Positions 1 to 64,000 of a stretch of 64,000 bases of DNA are shown here, piece by piece. The notes beneath the pieces were generated by a model. The model did not search any database. It was not told the origin of the DNA and worked only from the letters and a program-made list of their open reading frames with translations. Within the stretch, counting starts at the first letter, position 1, and each line of letters starts with the position of its first letter. Source of the stretch: Reticulascus tulasneorum (lineage: Eukaryota > Ascomycota > Sordariomycetes > Glomerellales > Reticulascaceae); assembly GCA_001557505.1 (NCBI GenBank), contig LSAX01000010.1, positions 124,001 to 188,000 of the forward strand, given 5' to 3'. The translations under genes were made by a program, and so were the position numbers.

Positions 1-2134
1 TTGTTTGTTTGATGTTGTCGAATTGCTTACTACGGCGTACGTGACGATGTCAAAGCTGTGTCGACACAACTCTCACTACCTAGGTACCTTAGCTTGGCTT
101 AAGATTGTACCAACCACCACATGGTACCTGCATTGATGGGGATGTCACAGACAGGCGGGTAGCACAATATCAGAGGTTTTCGGCCTGGGCGAGACCGGAC
201 AAACTCTTCTCCCTTGTAAATCAGGGAACAAAGGGTGGATTAATGGATGCTGCCGCCCTTGAGAGATCTCGTTTGAGAGACCAATAATATGCACTACCCG
301 AACCTCATCCCCAACTGTAGATATCGCACTTTGGAGGCAACTACTGACGCATATTCCCAATTTATTACCCTACTACTATCTTATGCAATGGCTGCGTGCA
401 TCTATACATGCTGGATTTCTCGTGTTGCCTCTATGATCCTTTCTTAAGATTCATTCCACTCCCTCGTCAGGTCATTGTGCGATCAGAGTTGTCATGACAG
501 TGAAAATGCTACAAAAAGACGCTAAGATAGTCAAAACGGGGAGAAATGGTTCGTTAATGGTCCTAACATTACATGCGCAATGATCTAGCATTGAATGAAA
601 TCAGGGCACGCTTGAAGGGGCAAAGTGATGGTTTCATCTTCTAAAACTTGTAGATGAGCCTTCCGTGACTCACCTTGCCGCAAATTCAGCGATGTCGCAA
701 TATTCTACACCAAGTCCTCGGCCAGGATCGCTCAGAGCTGAGAGCAGCGTTTATCAGAAGCCTCAATCCAACTAGTACCAATGTTATGGCCGACGAACAT
801 AAGAACCTGCTTCCGTAGTAGGCTACCTGCCGCATCCCGGCTACTAACCGGAGGACGTTCCCTTATCCCATCGGAGCTGTTGCGGGAGTATCTGAGTATG
901 GCCAGAGATAGTGTGATCCTGTCCACAAAACACCCATTAGAGTACGAGTTGCTGCCGTAAGTGCTATGGAGTGGGCAAGGCCATGAGCGATATTCTGGTC
1001 CGCGCAAGGCGTCTAATGTGCGAAGACTGTACACTAAGCTGCCAATCGTCATGCTGAATGGCACTGAAATCGTGGTGTTTCGGAAGTGGTGGCGTCCATC
1101 ACCAAATCAAGCCACTGAAGCCACAACGATCCTAGCAAATCGAACGAGTGGCGGCCTCGCCTGCTGTCCAGAACAGTCGGTCGAATGCCCCGGAATTTTT
1201 GCGGAGCGATCAAAGTCATTCCGAGATGTCAGATTCTTGCTTCCAAGACAATGTCTAGGTGCGCAGGAAGCGGTTGTGGCCAGGGACCAGTTTCAATCAG
1301 CACAGTGATGCTACATCCAAGAGGACTGCTCAGCAGCATATGTATCAGTGATCGGCACGAGAATCTCCACGTGCGATCGATGGCTGCCAGTCTCACACCA
1401 CGAAAGCGTTGAGATTATTATCAACTTTGGAGCGTCAGTCGGCCGTAGTCGCACCTCTTGGCAGGAGAGAGGGGATGCAGCATGGCGCCAGCGACGCAGA
1501 AACGCCCCATCGGACCGGACGCTGAAGGAAGGGAGCCCGGGCTGGACCAAGCAGAGAGATCAGACACGCACAGATGCCCAGGACTGTGATCTAGGAAGCG
1601 TTATAGCGTATGCTGAGCCAGAAAATGGGGCTTGCCGGCGTGTTCCACACTATTGAACTAGGGCCTGGTGGATCCGGAGTTTGCCAGAAAACCCTGGATC
1701 GTCAGTGGTGCTTTGTGTCGCGTGCGGATTTGCAGTCGAGTTTCCCGTTTCGTTTCACCCAAACTTTCGCGGACAGTTTGTCCTTAGCCCCAACTCGGTC
1801 GTCGCGCTTTGAAGGGGAGACGACATGGCCGATTCAGGTGTACGTGGGTTATGGAACGTGCGACGCGGACGTCCGGGTCGCAACGTCCCAAGTCCGGCGG
1901 GCTGTCTCCACGGACTCCGAACTGGCCCAACTGCAGCCACTACCGACGGACGGGAGCAGTAGTAGTTGGATTCGATTGAATTGTCGTATTTAAGCTGTTA
2001 ACGGCCCGCATGACTTGTGTTTGATATTGGTATCTCATCAGACTTTCATTGCCAAGTGACTTCCTGACTTCATCGACTTCAAACCAATCAAAACCAACTC
2101 TCAATCCCCACCCGACGAATCTTCAGTCATCAAG
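1..2134. other. Intergenic region upstream of the THN reductase gene
   Basis: No convincing gene is seen here. Reading frames are short and lack family-like sequence, and many have no ATG. The last 100 bases before the reductase start are C/T-rich and A/C-rich, typical of a fungal 5' leader. A TATA-like element lies at 1987-1993. A palindromic CCTAGGTACCTTAG-type motif near 78-92 belongs to a family of short GGTACC/ACCTACC motifs that recur between genes in this window. Confidence 0.6.
1987..1993 (+). promoter_or_regulatory. TATA-like element of the THN reductase gene
   Basis: TATTTAA lies about 145 bases before the ATG at 2135, and the DNA between the two is rich in pyrimidines and A/C. Position and composition fit a core promoter. 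The assignment rests on sequence alone. Confidence 0.3.
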
Positions 2135-3230
2135 ATGCCTGGTATCACCGCAGAACCTGGACGATTCAACAGAATCCCAGGCCCTTTGGGTCTGGCTTCT
2201 GCATCTCTCGAGGGCAAGGTCGCTCTTGTCACTGGCGCCGGTACGTTGTTGATTTCCCTCTCGCTCCGTTGAGTTAGGGCCGCACGGGCCACAATGGGGT
2301 GTTCCCCCAACGACGATGCCAATATATGATTTGCCTGGCACCGCTCCTGATCTATGCCACTGAGCCGATCGCTAATATACGTTGATGTGCAGGCCGCGGT
2401 ATCGGTCGGGAAATGGCCCTAGAGCTCGGGCGCCGTGGCGCAAAGGTTATTGTCAACTATGCCAATAGCACCGAGTCCGCCGAGGAGGTTGTCGCCGCCA
2501 TTAAGAAGGGTGGCTCAGACGCAGCATCCATCAAGGCCAACGTGGCAGTAGTCGATGAGATTGTGGCCATGTTCGAGGAGGCGGTCAAAGTATTCGGCAA
2601 ACTAGACATTGTCTGCTCCAACAGCGGTGTCGTCTCCTTCGGCCATGTCAAGGACGTCACACCCGAGGAGTTCGACCGCGTCTTCAACATCAACACCCGA
2701 GGGCAGTTCTTCGTTGCCCGAGAGGCATACAAGCACCTCGAGGTCGGTGGCCGACTGATCCTTATGGGATCCATCACTGGACAGGCCAAGGGTGTTCCGA
2801 AGCATGCCGTCTACTCCGGCTCTAAGGGAACTATCGAGACCTTTGTCCGATGCATGGCTATTGGTATGTGTGATATCTCCCAAGTTTCTCAGGTTTCTGG
2901 CTAACGTTATGGTAGACTTTGGTGACAAGAAGATTACGGTCAATGCCGTTGCCCCTGGTGGAATTAAGACCGGTAAGTCGGACATGTTTCCACTTTTCAG
3001 AACGCAGCTAACGAAGCCAAGACATGTACCACGCAGTGTGCCGAGAGTACATCCCTGATGGTGCAAACCTGAACGACGATGATGTCGATGAGTATGCTTC
3101 GCACTGGTCGCCGCTCACCAGAGTAGGCCTGCCAATCGACATTGCGCGCGTGGTGTGCTTCTTGGCTTCGCAAGACGGCGAGTGGATCAACGGCAAGGTG
3201 TTGGGAATTGACGGTGCTGCATGCATGTAG
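2135..3230 (+). CDS. Trihydroxynaphthalene reductase (SDR family), DHN-melanin pathway
   Basis: This is an NADPH-dependent short-chain dehydrogenase that reduces 1,3,8-trihydroxynaphthalene to vermelone in DHN-melanin synthesis. Four exons (2135-2240, 2393-2863, 2916-2972, 3022-3230) encode 280 residues. The ATG sits in CAAGATGCC and gives the N-terminus expected of the family. The nucleotide-binding motif TGAGRGIG is at residues 33-40. The catalytic Ser162, Tyr176 and Lys180 lie in GSITG and YSGSK. The protein ends in ...GAACM; a C-terminal Met is characteristic of the trihydroxy enzyme, whereas the tetrahydroxy enzyme ends differently. It resembles the Magnaporthe enzyme closely over its whole length. 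All introns have GT-AG ends, and intron 2 has a CTAAC branch site. No polyketide synthase or scytalone dehydratase lies within the window. A related reductase of another aromatic polyketide pathway is less likely. Confidence 0.93.
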
Positions 3231-4586
3231 CGGAAGATTTTGTTGTAGAAATACCCATAGATGTGGTCAGGCTTGGGATGTAATTCAAAGGCATGACAAT
3301 TCCAAGAAGACTTGGTTGGTGACTATTGGAACACAAACAGGTTGAGGAAAAACCTGGTCACGCAGTATAGTGTACAAGTTAGCTAGTAGATTGGAAAACC
3401 ATGTCAAGCTCATAATATTGAATTGTGCCCATCGAGGTCGTCCATCTGCCCAGGAGAGCCCCAAACTAGTCGCCTCCACTAGGAACCGAAATGTGTGCCC
3501 ATCGATCAGATAAGTCCCTCGAACAATCCCTGGAGAAAGGGTAAAAGGGTCTTCCGTCGGTACTCGTTCGCTGTTCCGATTTCGATTTTATTTTATTTTA
3601 TTTTTTTACTTGGCTTTCTCACTGCGGAGGAGCTGTATTTTTTACCACCGAGCGGTGTAAATGTGGTGTCGATCGGTCACACTCTCTCCCAATCTTGCAC
3701 GCACCACTACCTTCGCTCCAAGACGTCTTCCCTGCTTGTATCATTCGCAGCTTACCGCATACTCTCCACCGATCAGAACACAAGGTCAAGGACTTTTTTT
3801 TTCACCTCTAGCAACGAGGGTGATTATGAAGCCGCTATCAACATCAGCGCTGGGTGTCATGACCCAAATCATGGCTGGGTGACTGGCCACCAGGTTGAGT
3901 CTCCTCTAGAATTGGCTATATTACGGCTTTTTGAAACCATTAGCCTATCTTTCTAAAAGGAACTTTCTCAGGTTGATACAATTACATGCTTTATGATACG
4001 TCGACAACACCATCGTTGGTTTCACCCCAAGCACTACAACTTAAATCAGACAAGCGTTGTCGATTGGAACACATTATCTATGAGCCGTGGCAGACCTGAG
4101 AGAGCCATAGGAGAAAAGTATATTGACCAAGGAATGCATTTATCAGCAGCATATTTCCTTGCTCATCACTATCCTCTGATCACCAAATCCTTACCTTAAG
4201 CGATCGACCACTCACGACTAATTATAGAATTCATATTCTTGGTTCAAATCGATCTTCCCAACATACTTAAAGGATAATTGCTCTTTTCTGTCAATGGGCA
4301 CTGAATGGCCTGAGGATACTAATGGGCCGCCAGTAACGGATGCAGTGCCCTGTGAGCCGTAGATTGTGGGGTACTTGGCCAACTTGCGCCAGAACGTCGG
4401 GACACATTCGACCGATGCCAACTTGTTCCACGAATCACCAAACAACGGGTAGTCCAAACTCTTGACTTACGCCAATACACTTTCCACTTATTTCATCTTG
4501 TCACCCTTTTCCATGCTACAAGAACCGGCCCTTCGCCAGTGGTATGTTTCCCATAGTGTTCGTTAGCAACTCTCCAGGCACTAACA
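3231..4586. other. Intergenic region between THN reductase and GH1 genes
   Basis: This holds the 3' region of the reductase gene and the promoter of the beta-glucosidase gene. A T-rich tract with TTTTA repeats lies near 3586-3612. The open frames here (for example 3495-3956) show no recognisable domain. I see no gene. Confidence 0.6.
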
Positions 4587-6065
4587 ATGACGTCCCAGTT
4601 CGAATTCGACCCCACACTCAGCGGCGCTCTGCCCTCCGACTTCCACTGGGGCTTTGCGACAGCCGCGACACAGATTGAAGGGGCCTGGAACAAAGATGGC
4701 AAAGGAGAGTCCATCTGGGACAAGTTTGGACACACGCCCGGCGCTGTAAAGGACGGGAGCACCGCTGATGACGCGTGCCTGTCGTACGACTACTACAAGG
4801 AAGATGTTGCTCGAATGAAATCATACGGCGTGACGGCATACCGCTTCTCCCTTGCTTGGACCCGCATCATACCTCTCGGCGGGAAAGATGATCCAGTCAA
4901 CGAAGCCGGTATCGACTTCTACAGCCGCTTGGTTGACGAGCTGCTGGCCAGCGGCATCACTCCGTTCCTGACGCTATTCCACTGGGATACGCCGCAGGCA
5001 TTAGAAGATCGATACGGGGGGATGTTGGACAAGGACAGATACATACCCGACTTCAACCGATATGCCAGAGTCTGCTTCGAACGATTTGGTAAACGGGTAA
5101 AGCATTGGATCACATACAACGAGCCTGGCGTCTACACGCTTGCCGGGTACGCGGCCGGTGTGCACGCTCCCGGCAGATCTAGCTTTCGCGACCGCAACAG
5201 CGAGGGGGACTCGAGCACCGAGCCTTTCGTTGTGGCCCACACCGAGCTATTGTCGCACGCGCACGTTGCCCGGATGTACAAGCAAGACTTCGAACCTGAG
5301 CAGAGGGGCAGTGTCATGATTACTCTTCACGGGAACTGGTCCGAGCCATGGGATGAATCGGACCCCCTCGACGTGGAAGCAGCGCAACGCGCCCGCGAAT
5401 TTGAAATCGCTTGGTTCGCCGATCCACTGTATAAGACAGGCGACTATCCCGCATCGATGCGGGCCCAACTCGGCGATCGCCTACCGCACTTCACGCCAGA
5501 AGAGAGCAAGTTAGTGCTGGGAAGCTCCAAATTTTATGGCATGAACTCATACACTGCCTTCTTCGTCAAGCACCGCGATGAGCCTGCCGACATTAACGAT
5601 CACAAAGGGAATGTCGATGTCTTCGATCGAAACAAGGCGGGCGTGGAGCGCGGAATCGAAAGCGATACGCCGTGGCTGCGCACGTCGCCATGGGGATGGG
5701 GAAAGCTGCTTCGCTGGATCTGGGATCGGTACCAAGTCCCTATTTTCATCACCGAAAACGGCACGACCGCCAAGGGGGAGCACGATTGGAAGCCTGACGG
5801 TCCAGGAGATGTTTTGGAGGACCCGCACCGTATCGACTTCTTCAAAAGCTATCTGACTGAAGTTGCCAAGGCGTCCCAGGAGTGTGTGGTCATCAAATCA
5901 TACTTTGGTTGGACCTTTACCGACAATTGGGAGTGGGCCGCTGGGTACTCCGATCGATTCGGGGCGACGTGGGTGGACTTCGAGAGCCCGGAGAAAAAGA
6001 GATACGCAAAGCGATCGGCCCTTTTTCTGGGAGTGCTCTTTAAGCATCTCATTCGCGATGGTTAG
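4587..6065 (+). CDS. GH1 beta-glucosidase, intracellular
   Basis: A single uninterrupted exon encodes 492 residues, the usual length for glycoside hydrolase family 1. The enzyme hydrolyses terminal beta-glucosyl residues, such as cellobiose, by a retaining mechanism. The N-terminal GH1 signature lies near residues 19-33 (FHWGFATAATQIEGA). The acid/base Glu179 is in TYNEP and the nucleophile Glu390 is in ITENG. The late WTFTDNWEWAAGY segment carries the aglycone/glucose-binding tryptophans. There is no signal peptide, so the enzyme should act in the cytosol on imported cellodextrins or stored glycosides. The ATG context (ACAATGAC) is good and the next in-frame Met is far downstream. Substrate preference cannot be read from the sequence. 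Confidence 0.93.
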   Translation: MTSQFEFDPTLSGALPSDFHWGFATAATQIEGAWNKDGKGESIWDKFGHTPGAVKDGSTADDACLSYDYYKEDVARMKSYGVTAYRFSLAWTRIIPLGGKDDPVNEAGIDFYSRLVDELLASGITPFLTLFHWDTPQALEDRYGGMLDKDRYIPDFNRYARVCFERFGKRVKHWITYNEPGVYTLAGYAAGVHAPGRSSFRDRNSEGDSSTEPFVVAHTELLSHAHVARMYKQDFEPEQRGSVMITLHGNWSEPWDESDPLDVEAAQRAREFEIAWFADPLYKTGDYPASMRAQLGDRLPHFTPEESKLVLGSSKFYGMNSYTAFFVKHRDEPADINDHKGNVDVFDRNKAGVERGIESDTPWLRTSPWGWGKLLRWIWDRYQVPIFITENGTTAKGEHDWKPDGPGDVLEDPHRIDFFKSYLTEVAKASQECVVIKSYFGWTFTDNWEWAAGYSDRFGATWVDFESPEKKRYAKRSALFLGVLFKHLIRDG

Positions 6066-6910
6066 CCTTACGTGCGCTGACCAGTTGAGCAACTAGATAC
6101 TTTAGCCACTTGCTCTCGCTCCTACCAACTCGTATTGATCAGGGGCAGAGTTCGTAGCTCGTCTCCAGAGTCATCACAGTCAAGAAGTTATACGGGCTCA
6201 AAGATTGTTGGAACCAACATGTGCCCGTGGACAAATAGCTTCATTCTGTAGCCACTTGGATACATTACTTGTTGCTAGTACCCAAAGGCTCACAACATTG
6301 CTACTATAAAGCTATTGTGCTCTCTACAACCTCTTACTATCGCATTGCACAAATTCACCCCAGCTTTATTGTTTAGGCAAGCCCAACACCGCATTTGCTT
6401 GAGCAGACAAACACATTGTGTCCTTCGATATTTTCAAGTACTCGCCGACGCTAAGGAATAGACTCTACGCTGGGAGTGGTGTGTTCATAGGATCTCTGGC
6501 CAGGAGCCTCAACGATGTGTTTTTGATTTCATATTCAGCTTCCGTCTTAGATGGCGGTTGACTGCTTTTGTGCGGCTACATTCAATTTTCGCGTTGGGTT
6601 ATCGCATGGATGTCGTCCCGTATTCAGCGTATAGGCTGCCAAGACTCGCCAACTGAAGGGCGTGGTTCGGGCTGGACAATAGGGCTCGGCCGGTCTAATG
6701 GCATCCAGCACCACCTTGCATATGACTATAAATGAACCAATGGATACAATGGGAATGCAATTAGCCTCGGCTTTGAGAAGCGAGACATTTTCCTACCATA
6801 ATTGGACTTCATCGTGCTAGAGTGTCCCAAAATACAAATATTTTCGTGGCTTCGGATTCCTTATCACCAACTTTTAGGCCCCTTGTTTGGGACAACCATA
6901 GGCACCCAGT
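6066..6910. other. Intergenic region between GH1 and IDO genes
   Basis: No gene is seen. A TATAAAT sequence near 6727-6733, about 180 bases before the dioxygenase ATG, may be its core promoter. Confidence 0.55.
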
Positions 6911-8211
6911 ATGATTCCTAGCCTGGTCAATCTGGACACCTTCGGTATCTCTCCCACGAGAGGGTTCCTCTCAACCGAGGCGCCTGTGGCTGCCTTCAGC
7001 GACACGTACTACAAGAAATGGGATCAGCTTGTTACAGAACTCCCGGCGCTCATAAGATCTCATAGACTGCAAGAAGAGATTCGTTCGCTATCACTTCTAT
7101 CCGTCTCCCACCTGTCCTCTGAGCTCGAGTTTCGCCGCGCGTATGTGGTGCTTGGCTTCTTGGTCCATGCCTACGTCTGGAGAGGCTCGGAGGATGGTAA
7201 GCCCATAGAGACCGTGCCGCCGCAGCTGGCAGAGCCGTTCCTGGCCGTGTGCAACCACTTCGGCATGGAGCCCGTTCTGAGTTACGCCGGACTATGTCTA
7301 TGGAACTGGATTGCAAAAGAAACCGTAAGCACCGAGGAAGAGAGCTGCTTCAAACTGGAGCAACTTGAATTGGCAGCCTCATTCACAGACACGCTCGGTG
7401 AAACGGCATTCCTGCTCGTCCCCGTCCTCGTTGAGGCCGAGGGTGGCCGTTTGGTGCCGCTGCTCCTGAGAGCTGTGGCTGCAGCCGACCGAGGGGATAA
7501 CGCATCTGTAACAGATGCACTAAGAATCACTGCGGGTGTATTTATACGTATGGGGCATCATCTCTCGAAGATTTACGCCCTGCTCGATGCACACATGTTC
7601 TACCACGAACTTCGTCCCTTTTTTAGTGGTGGGAAGGGTATGGAGGATAAAGGATTGCCTCGTGGGATGGTCTTTCAGAGAAGTGATGGGTCCGAGCAGC
7701 CTGTCAAGGTAGCTGGAGGGAGCGCTGCGCAAAGCAGCCTGTTCCCTTTCCTGGATTCTGTGCTTGGCGTACAACACAAGGAGCCTGGCGGTGCTGAGGT
7801 TGCGATATTCAAGGTACCCCCCCCCCCTCGGGGAATTAGAGCCTGGTCGTCAAAAGTATCGAATTAACTTGAAAATAGGAGATGAGATTGTACATGCCTG
7901 GCCAGCATCGAGAATTTCTCGAACTTGCCTCCACGCTCCCATCCATTCGCTCTTTTGTTCAGACAAACCTTTCAGATGAAGTTCTCTTTGATGCATATGA
8001 GGGTTGCATGAAGCAGCTTCGGCTTTGGCGTAGTAAGCACATTGCTGTCGTATCAAAGTACATCGTGCGACCTGCTAGAGCGGCTCAGAAGGGCAGTCAG
8101 GTGACCGGCTGTGAGGCTGGGAGAGAAGATGAGCTCAAGGGTTCTGGAGGCGCAGATCTCATTCCGTTCCTAAGGCAATCGAGGGACGAAACCATGGAGT
8201 GTCACACATGA
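6911..8211 (+). CDS. Indoleamine 2,3-dioxygenase family protein
   Basis: This is a haem dioxygenase that opens the indole ring of tryptophan to give N-formylkynurenine, the first step of the kynurenine/NAD pathway (BNA2 in yeast). Two exons (6911-7813 and 7879-8211) encode 411 residues. The 65-nt intron has GT-AG ends and joins in phase 0. Family features include the N-terminal GISPTRGFL, the segment SSELEFRRAYVVLGFLVHAY and the conserved LGVQH...PGG. After the splice comes EMRLYMPGQHREFLELA, whose His311 is the predicted proximal haem ligand. The intron begins GTACC and runs into eleven C residues (7817-7827). Fungi often carry several IDO paralogues with different tryptophan affinity, and which one this is cannot be told. 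It has no signal peptide and should be cytosolic. Confidence 0.92.
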
Positions 8212-10669
8212 GATGGATTCGGGATGGAGAATCCTCCAATATACCTGGCGCCGGCAGATTGACCGATTTTCATATGGAATGCCATGCGTCTAGAGCAGCT
8301 GCCCTCCATCTACGAACAGTGGGGAGCGGGTTAGATACATACACCTTGTTCCGGAGAGATGTCCCGCCGTGACATGGTGTGGCGTTGACCGATGATGGTG
8401 TGATCAATCAAAGCAGTGAAATGCAGAAGAGGGCTATTAAACAGAGATTACGGATGCTCAGATTGGTGTCTACATAGGTGCGGATGAGAGCCCTTCGATG
8501 CCAGATTGATGGTCATCTCGTCTAGAACTGAACCATCGCTAGCTCGACGGCACACCACGACGGTGGGGTGGTTCTGTGGCATCGAATGTAATTAGGGGAT
8601 ACTGGAAGGCGGCAAGCAGCTCATTTGATCCATGGGAAGGATCGTCATCATTCTGGAATGCAGTGCAGAAACCCAAAAGCCCATCTCCCCTAAGTTATTC
8701 CCTTGCCCATCTTTGCTTCTGGAGCGGCCCACGGGCCTCGAAGAATCCCTGCATCCTCAAGGCATATTATCCGAGCTATGCACCGCAACTTGCATCACTG
8801 TTGCATCCGAGCCCCAGGGCTGGCGCAATCAGAGCAATCTATTCCTTGGCGCAGCCAATGATCGGGCCATTTGATCCGGTAACGGTGTCGATTTATTAGT
8901 CTGGGTTGTTTTTTTACGTCGTAGTTCTGAAACATGCCAAATTTCAACGCCTTGGTTTTCGTCCCAGCTTTTCACGCCCTGTGGGTAGATGCGATGCTGC
9001 GATGGTACTCTGGGGCTTGTCAATGTCATCAGTTCGATTTCCTTTTATTTTTATTTTTTTATCGATGCCCCTGATGCTGGCTTACGCCGAGTGACATTGT
9101 AGAGAAGACATGGCACGGGATTGAGAAATGGTGACGTAGCTACGTAGCAGTGTAATAATAAGTCGTTGAGCTCGACTGGGAGCAGGGATTCCTGTTGCGT
9201 CGAGTTCTCCAAAATATTCAACCCCCTACTTACGCAGTACGAAATACAAAACACTCCACCCGCTCAGTTTGGGCGTGGCTACCAAGCGAGCGGGTTGCAA
9301 TAAACAGTGCCGGTTTACTGTGGGACGAAAAAGACGGCAGATAACATTTTTGCCAGCTGCAGGCAACTTTCCTTTGGAAAGTACATCGAAGATAGCATGA
9401 GAAGTTATCGATTCTTATAATCACTGCTACATATTTACTCACTAATATACTCACTCCAATAATCCTATGAATAGCTATTTGAATACCTTGATATTTTACA
9501 ATGTATCCAGTGCAATATTCTCATGAATAGCTACTCGGATATCCAGCTGACACAGCGGCGCTGTTTCCACAATCCACGTGGCTACCTACAGTACTACGTA
9601 GTCCGTAGGTTGGCGATCAGCAATGCAAATATCTGCGCCGCGGCTCCCAGACATCGCCAGGAAGAGGGGCTGCTTCGTGGAAGACTCTGTGGAGCGCCTC
9701 ATTGCCTGAGCATGTACCAAACCATATCGCTGGCGACGACCTTTGCCCGGAGATTCCAACCCCCTTTCGTCCACACACGGACCACCGAGACAGCAGGAAA
9801 TGCCATGATACCGATCCAGATTCACCGCCGCCCACGATCATCTGTTGGGCTGGAAGGAGGTCTTAATGGCGGCAACTAAGAACACTGATTAATTAAGGCA
9901 GTCTAGCACGCCCCGCAGCACACGTCGGGTGGGGTGCCTCTTCTGTAATGAGGTTTGCTCTCCGCCGCGGTCGTTACCTAAGTTACTGCATTTTGCCGCT
10001 AGGGGGAAGCCCCGCAGCGCTTAGCCCACTAAGTAAAGCTCCGCCCCCGCACTCCCCTCAGGGCTCCATAACCACCAAACGACGTGGTATCTGTGCCTGA
10101 CATTAACAAGACGCCACATCATGGATCTCGCCGTTTCTGCCCCTGCTCTGCCAACTTTTCTATCCGTCGCGAGCCATTCCCAATGGCGAAGCTATAGGGC
10201 GTGGGCGCAGCATTTCTTTAACATCGGCGGTCCCGGTGTGCGGGGTGGGGTGACATTTCCCATGAAAGCCGAAATTACACTTCTCGAGAAGCAAGGCGCC
10301 ACCCACCGAGGCACAAATGGTACAGACTGGAATTGCAACTTGTTGATTCATCTATGTAACCAAACACGGGCTAGATATCACGAAATGCCCTAATATGTAC
10401 AGAGAACTGTCGCTAGTGCTCTGAATCCTCGAACCTCGAACCTTGAAGCCGGTGGCCCTGTGTGTGCTGGCCCCCTGCACCCTATCCGCTTTCCTAGTAG
10501 TTCATGGCCAATGTGGACTCGTCCTGCTCTGATGCTGTAAAGACCACCCCCTGACAGCCAGACCAGAAAAGTACGATTGTATCACTTCCGATTGATCACT
10601 AGTAATGAAGACGCTTGGCGCATTGAATATCCCCTCTCCTAGGATCCCTTCGCAGTACTGCCCTCACAC
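8212..10669. other. Long intergenic region after IDO
   Basis: About 2.5 kb with no supported gene. An A/T-rich stretch lies at about 9400-9535 and contains two copies of ATGAATAGCTA (9467-9477 and 9523-9533). Open frames at 9523-9879 and 10121-10393 have no family-like sequence and are probably chance. Confidence 0.55.
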
Positions 10670-11590
10670 TCACAGCTCGTCATCATTACTGATGGTACTT
10701 CCCGCTCCGCCCTCCGTTTCCGCAATGACCTTTGTCCGCACAACTCGGCCGGTGGTGTCCATGTAGATATTGCTGTAAGCCTCCAGTCCCGCATACGGGG
10801 TGTAGACATATTGTAGCTCGAACTCCCGGACCACTCCATCCACCGTGACGGTCTTGTTGTGGCCGTTGAAAGTCATGTCGCGGCTGTAGTATCCCACGAC
10901 CTGCTCTCCGTGGTAGTTGCCGTTGTTGTCGAGGAAATAATCGATGATGGAACCATTCTGTGCGAGGACGCGGTTGGTGTGCGTGTGGCCCGTGTAGTCG
11001 TTCACCGAATACAGGATGTTATGATCGATACGGTATGTCAGATCTCGTTTCCCGATCGGGTTCCCCTCCTCATCTACAGGCGCAGTGATGACATCCACGG
11101 TCTTGTTGATGATCTCGCCGAGGTCCTGGCCGAGAGTCGCGATGATGGGGTTGAGATCGATGCTGTTGAGCACATCGTTGACCATCTGGACCACGTTCGA
11201 CAGGCGGGCCTCTAACTCGACCCTAGCCGTGATGTTGCTGATGGTCAACTTGACGCGATCGATGCTGGCATCTACGCCGGCGCTGAAATGCAGCAGATTC
11301 AGCACTTTGGCGTCCAGGTTGACCTTTGCCGTAATGTTGTCTACCTGGACGCTGATCTCTCCGACGAAAACTGACGCGTTGAGGTAGACATCCGGGATGG
11401 GGCTCAGCTCGACGCCACCAGCTGTGTTTGTGTTTTCTGTCTCGTAGACTGTTGACTCCACGTCGCCGTCGGGAGCCCTTTGCTCGAGTTTGTAGCCGAA
11501 GTAGCCGTCGCCATCTTTTTGTGCAAGAGCAAGTGTGGAAAGAGAGACGACGAGCAAGGCGAACGCCTTGCGAACGAAAAAGGCACCCAT
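10670..11590 (-). CDS. Secreted protein of unknown function, paralogue A
   Basis: A 306-residue protein in one exon with a clear signal peptide (residues 1-23, ending near LALAQ). A Lys-Arg in EGNPIGKRDL could be a processing site. I do not recognise the family. Residues about 67-170 have a two-fold internal pattern: DNITAKVNLDAKV is followed by SNITARVELEARL, each an alternating hydrophobic stretch. The region after it includes DMTFNGHNKTVTV. Several N-glycosylation sequons (NAS, NIT twice, NKT, NGS) fit secretion. The protein is clearly homologous to the divergently transcribed gene at 12454. Shared blocks are DVYL...VGEI, DNITAKVNL, SLDLNP-like and DMTFNG. It lacks the Pro/Ser/Thr tails of its partner. 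A TATA-like TATAC lies about 145 bases upstream on this strand. Confidence 0.85.
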   Translation of the reverse strand: MGAFFVRKAFALLVVSLSTLALAQKDGDGYFGYKLEQRAPDGDVESTVYETENTNTAGGVELSPIPDVYLNASVFVGEISVQVDNITAKVNLDAKVLNLLHFSAGVDASIDRVKLTISNITARVELEARLSNVVQMVNDVLNSIDLNPIIATLGQDLGEIINKTVDVITAPVDEEGNPIGKRDLTYRIDHNILYSVNDYTGHTHTNRVLAQNGSIIDYFLDNNGNYHGEQVVGYYSRDMTFNGHNKTVTVDGVVREFELQYVYTPYAGLEAYSNIYMDTTGRVVRTKVIAETEGGAGSTISNDDEL

Positions 11591-12453
11591 TGTTGAATGG
11601 ATTGTTCAAATGACTGGACTGGAGAAGAAAAGGACTGGCGAGGACCGCTTGAGGTATGAGTTGAAGCGAGAGGTATTTGCTCAAACCTGCAGGGACTGGC
11701 TGACAATGATGCCGCTGGGGACCAATTGCTAGAAGTATATGGAGTCTTTGTCCCGGACTCCTCCAGACGACTTGGGTGGGGTGGCACAATGAAATTGAGA
11801 GCCGGTGCATGCATGCCTGCCAGGCCCAGAGTGTCTTCCTCATTCGAGTTTCCTCCCACGGTAGCCGTGACTGACTTCAACCCATGCCGCTTATGACAAT
11901 GCGACGTTCACTTAGAAGCCCAGGGGATACCCATTTCGGAGTGGAGAAAGCAGGTTTTCCCCTTTTGTCCTCGACTCCGCACAGGATCCCGCGCCGATTC
12001 TAAAGCTCCGACTGGCTTGAACGCTGGCGCCCGCGTGCATGCGTCAATGCGACGGCAGGGGTGCCCATGCATTAAGCACGTTAATTTCTCTGCAACTTGG
12101 AAATTCAAGTTCGAGCGTTGCACAAAGTTTGGTTCAAATCTCCAACCGATAACTCGGAGAGAGGGGGGTGCGAGTAAGCCAGAACAAACGGTCGTCTACT
12201 CCCCGCTGGCACAATCATGCATTCTATAGGGAACCGAAGCTACGTCAATGTGTAAGGGGGGGGGGGGGAGCCGGACGGAGATTGGGCTGGTTGGTCGAGG
12301 GCAAACGCGTAGCGTCTTATATCCCCACTGCTGCTCTTTGTTTTGTGAGCTCGTCGACCTCTCCGTGCCAGGCAGAAACTTCGTGTCTCCTCCTCACCTG
12401 GTGTTGCCGTTCCCTCCTCCTTTCACTCGTTCACCATTAGTCCAGCTTTCAAG
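11591..12453. promoter_or_regulatory. Shared divergent promoter region of the two secreted paralogues
   Basis: This 863-bp region separates two genes transcribed outward. It holds a run of 13 G at 12256-12268. A TTATATCC element lies about 135 bases before the right-hand ATG, and a TATAC element about 145 bases from the left-hand start. Co-regulation is plausible, but no specific factor site is evident. Confidence 0.5.
12256..12268 (+). repeat. Homopolymer of 13 G
   Basis: An uninterrupted run of 13 G lies in the divergent promoter between the paralogues. Similar G/C runs occur at 7817-7827 and 34697-34711. Confidence 0.9.
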
Positions 12454-13440
12454 ATGCGGTACCAACTGATACTCTCATTTCTGGCGTTCTTCGTTGCCTT
12501 CGTCGCTGCGCAGACAGTTACTCCAACGGAGGCTGAACCAGCACCGACAAGTTCCGCGGAACCGGCTCCCCCCCAAGAGTCATCGGCTCCTCCAGAAGAG
12601 GCACCTCCTGCTGAGACAACGCCAGCGTCTTCTGCACCACCGTCTACAGCAACGGTTCCACCAACCACTTCATCGCCTGCTGGAGGCGGCGGCGGCGGCG
12701 GCAGTACTCCAACAAAAGGCGGTGGAGGTTATGCAACAGACTCCCCGGCCGACGTTTACCTCAGAGTACCCGAGCTGTCCGTTGGTCGCATTGAGCTCGA
12801 CGTCGATAACCTGCGAGCGGACATCAATCTTGCCGCGGAGGTTGCGAAGCTCGTCGAGATCAACGTCGGCATACAGGTTGGCATTGAAAAGGTTAACATC
12901 ACCATCGCGGACGTCAGAGCTGAACTGGAGCTTGTCATTCGCCTCGGCCACCTCGTCGACATTGTGAACCGGACGTTGCAGTCACTCGACCTGAATCCTC
13001 TTCTGATCAATCTCCTCGACACGGTGACGGATGTCGTAGAAGGCGTCATTGGAGCGGTGGACAGCCTGCTCGGCTCCATTATCCAGGGCGATACGAGATT
13101 GAACTTCATAATCGACAATCTCGGCAACATTGTGCAGGAAGTCGTGAGCGCGGGGGGCAACATCCTCAGCAGCATCATCGGCAACTACCAGCAGAACATG
13201 ACCTTCACTGGCCAGCAGAAGGATCTCGGAAATGGGCAGGTGCAGAAAACGTATCAATACTCCCCGCTCGGGGCGCTCGTCAACATTGTCTTCAACGGTC
13301 TCAACCAAATCGTGCAAGCCACTGTCGTTAAGGGTGGCGCTACCCAACCGGGCCAGGGCACAACGTCCTCGGCGGCACCAGCGGCACCCACCACCTCCAC
13401 TGTGGCATTGCCTCCAACATCCACCGCCCCGCCTGCGTGA
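12454..13440 (+). CDS. Secreted protein of unknown function, paralogue B with Pro/Ser/Thr linkers
   Basis: A single-exon gene encoding 328 residues. The signal peptide covers residues 1-20 (ends FVAAQ). It is followed by about 65 residues rich in Pro, Ser, Thr and Glu and a run of seven Gly, probably an O-glycosylated linker. The core (about residues 98-290) matches paralogue A block by block: DVYLRVPELSVGRIELDVDN, then RADINLAAEVAKL, IADVRAELELVIRLG, SLDLNPL and NMTFTGQQK. The C-terminus is again Ser/Thr/Pro-rich and has no hydrophobic GPI-signal tail, so wall attachment by GPI is not indicated. The core looks like repeated amphipathic segments. I do not recognise a named domain. The start ATG (TCAAGATGCGG) has the local consensus. 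Confidence 0.85.
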   Translation: MRYQLILSFLAFFVAFVAAQTVTPTEAEPAPTSSAEPAPPQESSAPPEEAPPAETTPASSAPPSTATVPPTTSSPAGGGGGGGSTPTKGGGGYATDSPADVYLRVPELSVGRIELDVDNLRADINLAAEVAKLVEINVGIQVGIEKVNITIADVRAELELVIRLGHLVDIVNRTLQSLDLNPLLINLLDTVTDVVEGVIGAVDSLLGSIIQGDTRLNFIIDNLGNIVQEVVSAGGNILSSIIGNYQQNMTFTGQQKDLGNGQVQKTYQYSPLGALVNIVFNGLNQIVQATVVKGGATQPGQGTTSSAAPAAPTTSTVALPPTSTAPPA

Positions 13441-14118
13441 TATTGCACCGCGCGGTTGAAGAGGACCTAGGAAGGGCGGCAATGGTCGAGCTGGTGTATA
13501 CTCGGTCGATTCGCGAGAAACGACGGAGGGAGGATATCGTGGCATCCCGAGGGTGATGCCGATACCGCATTGGAATGTCGAAAGTATACGGCTCGACTCG
13601 CTTTTAACAACAATCTTGCCGAAAAGCAAGAGATGGTGGTGGTGCTGCCTTTTCCTGACGGCGGCATGACTTCCGCGGTTGGACCAGCTATTTGCACTGA
13701 AGGATATCCGCGACGCGATCGCGTTCAGCGTCTGCGATTCGCCGATCCGTGAATGAGTTCTTAGATTTTGGATCTCCAAAGCAGGGATAGTAGTGAATAT
13801 AAAGTAATGCCCAAATGCAATTGACCATGCCAAGTGCGGAAAGATAAAAGTGTGCTCATAAACTTCCTCCATAAAGAACCAAGGTAACCAACCCTCCCTG
13901 ACCTGGCACGGTCCCTTTGACATTGCCTTCCCCACTAGGTAGGTACCTCAGCACTGCAATGCGGGGTGTGTTTTTGACGGAATTCGACTTCTTCATATGT
14001 CAATGCTAATCGCTTATGCACGAGTATGAGATGGGAAGGACGAAGAACATGGGACTACAACAATCAGGTAAATATATTCTTAGTTGATTGTACAACTCTT
14101 ATCATTCTCGGATATATA
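13441..14118. other. Convergent intergenic region, paralogue B / catalase
   Basis: 3' regions of two converging genes. No gene is seen. A TAGGTAGGTACC motif occurs at about 13936-13948. Confidence 0.6.
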
Positions 14119-16555
14119 TTAATACGCCACCATTGTGCTCAATCCATCCAGCTCGCGATCCCAGTTGCGATGTTGCGAGATGGCGTAGAAGAACTGCTCA
14201 AGGAACCCGGCCGCGTTCTTGACAACGTTGACCGTCTCCTTGAAGCTCTCTGGCTTGACCGACTGCATCGTGACTACACCATACGACTCCACCACGTTGC
14301 TGTCGCTCGATATACTGACACTCGGCAGCGTAATGGCCGCTCGAACAAGCTCCACCGCCTCACCGCTGGCAGCAATGGGCTTGAGATGACCAAAGGCCTC
14401 ACGGATCCAGTGCAAGGCTCGGCCATTCTTCGCCAGAGTCTTGATCGACTCGACGCCGCCGGGAACGAAGATGGCGTCAAACATGGTCGACCTCTGTCCC
14501 TCCAGGTGGTGGTGAGGCATCACACCCTTGGCCGACCCTCCTGCTGGGAAGATCTCCGACCGTTTCGGCGCAATGATCATGGGGGTGGCTTTGGCGACTC
14601 CAAGAGCGGCCAGAACCGCTGTAAGAGACGCCGAATCAAAACCGTCGGCAACGATAATAGCAACGCGACGGGTCGCAATCATAGGGGTTGCAGGGAGGAA
14701 CTCCAACTGACTAAGGCCCTTCGCCTTGCGCCCGTGGTTAGGTCTGCCAGCTTGAGTAGGCTTCTTGCCACCGACCATGTCGGCGACGGCTTGGGCCAAC
14801 CCCAAATCGATATCAGCCAGGCGCAGTGTCATCCGCTCGTATACGATCGGGTCATCGCAGTGGTCCAGCTCAAAGGATAAGGCGGCTGTCATGTGGGCTT
14901 TTTCTATAGGCGACATACTGTTGAAGAACAGCTGTGCCTGGGAGTAATGCTCCTTGAACTTGGCGCTCTTCGTCCGCAGCTTCATGCCGGCCACCTTTTG
15001 GGCGTACTCGATATACGCGCCCTCCTCTTTGGTTGCCGGTGGCACGGCTTGGTGGCGATTTGGCCAATAGTTGACACTGCCCTTGGTGATGGTGTGTCTC
15101 ATGGCGCCATCGCGGTTGAAGTTCATCACGGGGCAAACCGGCTTGTTGATAGGCAGTTCTTGCCAGTTAATCCCCAGGCGAGATAGTTGTGTATCGAAGT
15201 AGGAGAAGTTGCGTCCCTGTAAGAGGGGGTCATCCGAGAACCCGATACCAGGTACTATGTGGCTCGTGCAGAAAGCGACTTGTTCGACCTGGGTAAAGTA
15301 TTCGTCGATATTGCGGTTGAGCTCAAGCTCGCCAATGTACCGGACGGGAACCAGGTCTTCTGGCCACACCTTGGTTGCGTCAAGGATGTCAAAGTCGAAG
15401 TCATGCTCCTTGGCCTCGGGGATGACCTGGATTCCGAACTTCCACTTGGGGAATACGCCATTGTCGATTGCCTCCATCAAGTCCTTGCGGTGGAAGTCGG
15501 GGTCTTGCCCAGCTAGCTTCAGGGCCTCGTCCCATACTAGAGAGTGTACGCCCAGCTCGGGTGTGAAGTGGAATTTGACGAAGTGACGTTCGCCGGCAGC
15601 GTTCTCAAGAGTATACGTGTTGACGCCGAAGCCCTGCATCATGCGGTATGAACGCGGGATGGCACGGTCCGACATAGTCCACATGAACATGTGAGTAGCC
15701 TCCGAATGCAGGAACTGGAAGTCCCAAAAGTTGTTGTGGGCCGACTGCGCTTGGGGAATTTCGTTATTGGGCTCGGGCTTTCCGGCATGGATCACATCCG
15801 GGAACTTCATGGAGTCTTGAATAAAAAACACGGGGATCTGTTGAATCGTCAGACTCGTTCATCCCTTCACAATTTCAAGAGATTATCCAGAAATGCCCAT
15901 GAAACATTTCCAAGGAACATCTCGTCTCATCGATATGACACGATCAGATCTCGCGTCGAATTGGGAGCTAAAGGAGACCGAGGAACAAGTCCTAAGTGTA
16001 CTTACGTTGTTACCAACCAAGTCCCAGTTGCCCTCGGGCGTGTAGAACTTGATGGCGAAGCCGCGGACATCTCTCACGGTATCGGCGCTACCGCGACTGC
16101 CGAGAACCGTGGAGAAGCGGAGGAAGAGGGGAGTCTCTCGCGAGGTATCAGTCAAGATGCCTGCGTGGCTCACGTCAGAGGCGCTCTCGAGAAGTCTAAA
16201 GGTTCCAAAAGCGCCGGTTCCTCTGGCGTGGACGACACGCTCGGGGATCCTCTCGTGGTCGAATCGATGGATCTGAGGCAGGTCAGTCATGTACTTGCAC
16301 ACATACACAAGAGAGACGGCTCACCTTCTCGCGAGCAAAGTTATCCTCCAACAGCGATGGGCCGGTCTGGCCGTTGGTCGTGACTCGTAGCCAGTCATCG
16401 GTGTTGTTCTGCTTCACGCCAAAGTCGGAAGTCATGCGAGAGTTCTGGTCTGGCGTGACCATGGACTCGAGGAGCTGCCCATTTTTGTTACCATTGGGAC
16501 CCATGACGGCGTTCTGAGCCTTCTTGAGGGTATCGGGGATGAGTTTCGATGCCAT
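14119..16555 (-). CDS. Large-subunit monofunctional catalase, intracellular (CatA-like)
   Basis: This haem enzyme dismutates hydrogen peroxide. Three exons on the minus strand (16555-16325, 16272-16006, 15837-14119) encode 738 residues, the length of clade-2 large-subunit catalases. The start chosen is the ATG of [14 protein letters not shown]; the longer open frame upstream begins with TTG, not ATG. The distal haem-pocket residues are His92 ([11 protein letters not shown]) and Asn165 (GNWDLVGNN). The proximal Tyr lies in [13 protein letters not shown] (about residue 379). The C-terminal 160 residues, from [12 protein letters not shown], form the flavodoxin/DJ-1-like domain typical of this clade, with VPGGVESI. 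No signal peptide is present, as in conidial catalase A of Aspergillus, so the enzyme is likely intracellular and possibly spore-associated. Both introns have GT-AG ends. Confidence 0.95.
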
Positions 16556-17984
16556 TTTAGAAAAGTTGCGACGAAGACGTGATAGAGGGGTGGAGCTGGG
16601 CAATTAAAGTGGTCGCGGCTACAGCCTCCTTATCAAGAGAGGAGGACAAGAGAGCCTGGGCTTTCTCTTCTGAGGCCCTATGTAGGTTTTGACGTCAACG
16701 ATTATGTCAAGCATTTCAAACGAACACACGTCCGACGGCAGGTGGAACCCCTGGCCGTCGAGAAGTGCCGGTTCCGATCGTCCATTGGTGGACGATAGGT
16801 CGAGCAGCCGGGATAGAAGAGAACAGGAGGGTTCGTGAGATCATGAAAGCTGTAGGCAATCGGTGTGTTTCTCATCATATCGGTGCTTCAAGGTTTCGTT
16901 TGGTTGTGGGTGCGGAGCTTTTGTCCGGGATGTGGGGTTACTCCTTCGCTGTTTTGCCATGTGGTCAGACGGTGAATCGATGATGGAGTTTTACATACAA
17001 GTGCGGGGCAATTATCCATCCAACATGGGATTTTGATCTGAAATGGAGGGGCAAAGTGACATGGGGAAAATATTCAGATGGCTGGCCCAAGCGATTGAAA
17101 GGCTGTTGGATCGGGGTAGACGATGAACGGTGAGAAGGCGGGAGATTTTGCGATTCTTGACAATCATGGAGGATCTACTTTGTGCCTCCTAATTAATTAG
17201 AAGCCAATTGACTCTCAAGTGCACCATGCTGAAGTTCCTCCTTGTGACTACTACTACTACTACTACTACGAATCAATGAATGGGATGTTCCATCTGCGGC
17301 CTGGAGCGCATCGCCACCGGCCTCGGGTCTGGAGACAACTTTGAGCTAGCTCGCAGATTTATTTGTTTCTTCTGTTTCTGGTTGTGGCACGATGAGCCTA
17401 TCAGCTCCGAGCTAAAACATCTGACCGGAGCAAAGAGCACGGTACGTCCAAGCTTCGGTATCTAGCCAACAAACTAACTACCTATGGACCTGGTAATGAC
17501 TGCCTACCCCCAAGGTAGATAGTGCACATCCGTCCCTGGTCCCGATTTCTGGTGGTTGTACCTGCAGCTCTCTGTCGTTTGGCGTGTGTAGAGAGGGTGG
17601 AGGTTGCATCCTGGGCATGCATTTGGAGACAGCCTGTCGACGTCATCGATTATGTGGCTCAACAAGATATGGCAATATTCGCCGGACCAGCATTCGTACT
17701 TCCCCAAAGCCAGGAAGTCCCGGAACAGAGATAGCCTCTTGTGAACGGGCCACTGCTTCTCCCGGTGGTTTCAAATTCGATTTATTTTCGTAGACAGATT
17801 CAGATTGTACTTGCTTAGCCCTGTACCATTTTCCCACCTGGTACGCTTTCTGGGCTCACAACCAGGAGTTGAATGTAAATTAACAAGCTGACTGCCAGAT
17901 TACCGACAACAAACTTTTGTGCTTCGCTTTCTCGTGTGCTAGAAAGAACGTACATCTCGCCATTCTGGGCTGAGCTTCGTCAAG
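16556..17984. other. Divergent intergenic region, catalase / phosphoketolase
   Basis: 1.4 kb between two outward-facing genes. A (CTA)n-type microsatellite of about six units lies near 17248-17268. No gene is seen. Confidence 0.55.
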
Positions 17985-20792
17985 ATGCCTGGCGAAGTTA
18001 TTGATCAACCCAATCCTCCGCCTCTCCCCTCCCACCTACCCGACCATGTGCTGGACCTCGCAGTCAGGACCCAGAAAAAGGCCCTAGACGAGAAGGATGC
18101 CCGGTCGCTTCAAGATTTCCAAAATGCGGCTCGTTACATTGCAGCTGGCAAGGGACCCTTGATCTATTCAACGCCCACTTTTTCATGCTAATACTCCTCT
18201 AGCTATGATCTTCCTCCGCGAGAACGTTGTTCTCGATTCGGAACTCACGTTCGATGATGTGAAACCACGTCTACTTGGTAACCCGCAAGGCACCGGCATG
18301 ACGAGCAACGGCTGACCTCACTCACAGGCCATTGGGGTACCTGTCCCGGCCTCATCCTGGTCTGGGCACATCTGAACCTGTTCATCCGGAATCATGACCT
18401 GGACATGATCTATGTGATCGGCCCTGGTCACGGCGCTCCTGCCGCCTTGGCCGCCCTCTGGCTCGAGGGATCACTGCAGAAGTTCTATCCAGACGAATAC
18501 GGCCTCAACCGGGAAGGACTGTACAATCTCATCACGAGGTTCTCCGTTCCGGGCGGTTTCCCTAGGTTCGTGTCTGCCGTAACCCCTTGGCTGGTATCAT
18601 ATGTCTAATGGCCGGTTGCACGCAGTCACATCAACTCTGAGACACCGGGCTCCATCCACGAGGGTGGAGAACTAGGATATGCACTCGCGGTGTCCTTCGG
18701 CGCCGTCATGGACAACCCTGATCTCATTGTGACCTGCGTTGTTGGCGACGGAGAGGCAGAAAGTGGGCCAACCGCAACGTAAGTCGAGGACGACCCGCTT
18801 GGCCAAATCCGTGTAACTGATACTTCGGAAACAGAGCCTGGCACGCCATCAAGTACCTTGACCCGGAGGAATCCGGTGCCGTGATTCCGATCCTCCATGT
18901 CAACGGGTTCAAAATCAGCGAGCGAACCATCTTTGGCTGCATGGACGACAAGGAGATTGTCGCCCTATTTACCGGCTACGGATATCAGGTGTGCATTGTG
19001 GAAGATCTTGCCAATGTTGACGTTGATCTTTCGAGCGCCTTGGAATGGGCCCTCTCGGAGATCAAGAAAATACAACAGGCTGCTCGCTCCGGACACGCAA
19101 TTGTGAAGCCGCGCTGGCCCATGATTGTACTGCGAACCCCCAAAGTGAGTGCTGCCTGAGAATGAATGCGGTCTCGTCTAATGCGGTTTAGGGATGGACG
19201 GGTCCGAAAGAGGTCGATGGTGCCATTGTTGAGGGCTCGTTCAAGTCACACCAAGTGCCTCTGTCCAAGGCAAAGTCGGACGAGACCCATCTCAAGCAGC
19301 TCCAGGAATGGCTGTCGAGCTACGGCATTGGCGCACTACTCGACGACGACGGGAAGCCGATTGAGAGCATCTTGCGTTCTCTTCCCAAAGATGAGTCCAA
19401 GAGGCTTGGACAGCTGAAAGCAAGCTATGATCCCTACATAGGCCTCAAAATGCCCGACTGGAAGCCACTCGCCGTCAAAGCTGAAGGGCAGCAGAGTTGC
19501 ATGCAAGTCACAGGCGAGTTCCTCGACAAGGTGATGCAGGAGAACCCAAAGACCTTTCGGGTCTTCTCGCCCGACGAGCTTGAAAGCAACAAGCTGAGCG
19601 CGGTGCTTAACCACACCGGACGGAACTTCCAGTGGGACCAATACTCTCGCGCCAAGGGCGGCCGAGTTATCGAGATCCTGTCAGAGCACTGCTGCCAGGG
19701 TTTTATGCAAGGTTACACGCTGACCGGGCGGGTGGGCCTCTTCCCTAGTTATGAATCGTTCCTGGGGATCGTCCACACGATGATGATACAGTATGCAAAA
19801 TTCAACAAGATCGCCAAGGAGGTGAAGTGGAGAGGCGATCTGAGCTCGATCAACTACATCGAGACGAGCACGTGGGCCAGGCAGGAGCACAACGGATTCT
19901 CTCACCAGAATCCATCTTTCATCGGAGCCGTTTTGAACCTGAAAGCTGAAGCAGCGCGGGCAAGTTTTCTTCCATCTCGGGAGACGGGACAGCACTGACA
20001 GAGCCGGTCGCGCGTACAGGTTTACCTCCCGCCCGACGCCAATTGCTTCTTGAGCACCGTAGACCACTGCCTGCGGTCCAAAAACTACGTCAACCTTGTC
20101 ATCGGCTCCAAACAGCCCACCACCGTTTACTTCGACGCTGACAGAGCCGCCGAGCACTGCCGCATAGGCGCCAGCATTTGGGAATTCGCATCAACCGACT
20201 CAGGCAAGAACCCGGATGTGGTGATCGTTGGCATCGGCGTCGAGGTGACCTTCGAAGTGGTCAAGGCCGCCGAACTCCTCCGCACCCTGGAGCCCTCGCT
20301 CCGCGTCCGTGTCGTCAACGTAACGGACTTGATGGTTGTTTCCGCCGAGTCGCGGCACCCACACTCGCTGAGCAACGACGCGTTTGTGGACATGTTCACG
20401 AAGGACAAGACGGTTTGCTTCAACTACCACGGGTACGCGACCGAGCTGCAGGGGTTGATCTTCGGACGGCCCGACTCGCAGCGGATGTCGGTGGAGGGTT
20501 ATCGTGAGGAGGGAAGCACGACGACTCCTTTCGACATGATGCTTGTCAATTGCGTCAGTCGGTTTGATGTCGCCGCGCGCGCACTGAGAGGTGGCGCCTT
20601 GGTGAACGAGACTGTCAAGGGAAATCTAGAGGCGAAGGTGAAAGAAATCGAGGCTAGAGTCCGGGATATTAGGGATTTCATCAAGCAGAATGGCAAAGGT
20701 ATGTGCTGTTGGCTCCTGACGCTGTTTGTTTCCTGACGCTGACGATGCTTGCAGACCCTGACGACATTTACGACGACGCAAAGTTCGACTGA
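17985..20792 (+). CDS. Xylulose-5-phosphate/fructose-6-phosphate phosphoketolase
   Basis: This thiamine-diphosphate enzyme cleaves xylulose 5-phosphate (and often fructose 6-phosphate) with phosphate to give acetyl phosphate and an aldose phosphate. Eight exons (17985-18147, 18203-18277, 18328-18565, 18626-18778, 18835-19144, 19192-19959, 20020-20698, 20755-20792) encode 807 residues, the normal family length. The family motif EGGELGY starts at residue 171, inside [17 protein letters not shown]. The thiamine-diphosphate/metal motif GDGE is at residues 199-202. Other conserved blocks are [18 protein letters not shown] and SHQVPL. Introns 1 and 6 have GC-AG ends: no GT donor restores the conserved frame ([12 protein letters not shown] and [12 protein letters not shown]). 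The other introns are GT-AG. Fungal phosphoketolases are thought to have come from bacteria long ago. The partner acetate kinase is not in this window. Confidence 0.94.
18148..18202 (+). other. GC-AG intron 1 of the phosphoketolase gene
   Basis: 55 nt, donor GCAAGG, acceptor CTCTAG, with a GCTAAT branch-like sequence. Removing it joins GCAGCTG to CTATGATC and restores the conserved AAMIFLREN. There is no GT nearby that keeps the frame. Confidence 0.8.
19960..20019 (+). other. GC-AG intron 6 of the phosphoketolase gene
   Basis: 60 nt, donor GCAAGT, which is the GC-intron consensus, and acceptor GTACAG. It joins GAAGCAGCGCGG to GTTTACCTCCCG and gives [12 protein letters not shown] in the conserved frame. 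Confidence 0.82.
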
Positions 20793-21389
20793 TTAGATCA
20801 AGATTTGGAATAATGACGTAGAGATAGATTAATTGCTTCAAATACACAAGCAGGAGCCTGCCTTGCGCTGCGTCCGCGTTCCATTTGTAGCTGGTCAAAC
20901 AAGCGTAATCAACGTATTACTAGTAGTGTACCAACGACGAGTGTCTCCAATGTAAATGCCGTAGTTACAACCACACATGAAGTATCCTCGGCAGTATGTT
21001 GGGAAAATCCAGGAGCGGATATAGGAATGAGTTCAGTTGTAAAAGATTGTTCTATCATTTATCATTATTCGGAGTATGTGCTGGCAATGGCAGGCTGGTT
21101 TCTTGTGGGATCGATATTTTGCAGCTGACCAACAGCATTCTCGGAGGGTACCTTAGCCTTAGCATGAATCTGTTTTTGCTCATGGAAAACCACCAAACGA
21201 ATCTCATAAACGAAGATGCTCATAAAGTACCCACAAAACCGAAAATCCCCTCTCACCCCCACCTCCGGAACTTCGCAATCTCAAACTCAACGAGCATATC
21301 TGGTACTCATCCGGGACTCTGCGTAGCCCAACTTGGGAGCTAGACGCTCATTTTTTGCCCGCCGGAATATCCGAGGCTTCACATCCGCG
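20793..21389. other. Intergenic region, phosphoketolase / CCDC25-like gene
   Basis: 600 bp holding the 3' region of one gene and the promoter of the next, same strand. No gene is seen. Confidence 0.6.
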
Positions 21390-22322
21390 ATGGTTTATTA
21401 CTTCACTTCGTCCGTCGTGGACCCGTCCGCGCAAGTCTACGTAGGGAAAGACAAGTTCGAGAGTTAAGATCGCCACACCCCCCTCGGCTGCCTGCTCTAT
21501 CCGCTGACACGGGACTATGTAAGATGAGGAGTTGATCAAGTATGGCTGGGAGGAAGATATATGGTAAGCATGCCCTGACCTCTATCTGTGACGCCAAACT
21601 TATCCGGTCTATAGGGTAAGAGACACGCCACACTCATGGTGGTATCTCAGCGCATTGATGGGTTGGCGATTGCAGTTCCACGTCGACAAGCTCTCCAGCG
21701 CCCACATCTACCTCCGCATGCGCGAGGGCGAGACCTGGGATGCCCTACCCGAGGAACTCATCACCGACCTAGCGCAGCTCACGAAGGCCAATTCCATCGA
21801 GGGCAACAAGAAGGACAACGTCACCGTTATTTACACACCATGGTCGAACCTCAAGAAGGACGGCAGCATGGAGGTGGGCCAGGTCAGCTTCAAGGACCAG
21901 CGAAAGGTCCGTCATCTCCCCACTTGGAGGCTGGCAGCGGTTTGTATCTGACTCCAAGCAGGTGAAGCGCGTGCTTGTCGCGCAAAGAGAGAATCCGATT
22001 GTGAACCGGCTCAACAAGACCAAAGTCGAGAAGAAACCCGATCTGAAGCAGGAGCGGGAGGATCGGTTGAGGGAGCTGCGGAAGGTCGAGCAGGCGGCGC
22101 TGCTGATACGAGTTTGTTCCCCATATCCCTAACGCTCAGCCCTCTGATCGTTCGTTCGAACTGACATGAGAGTAGAAAAAGGAAGAGGCGCGTATAGCGC
22201 AGGAAAGAAAGGAGAAGAAATGGCATAAAGACCATGCCTACGACGAGCTCTTTTCCGAGCAGAACATGGAAGGCTCGAACAATCAGGACCGTGGCGAGGA
22301 CTGGGAGGATGACTTTATGTGA
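21390..22322 (+). CDS. CCDC25-like protein (NFACT-R/DUF814 family)
   Basis: 213 residues, close to the about 208 of animal CCDC25. The N-terminal NFACT-R (DUF814) domain begins MVYYFTSS and contains [20 protein letters not shown], the family's best-conserved stretch. A charged coiled-coil tail (KQEREDRLRELRK...ERKEKKWHKDHAYDELF) follows. The related NFACT-R domain of Rqc2/Tae2 acts in ribosome quality control; CCDC25 itself has been described in animals as a DNA-binding membrane protein. The fungal role is unknown. Exons are 21390-21462, 21524-21563, a single base at 21615, 21676-21906, 21962-22111 and 22176-22322. The single-base exon is needed to complete the Trp codon of DIWFHV; without it the frame is lost. 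All five introns then have GT-AG ends and lengths of 51-64 nt. Confidence 0.9.
21615..21615 (+). other. Predicted one-nucleotide exon (G) in the CCDC25-like gene
   Basis: The upstream exon ends ATA TG at 21563, followed by a GTAAGC donor. The sequence TATAG|G|GTAAG at 21610-21620 gives an acceptor, one exonic G and a new donor. The next acceptor TTGCAG (to 21675) is followed by TTC CAC GTC. Joining TG+G makes the conserved Trp. The flanking introns are 51 and 60 nt, like the others in this gene. The rival explanation is one 112-nt intron plus a missing G in the assembly at 21563-21564. Confidence 0.65.
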
Positions 22323-22516
22323 AGGCAGCAGCAGCCTGCGGGATGCCGACAAAGTTATGTGAACGGAGACAGCGAGGATTAGAATGGGCAAATACATTTC
22401 GTTCCCACATATGCATGCTATCTAATTATGAAAGGGGTATTCAATCGTGTCATCAACATGGACAAAGGAGACGGATGCCAATGATGTCCTAGACCCTCGC
22501 CCATGTCTGCCCCGAG

Positions 22517-25500
22517 TCAACTACACATCCCAACTCCAATTTGACCGTCGCCAATCCCCAGCGACTCCATTTTCCCCGGAAGATCCAATGCCCCCGGATT
22601 ATCAACTTGACCATGAACTTTATGATCACCGGTGACAGCAGATTTGGATTCCTCTGCCGTCACTACTGTTCTCTCGCGCTTTGACCCTGACCTGCCCACC
22701 TCATCGGGACGGCTAATGAGGGCTGGTGGCTCATCGTCGTCATCCGCTTCCTCATCCAACAAATCGTCTAGGTCATCCTGCGGGTCGAGAAACGGCGACG
22801 AGCTGGGCTCTTCCTCTCGCAGGCGGCTTGATGGATGTTTCACATGCTCCTCCTCTTCATCTGCGAGCCGAACAATCGTCTCCCCACCGGGTAACTTGAT
22901 GTCCGACGCAGCTAAAGTCTCTGCGATGTCGAGAAGCAGCACATCCATCGGGCAGATGTATGCGACATGTTTCCGAGCACTCCAAGCCAAGACATGGCCA
23001 CAAACGCGGCCATGGCGCCGCTCAATCACCCACGCTCCGCTGTCTCCTGGGATGCCCAGCGGTAGCTGCTTGCCATCGGGGATTTGCTCGGTCGGCTTCT
23101 CGGCAGCAGTGCTGGTAACCTGGTACGTGTGGCTTGGTGACGCCCGTCCGAATATCTTGACGCTCGTAAGTGCTGGCAGGATTAGCCCGCCCTGGAGCCC
23201 ACTTGTGCGTGCGACACATTGGACTTCCAGACCTGGTAAGGCGGATGCGGGTGCCACGGTGGTTGGGTGAAGGTCGATGCCCTCGCTCGATGACCGGGCC
23301 CCTGGCGCCGATGAAACGTTGGTTGTGATCCGGGGAATCAAGTTATCGTCGGGTAGCCGGTCGTCGTGGAATTCGAATAAGGCCCAATCAATCTCATGCA
23401 CCAGCCCATTCTGTCTTCGCCGCCTGATTCCACTGGAGGCATAGATCTCGCCCAGTCTAAAGGTATCGAGGTGATCCTCTGCAGCTGTTTCCGGAGAAGG
23501 GTAGAACCCCTCTTCGACGTCATCCATCGCAGGCTGGGTCACGATGTAGCCTTCCCCGCAGCCAGGCTCAACCCCAGGGATATCGCCTTGTTCGTTGTAC
23601 TCGCCATCCTCATCCTCGCTATCTTCGTCTTCGTCATCTGACGCATCGCTCGTGATGTCCGTCTCGGATGTTTCTGACTCCGAGTCCGAGAACTCGCAAG
23701 CAAAGTCCTCCGTGCCACTGCTTTCTCCCGACGAATCGGCGTACCAGTCGAAGCGTACATCGTCCGGTCTTGCCATACTGCGCAGGGTCGGTTTAGTTTC
23801 ATCCTGACTTGAAGCATGATGAGCTTGGTCAGGGTCGTCGAGCATGTGGTGCACCGTCATGCCGTACGGCTTGTCATCCACGATGACCAATCCTCCAAAG
23901 CTGACCGGTGGCAGGTGACGGTCCCCAATCCAAGCGCCAATACTGGCGCCGTTGTTGGGCCGCTCTTGGAATTCGGGGTTTGCCGGTACAATTTCGCGAT
24001 CATCGCCTTGTTCCTCATCGTCCCCTTCAGCCATGCTCCTTTTCACAGATTTTGGCTCTTTTCGGGAACGCAGAACTTGTCCCCGGCAAACCTTGAGACC
24101 GAAGCCCTGCGCTCCGTCGGACAGCTCACTCATCTTACGGGTCAATATCGCCTTCACCTTGCTGACAGATGTGCACACGACCAGCACGGTCGGACGTGTC
24201 TTCTGCGGCGAGACGCCGATAGACTCGAGTGATATCTCAACAGATTCGGGGTTCTTGCGGTAGAAATGTCGGAGAGCATGGTTGATTTGGGGCATGACCA
24301 CTGTATTCCACTTGTCGATCGCATCGGGTGGCAACGGCACGTGGGGGAACAATCGCAGCTTCGTGGGTTCCGGCTTGATCGGAGATATTTGCTTCGGTTT
24401 TTCTACCAGAATGTCAGTGCCGGGCACCCGCAACGCCCCATATGGCCACTCACCACCCATGCTAGGCTTGAAGAATTCGCCCTTCTCGGATGGCGGTTCC
24501 GGAACGATGCGGGATTGCGCCATAGTAGCTGCCTTGTGGGATACGACGTCTGCCGGCTTTGACTCGGTAGAAGGTCCCGACTGACTTCGTTGCGCGGTTC
24601 GCCCAGTAGAAGAGATCAAATCGTCGCCCAGGTCTTGGCTCAACCGTTCCTCCAAGCCACTCACGCCGTCCAAGATGCAGCAAGCCTCCAAGTAGCGGCT
24701 GGCCTTGACCTGAACGCTTGACAAAAGCTCCTCGCCGGTACATCGACCAGATAGCTCCTTGTCGACGGCGTCCCAACATGACTGGACCGCTTTCGTGTAT
24801 AGGGTGCCGCATCGAATGGCGAGCTGCTCGAGGACAGATTCGGGGATTGACGGGGACGATGGATCGGGTACGAGATTCTCCAGCTTAGTCCATAAGCCAA
24901 TAGACAGGAGCACCATGGCGAGTGAGTAAAGGTCTAAGATGCGGGAGTCGGTCCGATCCGTGATCGGTGATTGCGACATGGTGCGAGGATCGAGGGGGTG
25001 GCGGAAGAGACGTAAGAATGGCGATGGCGCTTCCTCGGTCGAGGCATCGGGAAACAGATCGAACGAGGAGACCAACGGCCGGCGGACATCCACTTCCCCC
25101 GTGGTCGTGCCCGGCTCCGTGTTGGCAGCGTTGCAGAAGGACACGTTCGAGTCGACGAGGTTTCCGTGCGTGATGCCTCGGACATGCATATCGAAGACTG
25201 TATTCGCAAGGTTGTAAGCGAGGCGGAACTTCGCTTCCAGCCGCGGCTCAAAGTCTGGTCGAGACAGGAGATCACCTAGGGTGCAGAGATTGTAGAGTGG
25301 ATTCTGTGTGTAGTGCTCAAAGGACACGGCGTTGAAACCCTGTGGAAAGTGGTAGACCAGCCCGAGGCGAGAGCGCTCCAGATCTTCAAAATAACCGAGG
25401 AGTCTGGGGAGTCCGGTCCATGCGCCGGGCGACCTCTGCGATTCTTGCTGCAGTCCCGCGGACATCTTTTCGAAGCGGGCCATAGGTGGCATAATGCCGG

Positions 25501-26281
25501 TAGTCGAGTATATGGAGTCGAAGCCGGCAAACTCGAGGAGCAGGGGCGCCCACGGCTGGCGGCCGGTACGCTGTGCGGTCTCGCTCCAGGCTTGCTTGCT
25601 CATGAAGACAACTTCTCGTCGGGAGGCCCCGATGGAAGGTTCCGTCATGGGCTCGGCTTGCATTTCTCGCAGATTAGTCAAGGTTAGCGGGTCAATCTGC
25701 TGGGGCGTCTGCATTCGCGTCGACTCGAACGGCCGAAGTTCCTCGGTAGAAGAGGAGGACTTGTACAGCCTCGCGCGCGCTTGCTGGGAAGACAAGGCAG
25801 CCGACGACCGGGTTCTGGAAAGGTCATAGAGCGTGTCGATCGATGTCGTCAGGTCCCGCACGAGGTCTTCGAATCGTCCTCGATCCCAGACCACGAGGGA
25901 GATCTTTTGATCCCCACTCGCCTTGTCGGACCGCCGCTCACTGGCAAGCTGCCTCTTGGAGCTCTGCCATAACGGTTCGGCCTCGGCTAGGATGTCCTTG
26001 ATCGTCGACATGATACTGCCGACGATCTCGCTGAGGCCGGCCTTGGAGAGAGACTCATCGATCTCCGCCGACTGGTTCGGATCGGACCACTCCAGGCCCC
26101 AGCTCACAAAGCGGTCCTTCTGAATGCGGAGTTTCCTGTGCAGGGCCTTGATCTCCGGGTCCTCGGCATTCTGGACTGGATTGCTGACGAAGTCGGACGA
26201 CTTCTTGGTGTCGTTGTAGAGCCTGCTCAGGCGGCGCTGGAACGGGAGCTGGAAGCCCCCAAGGGGGAGAAAAGAGTCCAT
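22517..26281 (-). CDS. HeLo-like / pseudokinase / trypsin-like protease fusion, function unknown
   Basis: An uninterrupted frame of 1254 residues from a good ATG. Residues 1 to about 160 are helical; [18 protein letters not shown] resembles the HeLo (prion-inhibition and propagation) domain. Residues about 260-560 look like a degenerate protein kinase. [11 protein letters not shown] stands where HRDxxxxN is expected, SSFDLF where DFG is expected, and [12 protein letters not shown] matches the kinase F helix. The catalytic Asp is replaced, so it is a pseudokinase. After a linker and a very acidic Ser/Asp/Glu tract (about residues 840-915) comes a chymotrypsin-like protease. Its putative triad is His811 or His812 (MTVHHML), Asp965 (EIDWALFEF) and Ser1081 (GDSGAW). 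There is no signal peptide. An in-frame 51-nt segment (24403-24453) looks like an intron, so the spliced protein may be 1237 residues. Domain names are from motif reading only; the N-terminal assignment is the weakest. Confidence 0.75.
24403..24453 (-). other. Possible in-frame 51-nt intron in the HeLo-like/protease gene
   Basis: On the minus strand it begins GTGAGTGG, contains a CACTGAC branch-like sequence 11-12 bases before the end and ends GGTAG. Its length is a multiple of three with no stop, so splicing or retention both keep the frame. The encoded 17 residues lie in a linker, so conservation cannot decide. Confidence 0.5.
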
Positions 26282-26431
26282 CGCGCTGAGTGGGCGAGTG
26301 TGAGAAGCGAAACGGGGGAGGGTAGACGGGGTTCTGGAAGGTCGGTCTCAGCCAGAACGATATGAGGAGAGGTGTCTGACGATTGAGATATGCATGAGTA
26401 AATGGGTCCTAGAGCCGAAAAAGAGCCATGG

Positions 26432-26438
26432 TATATAA
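26432..26438 (-). promoter_or_regulatory. TATA-like element of the HeLo-like/protease gene
   Basis: A TATATA sequence lies about 150 bases upstream of the ATG at 26281 on the minus strand. Based on sequence and position only. Confidence 0.3.
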
Positions 26439-26551
26439 TCGCAGAGATGGGAGATGTAGAGTAAGCAGGCGGACCGCGGCTGGAATATACACGAATGTCC
26501 GTTCAAGATGCGGCGGGGCTGTGATAGTCGCAACCGGTACTGGTAGCGGCG

Positions 26552-26587
26552 GAGTGAGTGAGTTAGTGAGCGAGTGAGTGAGTGAGT
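26552..26587 (+). repeat. GTGA-type microsatellite
   Basis: About 36 bases of imperfect GAGT/GTGA units (GAGTGAGTGAGTTAGTGAGC and a second block), upstream of the HeLo-like gene. Confidence 0.85.
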
Positions 26588-29425
26588 ATTACTACGATGA
26601 TGATTATGCGGGGATCGATTTGGAGGACAGAGGAAGCAAAAGCACGGAGGATCTCTTCGGGTTCAATGACCCTTTACAAAGAACGATGGTATTCGGGTGC
26701 CTATGGCGGAGCCATGGGAAATGCTCGGCGACGAATGCTCCTTGCGTAATAAGATATGATGGAGAGACTCTGACCCTTCCTCTGCGCTTTGGTTGAGCGA
26801 CGGGCCCCCAAATGCTGTTGCCTGAAGATCGTGTGTCGTTGAGCGGGCCAGCCGATGGGAGATTGCAGCGCCTGATTGGCCGGTTTAATTCTGGAGCCTG
26901 AGAAGTGGAGCTGGCCACCCATTTCTGGAGCCTTGGCTAGACTCATGCTAAGGCCAGCAACTGGCCCGTGCACAGATCAAAAGTCACGCGTGAGATCATG
27001 TGATGCCTTTTATATGAGCAATTGAGGAGTGAATATGTCCCCTGGGGCGAGATCTCCAGGGGAAGAATTTTCCGGGTTTTGGCTCAGGCTACTGCCTGGA
27101 TTTACGAACGTGGCTGATTCCATGCGAGCTCAAATGCTGCGGCGCCTGGCACTCTGCGTGCCAGATCCGATACCTCTGTTCCTGGCTTGCTCCTGGGTAT
27201 GTGTTGGTGTCGTGGACGCCTTCGTGATGGACCCCTGACGACTACCAACGTAGCCACTCCGCAGATATGAAATTCTCCATCGTAATGTTACGGAGGACTA
27301 CTTGACGGGATCTTGGGTGACCTGTCGAGCACGCGATTTGAAATCCGAGCGATAATTATGTTCCCCAGCATACACGACGGCTGCATGTTGCTTTAAGGTG
27401 GTCCGGACATGCTGACTGATCCGCGATGCATCCCCTTCCCCCCAACCAACTCGGGCTCTTGGCCAAAAACCCAATCCCTCGGTCATGCTCGTATTCCTGC
27501 GTATAGTTCAAACCGTTTACTGAATAGCGTTGTCGTCTCAGAGGCTAGACTACTTCGTACCTCGTTCGCTCCCAGGCAAACACAGAAACCCTTACAGGCA
27601 AATGCTCCCGGAACTCATGGAGCCAGGGACGTTCCCTTGACGGCCGCTACCGAATTTGCGTATCAATCCCTGCTACATGTGCAAAATCTCGCTGCCTAAC
27701 TTCGTTACTCCAATAGAGGTTGCACGCGTTAAGGGGGACCCGCAGATGCCTTAAGCTGCCGAGCAGGCTTATTACACCGTCACTCCCGACGGAGCGCTGA
27801 GAAATCTCCCGTCTTGGTTGGCCCGAGACCAAAATGGCTCCGAGAACAGCCCCTACTGGCGATAGCTCCTCCAATTAGAAACCATGCTCATGCCGACGAG
27901 CCAACACCCACCTCCCACATGCATTCTTATCCTGATTGATGAGCAGCATGCATCTTCCTGCTTCCTGAGTGTGTGTGACCTCTGCATGCGCCACACCTGT
28001 TAGACTGCGATCAGTTGCCACTAAGAGTGTATAGATCTGCCATCTTCTCAGTTCTTTGCAACTTCATTATGGAGATATCACGGACTTGCTCTTGGCTTAT
28101 CTCGAAAGCTCAAGACGCACAGTCTAAAGCTTCTGTGCCTCGTCGATAATATCAAAGGCTGAGAAACGCGCAATGTGCCTCATTATTTTTTTTTTGGCGT
28201 TGACCAAATCAAGTCTCTTGGGATACGTCCATACAATATCCATCGGGCAGTCATGTAGGGACACTCATCCGTCATGCAGTTGCAACGGAAGACCTGATAT
28301 CACTGTTCCATCCTGGGGCGCAGTGAGCAAATAGCTCCGATGAGATTAGGATCTTGTTGACAGCCAGACTGGAGCGATTCAGTCGTCTATGCACGATGTG
28401 GCCTAGATGGGTTTAAAGTAAGGCTCGACTAACTAGGACCTGGCAGCGGACCAAAGTCTGGATGAGGTGTCCAGCCCCGATTTCATCCGCGAAGGTTTTA
28501 CGAGACGTGCAGCTCTCCGCTTAGACAATGGCACTACAGCATGAACGGTTGGCTGATTAACCAACCGTGGTAGCACTTCACATCAACCCTGCGTTGATCC
28601 AGCACAGAAATCGTTATGATGCAGTTATACTGGTGTCTGACAGTATCACACTAAACCCCTACGTAGGTCTATTTTAACAGTAGATCTTGCTTCTTAGTAA
28701 AATGAAAACGCTATTATCAATCAATTTGGGACCTGAGTACGGACTAATTATATGCACATGGCATCGTGGCTGAGAATAGATGGATCCTTATTTATGATCG
28801 AAGCCCCCAAAACATCGCGCCGGGTCTAAATTTAGAGCCAGAGAAGGTTGCTTTGGGACGCTGCATGAAATGTGCATCGTGGCAGTTGAGTCTTAGTCCA
28901 GTAGTTCAACACAAGTGAGCAGAAGTGAACGGGTCAGAACATTGCTATCTGCACATTTATTACACTCCATCGAACTGCTAGATATATACACGCGTATATG
29001 CGCATGACACCTCCCCCAGAAGACATTCTGGAATTTGTTGTTGGGCCTGCCGACCAGTGCAGTTCCAAAGTAAAAGCTCGCTGTAACCAAATAAACGCCA
29101 ACCCCATGCCGCTGTGGTACTGCACGATGATAAGAAATGGTGACCTGAGAGCGGGATAGTTGGCAGCATGGATCATCTCCCTACTAAGAAAATAAGATAA
29201 CATTCGGGCCGTTATTTTGTGTTGTTCTTTGATGGTAGGACAAGAACCAAGTAAAATGGCGGACCAGAGTCGAGATCAAGGCAGGGAGTCCGGGGTATCT
29301 GCTAAAACTCGAGAGAAAGAGTGAGCGAATGGTGTGCCGGTATGGCGGAATTGGATGGGTTTATAGTCGTATTTGTTTTCTCGTGCAATCGTGGATTCAC
29401 GTAAGCTTCAATTCTAGCGCGTTGT

Positions 29426-32400
29426 TCATAGTTCATCTCGGACATGCTGCGCAGTCTCCTTCACCGCATCGGTGGCAACAGATGCGGCACTCGCAACCTT
29501 CTCTCCAACACCCTGGGCGGCATCGCCCGCTTGGCTTGCCACAGACTGAACGGTATCAGCACCAGCGGCAGCAACCGACCCGGCGGCTGCAGTAGCTTCA
29601 CTGACGTAGCTCGAGGCAGAGGACGCGGCGGTAGCATACGCTGCCTGGAGACGGGACAAGACACTCTCGGAATACGTGGGCTCCTTGCCCACAATGAGCT
29701 CGGAAACAAGGCTGCTCACAGCCTCGTATTGCTTGGCTGCTTCCTGAGATGCGGTCGAAGCATAGCCTCCAGCCACCTCATTGAGAGATTGAGCAGAGTT
29801 GCCAACGGCTGCGGTGGCCGTACCAGCATAATCGCCAACGACGCTGAAGGCACTTTCGTACCAAGGCGTGGGCGTTGGTGCGCCGTAGACCTGAACGCTG
29901 ATTTGGTTCACCAGCGCATCCCAGCCGCCAGACACGCTCTCTCCAGCAGCATTGGCGGCGGCTAGAACCTGATCGCTGGCGCCGACGGCTGCAGAAGATA
30001 CCGACTCGCTTACGACAGACGCTGCGGAAGAAACGGAGTCACTCACAATAGACGCCGCAGACGACACAGTGTCGCCTGCAGCAGCCACGATGGAACCGGC
30101 GCTGTCAGTGGCAGCCGAAATGGCCGAGGCCGCTGATTCGGTGGCATCGGAGGCGACCGACGCTGCTGATTCGGTGGCCACAGAGGCAATGGACGATGCA
30201 GTGCCGGCCAAGTTGGTTGGGGTTGGCGTAGCCGTGGCTGAGCTAAGGGCTGACGAAGCAGCAGAAATGAACTCGGCATAACGAGCATGCGCGACGCCCA
30301 AGCCAGCATAGTAGTTGTACTTGGCCTGCTCCATGAGCTTCTCAACCGTTGCGGTGGGTGTCGCTGTGGCGAGACCAAGAGCAATCTTGGCGCTTTCGTA
30401 TTGTTCCTCCGCCCACGCGCGTCCTTCGTTCAGTCTTTGAGAAGCGATGGACTCCACATGAGTCCAATCGACAAGGGTGGGCAGAGAACGAGCGGTAGGC
30501 GTGCCGTGGATGCCCTGCGAGGCGGCGTCCAGAGCCTCGCTTAGTCGGGCGCTGGCAGCGGCTATGGCCGCGGAGTAGCCTGAAGAAACGGATGACAGCA
30601 TCTCTTCGTGTGCAGGCTTCGGTGTTCCGTATATCTGGGCGGAGACAGCGGAAACAGCGGCATCATACTTGTCGGAGGCCTGCGAGATGGCGTTTGAATA
30701 TGCCTCCTGAGCCTTAGATGATATACTCTCTACATCGGTGTAGTCGTCGAGGATCGGCTGCCGACTGGGGACTGACTGTGCAGCTGCTCCGAGGAACACT
30801 GGCTTTACCGATTCAGTCTCGGTAGGAATAGGAACATCTTCCACGGACTCTGAAATGATTTCCTCCTCGAGTTGTGCTTTGGGAGGGACTTCCTGTGCCT
30901 CGTCGTCAGTAGCCGGTGATGTACCGGTGTTGTCGACGATAATTGACTGGTCCTCGCCGGCAATGACCGTTGAAGCAAGATCCTCAGTCGGGGCTGCGGG
31001 TTCGGGCGATGATGAGATGGCGCTGGCAATGCTAGACAAGGGGCTGCCCTTCACGACGCTCGAGCCCTCGCTAACAATGCTGCCGACAGTCTCGGAGGCC
31101 GCGGATGCAAAGTCCTCGACGATCTTAGTCGCGGAGTTACCTGCGCTATTCAAACTATCCTTGGCATCGCTGATCAAACCACTAGCCGTTGCCTGGTCAT
31201 CGGGCTTCGTTGTGGCTGGCGATTCATCTTCGATCAAGCTGGCCGCCGACTCGAGAGGGTCTGACTCAGGAGTAGATGTGGCTTGTGCTGCGTCTACGGC
31301 CGCCTGGATGTCATCGCTGTCGAAGTTGTCCGATGAATCTCCGATGGACAGCTTTAGGAGACCGACTTGCTTGATACGGGCGAGCTCCTTTGCGGCGGCC
31401 TGCGCGGCCTGCATGCCGGCATCTTCAATCTCGCCAGAGGCTTCTCGAGTTTCGTCCAGGCCGGGGTGAGTGGTGATGAGTTGCTTCAGATCATTCATCC
31501 ACTCCGAGAAGCGGTCTCTCAGTTCGTGATACTTCGCCCAGTCCTTATACGTGACGCCGTCCATCCAGGCCCATTTCATACCGATCTTCTGCATTGCGAG
31601 GTCGCGGATGCCATCTAAAATCTTGAATTGATTTTGGGCAGCTTTGGTGATGGCTGCCTCCATCTCAAGCTCGAAGTTCTCCTTCCAAGTTCGAATATCC
31701 TGAGCTTTCTCCTTGATAGACAAACCGGCCTTCCGGACGGCCGCATTAAGGTCTTCCGTAGCGGTATCCGGCTTGTCGGCCGACTTCTGCACGATCTTCG
31801 AAATCTCCTTCTTCAAAGTCTCGACCTCTTCGTTTGATGTGTGTTCCAGCTGCGAAATAAGGGACTTGCCCATGGTTTTGATGTTGCGCTCGATCATGCG
31901 CTTGGAAATTTCCCCGACACGCTCTTCCATCTCCGCAGCACCTTCATCGGCAGCTTTGGCGAACTTGGTCTGCCATGATTCGAGATCTTCGGCGATCACT
32001 TCGCGGACAGACTTGCGCTCATCCGTCTCCCCTTCAGCGGGTGTAATGACGATGGGGCCTTTCTTGTCGGTTTTTTCGATCTTGGGGAAAGACGAGGCGT
32101 CAGGAATCGGCGTACTCTCGACGACCGTGCTAGACTGGACGGTAGTGGATATCGAGGACGCGACAGACGAAGTCGGCTTGGCGAAAGAGGAGGATTTTGC
32201 CGCGGCCGTGCTAGGGTCCAGTTCGTTAGTGCCTGTAATAGGTGTGACAGGAAAACAAGGGTTGGCTTACCTTTCAGGAGCGCTCTCGATGACTGTCTTG
32301 GATTGCTCCTTGTACCGACCCAGACGCTGTCCTATTCTGGCAAGCTGCGGTTCGACGTTTTCCAGATAGACCACTCGCACATGGGGCCAGACGGTGCTGT

Positions 32401-33260
32401 CCAGGAACACGTACGTCTTGTTCCAAGCCCAGTAGGCAGAGGGAAGCGCAGTATCGGTTGTGAAGGTTGAAGCGACGCCGTAGCCCTGCGCCGCATAGGG
32501 CTGGAGGAACTTGTAAGATGGTAGTAGGAGCTCGTGGTAGGTCTGAAGGGCGTTGGTACGAGCGATGTCGTAATATGGAGACAACGTGCCTGAGACACGA
32601 GTGACGTGCGGAGCGAGGGACTGATCGTACTTCTCCTGGGCTAGCTTCTGGTAGACGGCCAACTGGGGCTGGATGGTCTTATCCCACTGGGCCTGCCCGA
32701 ACGTCTGGGCCTGCTGAAGTCGCGGGGCGCCATACTTGGTAGCGTAAGCGCGGGCTGGGACCAAGACGGTCTGGTCGACGGAGTTGTAGTACGGCCTTGC
32801 CTTCTCGACATACGGAGCGGCGTAGGTGTCGTAGTACGGTGTAAGATGTGGGGATGCTGCCTGCTTAAGCTGAAAGTATGGCTTGCAAATCTTGGGGGAC
32901 GTCTCGTCGCAGGCATCCAAGGTAGCAGGGCATCGGAGCAGGACCGTTATGATGGAGTACCATGTCAAAAGCCTGCGGTGAAAGCGTTAGAAGTGTGACG
33001 TGGAGAGAAGAGGACAAGCACAGATATATGAGAGAAAACGCGACCGTGACGAACCTGGCAGCGATGTTGAAAAGACGGGCAAATATGCTGGACTTGGGGA
33101 TGGGAGACTGTCTCCTCTTGAGGGTGACAGCATGACCGTTGAGGCCGTTCAATTTCCCATTCACGTTGCCATTCAGCTTTCCGTTCAGCTTTCCGTTCGC
33201 CTTCCCGTTGAGATGTTTCGTCCCGTTGGGGGCCTTTGCATAGCCATTTGTTGCCTCCAT
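29426..33260 (-). CDS. ER-targeted Ala/Ser-rich repeat protein with RDEL C-terminus, function unknown
   Basis: Three exons (33260-33055, 32972-32271, 32210-29426) encode 1230 residues. The N-terminus has low-complexity NGK repeats (about residues 13-42), then a basic stretch and one hydrophobic segment (LLTWYSIITVLL, about residues 69-82). A middle region follows with many Tyr/Pro-spaced segments (YYDTYAAPYVEKARPYYN). The long C-terminal part is rich in Ala, Ser and Glu and has coiled-coil and degenerate repeats marked by YGTPKP, HGTPTA, TATPTP and YGAPTP. It ends HVRDEL; RDEL is a known K/HDEL-type ER-retrieval signal (as in human ERp44). A basic N-side followed by a single membrane segment predicts a type II protein with a lumenal C-terminus, consistent with RDEL. 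Intron 2 must use the later acceptor CCTAG, since the earlier CAG leads to a stop. I do not recognise the family or its function. Confidence 0.82.
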
Positions 33261-34460
33261 TGGGGAGGGTTACGGTGGACTCGAGCCACTGGGGGTGGAG
33301 AGTTCGATTTGGAGTAGCTGGCTGGTTGTGTGCAAAGTAAAGTCGAGTCGTCGCGAGCGTCGACGTCGTTGTGTATCGTACTTATTGTGATGCCGTAGCG
33401 ATCGAGTCGAATGGGCTACCTACTTGGTCTAATGTGTTGGCGTTGTCAGTCAACAAAGGATGACGGAGGAGAAAAGAAAGAAGCAGGAGATGACGAACGG
33501 GGTTTTCGTCTCGGCCGTTTTGCACGAGCTTTTACAGGGGGGCGGGGTCCGGGCTCTTCGCTGCGGGAGCACAACACACCACCAGAGAAGGCACTGCAGG
33601 GATGTTTCCAGAGTGGGACCACGGGCACAGGCAGGAGCTTTCTTCAAAAGATGCGACGTTAATTCCTTTAGGGGGGGGATTTGGCAACAGAAGACAAAAC
33701 GGATGGAGATATCTGGAAGAATGCAGGTAGTATCGAGACGATGCGAGCCAACCAAGATGATAAATATCAGATAGGTAGTTAGTAAAAGAGAAAAAGACAG
33801 AGAGGAGAGGGATAGCAGCTGGCGGATTCTTTCTCTTGGTGCTATCGAGCTATGGGTTGTCTTTCCCCGCCAAGTTTTTGCTGGTATTTTGTACCTCCCT
33901 AGGCAATCTTGGTAAGTTCTACGATACCCTAGAGGTAATTAGGTAGCCTGTGTGGCAGAGCAGGACGCCAAGGTGCGTGTCTAGCTAGGGTAGGTACCTT
34001 AGGGCACTGCTAGTTTCATCCAACCTACAGGTCTTTTCCCCAAACCATGCGACAAAAGAACGTCATCGAGCCTATCACTATTATCATAGGCAAATCGGTC
34101 ACTCGTCCGATGTCTCGCCCGCCACAATTGTCGGCAGGCTGAATGTTGGGGGGGGACTTGAACTTCGATGATTGGATAGTCGCGCCACGGCTCTGGAAAA
34201 CAGGACTTTCTATGATTGCATAGTTCCTTCAACGGGGCCAATCATGACGGGGTCGGGGACGCACCTACGAGAGACTAGAGACGCACCATTGCATCGTTGG
34301 AATGCGGCCACTCAACAGAGCTGGGAGAATTCTTAAATATTTCCTGCTGGCCTTTCAAAGCACGTACGTACATAGTGTCGTAGGCAGAAGGGCCGATGGA
34401 TGACTGAAGCATCAGAAGGGATGGCGGGACATGGATATTAAACCAAGGTGGTTAGCTACC

Positions 34461-34472
34461 TACCTTAAGGTA
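34461..34472. repeat. Perfect palindrome TACCTTAAGGTA within a longer inverted repeat
   Basis: The 12-bp palindrome is flanked by CTACC on the left and AGGTAG on the right, extending the inverted repeat to about 23 bases with one bulged base. It belongs to the ACCTACC/GGTAGGT motif family seen in several intergenic regions here. Confidence 0.7.
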
Positions 34473-34696
34473 AGGTAGTTGGCTACCTCCAGAACCTGGG
34501 TCCATGGCAAGCCGAGTCTCCAGTATGATTTCAACTTGGATAATCCATGACCGCGTTGATGGGGCTGGACGTGCAATCGTGGATAAATATGACGTGACTG
34601 TATCCCATGTCCCTGGGTGAGTTGCATCTGCCATGATTCCACTCGCGAACCTGCAGCTAGGAGATGTTTCAAGCTGAATCCCAAATGCTCTCTTAA

Positions 34697-34711
34697 CCCC
34701 CCCCCCCCCCC
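34697..34711 (+). repeat. Homopolymer of 15 C
   Basis: Uninterrupted run of 15 C in the divergent region before DOA10; the longest G/C homopolymer in the window. Confidence 0.9.
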
Positions 34712-35489
34712 AATAACGCTTTTTGCAGGTACCAGGGTGGTCGCGCCGAGTCAAGCATTCGTTGTACCACGTAGTATGCACTCAATATCCAAACCGCGTC
34801 GGATCTCCGAGATGAAAACCATACACCGTTTGATTACTTGGCTGTTCGCGAAATCTTTTGCCAAAACATGTAGCTACTGTACCTAGCCGTTGTTGATAGC
34901 CCACCCCCACAAAAAAATTGAAGACCACGCGAGCAGCGACAGGCAAGATTCCATGACATATGCCCAGGCCCGCAAAAAGTGGCGGACGGAGTTCGGTGCT
35001 TGGCCCACTATCACGTGCATTGTAATTATCCGGCGTATAGATAATCCGGCGCCACCCCTTATTCGAGGTATGAAAAGTGGGCCGGCCTATTGCTGCACGG
35101 TGATTGAAAGAAGGCCATTTGAATGCAGCCTACCTACTAGGCTCTATCATCAGTTGAACCTTGGATTCTACTAATAATTGCGTTCAGGACACCTGGAGAT
35201 TTTCCCATTTCTTTCAACGCCCGTTATATACCTACTTCTTTGTCTCTGTCTGTGTCGGCTGCACACTTCTCTACCCATAGCAGCATCTCCTCCACTCTTT
35301 TGGATTGTCTTTGCCGCTGTCACTCTGCCTAAACGCATTGTACCTGGGCTGCCCAAACCCGGGGATAATTATCGAGTATCGTCCCGCCGCGCCCCATCAG
35401 CCTCCCGATCAAGGCTCTGATGCCGTCATAAACATCTCGGCCATCCCCTGAAGGGCCTCAGTCCTTGTTGACCATTGCAGCAGAGCAGA

Positions 35490-38400
35490 ATGGCGGACTC
35501 GACGGCGGAACCGCTTTTGGCGGCCGATCACTTGGCGCATCCACGACGCCGCTTTTCATCCTCCCGATCCGCTGCTGCCGGCCACGAGCCCTCGAAGTCG
35601 CGAACTCATACCCACGACGCCGCCGCCGCTGCTGCCGCCGTTGACCCCGATACATGTCGGATATGTAGGGGGGAAGCCACCGTCGACGAACCCCTCTTCT
35701 ACCCGTGCAAATGCAGTGGGAGCATTAAGTATGTCCACCAAGACTGTCTCATGGAGTGGCTGTCGCACTCGCAGAAGAAGCACTGCGAGCTCTGCAAGAC
35801 TCCGTTTCGATTCACGAAGCTATACTCTCCGAAGATGCCCAAATCCCTGCCGGTCCATGTCTTCATCGGTCACATGGCCAAGTACCTCTTCCGAAACCTT
35901 TTGATCTGGCTGAGAGCAGCCCTAGTCATCAGTGTATGGCTATGTTGGCTACCGTATCTAATGCGACAGGTCTGGGCCTTTTTGTTTTGGGTCAGCGACG
36001 AAGGGTTGGGTGGTGGATTGCTGTGGGTTCCGACGAGCGATTCGGGCACTCGAGGAACTCAGGTCTCCTCGGCCGCGACAAGCTCGTCTACATGTCCTTC
36101 CAGCCCGCTGTTCATCGCGAGCACTACAGTGTCTACGATGGGCGGATTGTTAGATCAGATGGGTCAGTGCCGTGGATCCTCCTTCACAAACACAATTTAC
36201 GGCGTCAATGTCACCACCACCGACTCCATGTCCGGCGCCTTCCTTCGTATCCTCTTTGGCTCTATTGGGCTTTCGACGGGGACGAACAGGACGAGCAGTG
36301 AACCGCATCTCGATCGCCACCATTCCCTCCTGAGCGACGTGTCTTGGCTGCGCAATTTCACCCGCTATCCCGTGCTGAATCGGACGCTGATCAACGTATT
36401 GGAGGGTCAGATCATCACCCTCCTAGTCATCGTCTGCTTTATACTTGTCATTCTCGTTAGGGATTACGTGGTCCAGCAGCAGCCGGAGATTAATATGCGG
36501 GCAGCGTTCGCCAATGAAAACGGGCGAGAACAAGAGCAAAATAGGCAGGACGAAGAGCTTGCGGACCAGGTCGATCAACTCCGCGGACCCGAAGAATCCG
36601 ACGATGACACCCTGGATACAGAGGGCACGGCGGAATCAGCTCGAAACATGGTATACCCAGATTTACCCTGGGAGGAACAAGAGCCAACTCCAGACTTACC
36701 TGGGAGCTCACAGCCACATTCGATCGGCTTTCGGCGGCGGCCTTCCGGACTCGCAAACTCCAGCCCTGTAGACGAGCCTCATGCCAATGTTAGCAATTAT
36801 GACGGCGCTGCCGACCCAAACACAGATGAAGTGGCTGAGGGGAACTTCAACGGCCCCCCACCAAGTCCAGTGGCAACCGTACACGAGTACCTGCGGATCT
36901 ACCGCCAAGTGGGGGGCGATCCGGAGAAAATTCTCAAGACCATCGAGGAGGAGAACCTGGAAGAGACACTAGGATACTGGGCTCGGATCACACGATCAAT
37001 GATTGACAAGAATCGTGAGACTAGTGAAGAGCAAGAACAATCTGCGAAAGATACATCGGAGGTTGTGGCGAATGCTTTGGCCATTCCGCGGCAACCTAGC
37101 CCGTCCCCGATTCCATTCTCGGTCCAACTACCGGCGCCATCTACTCCAGAATTTTCCTGGCCCGTTGAAGACGCAAATGGAGATGACAAGGGGAAGGGGA
37201 AGGAATCCACGCGGACCAGGACTGATGAAGCCGACATGCAGTCCTCGGGCAGGGACATCCCCCCCGCACCGAAACAAAACGCCGTTCCTAGCCCCTTGAG
37301 GCCCCGTTCCATCTCGGACGGGCCTCAGAGGATCGACTCCATCAACCCGCTTGCGAACAATAGCTGGTCATTTTCCTCAATCCCAGCAAAGGAGTTACCA
37401 AAAGATGCAGCTGGCCCTCAGACTAAGTATGCCACGCCTCCTCCGAGCGTAGGTCCTTCGAGCACTGCTGCTGAGGAAGGCTCACCAGTTGATATGCGGG
37501 AAGAACTTTACTCTTTTGACCCCAGGCCTGCTGAGAGCTATGGCAGCCTCGAGGAGTTTGGCCTGGAATCCGTGTCAGAGGCACTTGGTTCTGTGGTAGA
37601 TGAGGACCTCGAGAATGCCAGCACAGCGGCGATCGCGGAAGAGGTTGCAACCGAAGAGCGCGAACCTGTGCTGGAAGATCGGCCAGTGCAACGGCCTCCA
37701 CCGCGACATGGGCTTATCAATCGGGTTGCAGATTTCATGTGGGGCGACATTCAAGACCGGGAGGCAGAGGACAACGACGCCCATGGCGAAGGAGAAGGGC
37801 TCCAGGACAACCTCAACATACAGGACTTGTTCGTAGACCCGGTCGCTGATGAGGATATGCCGGACGGCCTCGAGCAAGACCGAGAAGCCGTTGAAGCTGC
37901 TGTTGCTGCTGGCTTAGATCCGGAGGCTATTGAGGATGCTGAAGATTTTGATGGCATCATGGAGTTGATCGGCATGCGCGGGCCAATTGCAGGGCTATTT
38001 CAGAACGCTATATTCTGTGCCGTTCTGGTCTCCGTCACGATCTTTCTCTGCGTATTCCTGCCGTACAACATTGGGAGGATCAGTGTCTGGGCTGCAATGA
38101 ACCCGATGCGACTAGTGCGCATGCTCTTTAGCCTGACCAAGTTTGTCCAGGATCTCGCGGTCACGATCGTTGCCGGACTATCAAGTGCCCTTCTTTCGAT
38201 CGTCTACATCGCCGGGCGGTTGCTCGGCTGGCTGCCGTCGAGTCATATTATTGGCCATGCAATGATGAACACCTGGGTCATTTCCGCCAATGCTTCCTCC
38301 AGAGTTCTGGACAGCGTCATGACCGAGCTTCCCATTATTTCGGCGTCCGAGATGCAGAACTTCTCTGCCATCAGCCACGAGTCGCTGATTCTGCTAAAGG

Positions 38401-40827
38401 GTCACGTTTCTGCAGCCTTTGCGGCCATCGACAACGCGCTTGCGTTCCTTGTGACAGGGGACTTGCCGTACAAAATCTCGGAGACAGCCGCCATGGCTGC
38501 AAACGCCACAACCTTTGCTTGGCAAGCCATCAACCAGGTGCCGTCGAGCTTCTTCAACCCCGGCTCTTGGGTTATTAGCTTCAGCATACCCGAGTCTACT
38601 ACGACTGTAAACCCGGAGCTCGCGTACTGGAGCGGCATGGACAGGTTCTGGGCCATAATTTGTGGATATTTCAGCCTGTCGGCAATTGGCGGCCTCTACC
38701 TTCGCCGAGGAACTCCTTTCTCGACCAGCCCCACCGGCCAGGAATGGGAAGCCTCTGTGATTGACCTGTTAAACCAGGCAAGCGGTGTCATGAAGGTGAT
38801 TCTCATCATTAGCATTGAGATGCTCATCTTCCCTCTCTACTGCGGCCTCCTCTTGGACTTCGCTTTACTTCCCCTGTTCGAGGACACATCGTTAAGATCA
38901 CGGCTCATCTTCACACTGAATTACCCTCTGACATCGATTTTTGTGCATTGGTTTGTGGGCACAGGTTACATGTTCCACTTCGCCCTCTTCGTTTCCATGT
39001 GCCGGAAGATCATGCGCAAAGGTGTGCTCTGTACGTTGACAGCTTATCAGAGTCCCTTTCAGAGATATCGCTAACCTTGTGGCAGATTTTATCAGAGATC
39101 CCGATGACCCGGAGTTTCATCCGGTTCGTGACGTGCTGGAACGAAACGTCATGACCCAACTCAGGAAGATAGCCTTCTCTGCCTTCGTCTACGGTGCCCT
39201 GGTCATCGTCTGCCTAGGCGGCGTGGTTTGGGGCTTGTCGTGCTTCAGGCCGCATGTCCTCCCCATACATTATTCCTCAAACGAGCCTGTACTGGAGTTC
39301 CCGATTGATTTGCTCTTCTACAACTTCTTGATGCCATTGGCCGTTAAGTTTTTCAAACCCAGCGATGCACTGCATGCCATGTATACTTGGTGGTTCAGGA
39401 AGTGCGCGCGGGGGCTTCGGCTGACCTGGTTTCTGTTTGGGGAGCGCCAGATCGACGAGGAGGGTATTCTTGCTCTGCACCCAGAGTCCCCTCAACTCGA
39501 ACTGCCGTGGTGGAGGCGTAGTTTTCTCGAAGTGAACAAACAAAATAAGGTGGTACCGAAAACATGGGAGGATGCGTTTGACGGCGGGACGGCTAAGCCG
39601 GTTTCGCTCATACCAAACGATCAGATGATTGTCCTCAACCTCAATAAGCAGCGTCTTGTCGACTCTGGGCAGCTGATTGATGACGGGCACTTCGTACGCA
39701 CGCCAGCATCTGATCAAGTAAAGATTCCTAAAGGAAAGATGGTGTTTATGACGGTGTCGGAGACCAACTGCAGACTAGATGGCAAAGACGACCTGCCGGA
39801 GACGGATATTTATTCAACGGATCAGTACCAATTGGTGTACATCCCTCCACATTTCCGCCTACGCATATTCCTCTTCATACTCTTCATTTGGCTGTTTGCC
39901 GCTGTCACCGGCGTCGGCTTCACAATCCTCCCTCTGGTTTTCGGTCGCAAGATGTTCAAGGTGTTAATTCCAGCACATATCAGAACCAACGACATCTATG
40001 CGTTCAGCATCGGCATCTACGTCCTGGGCTCCGCGGCCTACTCCATCTTCCACCTCAGATCTATGGCAGGCAAGGCGGAAGTGTGGTTGTCGTCTCTTGT
40101 CAACGCTGTCTGGGACCGTGAGACGCCGAAGCGGGTCGCAAGCATCGCCACACGCGTGGCGAAACTTGCCTACACATATTTCTTTCTTCTCTTTGTGTTC
40201 CCTATGCTTGTAGCAGTTCTTATGGAGTGCTACTTGATCATCCCCCTCCACACTTACATGTACCCTCTCACATCTGTGACTGTCGAGCCGCACACTGCTG
40301 GCCACATTGTGGATGGTGTCGTGGTGACCAGTAAACATACGACTCGCGTCATACAGTCATGGACTCTAGGCCTCCTCTACCTAAAGCTCGGTGCTCGCAT
40401 TATCACAGGGGTATATGAGGGCACCAGGATGGCCAGTGCTGTGCGAGCGGTCCTTCGTCGCGGCTGGCTCCAGCCTGATGTCGGTGTGCTGACCCGAGCA
40501 TTCGTCATACCTGGGCTGTTATTTGGTGCGCTGGCGATATTCGGTCCCGGCCTCGCAGTCAAGTTCGCTATCCACGCCGTGCCGAGGACGGCGCCACCGA
40601 CACCGCAGGAGCTTGCTACACTCTTTAGGGTGTCCTATCCTCTGGCTATGCTCACTGCCTTGACATCTATGGCGTTCTTTAGCACCATACGCATCTTCAA
40701 GACATGGACCGCCCGGATCCGTGACGAAGCATATCTCATTGGCGAACGATTGCACAACTTTGGGGTTGGCGCTGCAGGCGCTGCTAATACGAAGGGGCCC
40801 TGGAGGGTCAGGGGGGCGAGGTTGTAA
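35490..40827 (+). CDS. DOA10/SSM4-type ER membrane E3 ubiquitin ligase
   Basis: This membrane RING-CH E3 ligase works in ER-associated degradation and inner-nuclear-membrane quality control, with Ubc6 and Ubc7 as usual E2 partners. Two exons (35490-39030 and 39086-40827) encode 1760 residues, in the fungal DOA10 size range. The RING-CH domain has Cys56, Cys59, Cys73, Cys75, His83, Cys86, Cys99 and Cys102 in the C4HC3 order. Hydrophobic segments follow at about residues 130-170 and 310-330. A long acidic cytosolic region with a short EYLRIYRQVGGDPEKIL helix comes next, then about ten further membrane segments in the C-terminal half. An Ala tract (seven residues, GCC-rich) precedes the RING. 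The start is the first ATG in frame (AGAATGGCG). The single 55-nt intron has a CTAAC branch and joins within GVLY|FIRDPDDPEF. Confidence 0.95.
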
Positions 40828-41152
40828 TGGATACCTGCCTACGTGCATCTTGTCACGTTGGCTATTGCGCCAGTATTGCGCAATGTTAGATGACTTGAGG
40901 AAAAGAGGATATCCCTTTGGGCATAGCCAGGTTGGCTTCGGCGAATGGAGTTGGTTTATGTATTAGAGAACCCAATTGGGACTGTAAATGCGCAAGAGTG
41001 CCCCTCGACTTGAGATTAAGTTGAATAGTCAGTGATGTGTTCCAACACCTAATTCTTGCTTTTCATAGCTCTGATCCCCACAGGCTTCACATGCTCCACC
41101 TGCGATTCGTGTCCGTAACCCCACGCACCCAAAGACCGGCCATGCGAAGCAA
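40828..41152. other. Convergent intergenic region, DOA10 / CFEM gene
   Basis: 325 bp containing the 3' ends of two converging genes; nothing else seen. Confidence 0.6.
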
Positions 41153-41914
41153 CTACAATATCAACACAGGCACGAGAAGGCCAAGCAAGACCTCGACCCC
41201 ACCCCTGATTATGTTAACCAAGCCACCGGCCCTTTCATTTTGGTAGACGTACCTTTTCATTTCGGCACCCATCATGGCTCCACTCGATGTCGTCGAGCTC
41301 GTCAAACTCACCGACCGACTCGGCGGCGTTCTCGTAGCGGGATTCGGCGCCCTCGTTAGACTGAATGTTCCATTCGCAGCCCCGGCTGATGTCGTAGGCA
41401 CTAGAAGACTCGTCGTCGGCGTTAAGATCTCTGTGCTCGTCGCCCCCTCTCCGGATGTGAACTCCGCGCCGTAGATACTGGCGCAGTAGCTCGCGTACAA
41501 CCCGCTCGCACCCCCGGTAGCCGCTGCATCCTCCGCGCAGGCGGTGGCGAGACATCTGTTCACGGCCGCAATCCCATCTTCAAAGAAGGAGCATGCGCAG
41601 TCATTGGTGAAGGCAGTACAGTTCGTGGTAGGAAGGATGGTGGGCGGTACGAGACAAGATTGGATGCATGGTGCTACAGTCGCAAAGGCGGGGAGGGAGG
41701 GGAGGGTGAAGGGTCCAGAAGTGTCTTCTCCATCTAAGGCTTCTTGAGGGGGGCCATTGGGACTGAAGGTCTGGGTTGGGCCGTCGAGGATGAGGGAGAG
41801 GGTCGTGGAGGGGGAGCCGATAAAGGCCGGTGCAGTCACTACAGTTGGAGTGAGGGTTTGCTGAGCGGTTGCGAGACGGATTGCTAGCAACAATATGAGC
41901 GGTAGTCTGATCAT
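41153..41914 (-). CDS. GPI-anchored CFEM-domain protein
   Basis: A single exon encodes 253 residues. The signal peptide is residues 1-17 (ends ATAQ). The CFEM domain spans about residues 80-145 with eight Cys in the family order (PCIQSC, TNC, NDCAC, NRC, TAC, SYC). A Ser/Thr-rich stalk follows, and the protein ends in a hydrophobic segment typical of a GPI-attachment signal. CFEM proteins sit in the fungal wall or membrane; some bind haem for iron uptake and others act in host or surface interaction. Known haem binders have an Asp three residues before the fourth Cys. Here the Asp directly precedes that Cys, so haem binding is uncertain. The gene lies next to an X325 copper-protein gene on the same strand and near a metalloreductase gene. 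Confidence 0.9.
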   Translation of the reverse strand: MIRLPLILLLAIRLATAQQTLTPTVVTAPAFIGSPSTTLSLILDGPTQTFSPNGPPQEALDGEDTSGPFTLPSLPAFATVAPCIQSCLVPPTILPTTNCTAFTNDCACSFFEDGIAAVNRCLATACAEDAAATGGASGLYASYCASIYGAEFTSGEGATSTEILTPTTSLLVPTTSAGAANGTFSLTRAPNPATRTPPSRSVSLTSSTTSSGAMMGAEMKRYVYQNERAGGLVNIIRGGVEVLLGLLVPVLIL

Positions 41915-42885
41915 CGCGAGAAAATTTCTAGAGTTTTGCGAAGACTGTTATGTTTAGACAAACGCTTTTCGCATCGAGATGAATAGTATTAGTCCAATCC
42001 GGGAAGGCAATCGATTCCTATATACTTCAAACCCAGCAATCCACCGCCTGGGATCCGAGACTGGCATTCCGAATCTCCTGATCTACTTCAGCTCTGTTTG
42101 AGGACTGCTATCGTGGACTTTTTCATCTCCAGCCTGCGACGCGATGAATTCGGGGCGACGACGTGACACGAAACCGAGCTTGCCGTGTTGGTGTCTTTAG
42201 CCACTGGCAAAATGCAACTACAAGCGCACCAAACCCTCGTCCCAGTCGTACTTTGCATGAGCATGAGTCGATTTGCGATTGGAAAAGGGGGAGATGTAAG
42301 ACGTAGCGGGTGTCTGCATTATTTTGGAGCAGATTGGCATCGACCGGGTCTTGGCAGGGCTGGAGCTGAGAACGTTTCTCGGGCCCTCGTTTACAAAAGT
42401 TTGTCCGCTTCCCACGGAGTAGAAACCTCTAAAGGGTCGTGAATTTTCAGGATCTCGAAGACCTTGATCAGAGATATAGATGGATGGCAAACGCTGGCTT
42501 CTCGGCGAGATTTAGAGATCGCGCGCTTGACCGTCCAAATGGGTTTGCTCCCACGGGCAACGGGCGAAGCATGAGCATCTTCACCAAGAAGTCGGGTAAT
42601 TTTAACATTTCTTTTGTTTGTTTGACGTAAATATAACTTGTATGGATACGAAACCCTCCGGTACTTGGGGCTCTGAGGGACAATTGACCTCGCCAATGTC
42701 AATCTGCCGCAAGGCCGTACCCTCTCCCTGTGAGCCTGGGTGCCTTAGTAATGCGGCTTTTCTCTCATTTTACACATGATTTTGAGCATCAAAACAATGC
42801 TTTGTACACTCTATCAGCATTTCGCTAGCCCATAAATATGTAAACAGGTGGGTTTCCGATGTCCAGTTTCTGCAGTCCAATTCCA
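41915..42885. other. Intergenic region, CFEM / X325 genes
   Basis: 970 bp: the promoter of the CFEM gene and the 3' region of the X325 gene, same strand. Open frames here are short and unconvincing. No gene is seen. Confidence 0.55.
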
Positions 42886-43596
42886 TTACAAGATGAACGC
42901 CGCACCAGCCAGGGCCATGGACAGAGAAACGAAGAGGACTCCCACAGCGCCAGCGCCGAATAAGTTTCCTTGCAAGGATGCGGCGGCACTAGGCGTTGAA
43001 GTCGTCGCTGGCGGTGACGTCGTAGTGGTGTTGAGAAGGGCAGTGAGTTCCGGGTCACTAGCAAAATCGACGGTAATCGTTGCGTTCTTGCATTGGCTAT
43101 TGGGCTGACCTGATCCCGCCACGAAGTTCACTGCGGAGCACTGGAGATAGTGATTAGCCGGATATGCCACTGGTTGTGATCCCTATGCAGAAAATCGTAC
43201 CTGATAGAGCAGACCATCGGGCGAGTGCGCGACCACGCTAATTATGCCCTTCTGGCCTACAAAAGATGGATCCGCTACTGTGATGCCGGGCTCGCAGAAG
43301 TCGCCCAGGCCGCTTTGCAAAACAATGGGGAACAGCTGGGTCCAGTTCCCGTCGAGCTCCTGGTCCAGGGTAGCACGGAATAGCCAATTGGTCTGCGGGT
43401 GACCATTGGACATGCCGATGGCGTCGCCGCCGACGTGGAAGTCAGTGAAGGTGGCCGTGGCGAAGTCCGGGGTGAAGCCGCCGCATGGTGCCTGGCCGAG
43501 ATTCGTGTCGGAGATACCAATGGTTGGAGGCGTGAGCAGCTCGAAGTGAGCGCTGGCGGTGGCCACGAGGGCGGCGATGACGGTTAGGCGGGCCAT
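42886..43596 (-). CDS. X325/Bim1-like copper protein (LPMO-related), GPI-anchored
   Basis: 216 residues from two exons (43596-43201 and 43140-42886) with a 60-nt GT-AG intron. The signal peptide ends ATASA, so the mature protein would start at His17 (HFELLTPP), the N-terminal copper-brace His of LPMO-like folds. His54 in TDFHVGGDAIG is a plausible second ligand. Four Cys fit the family's two disulphides. The Ser/Thr-rich tail and C-terminal hydrophobic stretch indicate a GPI anchor. X325 proteins share the LPMO fold and copper site but lack proven polysaccharide-cleaving activity. The Cryptococcus member Bim1 helps copper acquisition at the cell surface with Ctr1, and others have been linked to wall maintenance. 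The gene shares a divergent promoter region with a ferric/cupric reductase gene. Confidence 0.88.
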
Positions 43597-44085
43597 GTTG
43601 GGTTTGGTTATGGGAATGGGAGACCGGACAAGAGACGAGAGGAGGTGAGGCCGTGAGATGGGGGAGGGATTGCGGGTGGTGAGCTCTTTTTAAAGAGACG
43701 TGGGTTCGGAGCTTCCAGTCACTTTAAAAGTCAATGGCTGTTCGTTTACGACCTAATGCGGAGCTGGGGGTAGAAAAGATGCCGAGAACATAGTCTTGGC
43801 TGCGCCGTTGTCTTTTCCTTTATTGGCAAATGGGACGATTTCTCTGAGACGGAATCATACCTACTGACCTGACCGGTACGCGCAGTACTACCATCCCCGT
43901 ACATGAAACTTACATCCGTTCACGCATGCATACATACTAGAGAGTCTACCGGGCAAGAGAGAGAGAGCTTCATTCATTTCATGAGCTCCACGGCCATGGG
44001 CATGGCTCGGGACTCGGCACGTCTGGTGGCTGGCTTTCGATCCATGGCAGCGGAACATGCGGGAGTCATTATCTGCAAAAGAAAA

Positions 44086-44093
44086 CTTGCTCA
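44086..44093 (+). promoter_or_regulatory. Near-match to copper-response element
   Basis: CTTGCTCA, one base away from TTTGCTCA, about 490 bp upstream of the X325 start and 1.6 kb from the reductase start. Confidence 0.2.
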
Positions 44094-44630
44094 TCGCATC
44101 CGAGGATCCCCTACTAAGCTGCACCCGAATGAATGCCCCGACCTGCAGGTGTGTGTTTTGCATTCTCGTACCTACTTGCCTGCTCAGGTACGCGACCCCG
44201 CGATGTCTCTCTTGTCACCGATTACCGCCCCCGGGAAGTTGGATACCCGGTAGAGGGCGAACCTTGAAGCTTCGTTGATCGCGTTCCAGCAGGCTGCGAG
44301 CTGTGTCTGTCTGTCCGTCGGTCGGTTGCAGAGTCCCTCCCCTACGTAGATGGCTGGGCTTGGCTTTTACGTCGCAGCTGCGATAACCCGCATTTGGGGT
44401 GCTGGGACGATGCGGGGTGCAACTTTTGGAGGTGCGGGATGGGGCGTCGACGTTCGGCCATGGCTGGAGGTTGGATGATGGTCGTCTGGGGTGTGAGTGG
44501 GCTTGCCGTTAGCTCCCATGCACGAGATCCCTTCATGCTCTGTTGAGCCCGGACCAAAACTGCTTAGAAGATCGTCGCCAGCCAATGAACCGCAACGACA
44601 TCCCTACGGAGGGGTGGGATTGAGGGCTTT

Positions 44631-44638
44631 TGAGCAAA
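44631..44638 (-). promoter_or_regulatory. Exact Mac1-type copper-response octamer
   Basis: TGAGCAAA on the plus strand equals TTTGCTCA on the minus strand. By chance about one such octamer is expected per 33 kb counting both strands, so a single hit in 2.1 kb is suggestive only. Confidence 0.3.
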
Positions 44639-45345
44639 TTGTGGCGTCCTAGCGTCCGAAGCCCTGGATCTCGTCCAGAAAAAGATGGCCGCCGATCCCC
44701 CTCCTCTCTTGAGCATGTTTCCACATCACTTGTCCACAGAATTTTCTACGTTACGAAACGAGAGAAGCCCATCTAGAAGGCGCGAAGTCGAGGTACTGTA
44801 TGAAGGTGGACTTTTCATGCACTCATCATCGCACTGCAAGAGTGAAACGTCCATATACCCTGTGCCGAATGCGGGTGCGTCTTTGCAATCATCTCTTCAT
44901 GACTGGAATGACCGGCTAAAAGTAAGCATGCGGCCGGCAAACATTCCTCTACAATGGTTGCCACGGGACAACAGACACAACATAAGTACAATTTAGACCA
45001 CCCGCCGAAGATATTCAGGCCCAGGCAGCTATGGACATATTTCAAGCAACCCCGGGGCATGTCTCGTTCCACAATAGAAGTGAAAGCACCTGCGGAGTAG
45101 ATGTCTCTAGTGAGAAGAGTTGCTGCTGCTGGTAAAGCCGGGCTAGTATATTTAAAAAACGCAAACGCTGCCCGAGGGAATACACCCCGCGGTACTATGT
45201 ACGTAGTATACTTGTCTAGGTAACGAGTAAGCCCTACGACCCAGTACTTCCGTGAAGGTGGAACTTAAGGGAGGGGTGCCCGATACGGAAGCCAAGTCTG
45301 CCGTCCGAGAGACTCCAGTCCTCTCGATCATGTCGCCTCTTCCAA

Positions 45346-45353
45346 CTTGCTCA
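45346..45353 (+). promoter_or_regulatory. Near-match to copper-response element
   Basis: CTTGCTCA about 340 bases upstream of the metalloreductase ATG; the second copy of this seven-of-eight match in the region. Confidence 0.22.
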
Positions 45354-45690
45354 ATCCGCCTCACATGAACCTCGCTTCTCCATCATCCAACTCTGCGGTT
45401 TCAAACATGAGCCACCGTTAAACCGAGGGCTTTTCATCGTTTGCGTCTTGTAAAAAGGCCATGCCGTTATAATCTTTTAATGCAGTTGTTTCCGATAATC
45501 GACCTTCATGATTCGCTAGCGTCTCCGCACTGTCGCTTGCAGGTGAAGGATAACCTCGACAACCAGCCGGCGCCGCTGTAGAATTGTCTGTCAACTGAAC
45601 CGAAGGTGAACTCGTGTTGTGCCAAGTTCAATTGAGCCCGACGAGTTGGCAAGGTTTTAAAGGGGGAGAATCCTATCATCAGTCGCCGAG

Positions 45691-47627
45691 ATGGATCATA
45701 GCCATGGCGGCGGCATGACCATGGGCGTTGGGCTTTTCCAAACAACCAACGTTGCTCTTGCGCAAGCCTTCTGGTACATCATTATCGCCGTCATCGCCTT
45801 TCTTGGGGCCATACGCGCCGTCAATCATTTGCAATATGTGAAGCGGTAAGCAAAAGGTTCGCCCGTTCACTAACGTCGCAGTACTAAAACTCAATGCGCA
45901 GGTTGAGAGCATGCCGAACCGAATCGACCAAATCCCCAACCTTACCCAGCAATGGCTTCTTCCAAGCCTGGGCAACAATGACGGCCATCATCCGAGAAGC
46001 AAGCTACCCCCAGCTCTACGTTCCCATCAAAGGGTTCAGATGGACAACCCCGCCCCCTCTGGGCCGGATTCTCGTCCTGCTCTGCTACTGGGCCGTCATA
46101 ATTTACATGATGGCTGACGGTGCTATTGTGAAGGATGCCTATTTCTGGGAGCGAATAGGCTTTCGGAATGCCTGGGTTACCATCATGCAAATGCCGCTCA
46201 TATATCTGCTCACAATGAAGGTGAACGTTATCGGTTTCATCATCGGGACGAGTCACGAGCGACTAAACTGGCTGCATCGCTGGGTTGCGAGGACCATGCT
46301 CGTCACCTCCACCGTCCACGGCTTCCATTTTTACACTGAATGGGTTCGCGCAGACTTCGTCGAGAGGCAAATCAAGATGATGCCCCTCATCAAGTACGGA
46401 TTCGGCGCCTGGGCGATCCTGCTGTGGACGGTCCTCTCGGGCATGCGGCCCTTTCGGCGCATGGCATATGAGGTGTTTATCATTCAGCACATTGTGTCGG
46501 CGGTACTATTCATCTGGCTTGTCTCAGTACATATACCGGTGTATGCGAGACCGTATCTCTGGCTCAGCATCGCCATCCTCGCTTTCGATCGCCTCGCCCG
46601 ATGGTTCCTCTTGGCGTGGCAGAACCTGCGACTGAAGTCAGATCCGTCTAGGTGCAAGGGCACGAGGAGGTTTGGACACGATACGCAAGTTCGTTCCGTG
46701 GGGAGATCCACCACGGTCCTGACTATCAAGGATGTGCACTTCTCCTGGACGGCCGGACAGCATTTATACCTGTGGCTTCCCCAGCTTGGTCCTCTGGAAG
46801 CACATCCTTACACCATTGCATGTGCCCACAGACTACCTGAGACCTGTATCTGCAATAGTATCCAACTAGTCATTAGATCCCATGCCGGGTTCTCGAAGCG
46901 CCTGCACGACTATGCGCAAAAAATGCAGGAGTCCGGCAGGAAGGAGAATCTGGCAGCTTTTATATCCGGCCCGTATGGCACACCGCCACGATGGGACGTA
47001 TATGACACCATGGTCTTGATTTCGGCATCGACGGGAACGTCCTTCACGCTTCCGATACTGGAGAGCATCATCCAACACAAAGAGACAATGTGTACGAAGC
47101 GAATAGAGTTCGTTTTGATGGCTTGTCAAGGCGAGGAGATCGAGTTTTACGTGCAGCGCTTGCAGGAATCCATCAGCCGCGCCCGGGACACTGGCATTGA
47201 ACTGCGCGTCCACATCGCCGTGACGAGGTCTGGCAAGAGCGTGGAGGCACAAGCCATCTCCCTTAACAGCGGCAGAGATAGCAGTACCTCCTTGCCTGTC
47301 CAGCAAAGGCGAGCATCGCCCGACGGAGATCGGGAGAAGGAGAAAGTCAGCGTGGCCGTCGATGATGACCAAAGGTCGGAAAATCTATCACGAAGCTACA
47401 CAGGCACGGACCTCGTCCGCCAGTATACATGCCGACCAGACATAGAGGCGCTCATCCGCGAACCAGTCGAGGCAGCGGGCGGAGAAACGTCAGTGGTTGT
47501 CTGCGGTGGCCAGTCTTTAACGAGCAGGGTTAGGAACTGCGTGGCGAGCCTGTCAGATGAGCGAGCGGTGCATAAAGGGACTGGTGCGCAGGGCATTCAT
47601 TTATTTGTCGAGGAGTACTCCTTTTGA
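45691..47627 (+). CDS. Ferric/cupric reductase (FRE family)
   Basis: This plasma-membrane flavocytochrome reduces extracellular Fe(III) or Cu(II) with NADPH so the metal can be imported. Two exons (45691-45845 and 45902-47627) encode 626 residues. Exon 1 supplies a His/Met-rich start (MDHSHGGGMTMG) and a first membrane helix. The ferric-reductase transmembrane domain (about residues 100-280) has haem-ligand His residues in HRWVARTMLVTSTVHGFHF and IQHIVSAVLFIWLVSVHI. The FAD-binding motif HPYTIAC and the NAD(P)-binding segments (SGPYGTPP, LISASTGTSFTLPI, VVVCGGQS) follow. The His/Met-rich N-terminus resembles copper-handling sequences. The start ATG is the only one giving a complete N-terminal helix. 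The gene is divergent from the X325 copper-protein gene. Confidence 0.93.
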
Positions 47628-48072
47628 GAAACAGGAGGGCTCACGGACCCAAGAAGCAGAGCCGGGCCCGGGATGGGTATCCCTCGGAATGGCGTTTTGG
47701 AAAGGGTCACATTTGGACGATGTTCATGTGGCATGACATAGGTACTTTACAGTGTAGTACAAACAATTGCATATATTCAAAATTAGATTTACTATGCCTA
47801 TAGACTTGCTGAAGTGTGTATTTCGAACTGCAACTGTCTTTACCCAGTCACTGCGACGCATCACCTTGTAAAAGTGAGCCAAGGCCAGGTTCAACGACCG
47901 GAGAAATAATCCCCCATTTCCCGGCTCAACAGCCAGTCACAAGCCGATTGTACCTGATCTGAGGGTCAAATTTCCATCCCAAGAAGTTGACTCACGACCC
48001 GACTTGAGTCACTTGCAATCTTGGGTGAATTTTCTCCGAAAAACACCAGTGATAGGCAATGGTCAAGTTTCC
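47628..48072. other. Intergenic region, metalloreductase / ArgRS
   Basis: 445 bp of 3' region and promoter. No gene is seen. Confidence 0.6.
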
Positions 48073-50433
48073 ATGAGTGCCTGTGTATCCCGTCTTCTTA
48101 TTGCACCTTCTCTTCACTACATCCCATTTATCCCAATCTCGTTTCGCCCAACACCCCGCCTTCGACAGTCCCTTCGCCTACCTCCCCGCATTTCTTACCA
48201 TCAGACCAACAAACGTGCCGTTTTTGCGACAATGGCGACCGAAGCTCCCGTCGGCGAGCTCGCTGGTCAGCTCGAGAAGTTCGCAATCGGAAAGCTCGAC
48301 CCGTACCCAAACGCCTATCCTGATATTAACCCCGTCGACATATACAGGTCGCACGTCACATCACTTTTGAAAGAGGTCACGGGGGTAGACCCTACCATCA
48401 TCTATCCGGCCCTCCAATGGACTCAGACGCTAGATAACGGTGATATGGTGTTGGCAGTTCCGGCCTTGCGGGTCAAGGGGAAGAAGCCGGCGGAGCTGTC
48501 AGCCGAATGGGTCGAGAAGGTATGCCCTCCGTCCCATGTTCCCATCAATTCGCACCAGCTAATGTGCCTGCCCAGTTTCCTGATTCACCACTGGTCGAAA
48601 AGCCGGTCGCATTTGCGAACGGAACCTTTCTGCAATTCTGGTTCAAGGCGGCGCCGTTAACGCAGATGCTGATCCCCCAGATCCTGGAGCGAAAGACGTT
48701 ATATGGTCCTAACCCGAAGCTCGGCCTCAGGAACCCAGAGGACCCATCCCAAGGCAAGAAGCGAATCATTGTCGAGTTCTCGTCTCCGAATATCGCGAAA
48801 CCGTTCCACGCCGGACATCTCCGAAGCACAATCATTGGAGGCTTCTTGTCCAACCTGTACGACGGTGCAGGGTGGGACGTAATACGAATCAACTACCTCG
48901 GCGACTGGGGGAAGCAGTATGGCCTTCTGGCCCTTGGTTTCGAGAAATACGGCAATGAGGAGGCCCTCGAAGCGGATCCTATAAGTCATCTGTTCGAGGT
49001 CTATGTTAAAATAAACAAGGATCTCGCGAGGGAGAAGGAGCAAATCGAGGCGCTGGAAAAGGAGGGCAAGGATGCCAGTGAATTGAAGAACAGTGGGTTC
49101 GACGAGCAAGCTAGGGGGTATTTCAAGAAAATGACAGACGGCGACAAGGCTGCGCTTGCGCAATGGAAGCGGTTCCGAGACTACAGCATTGTTCGGTACA
49201 AGGAGACGTACGCCCGCCTCAACATCCACTTCGACGACTACTCCGGAGAGAGTCAGGTGTCGGAGGCAGATATGGAGGCCGCCGCAAATAAGCTGGAAGC
49301 ATTGAATATCTCAGAGAAGTCTGACGGGGCCGTAATCATTGACTTTTCAAAGCACGTCCCTGGCAAGGCCGGCAAGAGCCTCGAGCGGCCGATCATTCGC
49401 AAGAAGGACGGAACAGCGCTATATTTAACGAGGGATATTTCAGAGCTACTACACCGAGAGCAGAAGTACAAGTTTGACCACTGCATCTACGTGGTCGCCT
49501 CTGCGCAAGATCTGCACCTCAAGCAGCTTTTCAAGATTGTCGAACTGATGGGCTACCCGGAGATTGCCAAGAAGGTTCAGCACATCAATTTTGGCTTAGT
49601 ACAAGGTATGAGCACGCGAAAAGGAACCGTGAAGTTCCTGGACGACATCCTCCGGGACGTGGGTGAGAAGATGCACGAGGTTATGCGAAAGAACGAAGAT
49701 AAGTATTCTCAAGTAGAGAATCCCGAGGCAACGGCGGATATCCTCGGGATAAGCAGTGTGATGGTACAAGATATGACTGGCAAGAGGTAAATTTGGACCT
49801 GTGTTTTCCGCCGAGACTGCTCGTTGGCTTACTAACTTGGCTCAGGATTAACAACTACACGTTCAACATGGAGACAATGACTTCCTTTGAGGGCGATACC
49901 GGCCCATACCTTCAATACGCCCATGCCCGCCTGTGCTCTATTGCCCGAAAGGCCGGTCTCAGCGATGAGGAAGTTGCTAGCGCAGACTTGAGTCTGTTGA
50001 CTGAGCCTCATGCTATCAAGTTGATTCGCGCAATTTCGTAAGTCCACTCTGAGAATGAGCCGCGTACAGTAGCCTGACACTTATATAGCCAATATCCGGA
50101 TGTGGTGGCGAATACTCTGAAGACTCTGGAGCCCAGTAAGTCCTCCTTTTTGAATCCAGTCAATCGAACCTCAATTTGACTAACCGCAACTACTAGCAAC
50201 GGTAATCACTTATTTATTCCGTATGACCCACCTCCTCAGCAGCTCTTACGACCATCTTCGAATCATCGGGTCCGAGCGGGAGCTTATGAAGGCTCGAATG
50301 GCGCTCTACTCGGCTGTCAGGATTGTCCTGAACAATGGCATGCGTCTGCTTGGGCTGTCGCCAGTTGAGAGGTGAGTGATGCTAATCGGCAAATTATGAA
50401 AGACTGCGTGCTGACTATTCGTGAAGGATGTAA
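48073..50433 (+). CDS. Arginyl-tRNA synthetase, predicted dual cytosolic/mitochondrial
   Basis: This class I synthetase charges tRNA-Arg. Six exons (48073-48519, 48576-49786, 49846-50037, 50089-50135, 50197-50371, 50427-50433) encode 692 residues. Motifs include the HIGH-type HAGH (residues 227-230) in SPNIAKPFHAGHLRST, and GMSTRKG (about 493-499) in place of KMSKS. The C-terminus VERM is family-typical and needs a last exon of only seven bases. Two in-frame starts exist. The ATG at 48073 adds 53 residues rich in Arg, Ser and hydrophobics with no acidic residue, as in a mitochondrial presequence. The ATG at 48232 (MATEAP) begins the 639-residue cytosolic form in a strong context (ACAATGG). 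The upstream ATG context is weak (T at -3), fitting leaky scanning. All introns have GT-AG ends. Confidence 0.94.
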
Positions 50434-51016
50434 AAGAAACCCGGTTCTTCATTGGAATTAGACACTTGTATCCGCGTGCTTCTTGCCGGGATGGTGAGGG
50501 CAACTTCCGGTGGAGTGTCCAGTGGAGTGATCGCGTCACGCTCTACGTAGTGTAACCGTGCACCTCATCCCCGAGGGGGCGGAGGAGACGAAATAGAGAT
50601 TGCGGTGCCTGGCTAGCGGTCCGGCCACGTTTTGATCGACCAGCATGGCGATTATCACATCTCTCGAGCTCACCAACTGATGGTTTATCTTCGGTGTATT
50701 CAATCGCTCATAGTGCCCAGCCGGCGACAATACCCAGATGGTTGACCTGTAATTCTGAAGTCTATTTCGTGCCCCGTGCAATACCAAAGCCTGACTATGT
50801 TTCTCCAGCCCAGCTTTACGTCATGTTCGCATTGTGCCCATATGCTGAAATTGTCACGTTCCACCAACGACGTTTGCACGCAGCATTTCAGTGGAATGTG
50901 GGGGAATTCCAGCTGCCAACAAAAAAAAATGATCTTCCCGACGCTAACGTCTCACGAATCCCTGAATCACCGAATCTTGCATATCCCCAAACGCTAAGAC
51001 CGCGCTGCCCGCAATT

Positions 51017-51044
51017 GGGGGGCCTGGGGGGGCCCGCTGGGGGG
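51017..51044 (+). other. Cluster of long G-runs (G-quadruplex candidate)
   Basis: Runs of 6, 7 and 6 G lie at 51017-51022, 51026-51032 and 51039-51044. Since each run can supply two GGG blocks, an intramolecular quadruplex is possible. It lies about 600 bases after the ArgRS stop. Confidence 0.4.
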
Positions 51045-52052
51045 TGCTCTGCCGTGTCGTTTTTCCAGTAATCTTCATCAATATTCTCCGCCGACTGCCC
51101 TTTTCAGGCGGCATGGCGCTCTCTGCCGCATTCGATCGGCATGTATATGAACTTGATTAGGGTCAGCACTCTCTTTTGACATTTTCATACCTTTTCGCGA
51201 CAGTGAACACCTAATCACCGGCGACGAGCTGCCTGCCGCTAATCACTACTTTCTTGGCGATGGTTAATCGACGATCTCTTCCTCTTCCCACAGTCGACGG
51301 AGCCCGAGACCAACAGTACCAAGCATGACGACTCATTACAGTCCGTATCAGCTCGGTGGTACAGTATGTGAGTGTGGTAGTGCAGGCCCATCATTAACTT
51401 GCGTTATCTCGCGGCAGATGGACACATCTAATGCCTTGGAGTCATAGAGGCGAGTCCGTTGGTCGTTTAGGAATCTCCTACCTCGTCTTGGCGCTCCTTA
51501 TATACTTTGCACAGAACACTAACACTCCGACCTGAGGCATGGCGTCGGTCCACAGCTGCCGAGAGCGCACCGTGAAATCGAAAAAGATGTCACAGCGGCT
51601 GGTTTAGTGGTGCACGGCGTTCCTGGCCTTGTGCGATCGGATAACCCTTACCTGTGGTCGGGTCAAGCTGAAGCGGGGATGATCCTGTTCTCTGGTAGGA
51701 GGAGACCGAGTCGGGCCGCTAGTTCAGCGGTGAGGCGGGACTGGCGTTACCCACCATCTCTCGACTGACCACAACCACGTCGACCGCAGATGGGGAGAGA
51801 GCACTCTCTTTTGATTAAAGCAGTGCTGATCTCCTTGTTATCAAATAGGGCCAAGATGGATCCTTGTCAAACCTCCACCCTACGGCCTTTCCAGCTGCAA
51901 CTTGTGAACCCCGGTCTTCGCCCCTCGCCTTTCGAAGCGTAACGCGTGTTTGTCTTACACCTGGCCTGCGAAGAGGAGCTCCAATGTCATCGTGCGACGC
52001 CCGTCCGAACTATGACCTGGACCGAGAGTAGGTCGCTGATCAGCGAGGATGT

Positions 52053-52087
52053 GGCAGCTAGCACATAGCACAGGCAGCTAGCACATA
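52053..52087 (+). repeat. 15-bp direct repeat GGCAGCTAGCACATA
   Basis: Two exact copies start 20 bases apart (52053 and 52073), each containing the palindrome AGCTAGC-like core. About 420 bases before the P450 start. Confidence 0.8.
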
Positions 52088-52503
52088 TTGTGATAAGCTA
52101 TCCACGGATATTCCGAAGCTCTGGGCACTTAAGGCTGGGCGAAACACGGGTGTCAAGTCCTTCTCAAACCTCCACGGTAGATCGCCTTGACGCTGCCGCC
52201 GGATTTGAAGCCTGGCATGGGGTCTTGTGGGCTCCTATGAGCCCTAGTGGATCACGTCGTCCAGACATGCTAAGATGGGACCCGACTGGTCGGTGCGGTG
52301 ATACAAGTATCGTTCTCGTAGACTGCAAACATAATAATAGAACAGACTCTCCCAGTTCCAGGCCGCTCATCTGTCCTTTCCTTGTCCGCTGCATTCCTTT
52401 CCTTTCCTGGGTTTGTACTACTCTTCCATGACACTCTCTTTCGGAGCCTAGTCGAGAACAGACCAACCCACACAACCAACCGTGCAATACCGCGTAACCA
52501 GCC

Positions 52504-54510
52504 ATGGCAGGCCTGAGCCTGGTAGTCGTGCCAGTCATACTGTTGGTGCTCTATCGAGTATACATATCCGTCACCACAAAGAAGAAGCTCCCGGCGGGAT
52601 CACGACCGCTACCTGGACCTACCAGTACGTTCACAGACTCCTCGTTTTCTGCAACCGCATTTGGGTTGTTGAATCCTACTAACCATGCCATACAGACTTC
52701 CCTCTGGTTGGGCGTGTTCACGATGTTCCCGCTGAGGCCACTTGGCTGAAATTCTACGAATGGAGCAAGATCTATGGCCCCATCTACCAGATGGAGATCT
52801 TTGGATCCGTCCATGTGTGGATTTCCTCGGAGCAAGTCGCCCACGATCTCATGTCGCGAAAGAGCGCCATCTACTCCGATCGGCCAGTCATCCCTAACCT
52901 CCCAGACAACCGTACCAGCGGCAACTACCTTGCGCTACTCGGAAGAACAGGTAAGACCAACAATCCGGGCTGCTTTGCAAACTTTCGCTGATATGAGATA
53001 CTTGCAGAAACGTGGAAGCGCCAACGCAAGCTGTGCCATCACTTGATGAGCACCAGCGCAACCCATTCTCTTCACACCTACCCCACAATCGAGCGCGATC
53101 GATTCTTGTATCTTCTCGGCAAGAACCCCGCCGAATATCTTGAGTATATCGAGCAGTTTACCAGCCGTACCGTCTCACGCCTGAGCTGGGGCTCGCCCCA
53201 CCCGGCCCGCACACTCCGGAAGACAACGTTCGGCCTCCTCCAAGCCATCTCCCCGTCCGGCGCGCTACCAAACGTCGTCTCGTGGCTATCTTACCTGCCA
53301 GCGTTCCTCTCCCCTTGGAAACAAACGGAGAAAGCTCGACACGCCGTCGAGGCAGCGCTCTTCAGCAGCAACGTTGCATTCGTCAAAGACCAAGTGGAAA
53401 AAGGCACCGCCAACCCGAGTTTCATCAGTGCATTCATTGACGAGGAGCTCGGGTCGGAGAAGGCCAAGTGGGGCGACCTCAGCGAGGCGACTTACGTGGT
53501 TGGCCTGATGGCAATTGCTGGGGCCCTAACGATCGGCAGCCCGATCCAGACCTACCTGCTCGCCATGTGCCATTATCCCGACTGGCAGCGACAGTTGCAG
53601 CAGGAGATTGATGAGCAGTGCGAGGGGAAGTGTCCGCAGTGGGGCGATCGTGAGAAGTTGCCGCTGCTTCGGGCTGTGGTCAAGGAAGTGATGCGATGGC
53701 GGCCGCCTGTGCCTACTGGTGAGTACACCTCTCAAGCTTTTCCGGCCAATCTGACACCCTGACAGGTATTCCTCACTGTCTGGAGAAGGACGACGTCTAT
53801 AACGGATACTTCATTCCCGCAGGGGCGACAATCCATGCACTTGAATGGTAAGCACTCCCAACCATCACATTGAACTCATAGTAACATGACCTAGGGGTAT
53901 GACCCGCGATGAGTCCATCTATCCCGACCCGGAAACCTTCAATCCCGGTCGATGGGTCTCGCCAAAGTATCCGACTTACAAGGAACCTCTTACCCAATTC
54001 CCCAACCTAAACGGCTACAGTCAATTCGGTTTCGGCCGCCGCACCTGCCAGGGCCTGCCAATCGTCGAGCAAGATCTTTTCCTCTCGATGGGCGGCTTGG
54101 CATGGGCGTTCAACATCCAGAAGAAGCGCAACGCGGATGGGACAGAGGTGCCGGTCCATTGGAACGACTATACTCCCTTGCTGATCGCGAAACCGGCCAA
54201 GTTCCAATTCGACGCGGTTCTGAGGAGTGAGGAGCGGGGGGAGATGCTAGAGAGAATGTACGAGGCTGCGACCGCCGAGGTTGAGCAGGAGGAGGACATG
54301 AACGTGGTGATTGGGAGCGAGCAAGAGGGGAAGAAGGAAGCGCCGGTGCCGGCCAAGGTTGACGAGAGGGTGTATCACGAGATTGAGAAGGACATCCCAG
54401 GGTGCCCGGGACGATGGTCGACAGAGTCGGACGTTGATTCGAGCAACGAGAAGGGCTATCTCGAATCCGAGTCCGATGGTTCAGGAAGGTCAACGCCGCT
54501 TCTAGATTGA
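52504..54510 (+). CDS. Cytochrome P450 monooxygenase with long acidic C-terminal tail
   Basis: A microsomal haem-thiolate monooxygenase. Five exons (52504-52624, 52696-52950, 53008-53718, 53766-53847, 53895-54510) encode 594 residues. The N-terminal membrane anchor (residues 4-22) is followed by KKKLPAGSRPLPGPT, the basic and proline-rich hinge. ETWKRQRK is the C-helix haem-propionate motif, AGALT stands in the I helix, ExxR is in VKEVMRW, and the haem loop is FGFGRRTCQG with Cys441. About 150 residues follow the Cys, roughly 90 more than usual. That tail is rich in Glu, Asp and Ser and looks disordered. The sequence resembles fungal P450s often annotated as O-methylsterigmatocystin oxidoreductase-like, but the substrate cannot be inferred. 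There is no secondary-metabolite backbone gene in the window. All four introns are GT-AG. Confidence 0.92.
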
Positions 54511-56247
54511 GCTTCATAGCGCCGGGCCGCCCAAGCCCAGTGTTGGTTGGTATGTAATGGTCCGGACAGGCAAGGGAAAGACTTAATGTAGTGCAAGCTA
54601 TAGACTGTATTGGGCAGCAGGGGAAGGCCCCTGGATAGTGTCGCTCTAGACCAATGGTGTCAACTCAATTTGCGTTCATCAAGTCATGTCGTGTCCAACA
54701 TGAACGGCGGATCACGTGAGACCAAGCCCAACTACCCGCCACTCGGACATTTTATCCCCGCCTGCGAACGCCAACGTAAAAAGCAGAAAATATAAAACCA
54801 AAAGCCTCCAAAGTAAAGTTTGTGCGCAACTCCACACTGCTGCTTTCCACACCGTCTCCGCAAAGGGTCTCTCAATGGTCCCTTATCACATTCCATGACT
54901 CGTCCATTTTGTTTATTACATACCATCTGTTATTTCCTCCAATGGACCTAACACGAGATTACGTATTATGGTCAAGCGGCCAAGCCGGCTTCAAACCCGT
55001 CGCTGTGGGGTGCACGAGACAGCAGCCAAGAAAGCTTCTGAGGTTCACGTATGAATTGGCATGATCTAGTTGTCATGTCGCCTTCTACGATCAGAGTAGA
55101 AGCACCGTCCCGGTCAGGGTTGTCTACCGCATCCAATGAAGCGTTTTAGTGGTATTCGCATATGACGTATCGCGGCGGGTCTTGATAAGAATCTTTTCCG
55201 ACGCCAAGCTGCAGAGGAGTCTCTGGGTGCCCGGAGTTATTGTCGTCTGCCAAGTTGCCAAGTTGCTAAGGTACTTAGACGATGGGCCTGTTGAGGCGGT
55301 CTAAAAGCAACGCTCGTTTGGGGATGGAGTCAGCTCTGGGAAGCTCTCGAAATACCGAGAGATCTCTTGGAAGGACGCCCAATTGCTTGAATTTTATTTT
55401 TGCTTGTTCCGACTCGGCCACCGCCGTGAACTCCGAGCCGGAGGTTGGATCGAAGCTCCGAAAGCTCTGGCGATTTATCACGGTGATCGGCCGGCAGATA
55501 CGCCCCTGCCGGGTCCCGATCCTACCTGACCGCGACCAATCACACTAATTCCCTCTCCATGCCTTCTTGTGGTACTGCTACGGGTGATATTCATCCCATC
55601 CACACGGCGTATCCGAGAGCCAAGCCATTGGGATGAACCAGCGAATGGCTAGGCTGGCATTGCAAAATTCAGCATTAGGGTCCATCCATGCACAGATCCT
55701 CCGATCTTCGACTTCGACTCGTCAAGTGGCTGATAAGAGTTTGGTTTTGGCGCACCAATTACCGCGTCAAGCGTCAGTGGGCCGGCGCTATATGCATGCT
55801 TGCGATCTTCCGCGATGCCCTGGAGAGTCATGTCCAGCTTTGTAGAGTCCCATAGAACGATCCCGACCTCTGGAACATCGTTGTTAGCATAAATGACCAG
55901 AGATAGCAGCTCCTTTAGCTCCTCGCGACATACTTGCTCAGGTGCACGCCATAGACTACCACCGTACCATGTTATTGCGGAGCTTAGCACTCGGCGTCAT
56001 CGTTGGAATCTGTTTAAATGATCTCCACTCCCAAGTCTCGCTTCCCATGTCCTGGTTCTACCGTCCTCCGTGTCTGAGATTTGGGACTGTATATTGTCTT
56101 TAAACCCCACATGGAATTCAAAGTCGAATTCTTCTCTCTCCTCTTGAAGGCCGTTCGATAAATTTACAAGTCGGCACATTTTGCGACTTCCGCGAAAGCT
56201 CAACCGATCTCCACGGCCAGGACTGACCTTGCGAAAGTCACGTCAGG
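54511..56247. other. Intergenic region, P450 / permease (1.7 kb)
   Basis: No gene is supported. A frame at 55282-55548 (88 residues, ATG start) is Arg/Ser-rich without domain features and is probably chance. A pyrimidine-rich leader precedes the permease. Confidence 0.5.
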
Positions 56248-58043
56248 ATGACCTCGACCGGCATCGACCGCGCCAGCAGCGGCGCCCTCCCCACGTACCC
56301 GAGTGAGGAGCGCTACCCGGATGAGAAAGCCATTGGGGCTCTCCCAGAACCGCAAGATGCCCGTTCGTCCTTCTCTTCTGGCGGCAAGCGCGATTTTACT
56401 CACCGGAAGCTGAAGGCCCGCCATATCCAGCTAATTGGTATTGGGGGAACCATTGGGACTGCTCTCTACGTTCAAATTGGTAGAGGACTCATCAATGGCG
56501 GGCCAGCCAGCTTGTTCTTGGCATTCAGCATCTGGTGTACCTTCATACTGGCCGTGACACTTAGCATGGCGGAGCTGGTGACCTATCTTCCCATCTCCAG
56601 CCCGTTCATTCGGTTCGCCGGTCGGTACGTCGATGAGGCGTTTGGGTTCGCCGCCGGTTGGAACTTCTTCGTCTTCGAAGCGGCCTTGGTGCCATTCGAG
56701 ATCACGGCTTGTAATCTCATCATCCACTATTGGAGCACTGCGGTGCCGGCGGGCGGCATCATTGCTATCATCATCGTTCTTTATGGGGTCATCAACGTGC
56801 TGGCAGTGCAGTGGTACGGTGAGACAGAGTTTTGGGCAGCCCTGGGTAAGGTGCTGCTCATCGTCGGACTCATCATCTTCACCTTCATCGTCATGCTCGG
56901 CGGTAACCCTCTCGGCGACCGCTTTGGCTTCCGATACTGGTACGAGCCTGGCTCATTCGCGGAATTGTACTACGATGGCTCCCTCGGCCGCTTCCTCGGC
57001 TTTCTTCAATGCCTCATCCAGGCGTCTTTCGCCATTGCCGGTCCCGACTACGTCTCCATGGCAGCGGGCGAAGCCGAGAACCCCCGGCAGGTCCTGCCAC
57101 GAGCCTACAATGCTGTATTTTACCGCCTCACAACCTTTTTCGTCCTCGGCTCCCTCTGCGTCGGCATCCTCGTCCCGCATAATGATGAGACCCTGATCGC
57201 AGCGTTCAAGGACGGCAAGCCCGGTGCGGCTGCATCCCCATATGTGGTAGCCATGAACCGCCTCCGGATTAGCGGACTTCCTCACATTGTCAATGCCATG
57301 GTCCTCACGGCCGCATTCTCCGCTGGCAACTCGTACGTATACTGTGCCTCCCGCTCGCTCTACGGCCTAGCTCTCGAGGGCAAGGCACCAGCTATCTTCA
57401 GAAAGTGCAACAAGCAGGGAGTGCCCATCTGGTGTGTCGTTGCAGTTTTGATGATCGCCCTCCTCAGCTTTCTGCAGCTCAGCGCAAACACCGCCACGGT
57501 TCTGGACTGGTTCGTTAGTCTCGTCACTGCGTCGCAACTCATCAACTTCGCGGTGATGTGCGCCGCTTACCTGTGTTTCTACCGCGCGCTTAAGGCGCAA
57601 GGTATCAGTCGGGATACTTTGCCTTACAAGGCCTGGTGGCAGCCGTACGCAGCGTGGTACGGTCTTATCGGCACTTTCGTCATGACATTCGTCAGCGGTT
57701 ACACGGTCTTCCTCCCAATTGAGGGGTACTGGAATGTTCCCAACTTCCTCTTTTCGTAAGTACCTCCACGGTCTGAGTGAGTTGCCCCCATCTGACTCCA
57801 GGCAGCTATACAATGGTTTTCGTCTTCCCCATTCTGTTCGTTGGGTATAAGGTCATCATGAAGACGAGATGGCATCGACCGCATGAAGTTGATCTTCTGC
57901 AAAACATGGATGAGATTGCGGAATACGAAAGGTCGTATGTTCATGTACCGTCAACGTATGTCCAATTCTCCCTATCACGTTGCTCTGTTCTAATGTCGTA
58001 TAGGAATCGGTTCATAAGACTGCTGGACTTCATATTTAGCTGA
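56248..58043 (+). CDS. Amino-acid permease (APC superfamily, YAT family)
   Basis: A plasma-membrane proton-coupled amino-acid transporter. Three exons (56248-57755, 57806-57955, 58004-58043) encode 565 residues with about twelve hydrophobic segments. The N-terminal cytosolic region ends in KLKARHIQLIGIGGTIGTAL, the amino-acid permease signature. Other family blocks are GPASLFLAF, FAGRYVDEAFGFAAGWN, FAIAGPDY and FSAGNSYVYCASRSLYGLA. Intron 1 uses the acceptor CAGGCAG; an earlier CAG shifts the frame, while this one gives the continuous NFLFSSYTMVFVFP. The C-terminal tail is short. Substrate specificity is not evident from sequence; broad-range fungal permeases of this type are often under nitrogen control. 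Confidence 0.92.
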
Positions 58044-58905
58044 GAGTCGCTGTCACCGTTTGAATAGATACCGCTACTTGTAGATTTAAAAAACAAGACA
58101 ATGTTTTTTCAGACACTGAAAACACATGAATGGACGTGTTGAGGAAACCTGATGCTACCAAATCGAGTAGTAGGTTCATCCTGTTCTGAGAGTAGAATTG
58201 TAATCGTCACCCTTGACCAATTCTCTGCCAAGCCCATGTAAATAAGCTGTATCTCGTGATTGAAGCCCTTCCACGACAGTCTTACGGTGGTCCTACGCGA
58301 CCTTAAGGCCTTTTCACTAAAGCTTGAGTTGCTCTTTCCGATCTTCTTCCTGCGCCATAGTTTGATTAGGTTGAACTGCCGGGCTGTGGAAGATGCCTTT
58401 CAAATGAGATTTCTAACTCTGACCGTCGACGAGCTATGCCAGCTGACAGAGGAACAAAACGAGAAACTGGCGGCCGGGACTTCTTGCTTCAGTCACGCGA
58501 ACATCCATCATGGACTTCTAGCAGCGCAAGAAAGATTTACTCTCGGATCCGAATCTTTCCCAGTTGGATATATGGGGGTGCTAATAGTGAAGAGAATGCT
58601 ACGGGGCTCGTTGGTAGGAAGGGTTGGTCCCCAGGTGACGAGATTCATCACCTACATGGCGAATAAACGGCGCCAGCCCTGTAACTTACACAATCTGCAA
58701 AATGCCAGTTTTCTGGTCCACTGAAAGTCAACCTCCTTCTCGAAGAGCATGCCTATTTGTAGAGTGCTTATGCTATACCACTGCCAGGGCTTGGCCCTAT
58801 GGTCCTTGTACGAGCCAGTTTCTTTCTCAATTCTACAGTTGACCCTCATGCTCCTACTTCCGTACCTTCTAGGTACTGCACTTCGGCATTCTCTTCTCGA
58901 ATGCC
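58044..58905. other. Convergent intergenic region, permease / AspRS
   Basis: 860 bp. The 154-codon frame at 58260-58724 lacks an ATG at its listed start and any family-like sequence, so I do not call a gene. Confidence 0.55.
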
Positions 58906-60728
58906 TCAGGGCAGCAATCTCTTAGGCGTGCGAGGATAATACGCGGCGAGGTGGACGCTTGGTAGTCCTAGGAACCAAGCAACCACGCGATCAAGACCAA
59001 TGCCACCTCCACCATGCGGCGGCACACCGACCTGTTGAAATGTCGTCAAGTACTCCTTGATGCCGGCACTTTTCGGGTCGACACCCTTGGCGCGGATGCG
59101 CTCCTCGAGTTCAGCCGGGTCATTGATTCGTTGACCACCGGAGAGCACCTCCTGCCCACGGATGAACATATCGAAGGCATTTGTAACACGAACACCATCT
59201 CCTACCGTAGTACCGGCATCGTCAAGTTTGGCATAAAATGGCCGAGCCGTCTCAGGAAACTTGTCAATGGCGTAAAAGTCCGTCTTGTACTTGGTGCGGA
59301 CGACTTGGCCAAGAGCCTTCTCTTGTGGGGTGCTCATATCTTCATCGTCTCGTACATTTGAGAACTCTGGAGGCCCTTCCTCTCGTAAAAGCTTTTGTGC
59401 CTCGGCGAAGGTTAAGCGGACTTCTTTGCCTGGCTCGGGAAGGAGGAGCGGTTCTGAATGGTAAACGGATCGGATTGTCTCAATTTCGTCCGCACATCGT
59501 TCTGTATTTGCAACAAATCCGGTTAGAACATGCACGCAAAGAAGTTTTTCTGGAAGAACCTTGAGGCGGATGAATTCTGACCTTGGATTCCACGGAAAAT
59601 GGCCAACAGAACACCCTCCAGTGTGGAAAGAACTTCGGTGTAAGATTTCTTGATTTCCATCTCAACATCAAGTCCCGTAAACTCGGTCATATGCCTTGGT
59701 GTGTTGGAATTTTCGGCCCGGAAAACGGGGCCTATGCTGAACACACGCTCCCTGCCTCCTGCAATCTCAAATTGTTTGTAGAATTGGGGCGATTGGGCGA
59801 GAAAGGCCTCCTCGCCGAAATATTTGAGTCTAAAAACATTTCCACCGCCCTCAGATGCTGCGCCGATCAGGCAGGGTGGTTCAAATTCCTTGAAACGGCG
59901 GGATTCGAGGTATGAGCGAAAGAGCCGCTTCACTTCGATGCGGATATCCTGCATCGTGTTAATTAGTACACAGACCATAGCCCATCACAAAAATCGACGT
60001 ACCGCAATGGCCTGCTGCACAGGAGCGCGCTTGTGCATGGCAATGTTGTCGAGATGAGTGAGCATGCTTGCAGCGGGCGTTGTATTCTCGGCAGCGGCCT
60101 CCGCAGCTTTCCCTGCGTCAACATCTCCGGCTTGGACACTCTCGTCGCTAAAATTGACGATGGGCTGGCTTGCGGTCCCCATGGTCATGCCAAGCATGGC
60201 GGGAGCCGGCGCGAGGACAAAGCACTTTGTGATGTGAAGCTCGAGTCCCGAGACTCGGCAGCTCTTGACGGGTTCGAGAGGTTGCTTCACCTTGGCTTCA
60301 ACCGCTACGTAGCTCTCAGGGTTGATGCTGGCTATCCATTTAATCATTTGTCGACTGACAAGGGGCTCCTCCTCTGAGGCCATAATGACGCCCTGGATGT
60401 CCCAATTACCCCCCTTGCGGAGCTCAACAAAGCCCATCTTGGCACTCTGTACGCGAGACTTCTGAAGCCATGCACGCACGACGACCGTCTTTCCGTTGTA
60501 GGTTTCGTCAAGGGAGCGTATTTCGACTTCTTCGGCGTCATGGCTGAAGGCCGGGGCCGTGGTCTGCCTGTTCCCATAGTTGTCCTTGGCGGGGTCGTCC
60601 TCGAGACTGACGGCGGCGGTGGCCGCGGCGAGTTCTGCAGCACGCTGGGCTTTCAAAGCCTCCTTCTTCGCCTTAGCCTCGGCCTTCTTCGCGCCCTTCT
60701 TTGACGTCGGAGCGCTCGACTCTTCCAT
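58906..60728 (-). CDS. Aspartyl-tRNA synthetase, cytosolic
   Basis: This class IIb synthetase charges tRNA-Asp. Three exons (60728-60003, 59948-59582, 59501-58906) encode 562 residues. The N-terminus has a Lys/Ala-rich amphipathic helix (KKGAKKAEAKAKKEALKAQR), the tRNA-binding extension of eukaryotic cytosolic enzymes. An OB-fold anticodon-binding domain (TVVVRAWLQKSRVQSAKMGF) follows. Motif 2 is FRAENSNTPRHMTEFTGLD and motif 3 is GGGGIGLDRVVAWFLG. Other conserved sites are SPQFYKQ and EEAFLAQ. No mitochondrial presequence is visible, so a separate mitochondrial enzyme is expected. Both introns have GT-AG ends, though intron 2 has a GTCAGA donor. The protein ends TPKRLLP, the usual class IIb C-terminus. 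Confidence 0.95.
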
Positions 60729-61200
60729 GATGTTGGTGTTTGTCGTAATTGGTGACTGTAAGGCAATTCAAAAAAACAGTCATAGGGTTGAGGGGTCCTT
60801 TCCTGGCTGGAGGGGTAATGTGGGGGCAGAGTCATATTCTGCCACGTGACAACGCGGTCTGTTTCATTTTGATGACACCACTCATTCGAGGGGAGCAAAG
60901 TACCTTAGAAACAGTTGTCCAGCCAGTCAACACATCTTTGCAGAACGCTCCAAAGTCTTCAAAACGTCTCGGAGAATATCCTTGATAATCAGCATAAGAA
61001 TGTGCTGACCCAGTAACATGTGTTGATCCAGCAGCATGGCGTCAAGGGTAGGATGAGTACAAAGCTTGTCACAAATAATCACGCGCGGGCACACTACAAC
61101 ATGCATCCGTAAGAGCAGGACATGGTGCGGTGAGCACAAGAGGCAATTTTTTTTTAAGAAGATCGCCTATACTATATCTTTTTAAAAGTCTTTCTGCCTC
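60729..61200. other. Intergenic region, AspRS promoter / NTF2-like gene 3' end
   Basis: 470 bp with A/T-rich tracts near 61146-61190. No gene is seen. Confidence 0.55.
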
Positions 61201-61800
61201 CTAAATTGTTGGGGGAGCATGGTGTGGAGGAGAAGGTGCCGCTCCAGTGATCGTGGGATCGATATGCTCAGCATCAAAAGTCTCTCCTTCCCAGCTATAG
61301 CTTCCGCCCATGTTCAACAGCCAAGCAAGTCCGTTAAATTCAACATCGATGCTTCGAATCTTCCAGTCCGCACCCTCCCTCTTAGTCTTGACAATTGTGA
61401 TACCCTTGCTGGGCAGCTGAGCCGCTCCAAAACTGGCCTTCCACTGAAGCCCGATGGCGTGGCAATCCACGGCGTCCACAGACAGGATCTCAACAGGGAA
61501 CGGTGGGTTCTGCAGTTGCACTTCCAGGAAGACTTCCTTGGTGGGGAAGGTCGGCCCGCCCAGCTTCTGATGGATGAAGGTGTTGATGCTGTCGCTGGTA
61601 TCGACAAAGTCGGCCGACAAGTACTTCTCGCCGAGTTCAGCCGTGTACTCGGCAATAAGTAGGCGATAGACTTCGACAACGTCTTCTGCCTCAGCCTCAG
61701 TCAAGCAGGCGACGTCCTGGCGGGGGAAGAACTTTGATAAGGGTCCTGCGACGGCTGAGCCGACGAGAGTCGCAATTGTGAGGGCGGCGAAAGACTTCAT
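61201..61800 (-). CDS. Secreted NTF2-like domain protein
   Basis: A single exon encodes 199 residues. The signal peptide is residues 1-18 (ends SAVAG), and FFPRQ could be a Kex2-like processing site. From CLTEAEAEDVVEVYRLLI onward the sequence matches the NTF2/SnoaL-like fold found in small secreted fungal proteins: an N-terminal helix, then LSADFVDTSDSINTF, then beta-strands with GADWKIRSIDVEFNGLAWLLN. The two Cys (in VACLTE and DCHAIG) may pair. The C-terminal 30 residues are Pro-rich and probably flexible. The fold binds small ligands or forms enzymes such as isomerases; no catalytic set is evident, so function is unassigned. Confidence 0.82.
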   Translation of the reverse strand: MKSFAALTIATLVGSAVAGPLSKFFPRQDVACLTEAEAEDVVEVYRLLIAEYTAELGEKYLSADFVDTSDSINTFIHQKLGGPTFPTKEVFLEVQLQNPPFPVEILSVDAVDCHAIGLQWKASFGAAQLPSKGITIVKTKREGADWKIRSIDVEFNGLAWLLNMGGSYSWEGETFDAEHIDPTITGAAPSPPHHAPPTI

Positions 61801-63224
61801 TGTGATAGATGCGATGCTTTCAACTTTGAGAATGCAATTAGGAAATCTAAGGGATGTCTTCGTCGAGCCGGGCTTTCAACTAGAGCTCGTCCGTCCTTTT
61901 ATACCTTGGCGCCATGGAGTCCCAGCTGATGAAGCTTTTCAATTCATATTGCGATGCCGATTTATCCAGGGAAGCTTGAGTGTATTTTGGGGAGCTGATA
62001 TTGTCCTTTCAATTTACCCAGACGGTTCCGGGCGAGGGTTAATATCAATCATCGTCGGACCTCCGGTTTGCTGGGTTTCCTGCCGCCCCCGACCTCATAG
62101 CGGGGATGATGCCACTCACGATCATGCGCTATGCTGATGGCGAACAGCAGAAGTCTTTCGGATGAGGAGGATTAACTAGCTAAATTGGGACACGCAATCA
62201 TTTCTCCGACAACGAGGAAATTTAGGCGGACCCGGACTCTGCACGAGCTACTATATAGTCGGTTGGATGCTGCCGATATCAAGAGTTCTCAACTAATGAC
62301 AATCAATGCTTAGCGAAGAGTGTTCCGACAAAGGTGCTCGCTTACATATGCGCACCTATAATTAGCCGTTGAGCCTCAGGGACCAGATTGTGTGGAACCC
62401 TTTCGGCACCGACAAGAACTTGGCAAGCATGACAAGACTGCTAAGCATCTCCTAGCTGCGGGTAGGGATTGAAAACAACTTGGCACGCGCACACCGAAGA
62501 TTACAGTACATCGTGACAAGATTTGCCCACCAAAACGGACTGACATACTTACTCTATACTCACTTGAACGTCACCCCAAAGGCATGCATAAGACTGCAGT
62601 CCTTCAGATAAAACCTGCATTCTATTTGATTATCTGGGATAAGTTTCTACCTTCGGATTTGAATGGAGTAATTGACATAACTAGCCGCTACGCAAACTCG
62701 TACTCGACTAGAATATCATCCATCAAAGCCTACCCGGAATTAGGTCAAAGATATAACAAAAGATAACGCGACTCAGGGAAACAAGCTTAGACGATGAGAC
62801 TTCAAGAATCGAAAAAGAAGATTTCAAGGGAGAACCATGTGACGATTTCCACAGACGAGTAAAGATGTATCGCATCTCGTGTAACGCGAGGAGTAGTCAA
62901 GGGGTTTTGAGACCCACTGGGAAAGAGTTTCGAAATGTGGACATTTGGTAAATGAACCAAGGACATGGGTATAACAAGAATTGAGAATGTATATCGTAAC
63001 ATTGATTTCTAGATTCAGATAGTGTTTCCGTTTCCTCCATAATAATATGGGATCGCCATTTGCTTCGTTACGTAGTGATAATTAAACATGACGGCAACCA
63101 TATCATATGTTTGAGCCTTTGGCTATAGATATTAGAAGGCAATGCTGCCAATAAGTCAAAAGCCACCTCCATATCTAGGACTCGACGGTCGCCTATACTG
63201 GCTTATCGCCAGCCTCCTCGGGTT
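61801..63224. other. Intergenic region, NTF2-like / zinc-finger genes (1.4 kb)
   Basis: No gene is supported. The second half is A/T-rich and carries only short frames. Confidence 0.55.
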
Positions 63225-64000
63225 CTAGGCAGGAACCCGCCTACTATGTTTACGTATGATATGTTTCTCCATGATAGTCCTGCGGCTGAAGAGACGATCA
63301 CATTGAGAACAGGAAAAGAGACTGTGCGACAAATCTGGGTCGATGTGACCTCTATCGGGCGACACTGGCGGGCTAATTTTAGGTATCATTTGATTAGGCC
63401 ATGAAGATCCGGGTTTCGAGGGCGCAGATAAAGTGGCATGGGGGCGACCAGAGCTGCTGCCTTTGCCAGACGGCGGCTGTGATGTATTGGGAGGTTGGTG
63501 GAACGATGGTGGTTTCCTGCCCATGTCGCTGCCGTTCGTCATGACAGGGATTGGATTCGCTTCCAGAGGCATACTCATCGTTCCCGTTGACGAATGGGGA
63601 CTAGTGGGCGGTGGGCGAGTTGGATCATGGTGCCGATGTTGCTGTGGCGGCACGTGAGGAGATTCAGTAAAAGACCTTGGTGCTTCAAAGTGTGGCCGAG
63701 GAGCCAGAGGTACTGGGGATGTCAGGGATTTGTTCTTAGGTGCTGGCTGCTCTTGATCTGGGCACCTTGCTACCCAAAGCCCTTCTGAAATTTGCAGAGG
63801 TGGGGCCGAAGGCTGCCAATGCTGCCTCAAGGTTTCAAGGCTCGGCCGCATAGGTGTAGAGCTGGTGACGGAGTGACTATGTTCAGGTGGCTTGGGTGAA
63901 ATAGGGATTATTCCTTGTGCGTTTCCTAAGGCTTGTAAATAGATACCCCCAACCGGCTCCAATGCTGGGTTTGACACTGGGATAGATGTAACTGGGCGTT
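63225..64000 (-). CDS. C2H2 zinc-finger protein, C-terminal part (runs off the window)
   Basis: The frame is open to the window end, with no stop and no ATG before it, so only the last 258 or so residues are seen. They are rich in Pro, Ser and His and look disordered. Near the C-terminus is one C2H2 finger: CSQC, twelve residues, then H and a second H (HIIRKH). The protein ends SRRVPA. A single C-terminal finger after a long disordered region suggests a transcription regulator or nucleic-acid-binding protein, but upstream domains are missing from the window. No intron is evident in this part. Confidence 0.75.
   Translation of the reverse strand, partial: RPVTSIPVSNPALEPVGGIYLQALGNAQGIIPISPKPPEHSHSVTSSTPMRPSLETLRQHWQPSAPPLQISEGLWVARCPDQEQPAPKNKSLTSPVPLAPRPHFEAPRSFTESPHVPPQQHRHHDPTRPPPTSPHSSTGTMSMPLEANPIPVMTNGSDMGRKPPSFHQPPNTSQPPSGKGSSSGRPHATLSAPSKPGSSWPNQMIPKISPPVSPDRGHIDPDLSHSLFSCSQCDRLFSRRTIMEKHIIRKHSRRVPA

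Follow-up and report, generated by a model that had tools for sequence, protein, structure and literature searches.

A predicted single-nucleotide exon in a fungal CCDC25 gene, with probable traces in the gene models of related species

Results

Organization of the CCDC25 gene

The window, a stretch of 64,000 nt of Reticulascus tulasneorum DNA, comes from an assembly of 42.8 Mb in 35 contigs. Its introns and homologues are suggestive of a filamentous ascomycete close to the Sordariomycetes. At 21390–22322 (+) it carries a gene that translates conceptually into a protein of 213 aa. The sole Pfam domain of this product is NFACT-R_1 (DUF814; PF05670), which spans residues 1–112 and scored 114.5 bits against a cut-off of 29.8, and human CCDC25 (chains 7eof, 8woh and 7eoe) matched the product at about 205 bits. 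By both the domain and the human alignment the gene belongs to the CCDC25/NFACT-R_1 family, bearing out a preliminary description, made from the DNA letters, which had called it CCDC25-like. Its closest database relatives, within the best 120 of 3,674 matches, were full-length and 77–85% identical.

All exons lie on the forward strand. Exon 1 (21390–21462) reads MVYYFTSSVVDPSAQVYVGKDKFE plus one base, and its conceptual splice matches PF05670 and the human CCDC25 structures. Intron 1 (21463–21523; 61 nt, GTTAAG..TGTAAG) yields a protein like that of the homologues; its acceptor, AAG, is of the less usual kind, and CTGAC stands 16 nt from its 3′ end. Exon 2 (21524–21563) ends GAT ATA TG, in phase 2. 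It is followed by intron a (21564–21614; 51 nt, GTAAGC..CTATAG), the candidate exon, a single G at 21615, and intron b (21616–21675; 60 nt, GTAAGA..TTGCAG). Exon 4 (21676–21906) starts with TTC CAC in phase 0 and ends with FKDQRK. Intron 3 (21907–21961; 55 nt, GTCCGT..AAGCAG) has CTGAC 10 nt from its 3′ end, and after exon 5 (21962–22111) comes intron 4 (22112–22175; 64 nt, GTTTGT..GAGTAG, CTGAC 11 nt from the 3′ end), whose boundaries were picked because they yield 213 aa, the usual length of homologues. The last exon, with the stop codon, occupies 22176–22322.

A single G would complete the conserved tryptophan codon

Joined directly, exons 2 and 4 are one base short, and the resulting frameshift meets a stop after 69 codons; to preserve the conserved frame, the join must gain one base. 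The preliminary description had made the same observation and had placed the missing base at 21615, in TATAG|G|GTAAG, between introns of 51 and 60 nt bounded by 21563 and 21676. These coordinates proved right. The G is flanked by AG and GT, leaves two workable introns, and supplies the third base of the Trp-38 codon TGG, so that the protein continues without a gap. This configuration is present in the DNA, and its interpretation as a one-base exon is supported by the ranking of splice models, by shuffled sequences and by footprints in homologous gene models.

Splice models were enumerated with one or two introns, each running from a GT or GC donor to an AG acceptor over 35 nt or more, while the remainder of the gene was kept fixed. 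Of 321 models tried, 42 were open and in frame, so there are in-frame solutions beyond that of the preliminary description. The one-base-exon model ranked first both on a fungal profile (422.2 versus 406.0 bits for the runner-up) and on human CCDC25 alone (204.7 versus 186.9 bits). As the 31 sequences of the fungal profile had been picked for having the tryptophan and the human query had not, the latter serves as an independent comparison. The runner-up, an 87-nt intron ending at 21650, was 16–18 bits worse and lacks the conserved tryptophan. The reading frame, the splice sites and the uniqueness of the best model can be read directly from the DNA. We infer splicing in this species, and consider it very likely that two ordinary spliceosomal introns, of 51 and 60 nt, flank a one-base exon (G at 21615) that completes a tryptophan codon in this fungal CCDC25. 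The predicted spliced joint is GATATATG-G-TTCCAC; a transcript reading GATATATGTTCCAC would be at odds with the model or represent a further isoform.

The branch points are less regular. CTRAY occurs 10–16 nt before the 3′ end in introns 1, 3 and 4 and in one intron of a neighbouring gene, and a search of the same interval in introns a and b did not find it. The sole candidates there are YTNAY-type sequences, CTTAT (12 nt from the end) and TTGAT (17 nt). The corresponding motifs of the rival splice models were no better.

Chance occurrence of the motif

The sequence AGGGTAAG was seen once in the window, counting both strands, against 1.27 expected, which by simple arithmetic amounts to a chance of about 0.001 per 112-nt intron. 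The 112-nt intervening sequence was also subjected to 20,000 dinucleotide shuffles with its ends fixed. AG|G|GTRAG arose in 9 shuffles at a place where both flanking introns have 45 nt or more, and at any place in 39; for the looser AG|G|GT the counts were 375 and 1,806, respectively. A chance motif within such an intron is thus as unlikely as had been supposed. Repeats of at least 10 nt, as expected of duplicated twin introns, were looked for within 21524–21700 and none was present.

Splicing order and consequences of failure

Introns a and b would leave in separate reactions, in either order. The preliminary description had proposed that either could go first, and the sequence agrees with it: in the primary transcript neither donor b (G|GTAAGA, from 21616) nor acceptor a (TATAG|G, ending at 21614) is disrupted, and each would stay intact whichever intron leaves first. 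Since the two sites are one base apart, they would never be occupied together. By conceptual translation, skipping of the G brings a frameshift and a stop after 69 codons (69 aa), and retention of intron a brings a stop at codon 38; the correct protein would accordingly need both splicing events. Intron b, at 60 nt, is a multiple of three and has no stop, and its retention gives an in-frame product of 233 aa, which could occur as a minor isoform beside the main splicing.

Homologous gene models break at the same joint

The tryptophan joint was inspected in two lists of homologues, an annotated entry that did not read D-[VIL]-W-F-H there being counted as broken. The first list, the best 120 of 3,674 matches, held 101 NCBI-annotated and 19 environmental entries; its named entries we take to be Sordariomycetes, as far as the names were recognised. 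Among these, 37 of the 101 annotated models were broken at exactly this joint, and none of the 19 environmental ones. The other 64 read the tryptophan correctly, and their genes may have a one-base exon, an ordinary intron or none. The second list, the best 120 of 3,196 matches, added 93 new entries (74 annotated, 42 of them broken; 19 environmental, none broken), but its query itself lacks VW, so this list is biased towards broken models. Taking both lists and the second query together, 80 of 176 annotated models were broken versus 0 of 38 environmental sequences, among the matches listed.

All 38 environmental sequences are open reading frames that read D-[VIL]-W-F-H. They run uninterrupted over 213 aa, on contigs of 0.9–5.3 kb, and probably come from spliced transcripts, although for any single one an intronless gene is possible.

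The breaks were concentrated at this position. Insertions or deletions at residues 30–39 affected 79 of the 176 annotated models, again among the matches listed, compared with 0/176, 0/176 and 4/176 in the control 10-residue bins at joints 24, 115 and 165. The next highest bins, with 11 and 10, lay in the variable C-terminal part and at residues 130–139. Models from one species could disagree at the joint: the Verticillium dahliae entries P0039 and P0291 are identical outside it, as are P0099 and P0102 of Apiospora arundinis, and P0016 and P0079 of Fusarium avenaceum differ at the joint and by two substitutions. The related Fusarium models P0017, P0048 and P0070 read VW, GE and nothing there, respectively. 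Such differences are faults of annotation and not protein evolution.

Of the 80 broken models, 63 lack two residues (VW or IW) and 17 have other residues in their place. Where the tryptophan was kept and residues were added, 9 of 11 models continue with F, Y or W, that is, with a codon starting with T (binomial P = 3e-5; 6 of 8 when counted by genus, P = 0.002). Those with one extra residue read VWF (four), VWY (three) and VWW (one), and another reads VWYEISFPV. A T-starting codon after TGG fits read-through of a donor TG|GTNN, and WVRYLT in Thyridium would fit AG|G|GTAAGR. Arginine before the phenylalanine (VCNSR, VCVR and NFVRR; P0099, P0276 and P0296) would likewise fit AG|G, and glutamine (VWPQ, VCLQ and GVQ; P0037, P0089 and P0299) CAG|TTC, while GE in Fusarium solani could be from GGTGAG. 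Together, the wrong residues appear compatible with an upstream exon that ends in phase 2, a downstream exon that starts in phase 0 and a G flanked by AG and GT, as in TG|GT...AG|G|GT...AG|TTC. P0105 and P0296 fit this scheme only in part. P0079, which lacks IW where its sister P0016 has Ile, is left unexplained by it, because an Ile codon, unlike that of the models that lost VW, offers no GT donor.

Alternative readings of the joint

A G might be missing after ATATG, from the assembly or through a loss in this strain, in which case the real gene would have one ordinary 112-nt phase-0 intron. The join would be simple (TGG|GTAAGC...GCAG|TTC), with TTGAT 17 nt before its end, and the matter turns on the assembled sequence ATATGGTAAGC. 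This reading demands an indel exactly at the joint together with an independent, well-placed AGGGTAAG by chance (AG|G|GTRAG in 9/20,000 shuffles), and it leaves unexplained the breaks at the same joint in the annotated models of many other species. A neighbouring gene that had seemed split, a MARCHF6-like gene, has at 39022–39085 a normal 64-nt intron and no frameshift. With the one-base-exon model scoring best, the low chance of the motif and the same weak joint in annotated homologues, we regard a missing G as improbable.

Were there only one intron, with a non-canonical end such as GT...CA|G TTC, the G would come from the downstream side; this arrangement, too, would yield TGG TTC and confuse gene finders in relatives. 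Such an end is unneeded when consensus sites surround 21615, and the W-V-R of the Thyridium model and the arginine-before-phenylalanine models point to an AG|G|GT inside the intervening sequence of relatives; we consider this reading very improbable.

The 87-nt intron (21564–21650, acceptor TCTCAG) is open, in frame and has normal ends, with CTCAT 14 nt before its end, and it could be picked by gene-finding software that has no means of handling one-base exons. Its protein, with CALMGWRLQ instead of the tryptophan, is worse by 16.2 bits on the fungal profile and 17.8 bits on human CCDC25; it drops a residue found in human CCDC25 and adds eight that are found in none of the 38 uninterrupted reading frames. 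We give it hardly any weight. That intron a alone is removed, the 60 nt of intron b being coding and adding 20 residues after the tryptophan (233 aa), is tolerated by the frame but scarcely credible: this model is 25.6 bits worse on the fungal profile (396.6 versus 422.2), and intron b opens with a strong donor, GTAAGA, and closes with a CAG acceptor that falls exactly at the conserved FHVD. Translational frameshifting was also considered; it is unneeded in those relatives whose reading frames run uninterrupted.

Taxonomic spread and origin

From protein models, the one-base exon is probably common to Sordariomycetes, as suggested by the broken joints, the intact environmental reading frames, the differences between models of one species and the wrong residues, and the structure is probably ancestral in that class. 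Scans of the viral_contigs and genome_contigs collections for orthologous DNA found no relative. Broken models were also seen outside the class, in Sarcosagium (leotiomyceta incertae sedis), Trichoglossum (Geoglossomycetes), Bathelium (Dothideomycetes), Exophiala (Eurotiomycetes), Pseudogymnoascus (Leotiomycetes) and Sarea (Sareomycetes), and the exon is perhaps common to leotiomyceta. Most of these models show nothing more than the loss of VW. Read-through is the stronger evidence, so we place more trust in conservation within Sordariomycetes than across the wider group.

As to origin, intron b may have entered one base 3′ of a phase-2 intron (TG|G) that was already there, a route that would involve no frameshifted intermediate. 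In three genomic-looking fragments (P0121, P0123 and P0213) the residue preceding FH[VA]D is Q, the reading that a phase-0 acceptor CAG|TTC gives. Two more distant ones (P0157, 131 aa; P0175, 103 aa) have LFR there, as a phase-2 acceptor TTYAG|G TTC gives, and P0157 can be read as retaining a 69-nt phase-2 intron. P0157 and P0175 would fit one ordinary phase-2 intron (TG|G) where intron a now lies, a possible ancestral state. The residues before FH[VA]D in these five fragments suggest that the position of intron a came first and that intron b joined it later, one base farther downstream. On balance we incline, with some reserve, to the fuller history in which the exon is ancestral to leotiomyceta and arose when intron b entered one base away from a phase-2 intron already in place; on this view it has persisted for hundreds of millions of years, and many gene models, a large share of them, break on it. 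The age is given as general background.

Discussion

One-base exons lie at the limit of what a spliceosome can define and of what a gene finder can represent. In the reports cited here the known cases are few, with a pair of gene families from land plants and another from Fusarium. A one-base exon is in print for Arabidopsis APC11 (PMC4674806), those of APC11 and VPS55 are described as conserved in land plants (PMC8831610), and a one-nucleotide exon is reported in Fusarium CYP621A (PMC12940212). In the open-access literature we found no earlier report of a one-base exon in CCDC25.

The nearest parallel is CYP621A, in which, as in the present gene, a filamentous ascomycete has a single G in AGGGT between two introns, the base completes a codon of a conserved motif, and gene models are wrong at that place (PMC12940212). 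That report describes the CYP621A exon as confined to Fusarium and documented by RNA reads from two species. CCDC25 is a different gene; its exon is predicted here from DNA, with protein-model footprints over several fungal classes. The scenario put forward for CYP621A is loss of a base rescued by a cryptic exon (PMC12940212), whereas for CCDC25 we prefer a history in which a second intron entered one base away from an existing one. The CCDC25 exon is very likely a further fungal case, and probably a much older one.

The plant exons resemble the present one in being, by the available descriptions, constitutive, long conserved and absent from annotations (PMC4674806, PMC8831610); a further likeness is that the base in VPS55 is followed by a strong donor, GTRAGT (PMC8831610). 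They differ in being plant exons of other genes with proof by RT-PCR (PMC4674806, PMC8831610). The Arabidopsis exon sits in an intervening sequence of 422 nt; that of CCDC25 sits in 112 nt, with minimal fungal introns.

The preliminary description had also related the arrangement to stwintrons, in which an internal intron interrupts the donor, branch point or acceptor of an external one and must go first (PMC5639578, PMC12403724). The likeness goes as far as two U2-type introns packed at one intron position (PMC5639578, PMC12403724). In CCDC25 no splice element is interrupted, GTAAGA (21616–21621) and CTATAG (21609–21614) both being contiguous, and either intron could go first. By definition this is not a stwintron, and the relation is one of analogy only.

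If the reading of an exon ancestral to leotiomyceta is true, no older one-base exon would be known from fungi. The new part, provided that orthologous DNA confirms it, is the footprint over fungal classes. Lying in a conserved eukaryotic gene, the case would demonstrate that one-base exons can reach a great age and stay stable in fungi whose introns are very short. A common fault of annotation, present in 37 of 101 NCBI-annotated models within the best 120 of 3,674 matches, would be put right as well, and the question of origin becomes testable: either a base was lost and the frame rescued, or an intron was inserted one base beside an older one. Loss of intron a or of intron b would leave the remaining intron at positions one base apart, so the arrangement would be a natural intermediate for one-nucleotide intron shifts.

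Some neighbouring features of the window were also recorded. Just downstream of the CCDC25 gene is a reading frame of 1254 aa (22517–26281, –) with a partial HeLo match (PF14479, E 7.7e-8), and a phosphoketolase gene is also present, inspected for frameshifts by eye only. RINGv and MARCHF6_C lie in two consecutive reading frames at 35475–40827 (+); a frameshift between them was considered and ruled out, and the two are joined by the 64-nt intron at 39022–39085, which has CTAAC 11 nt before its end.
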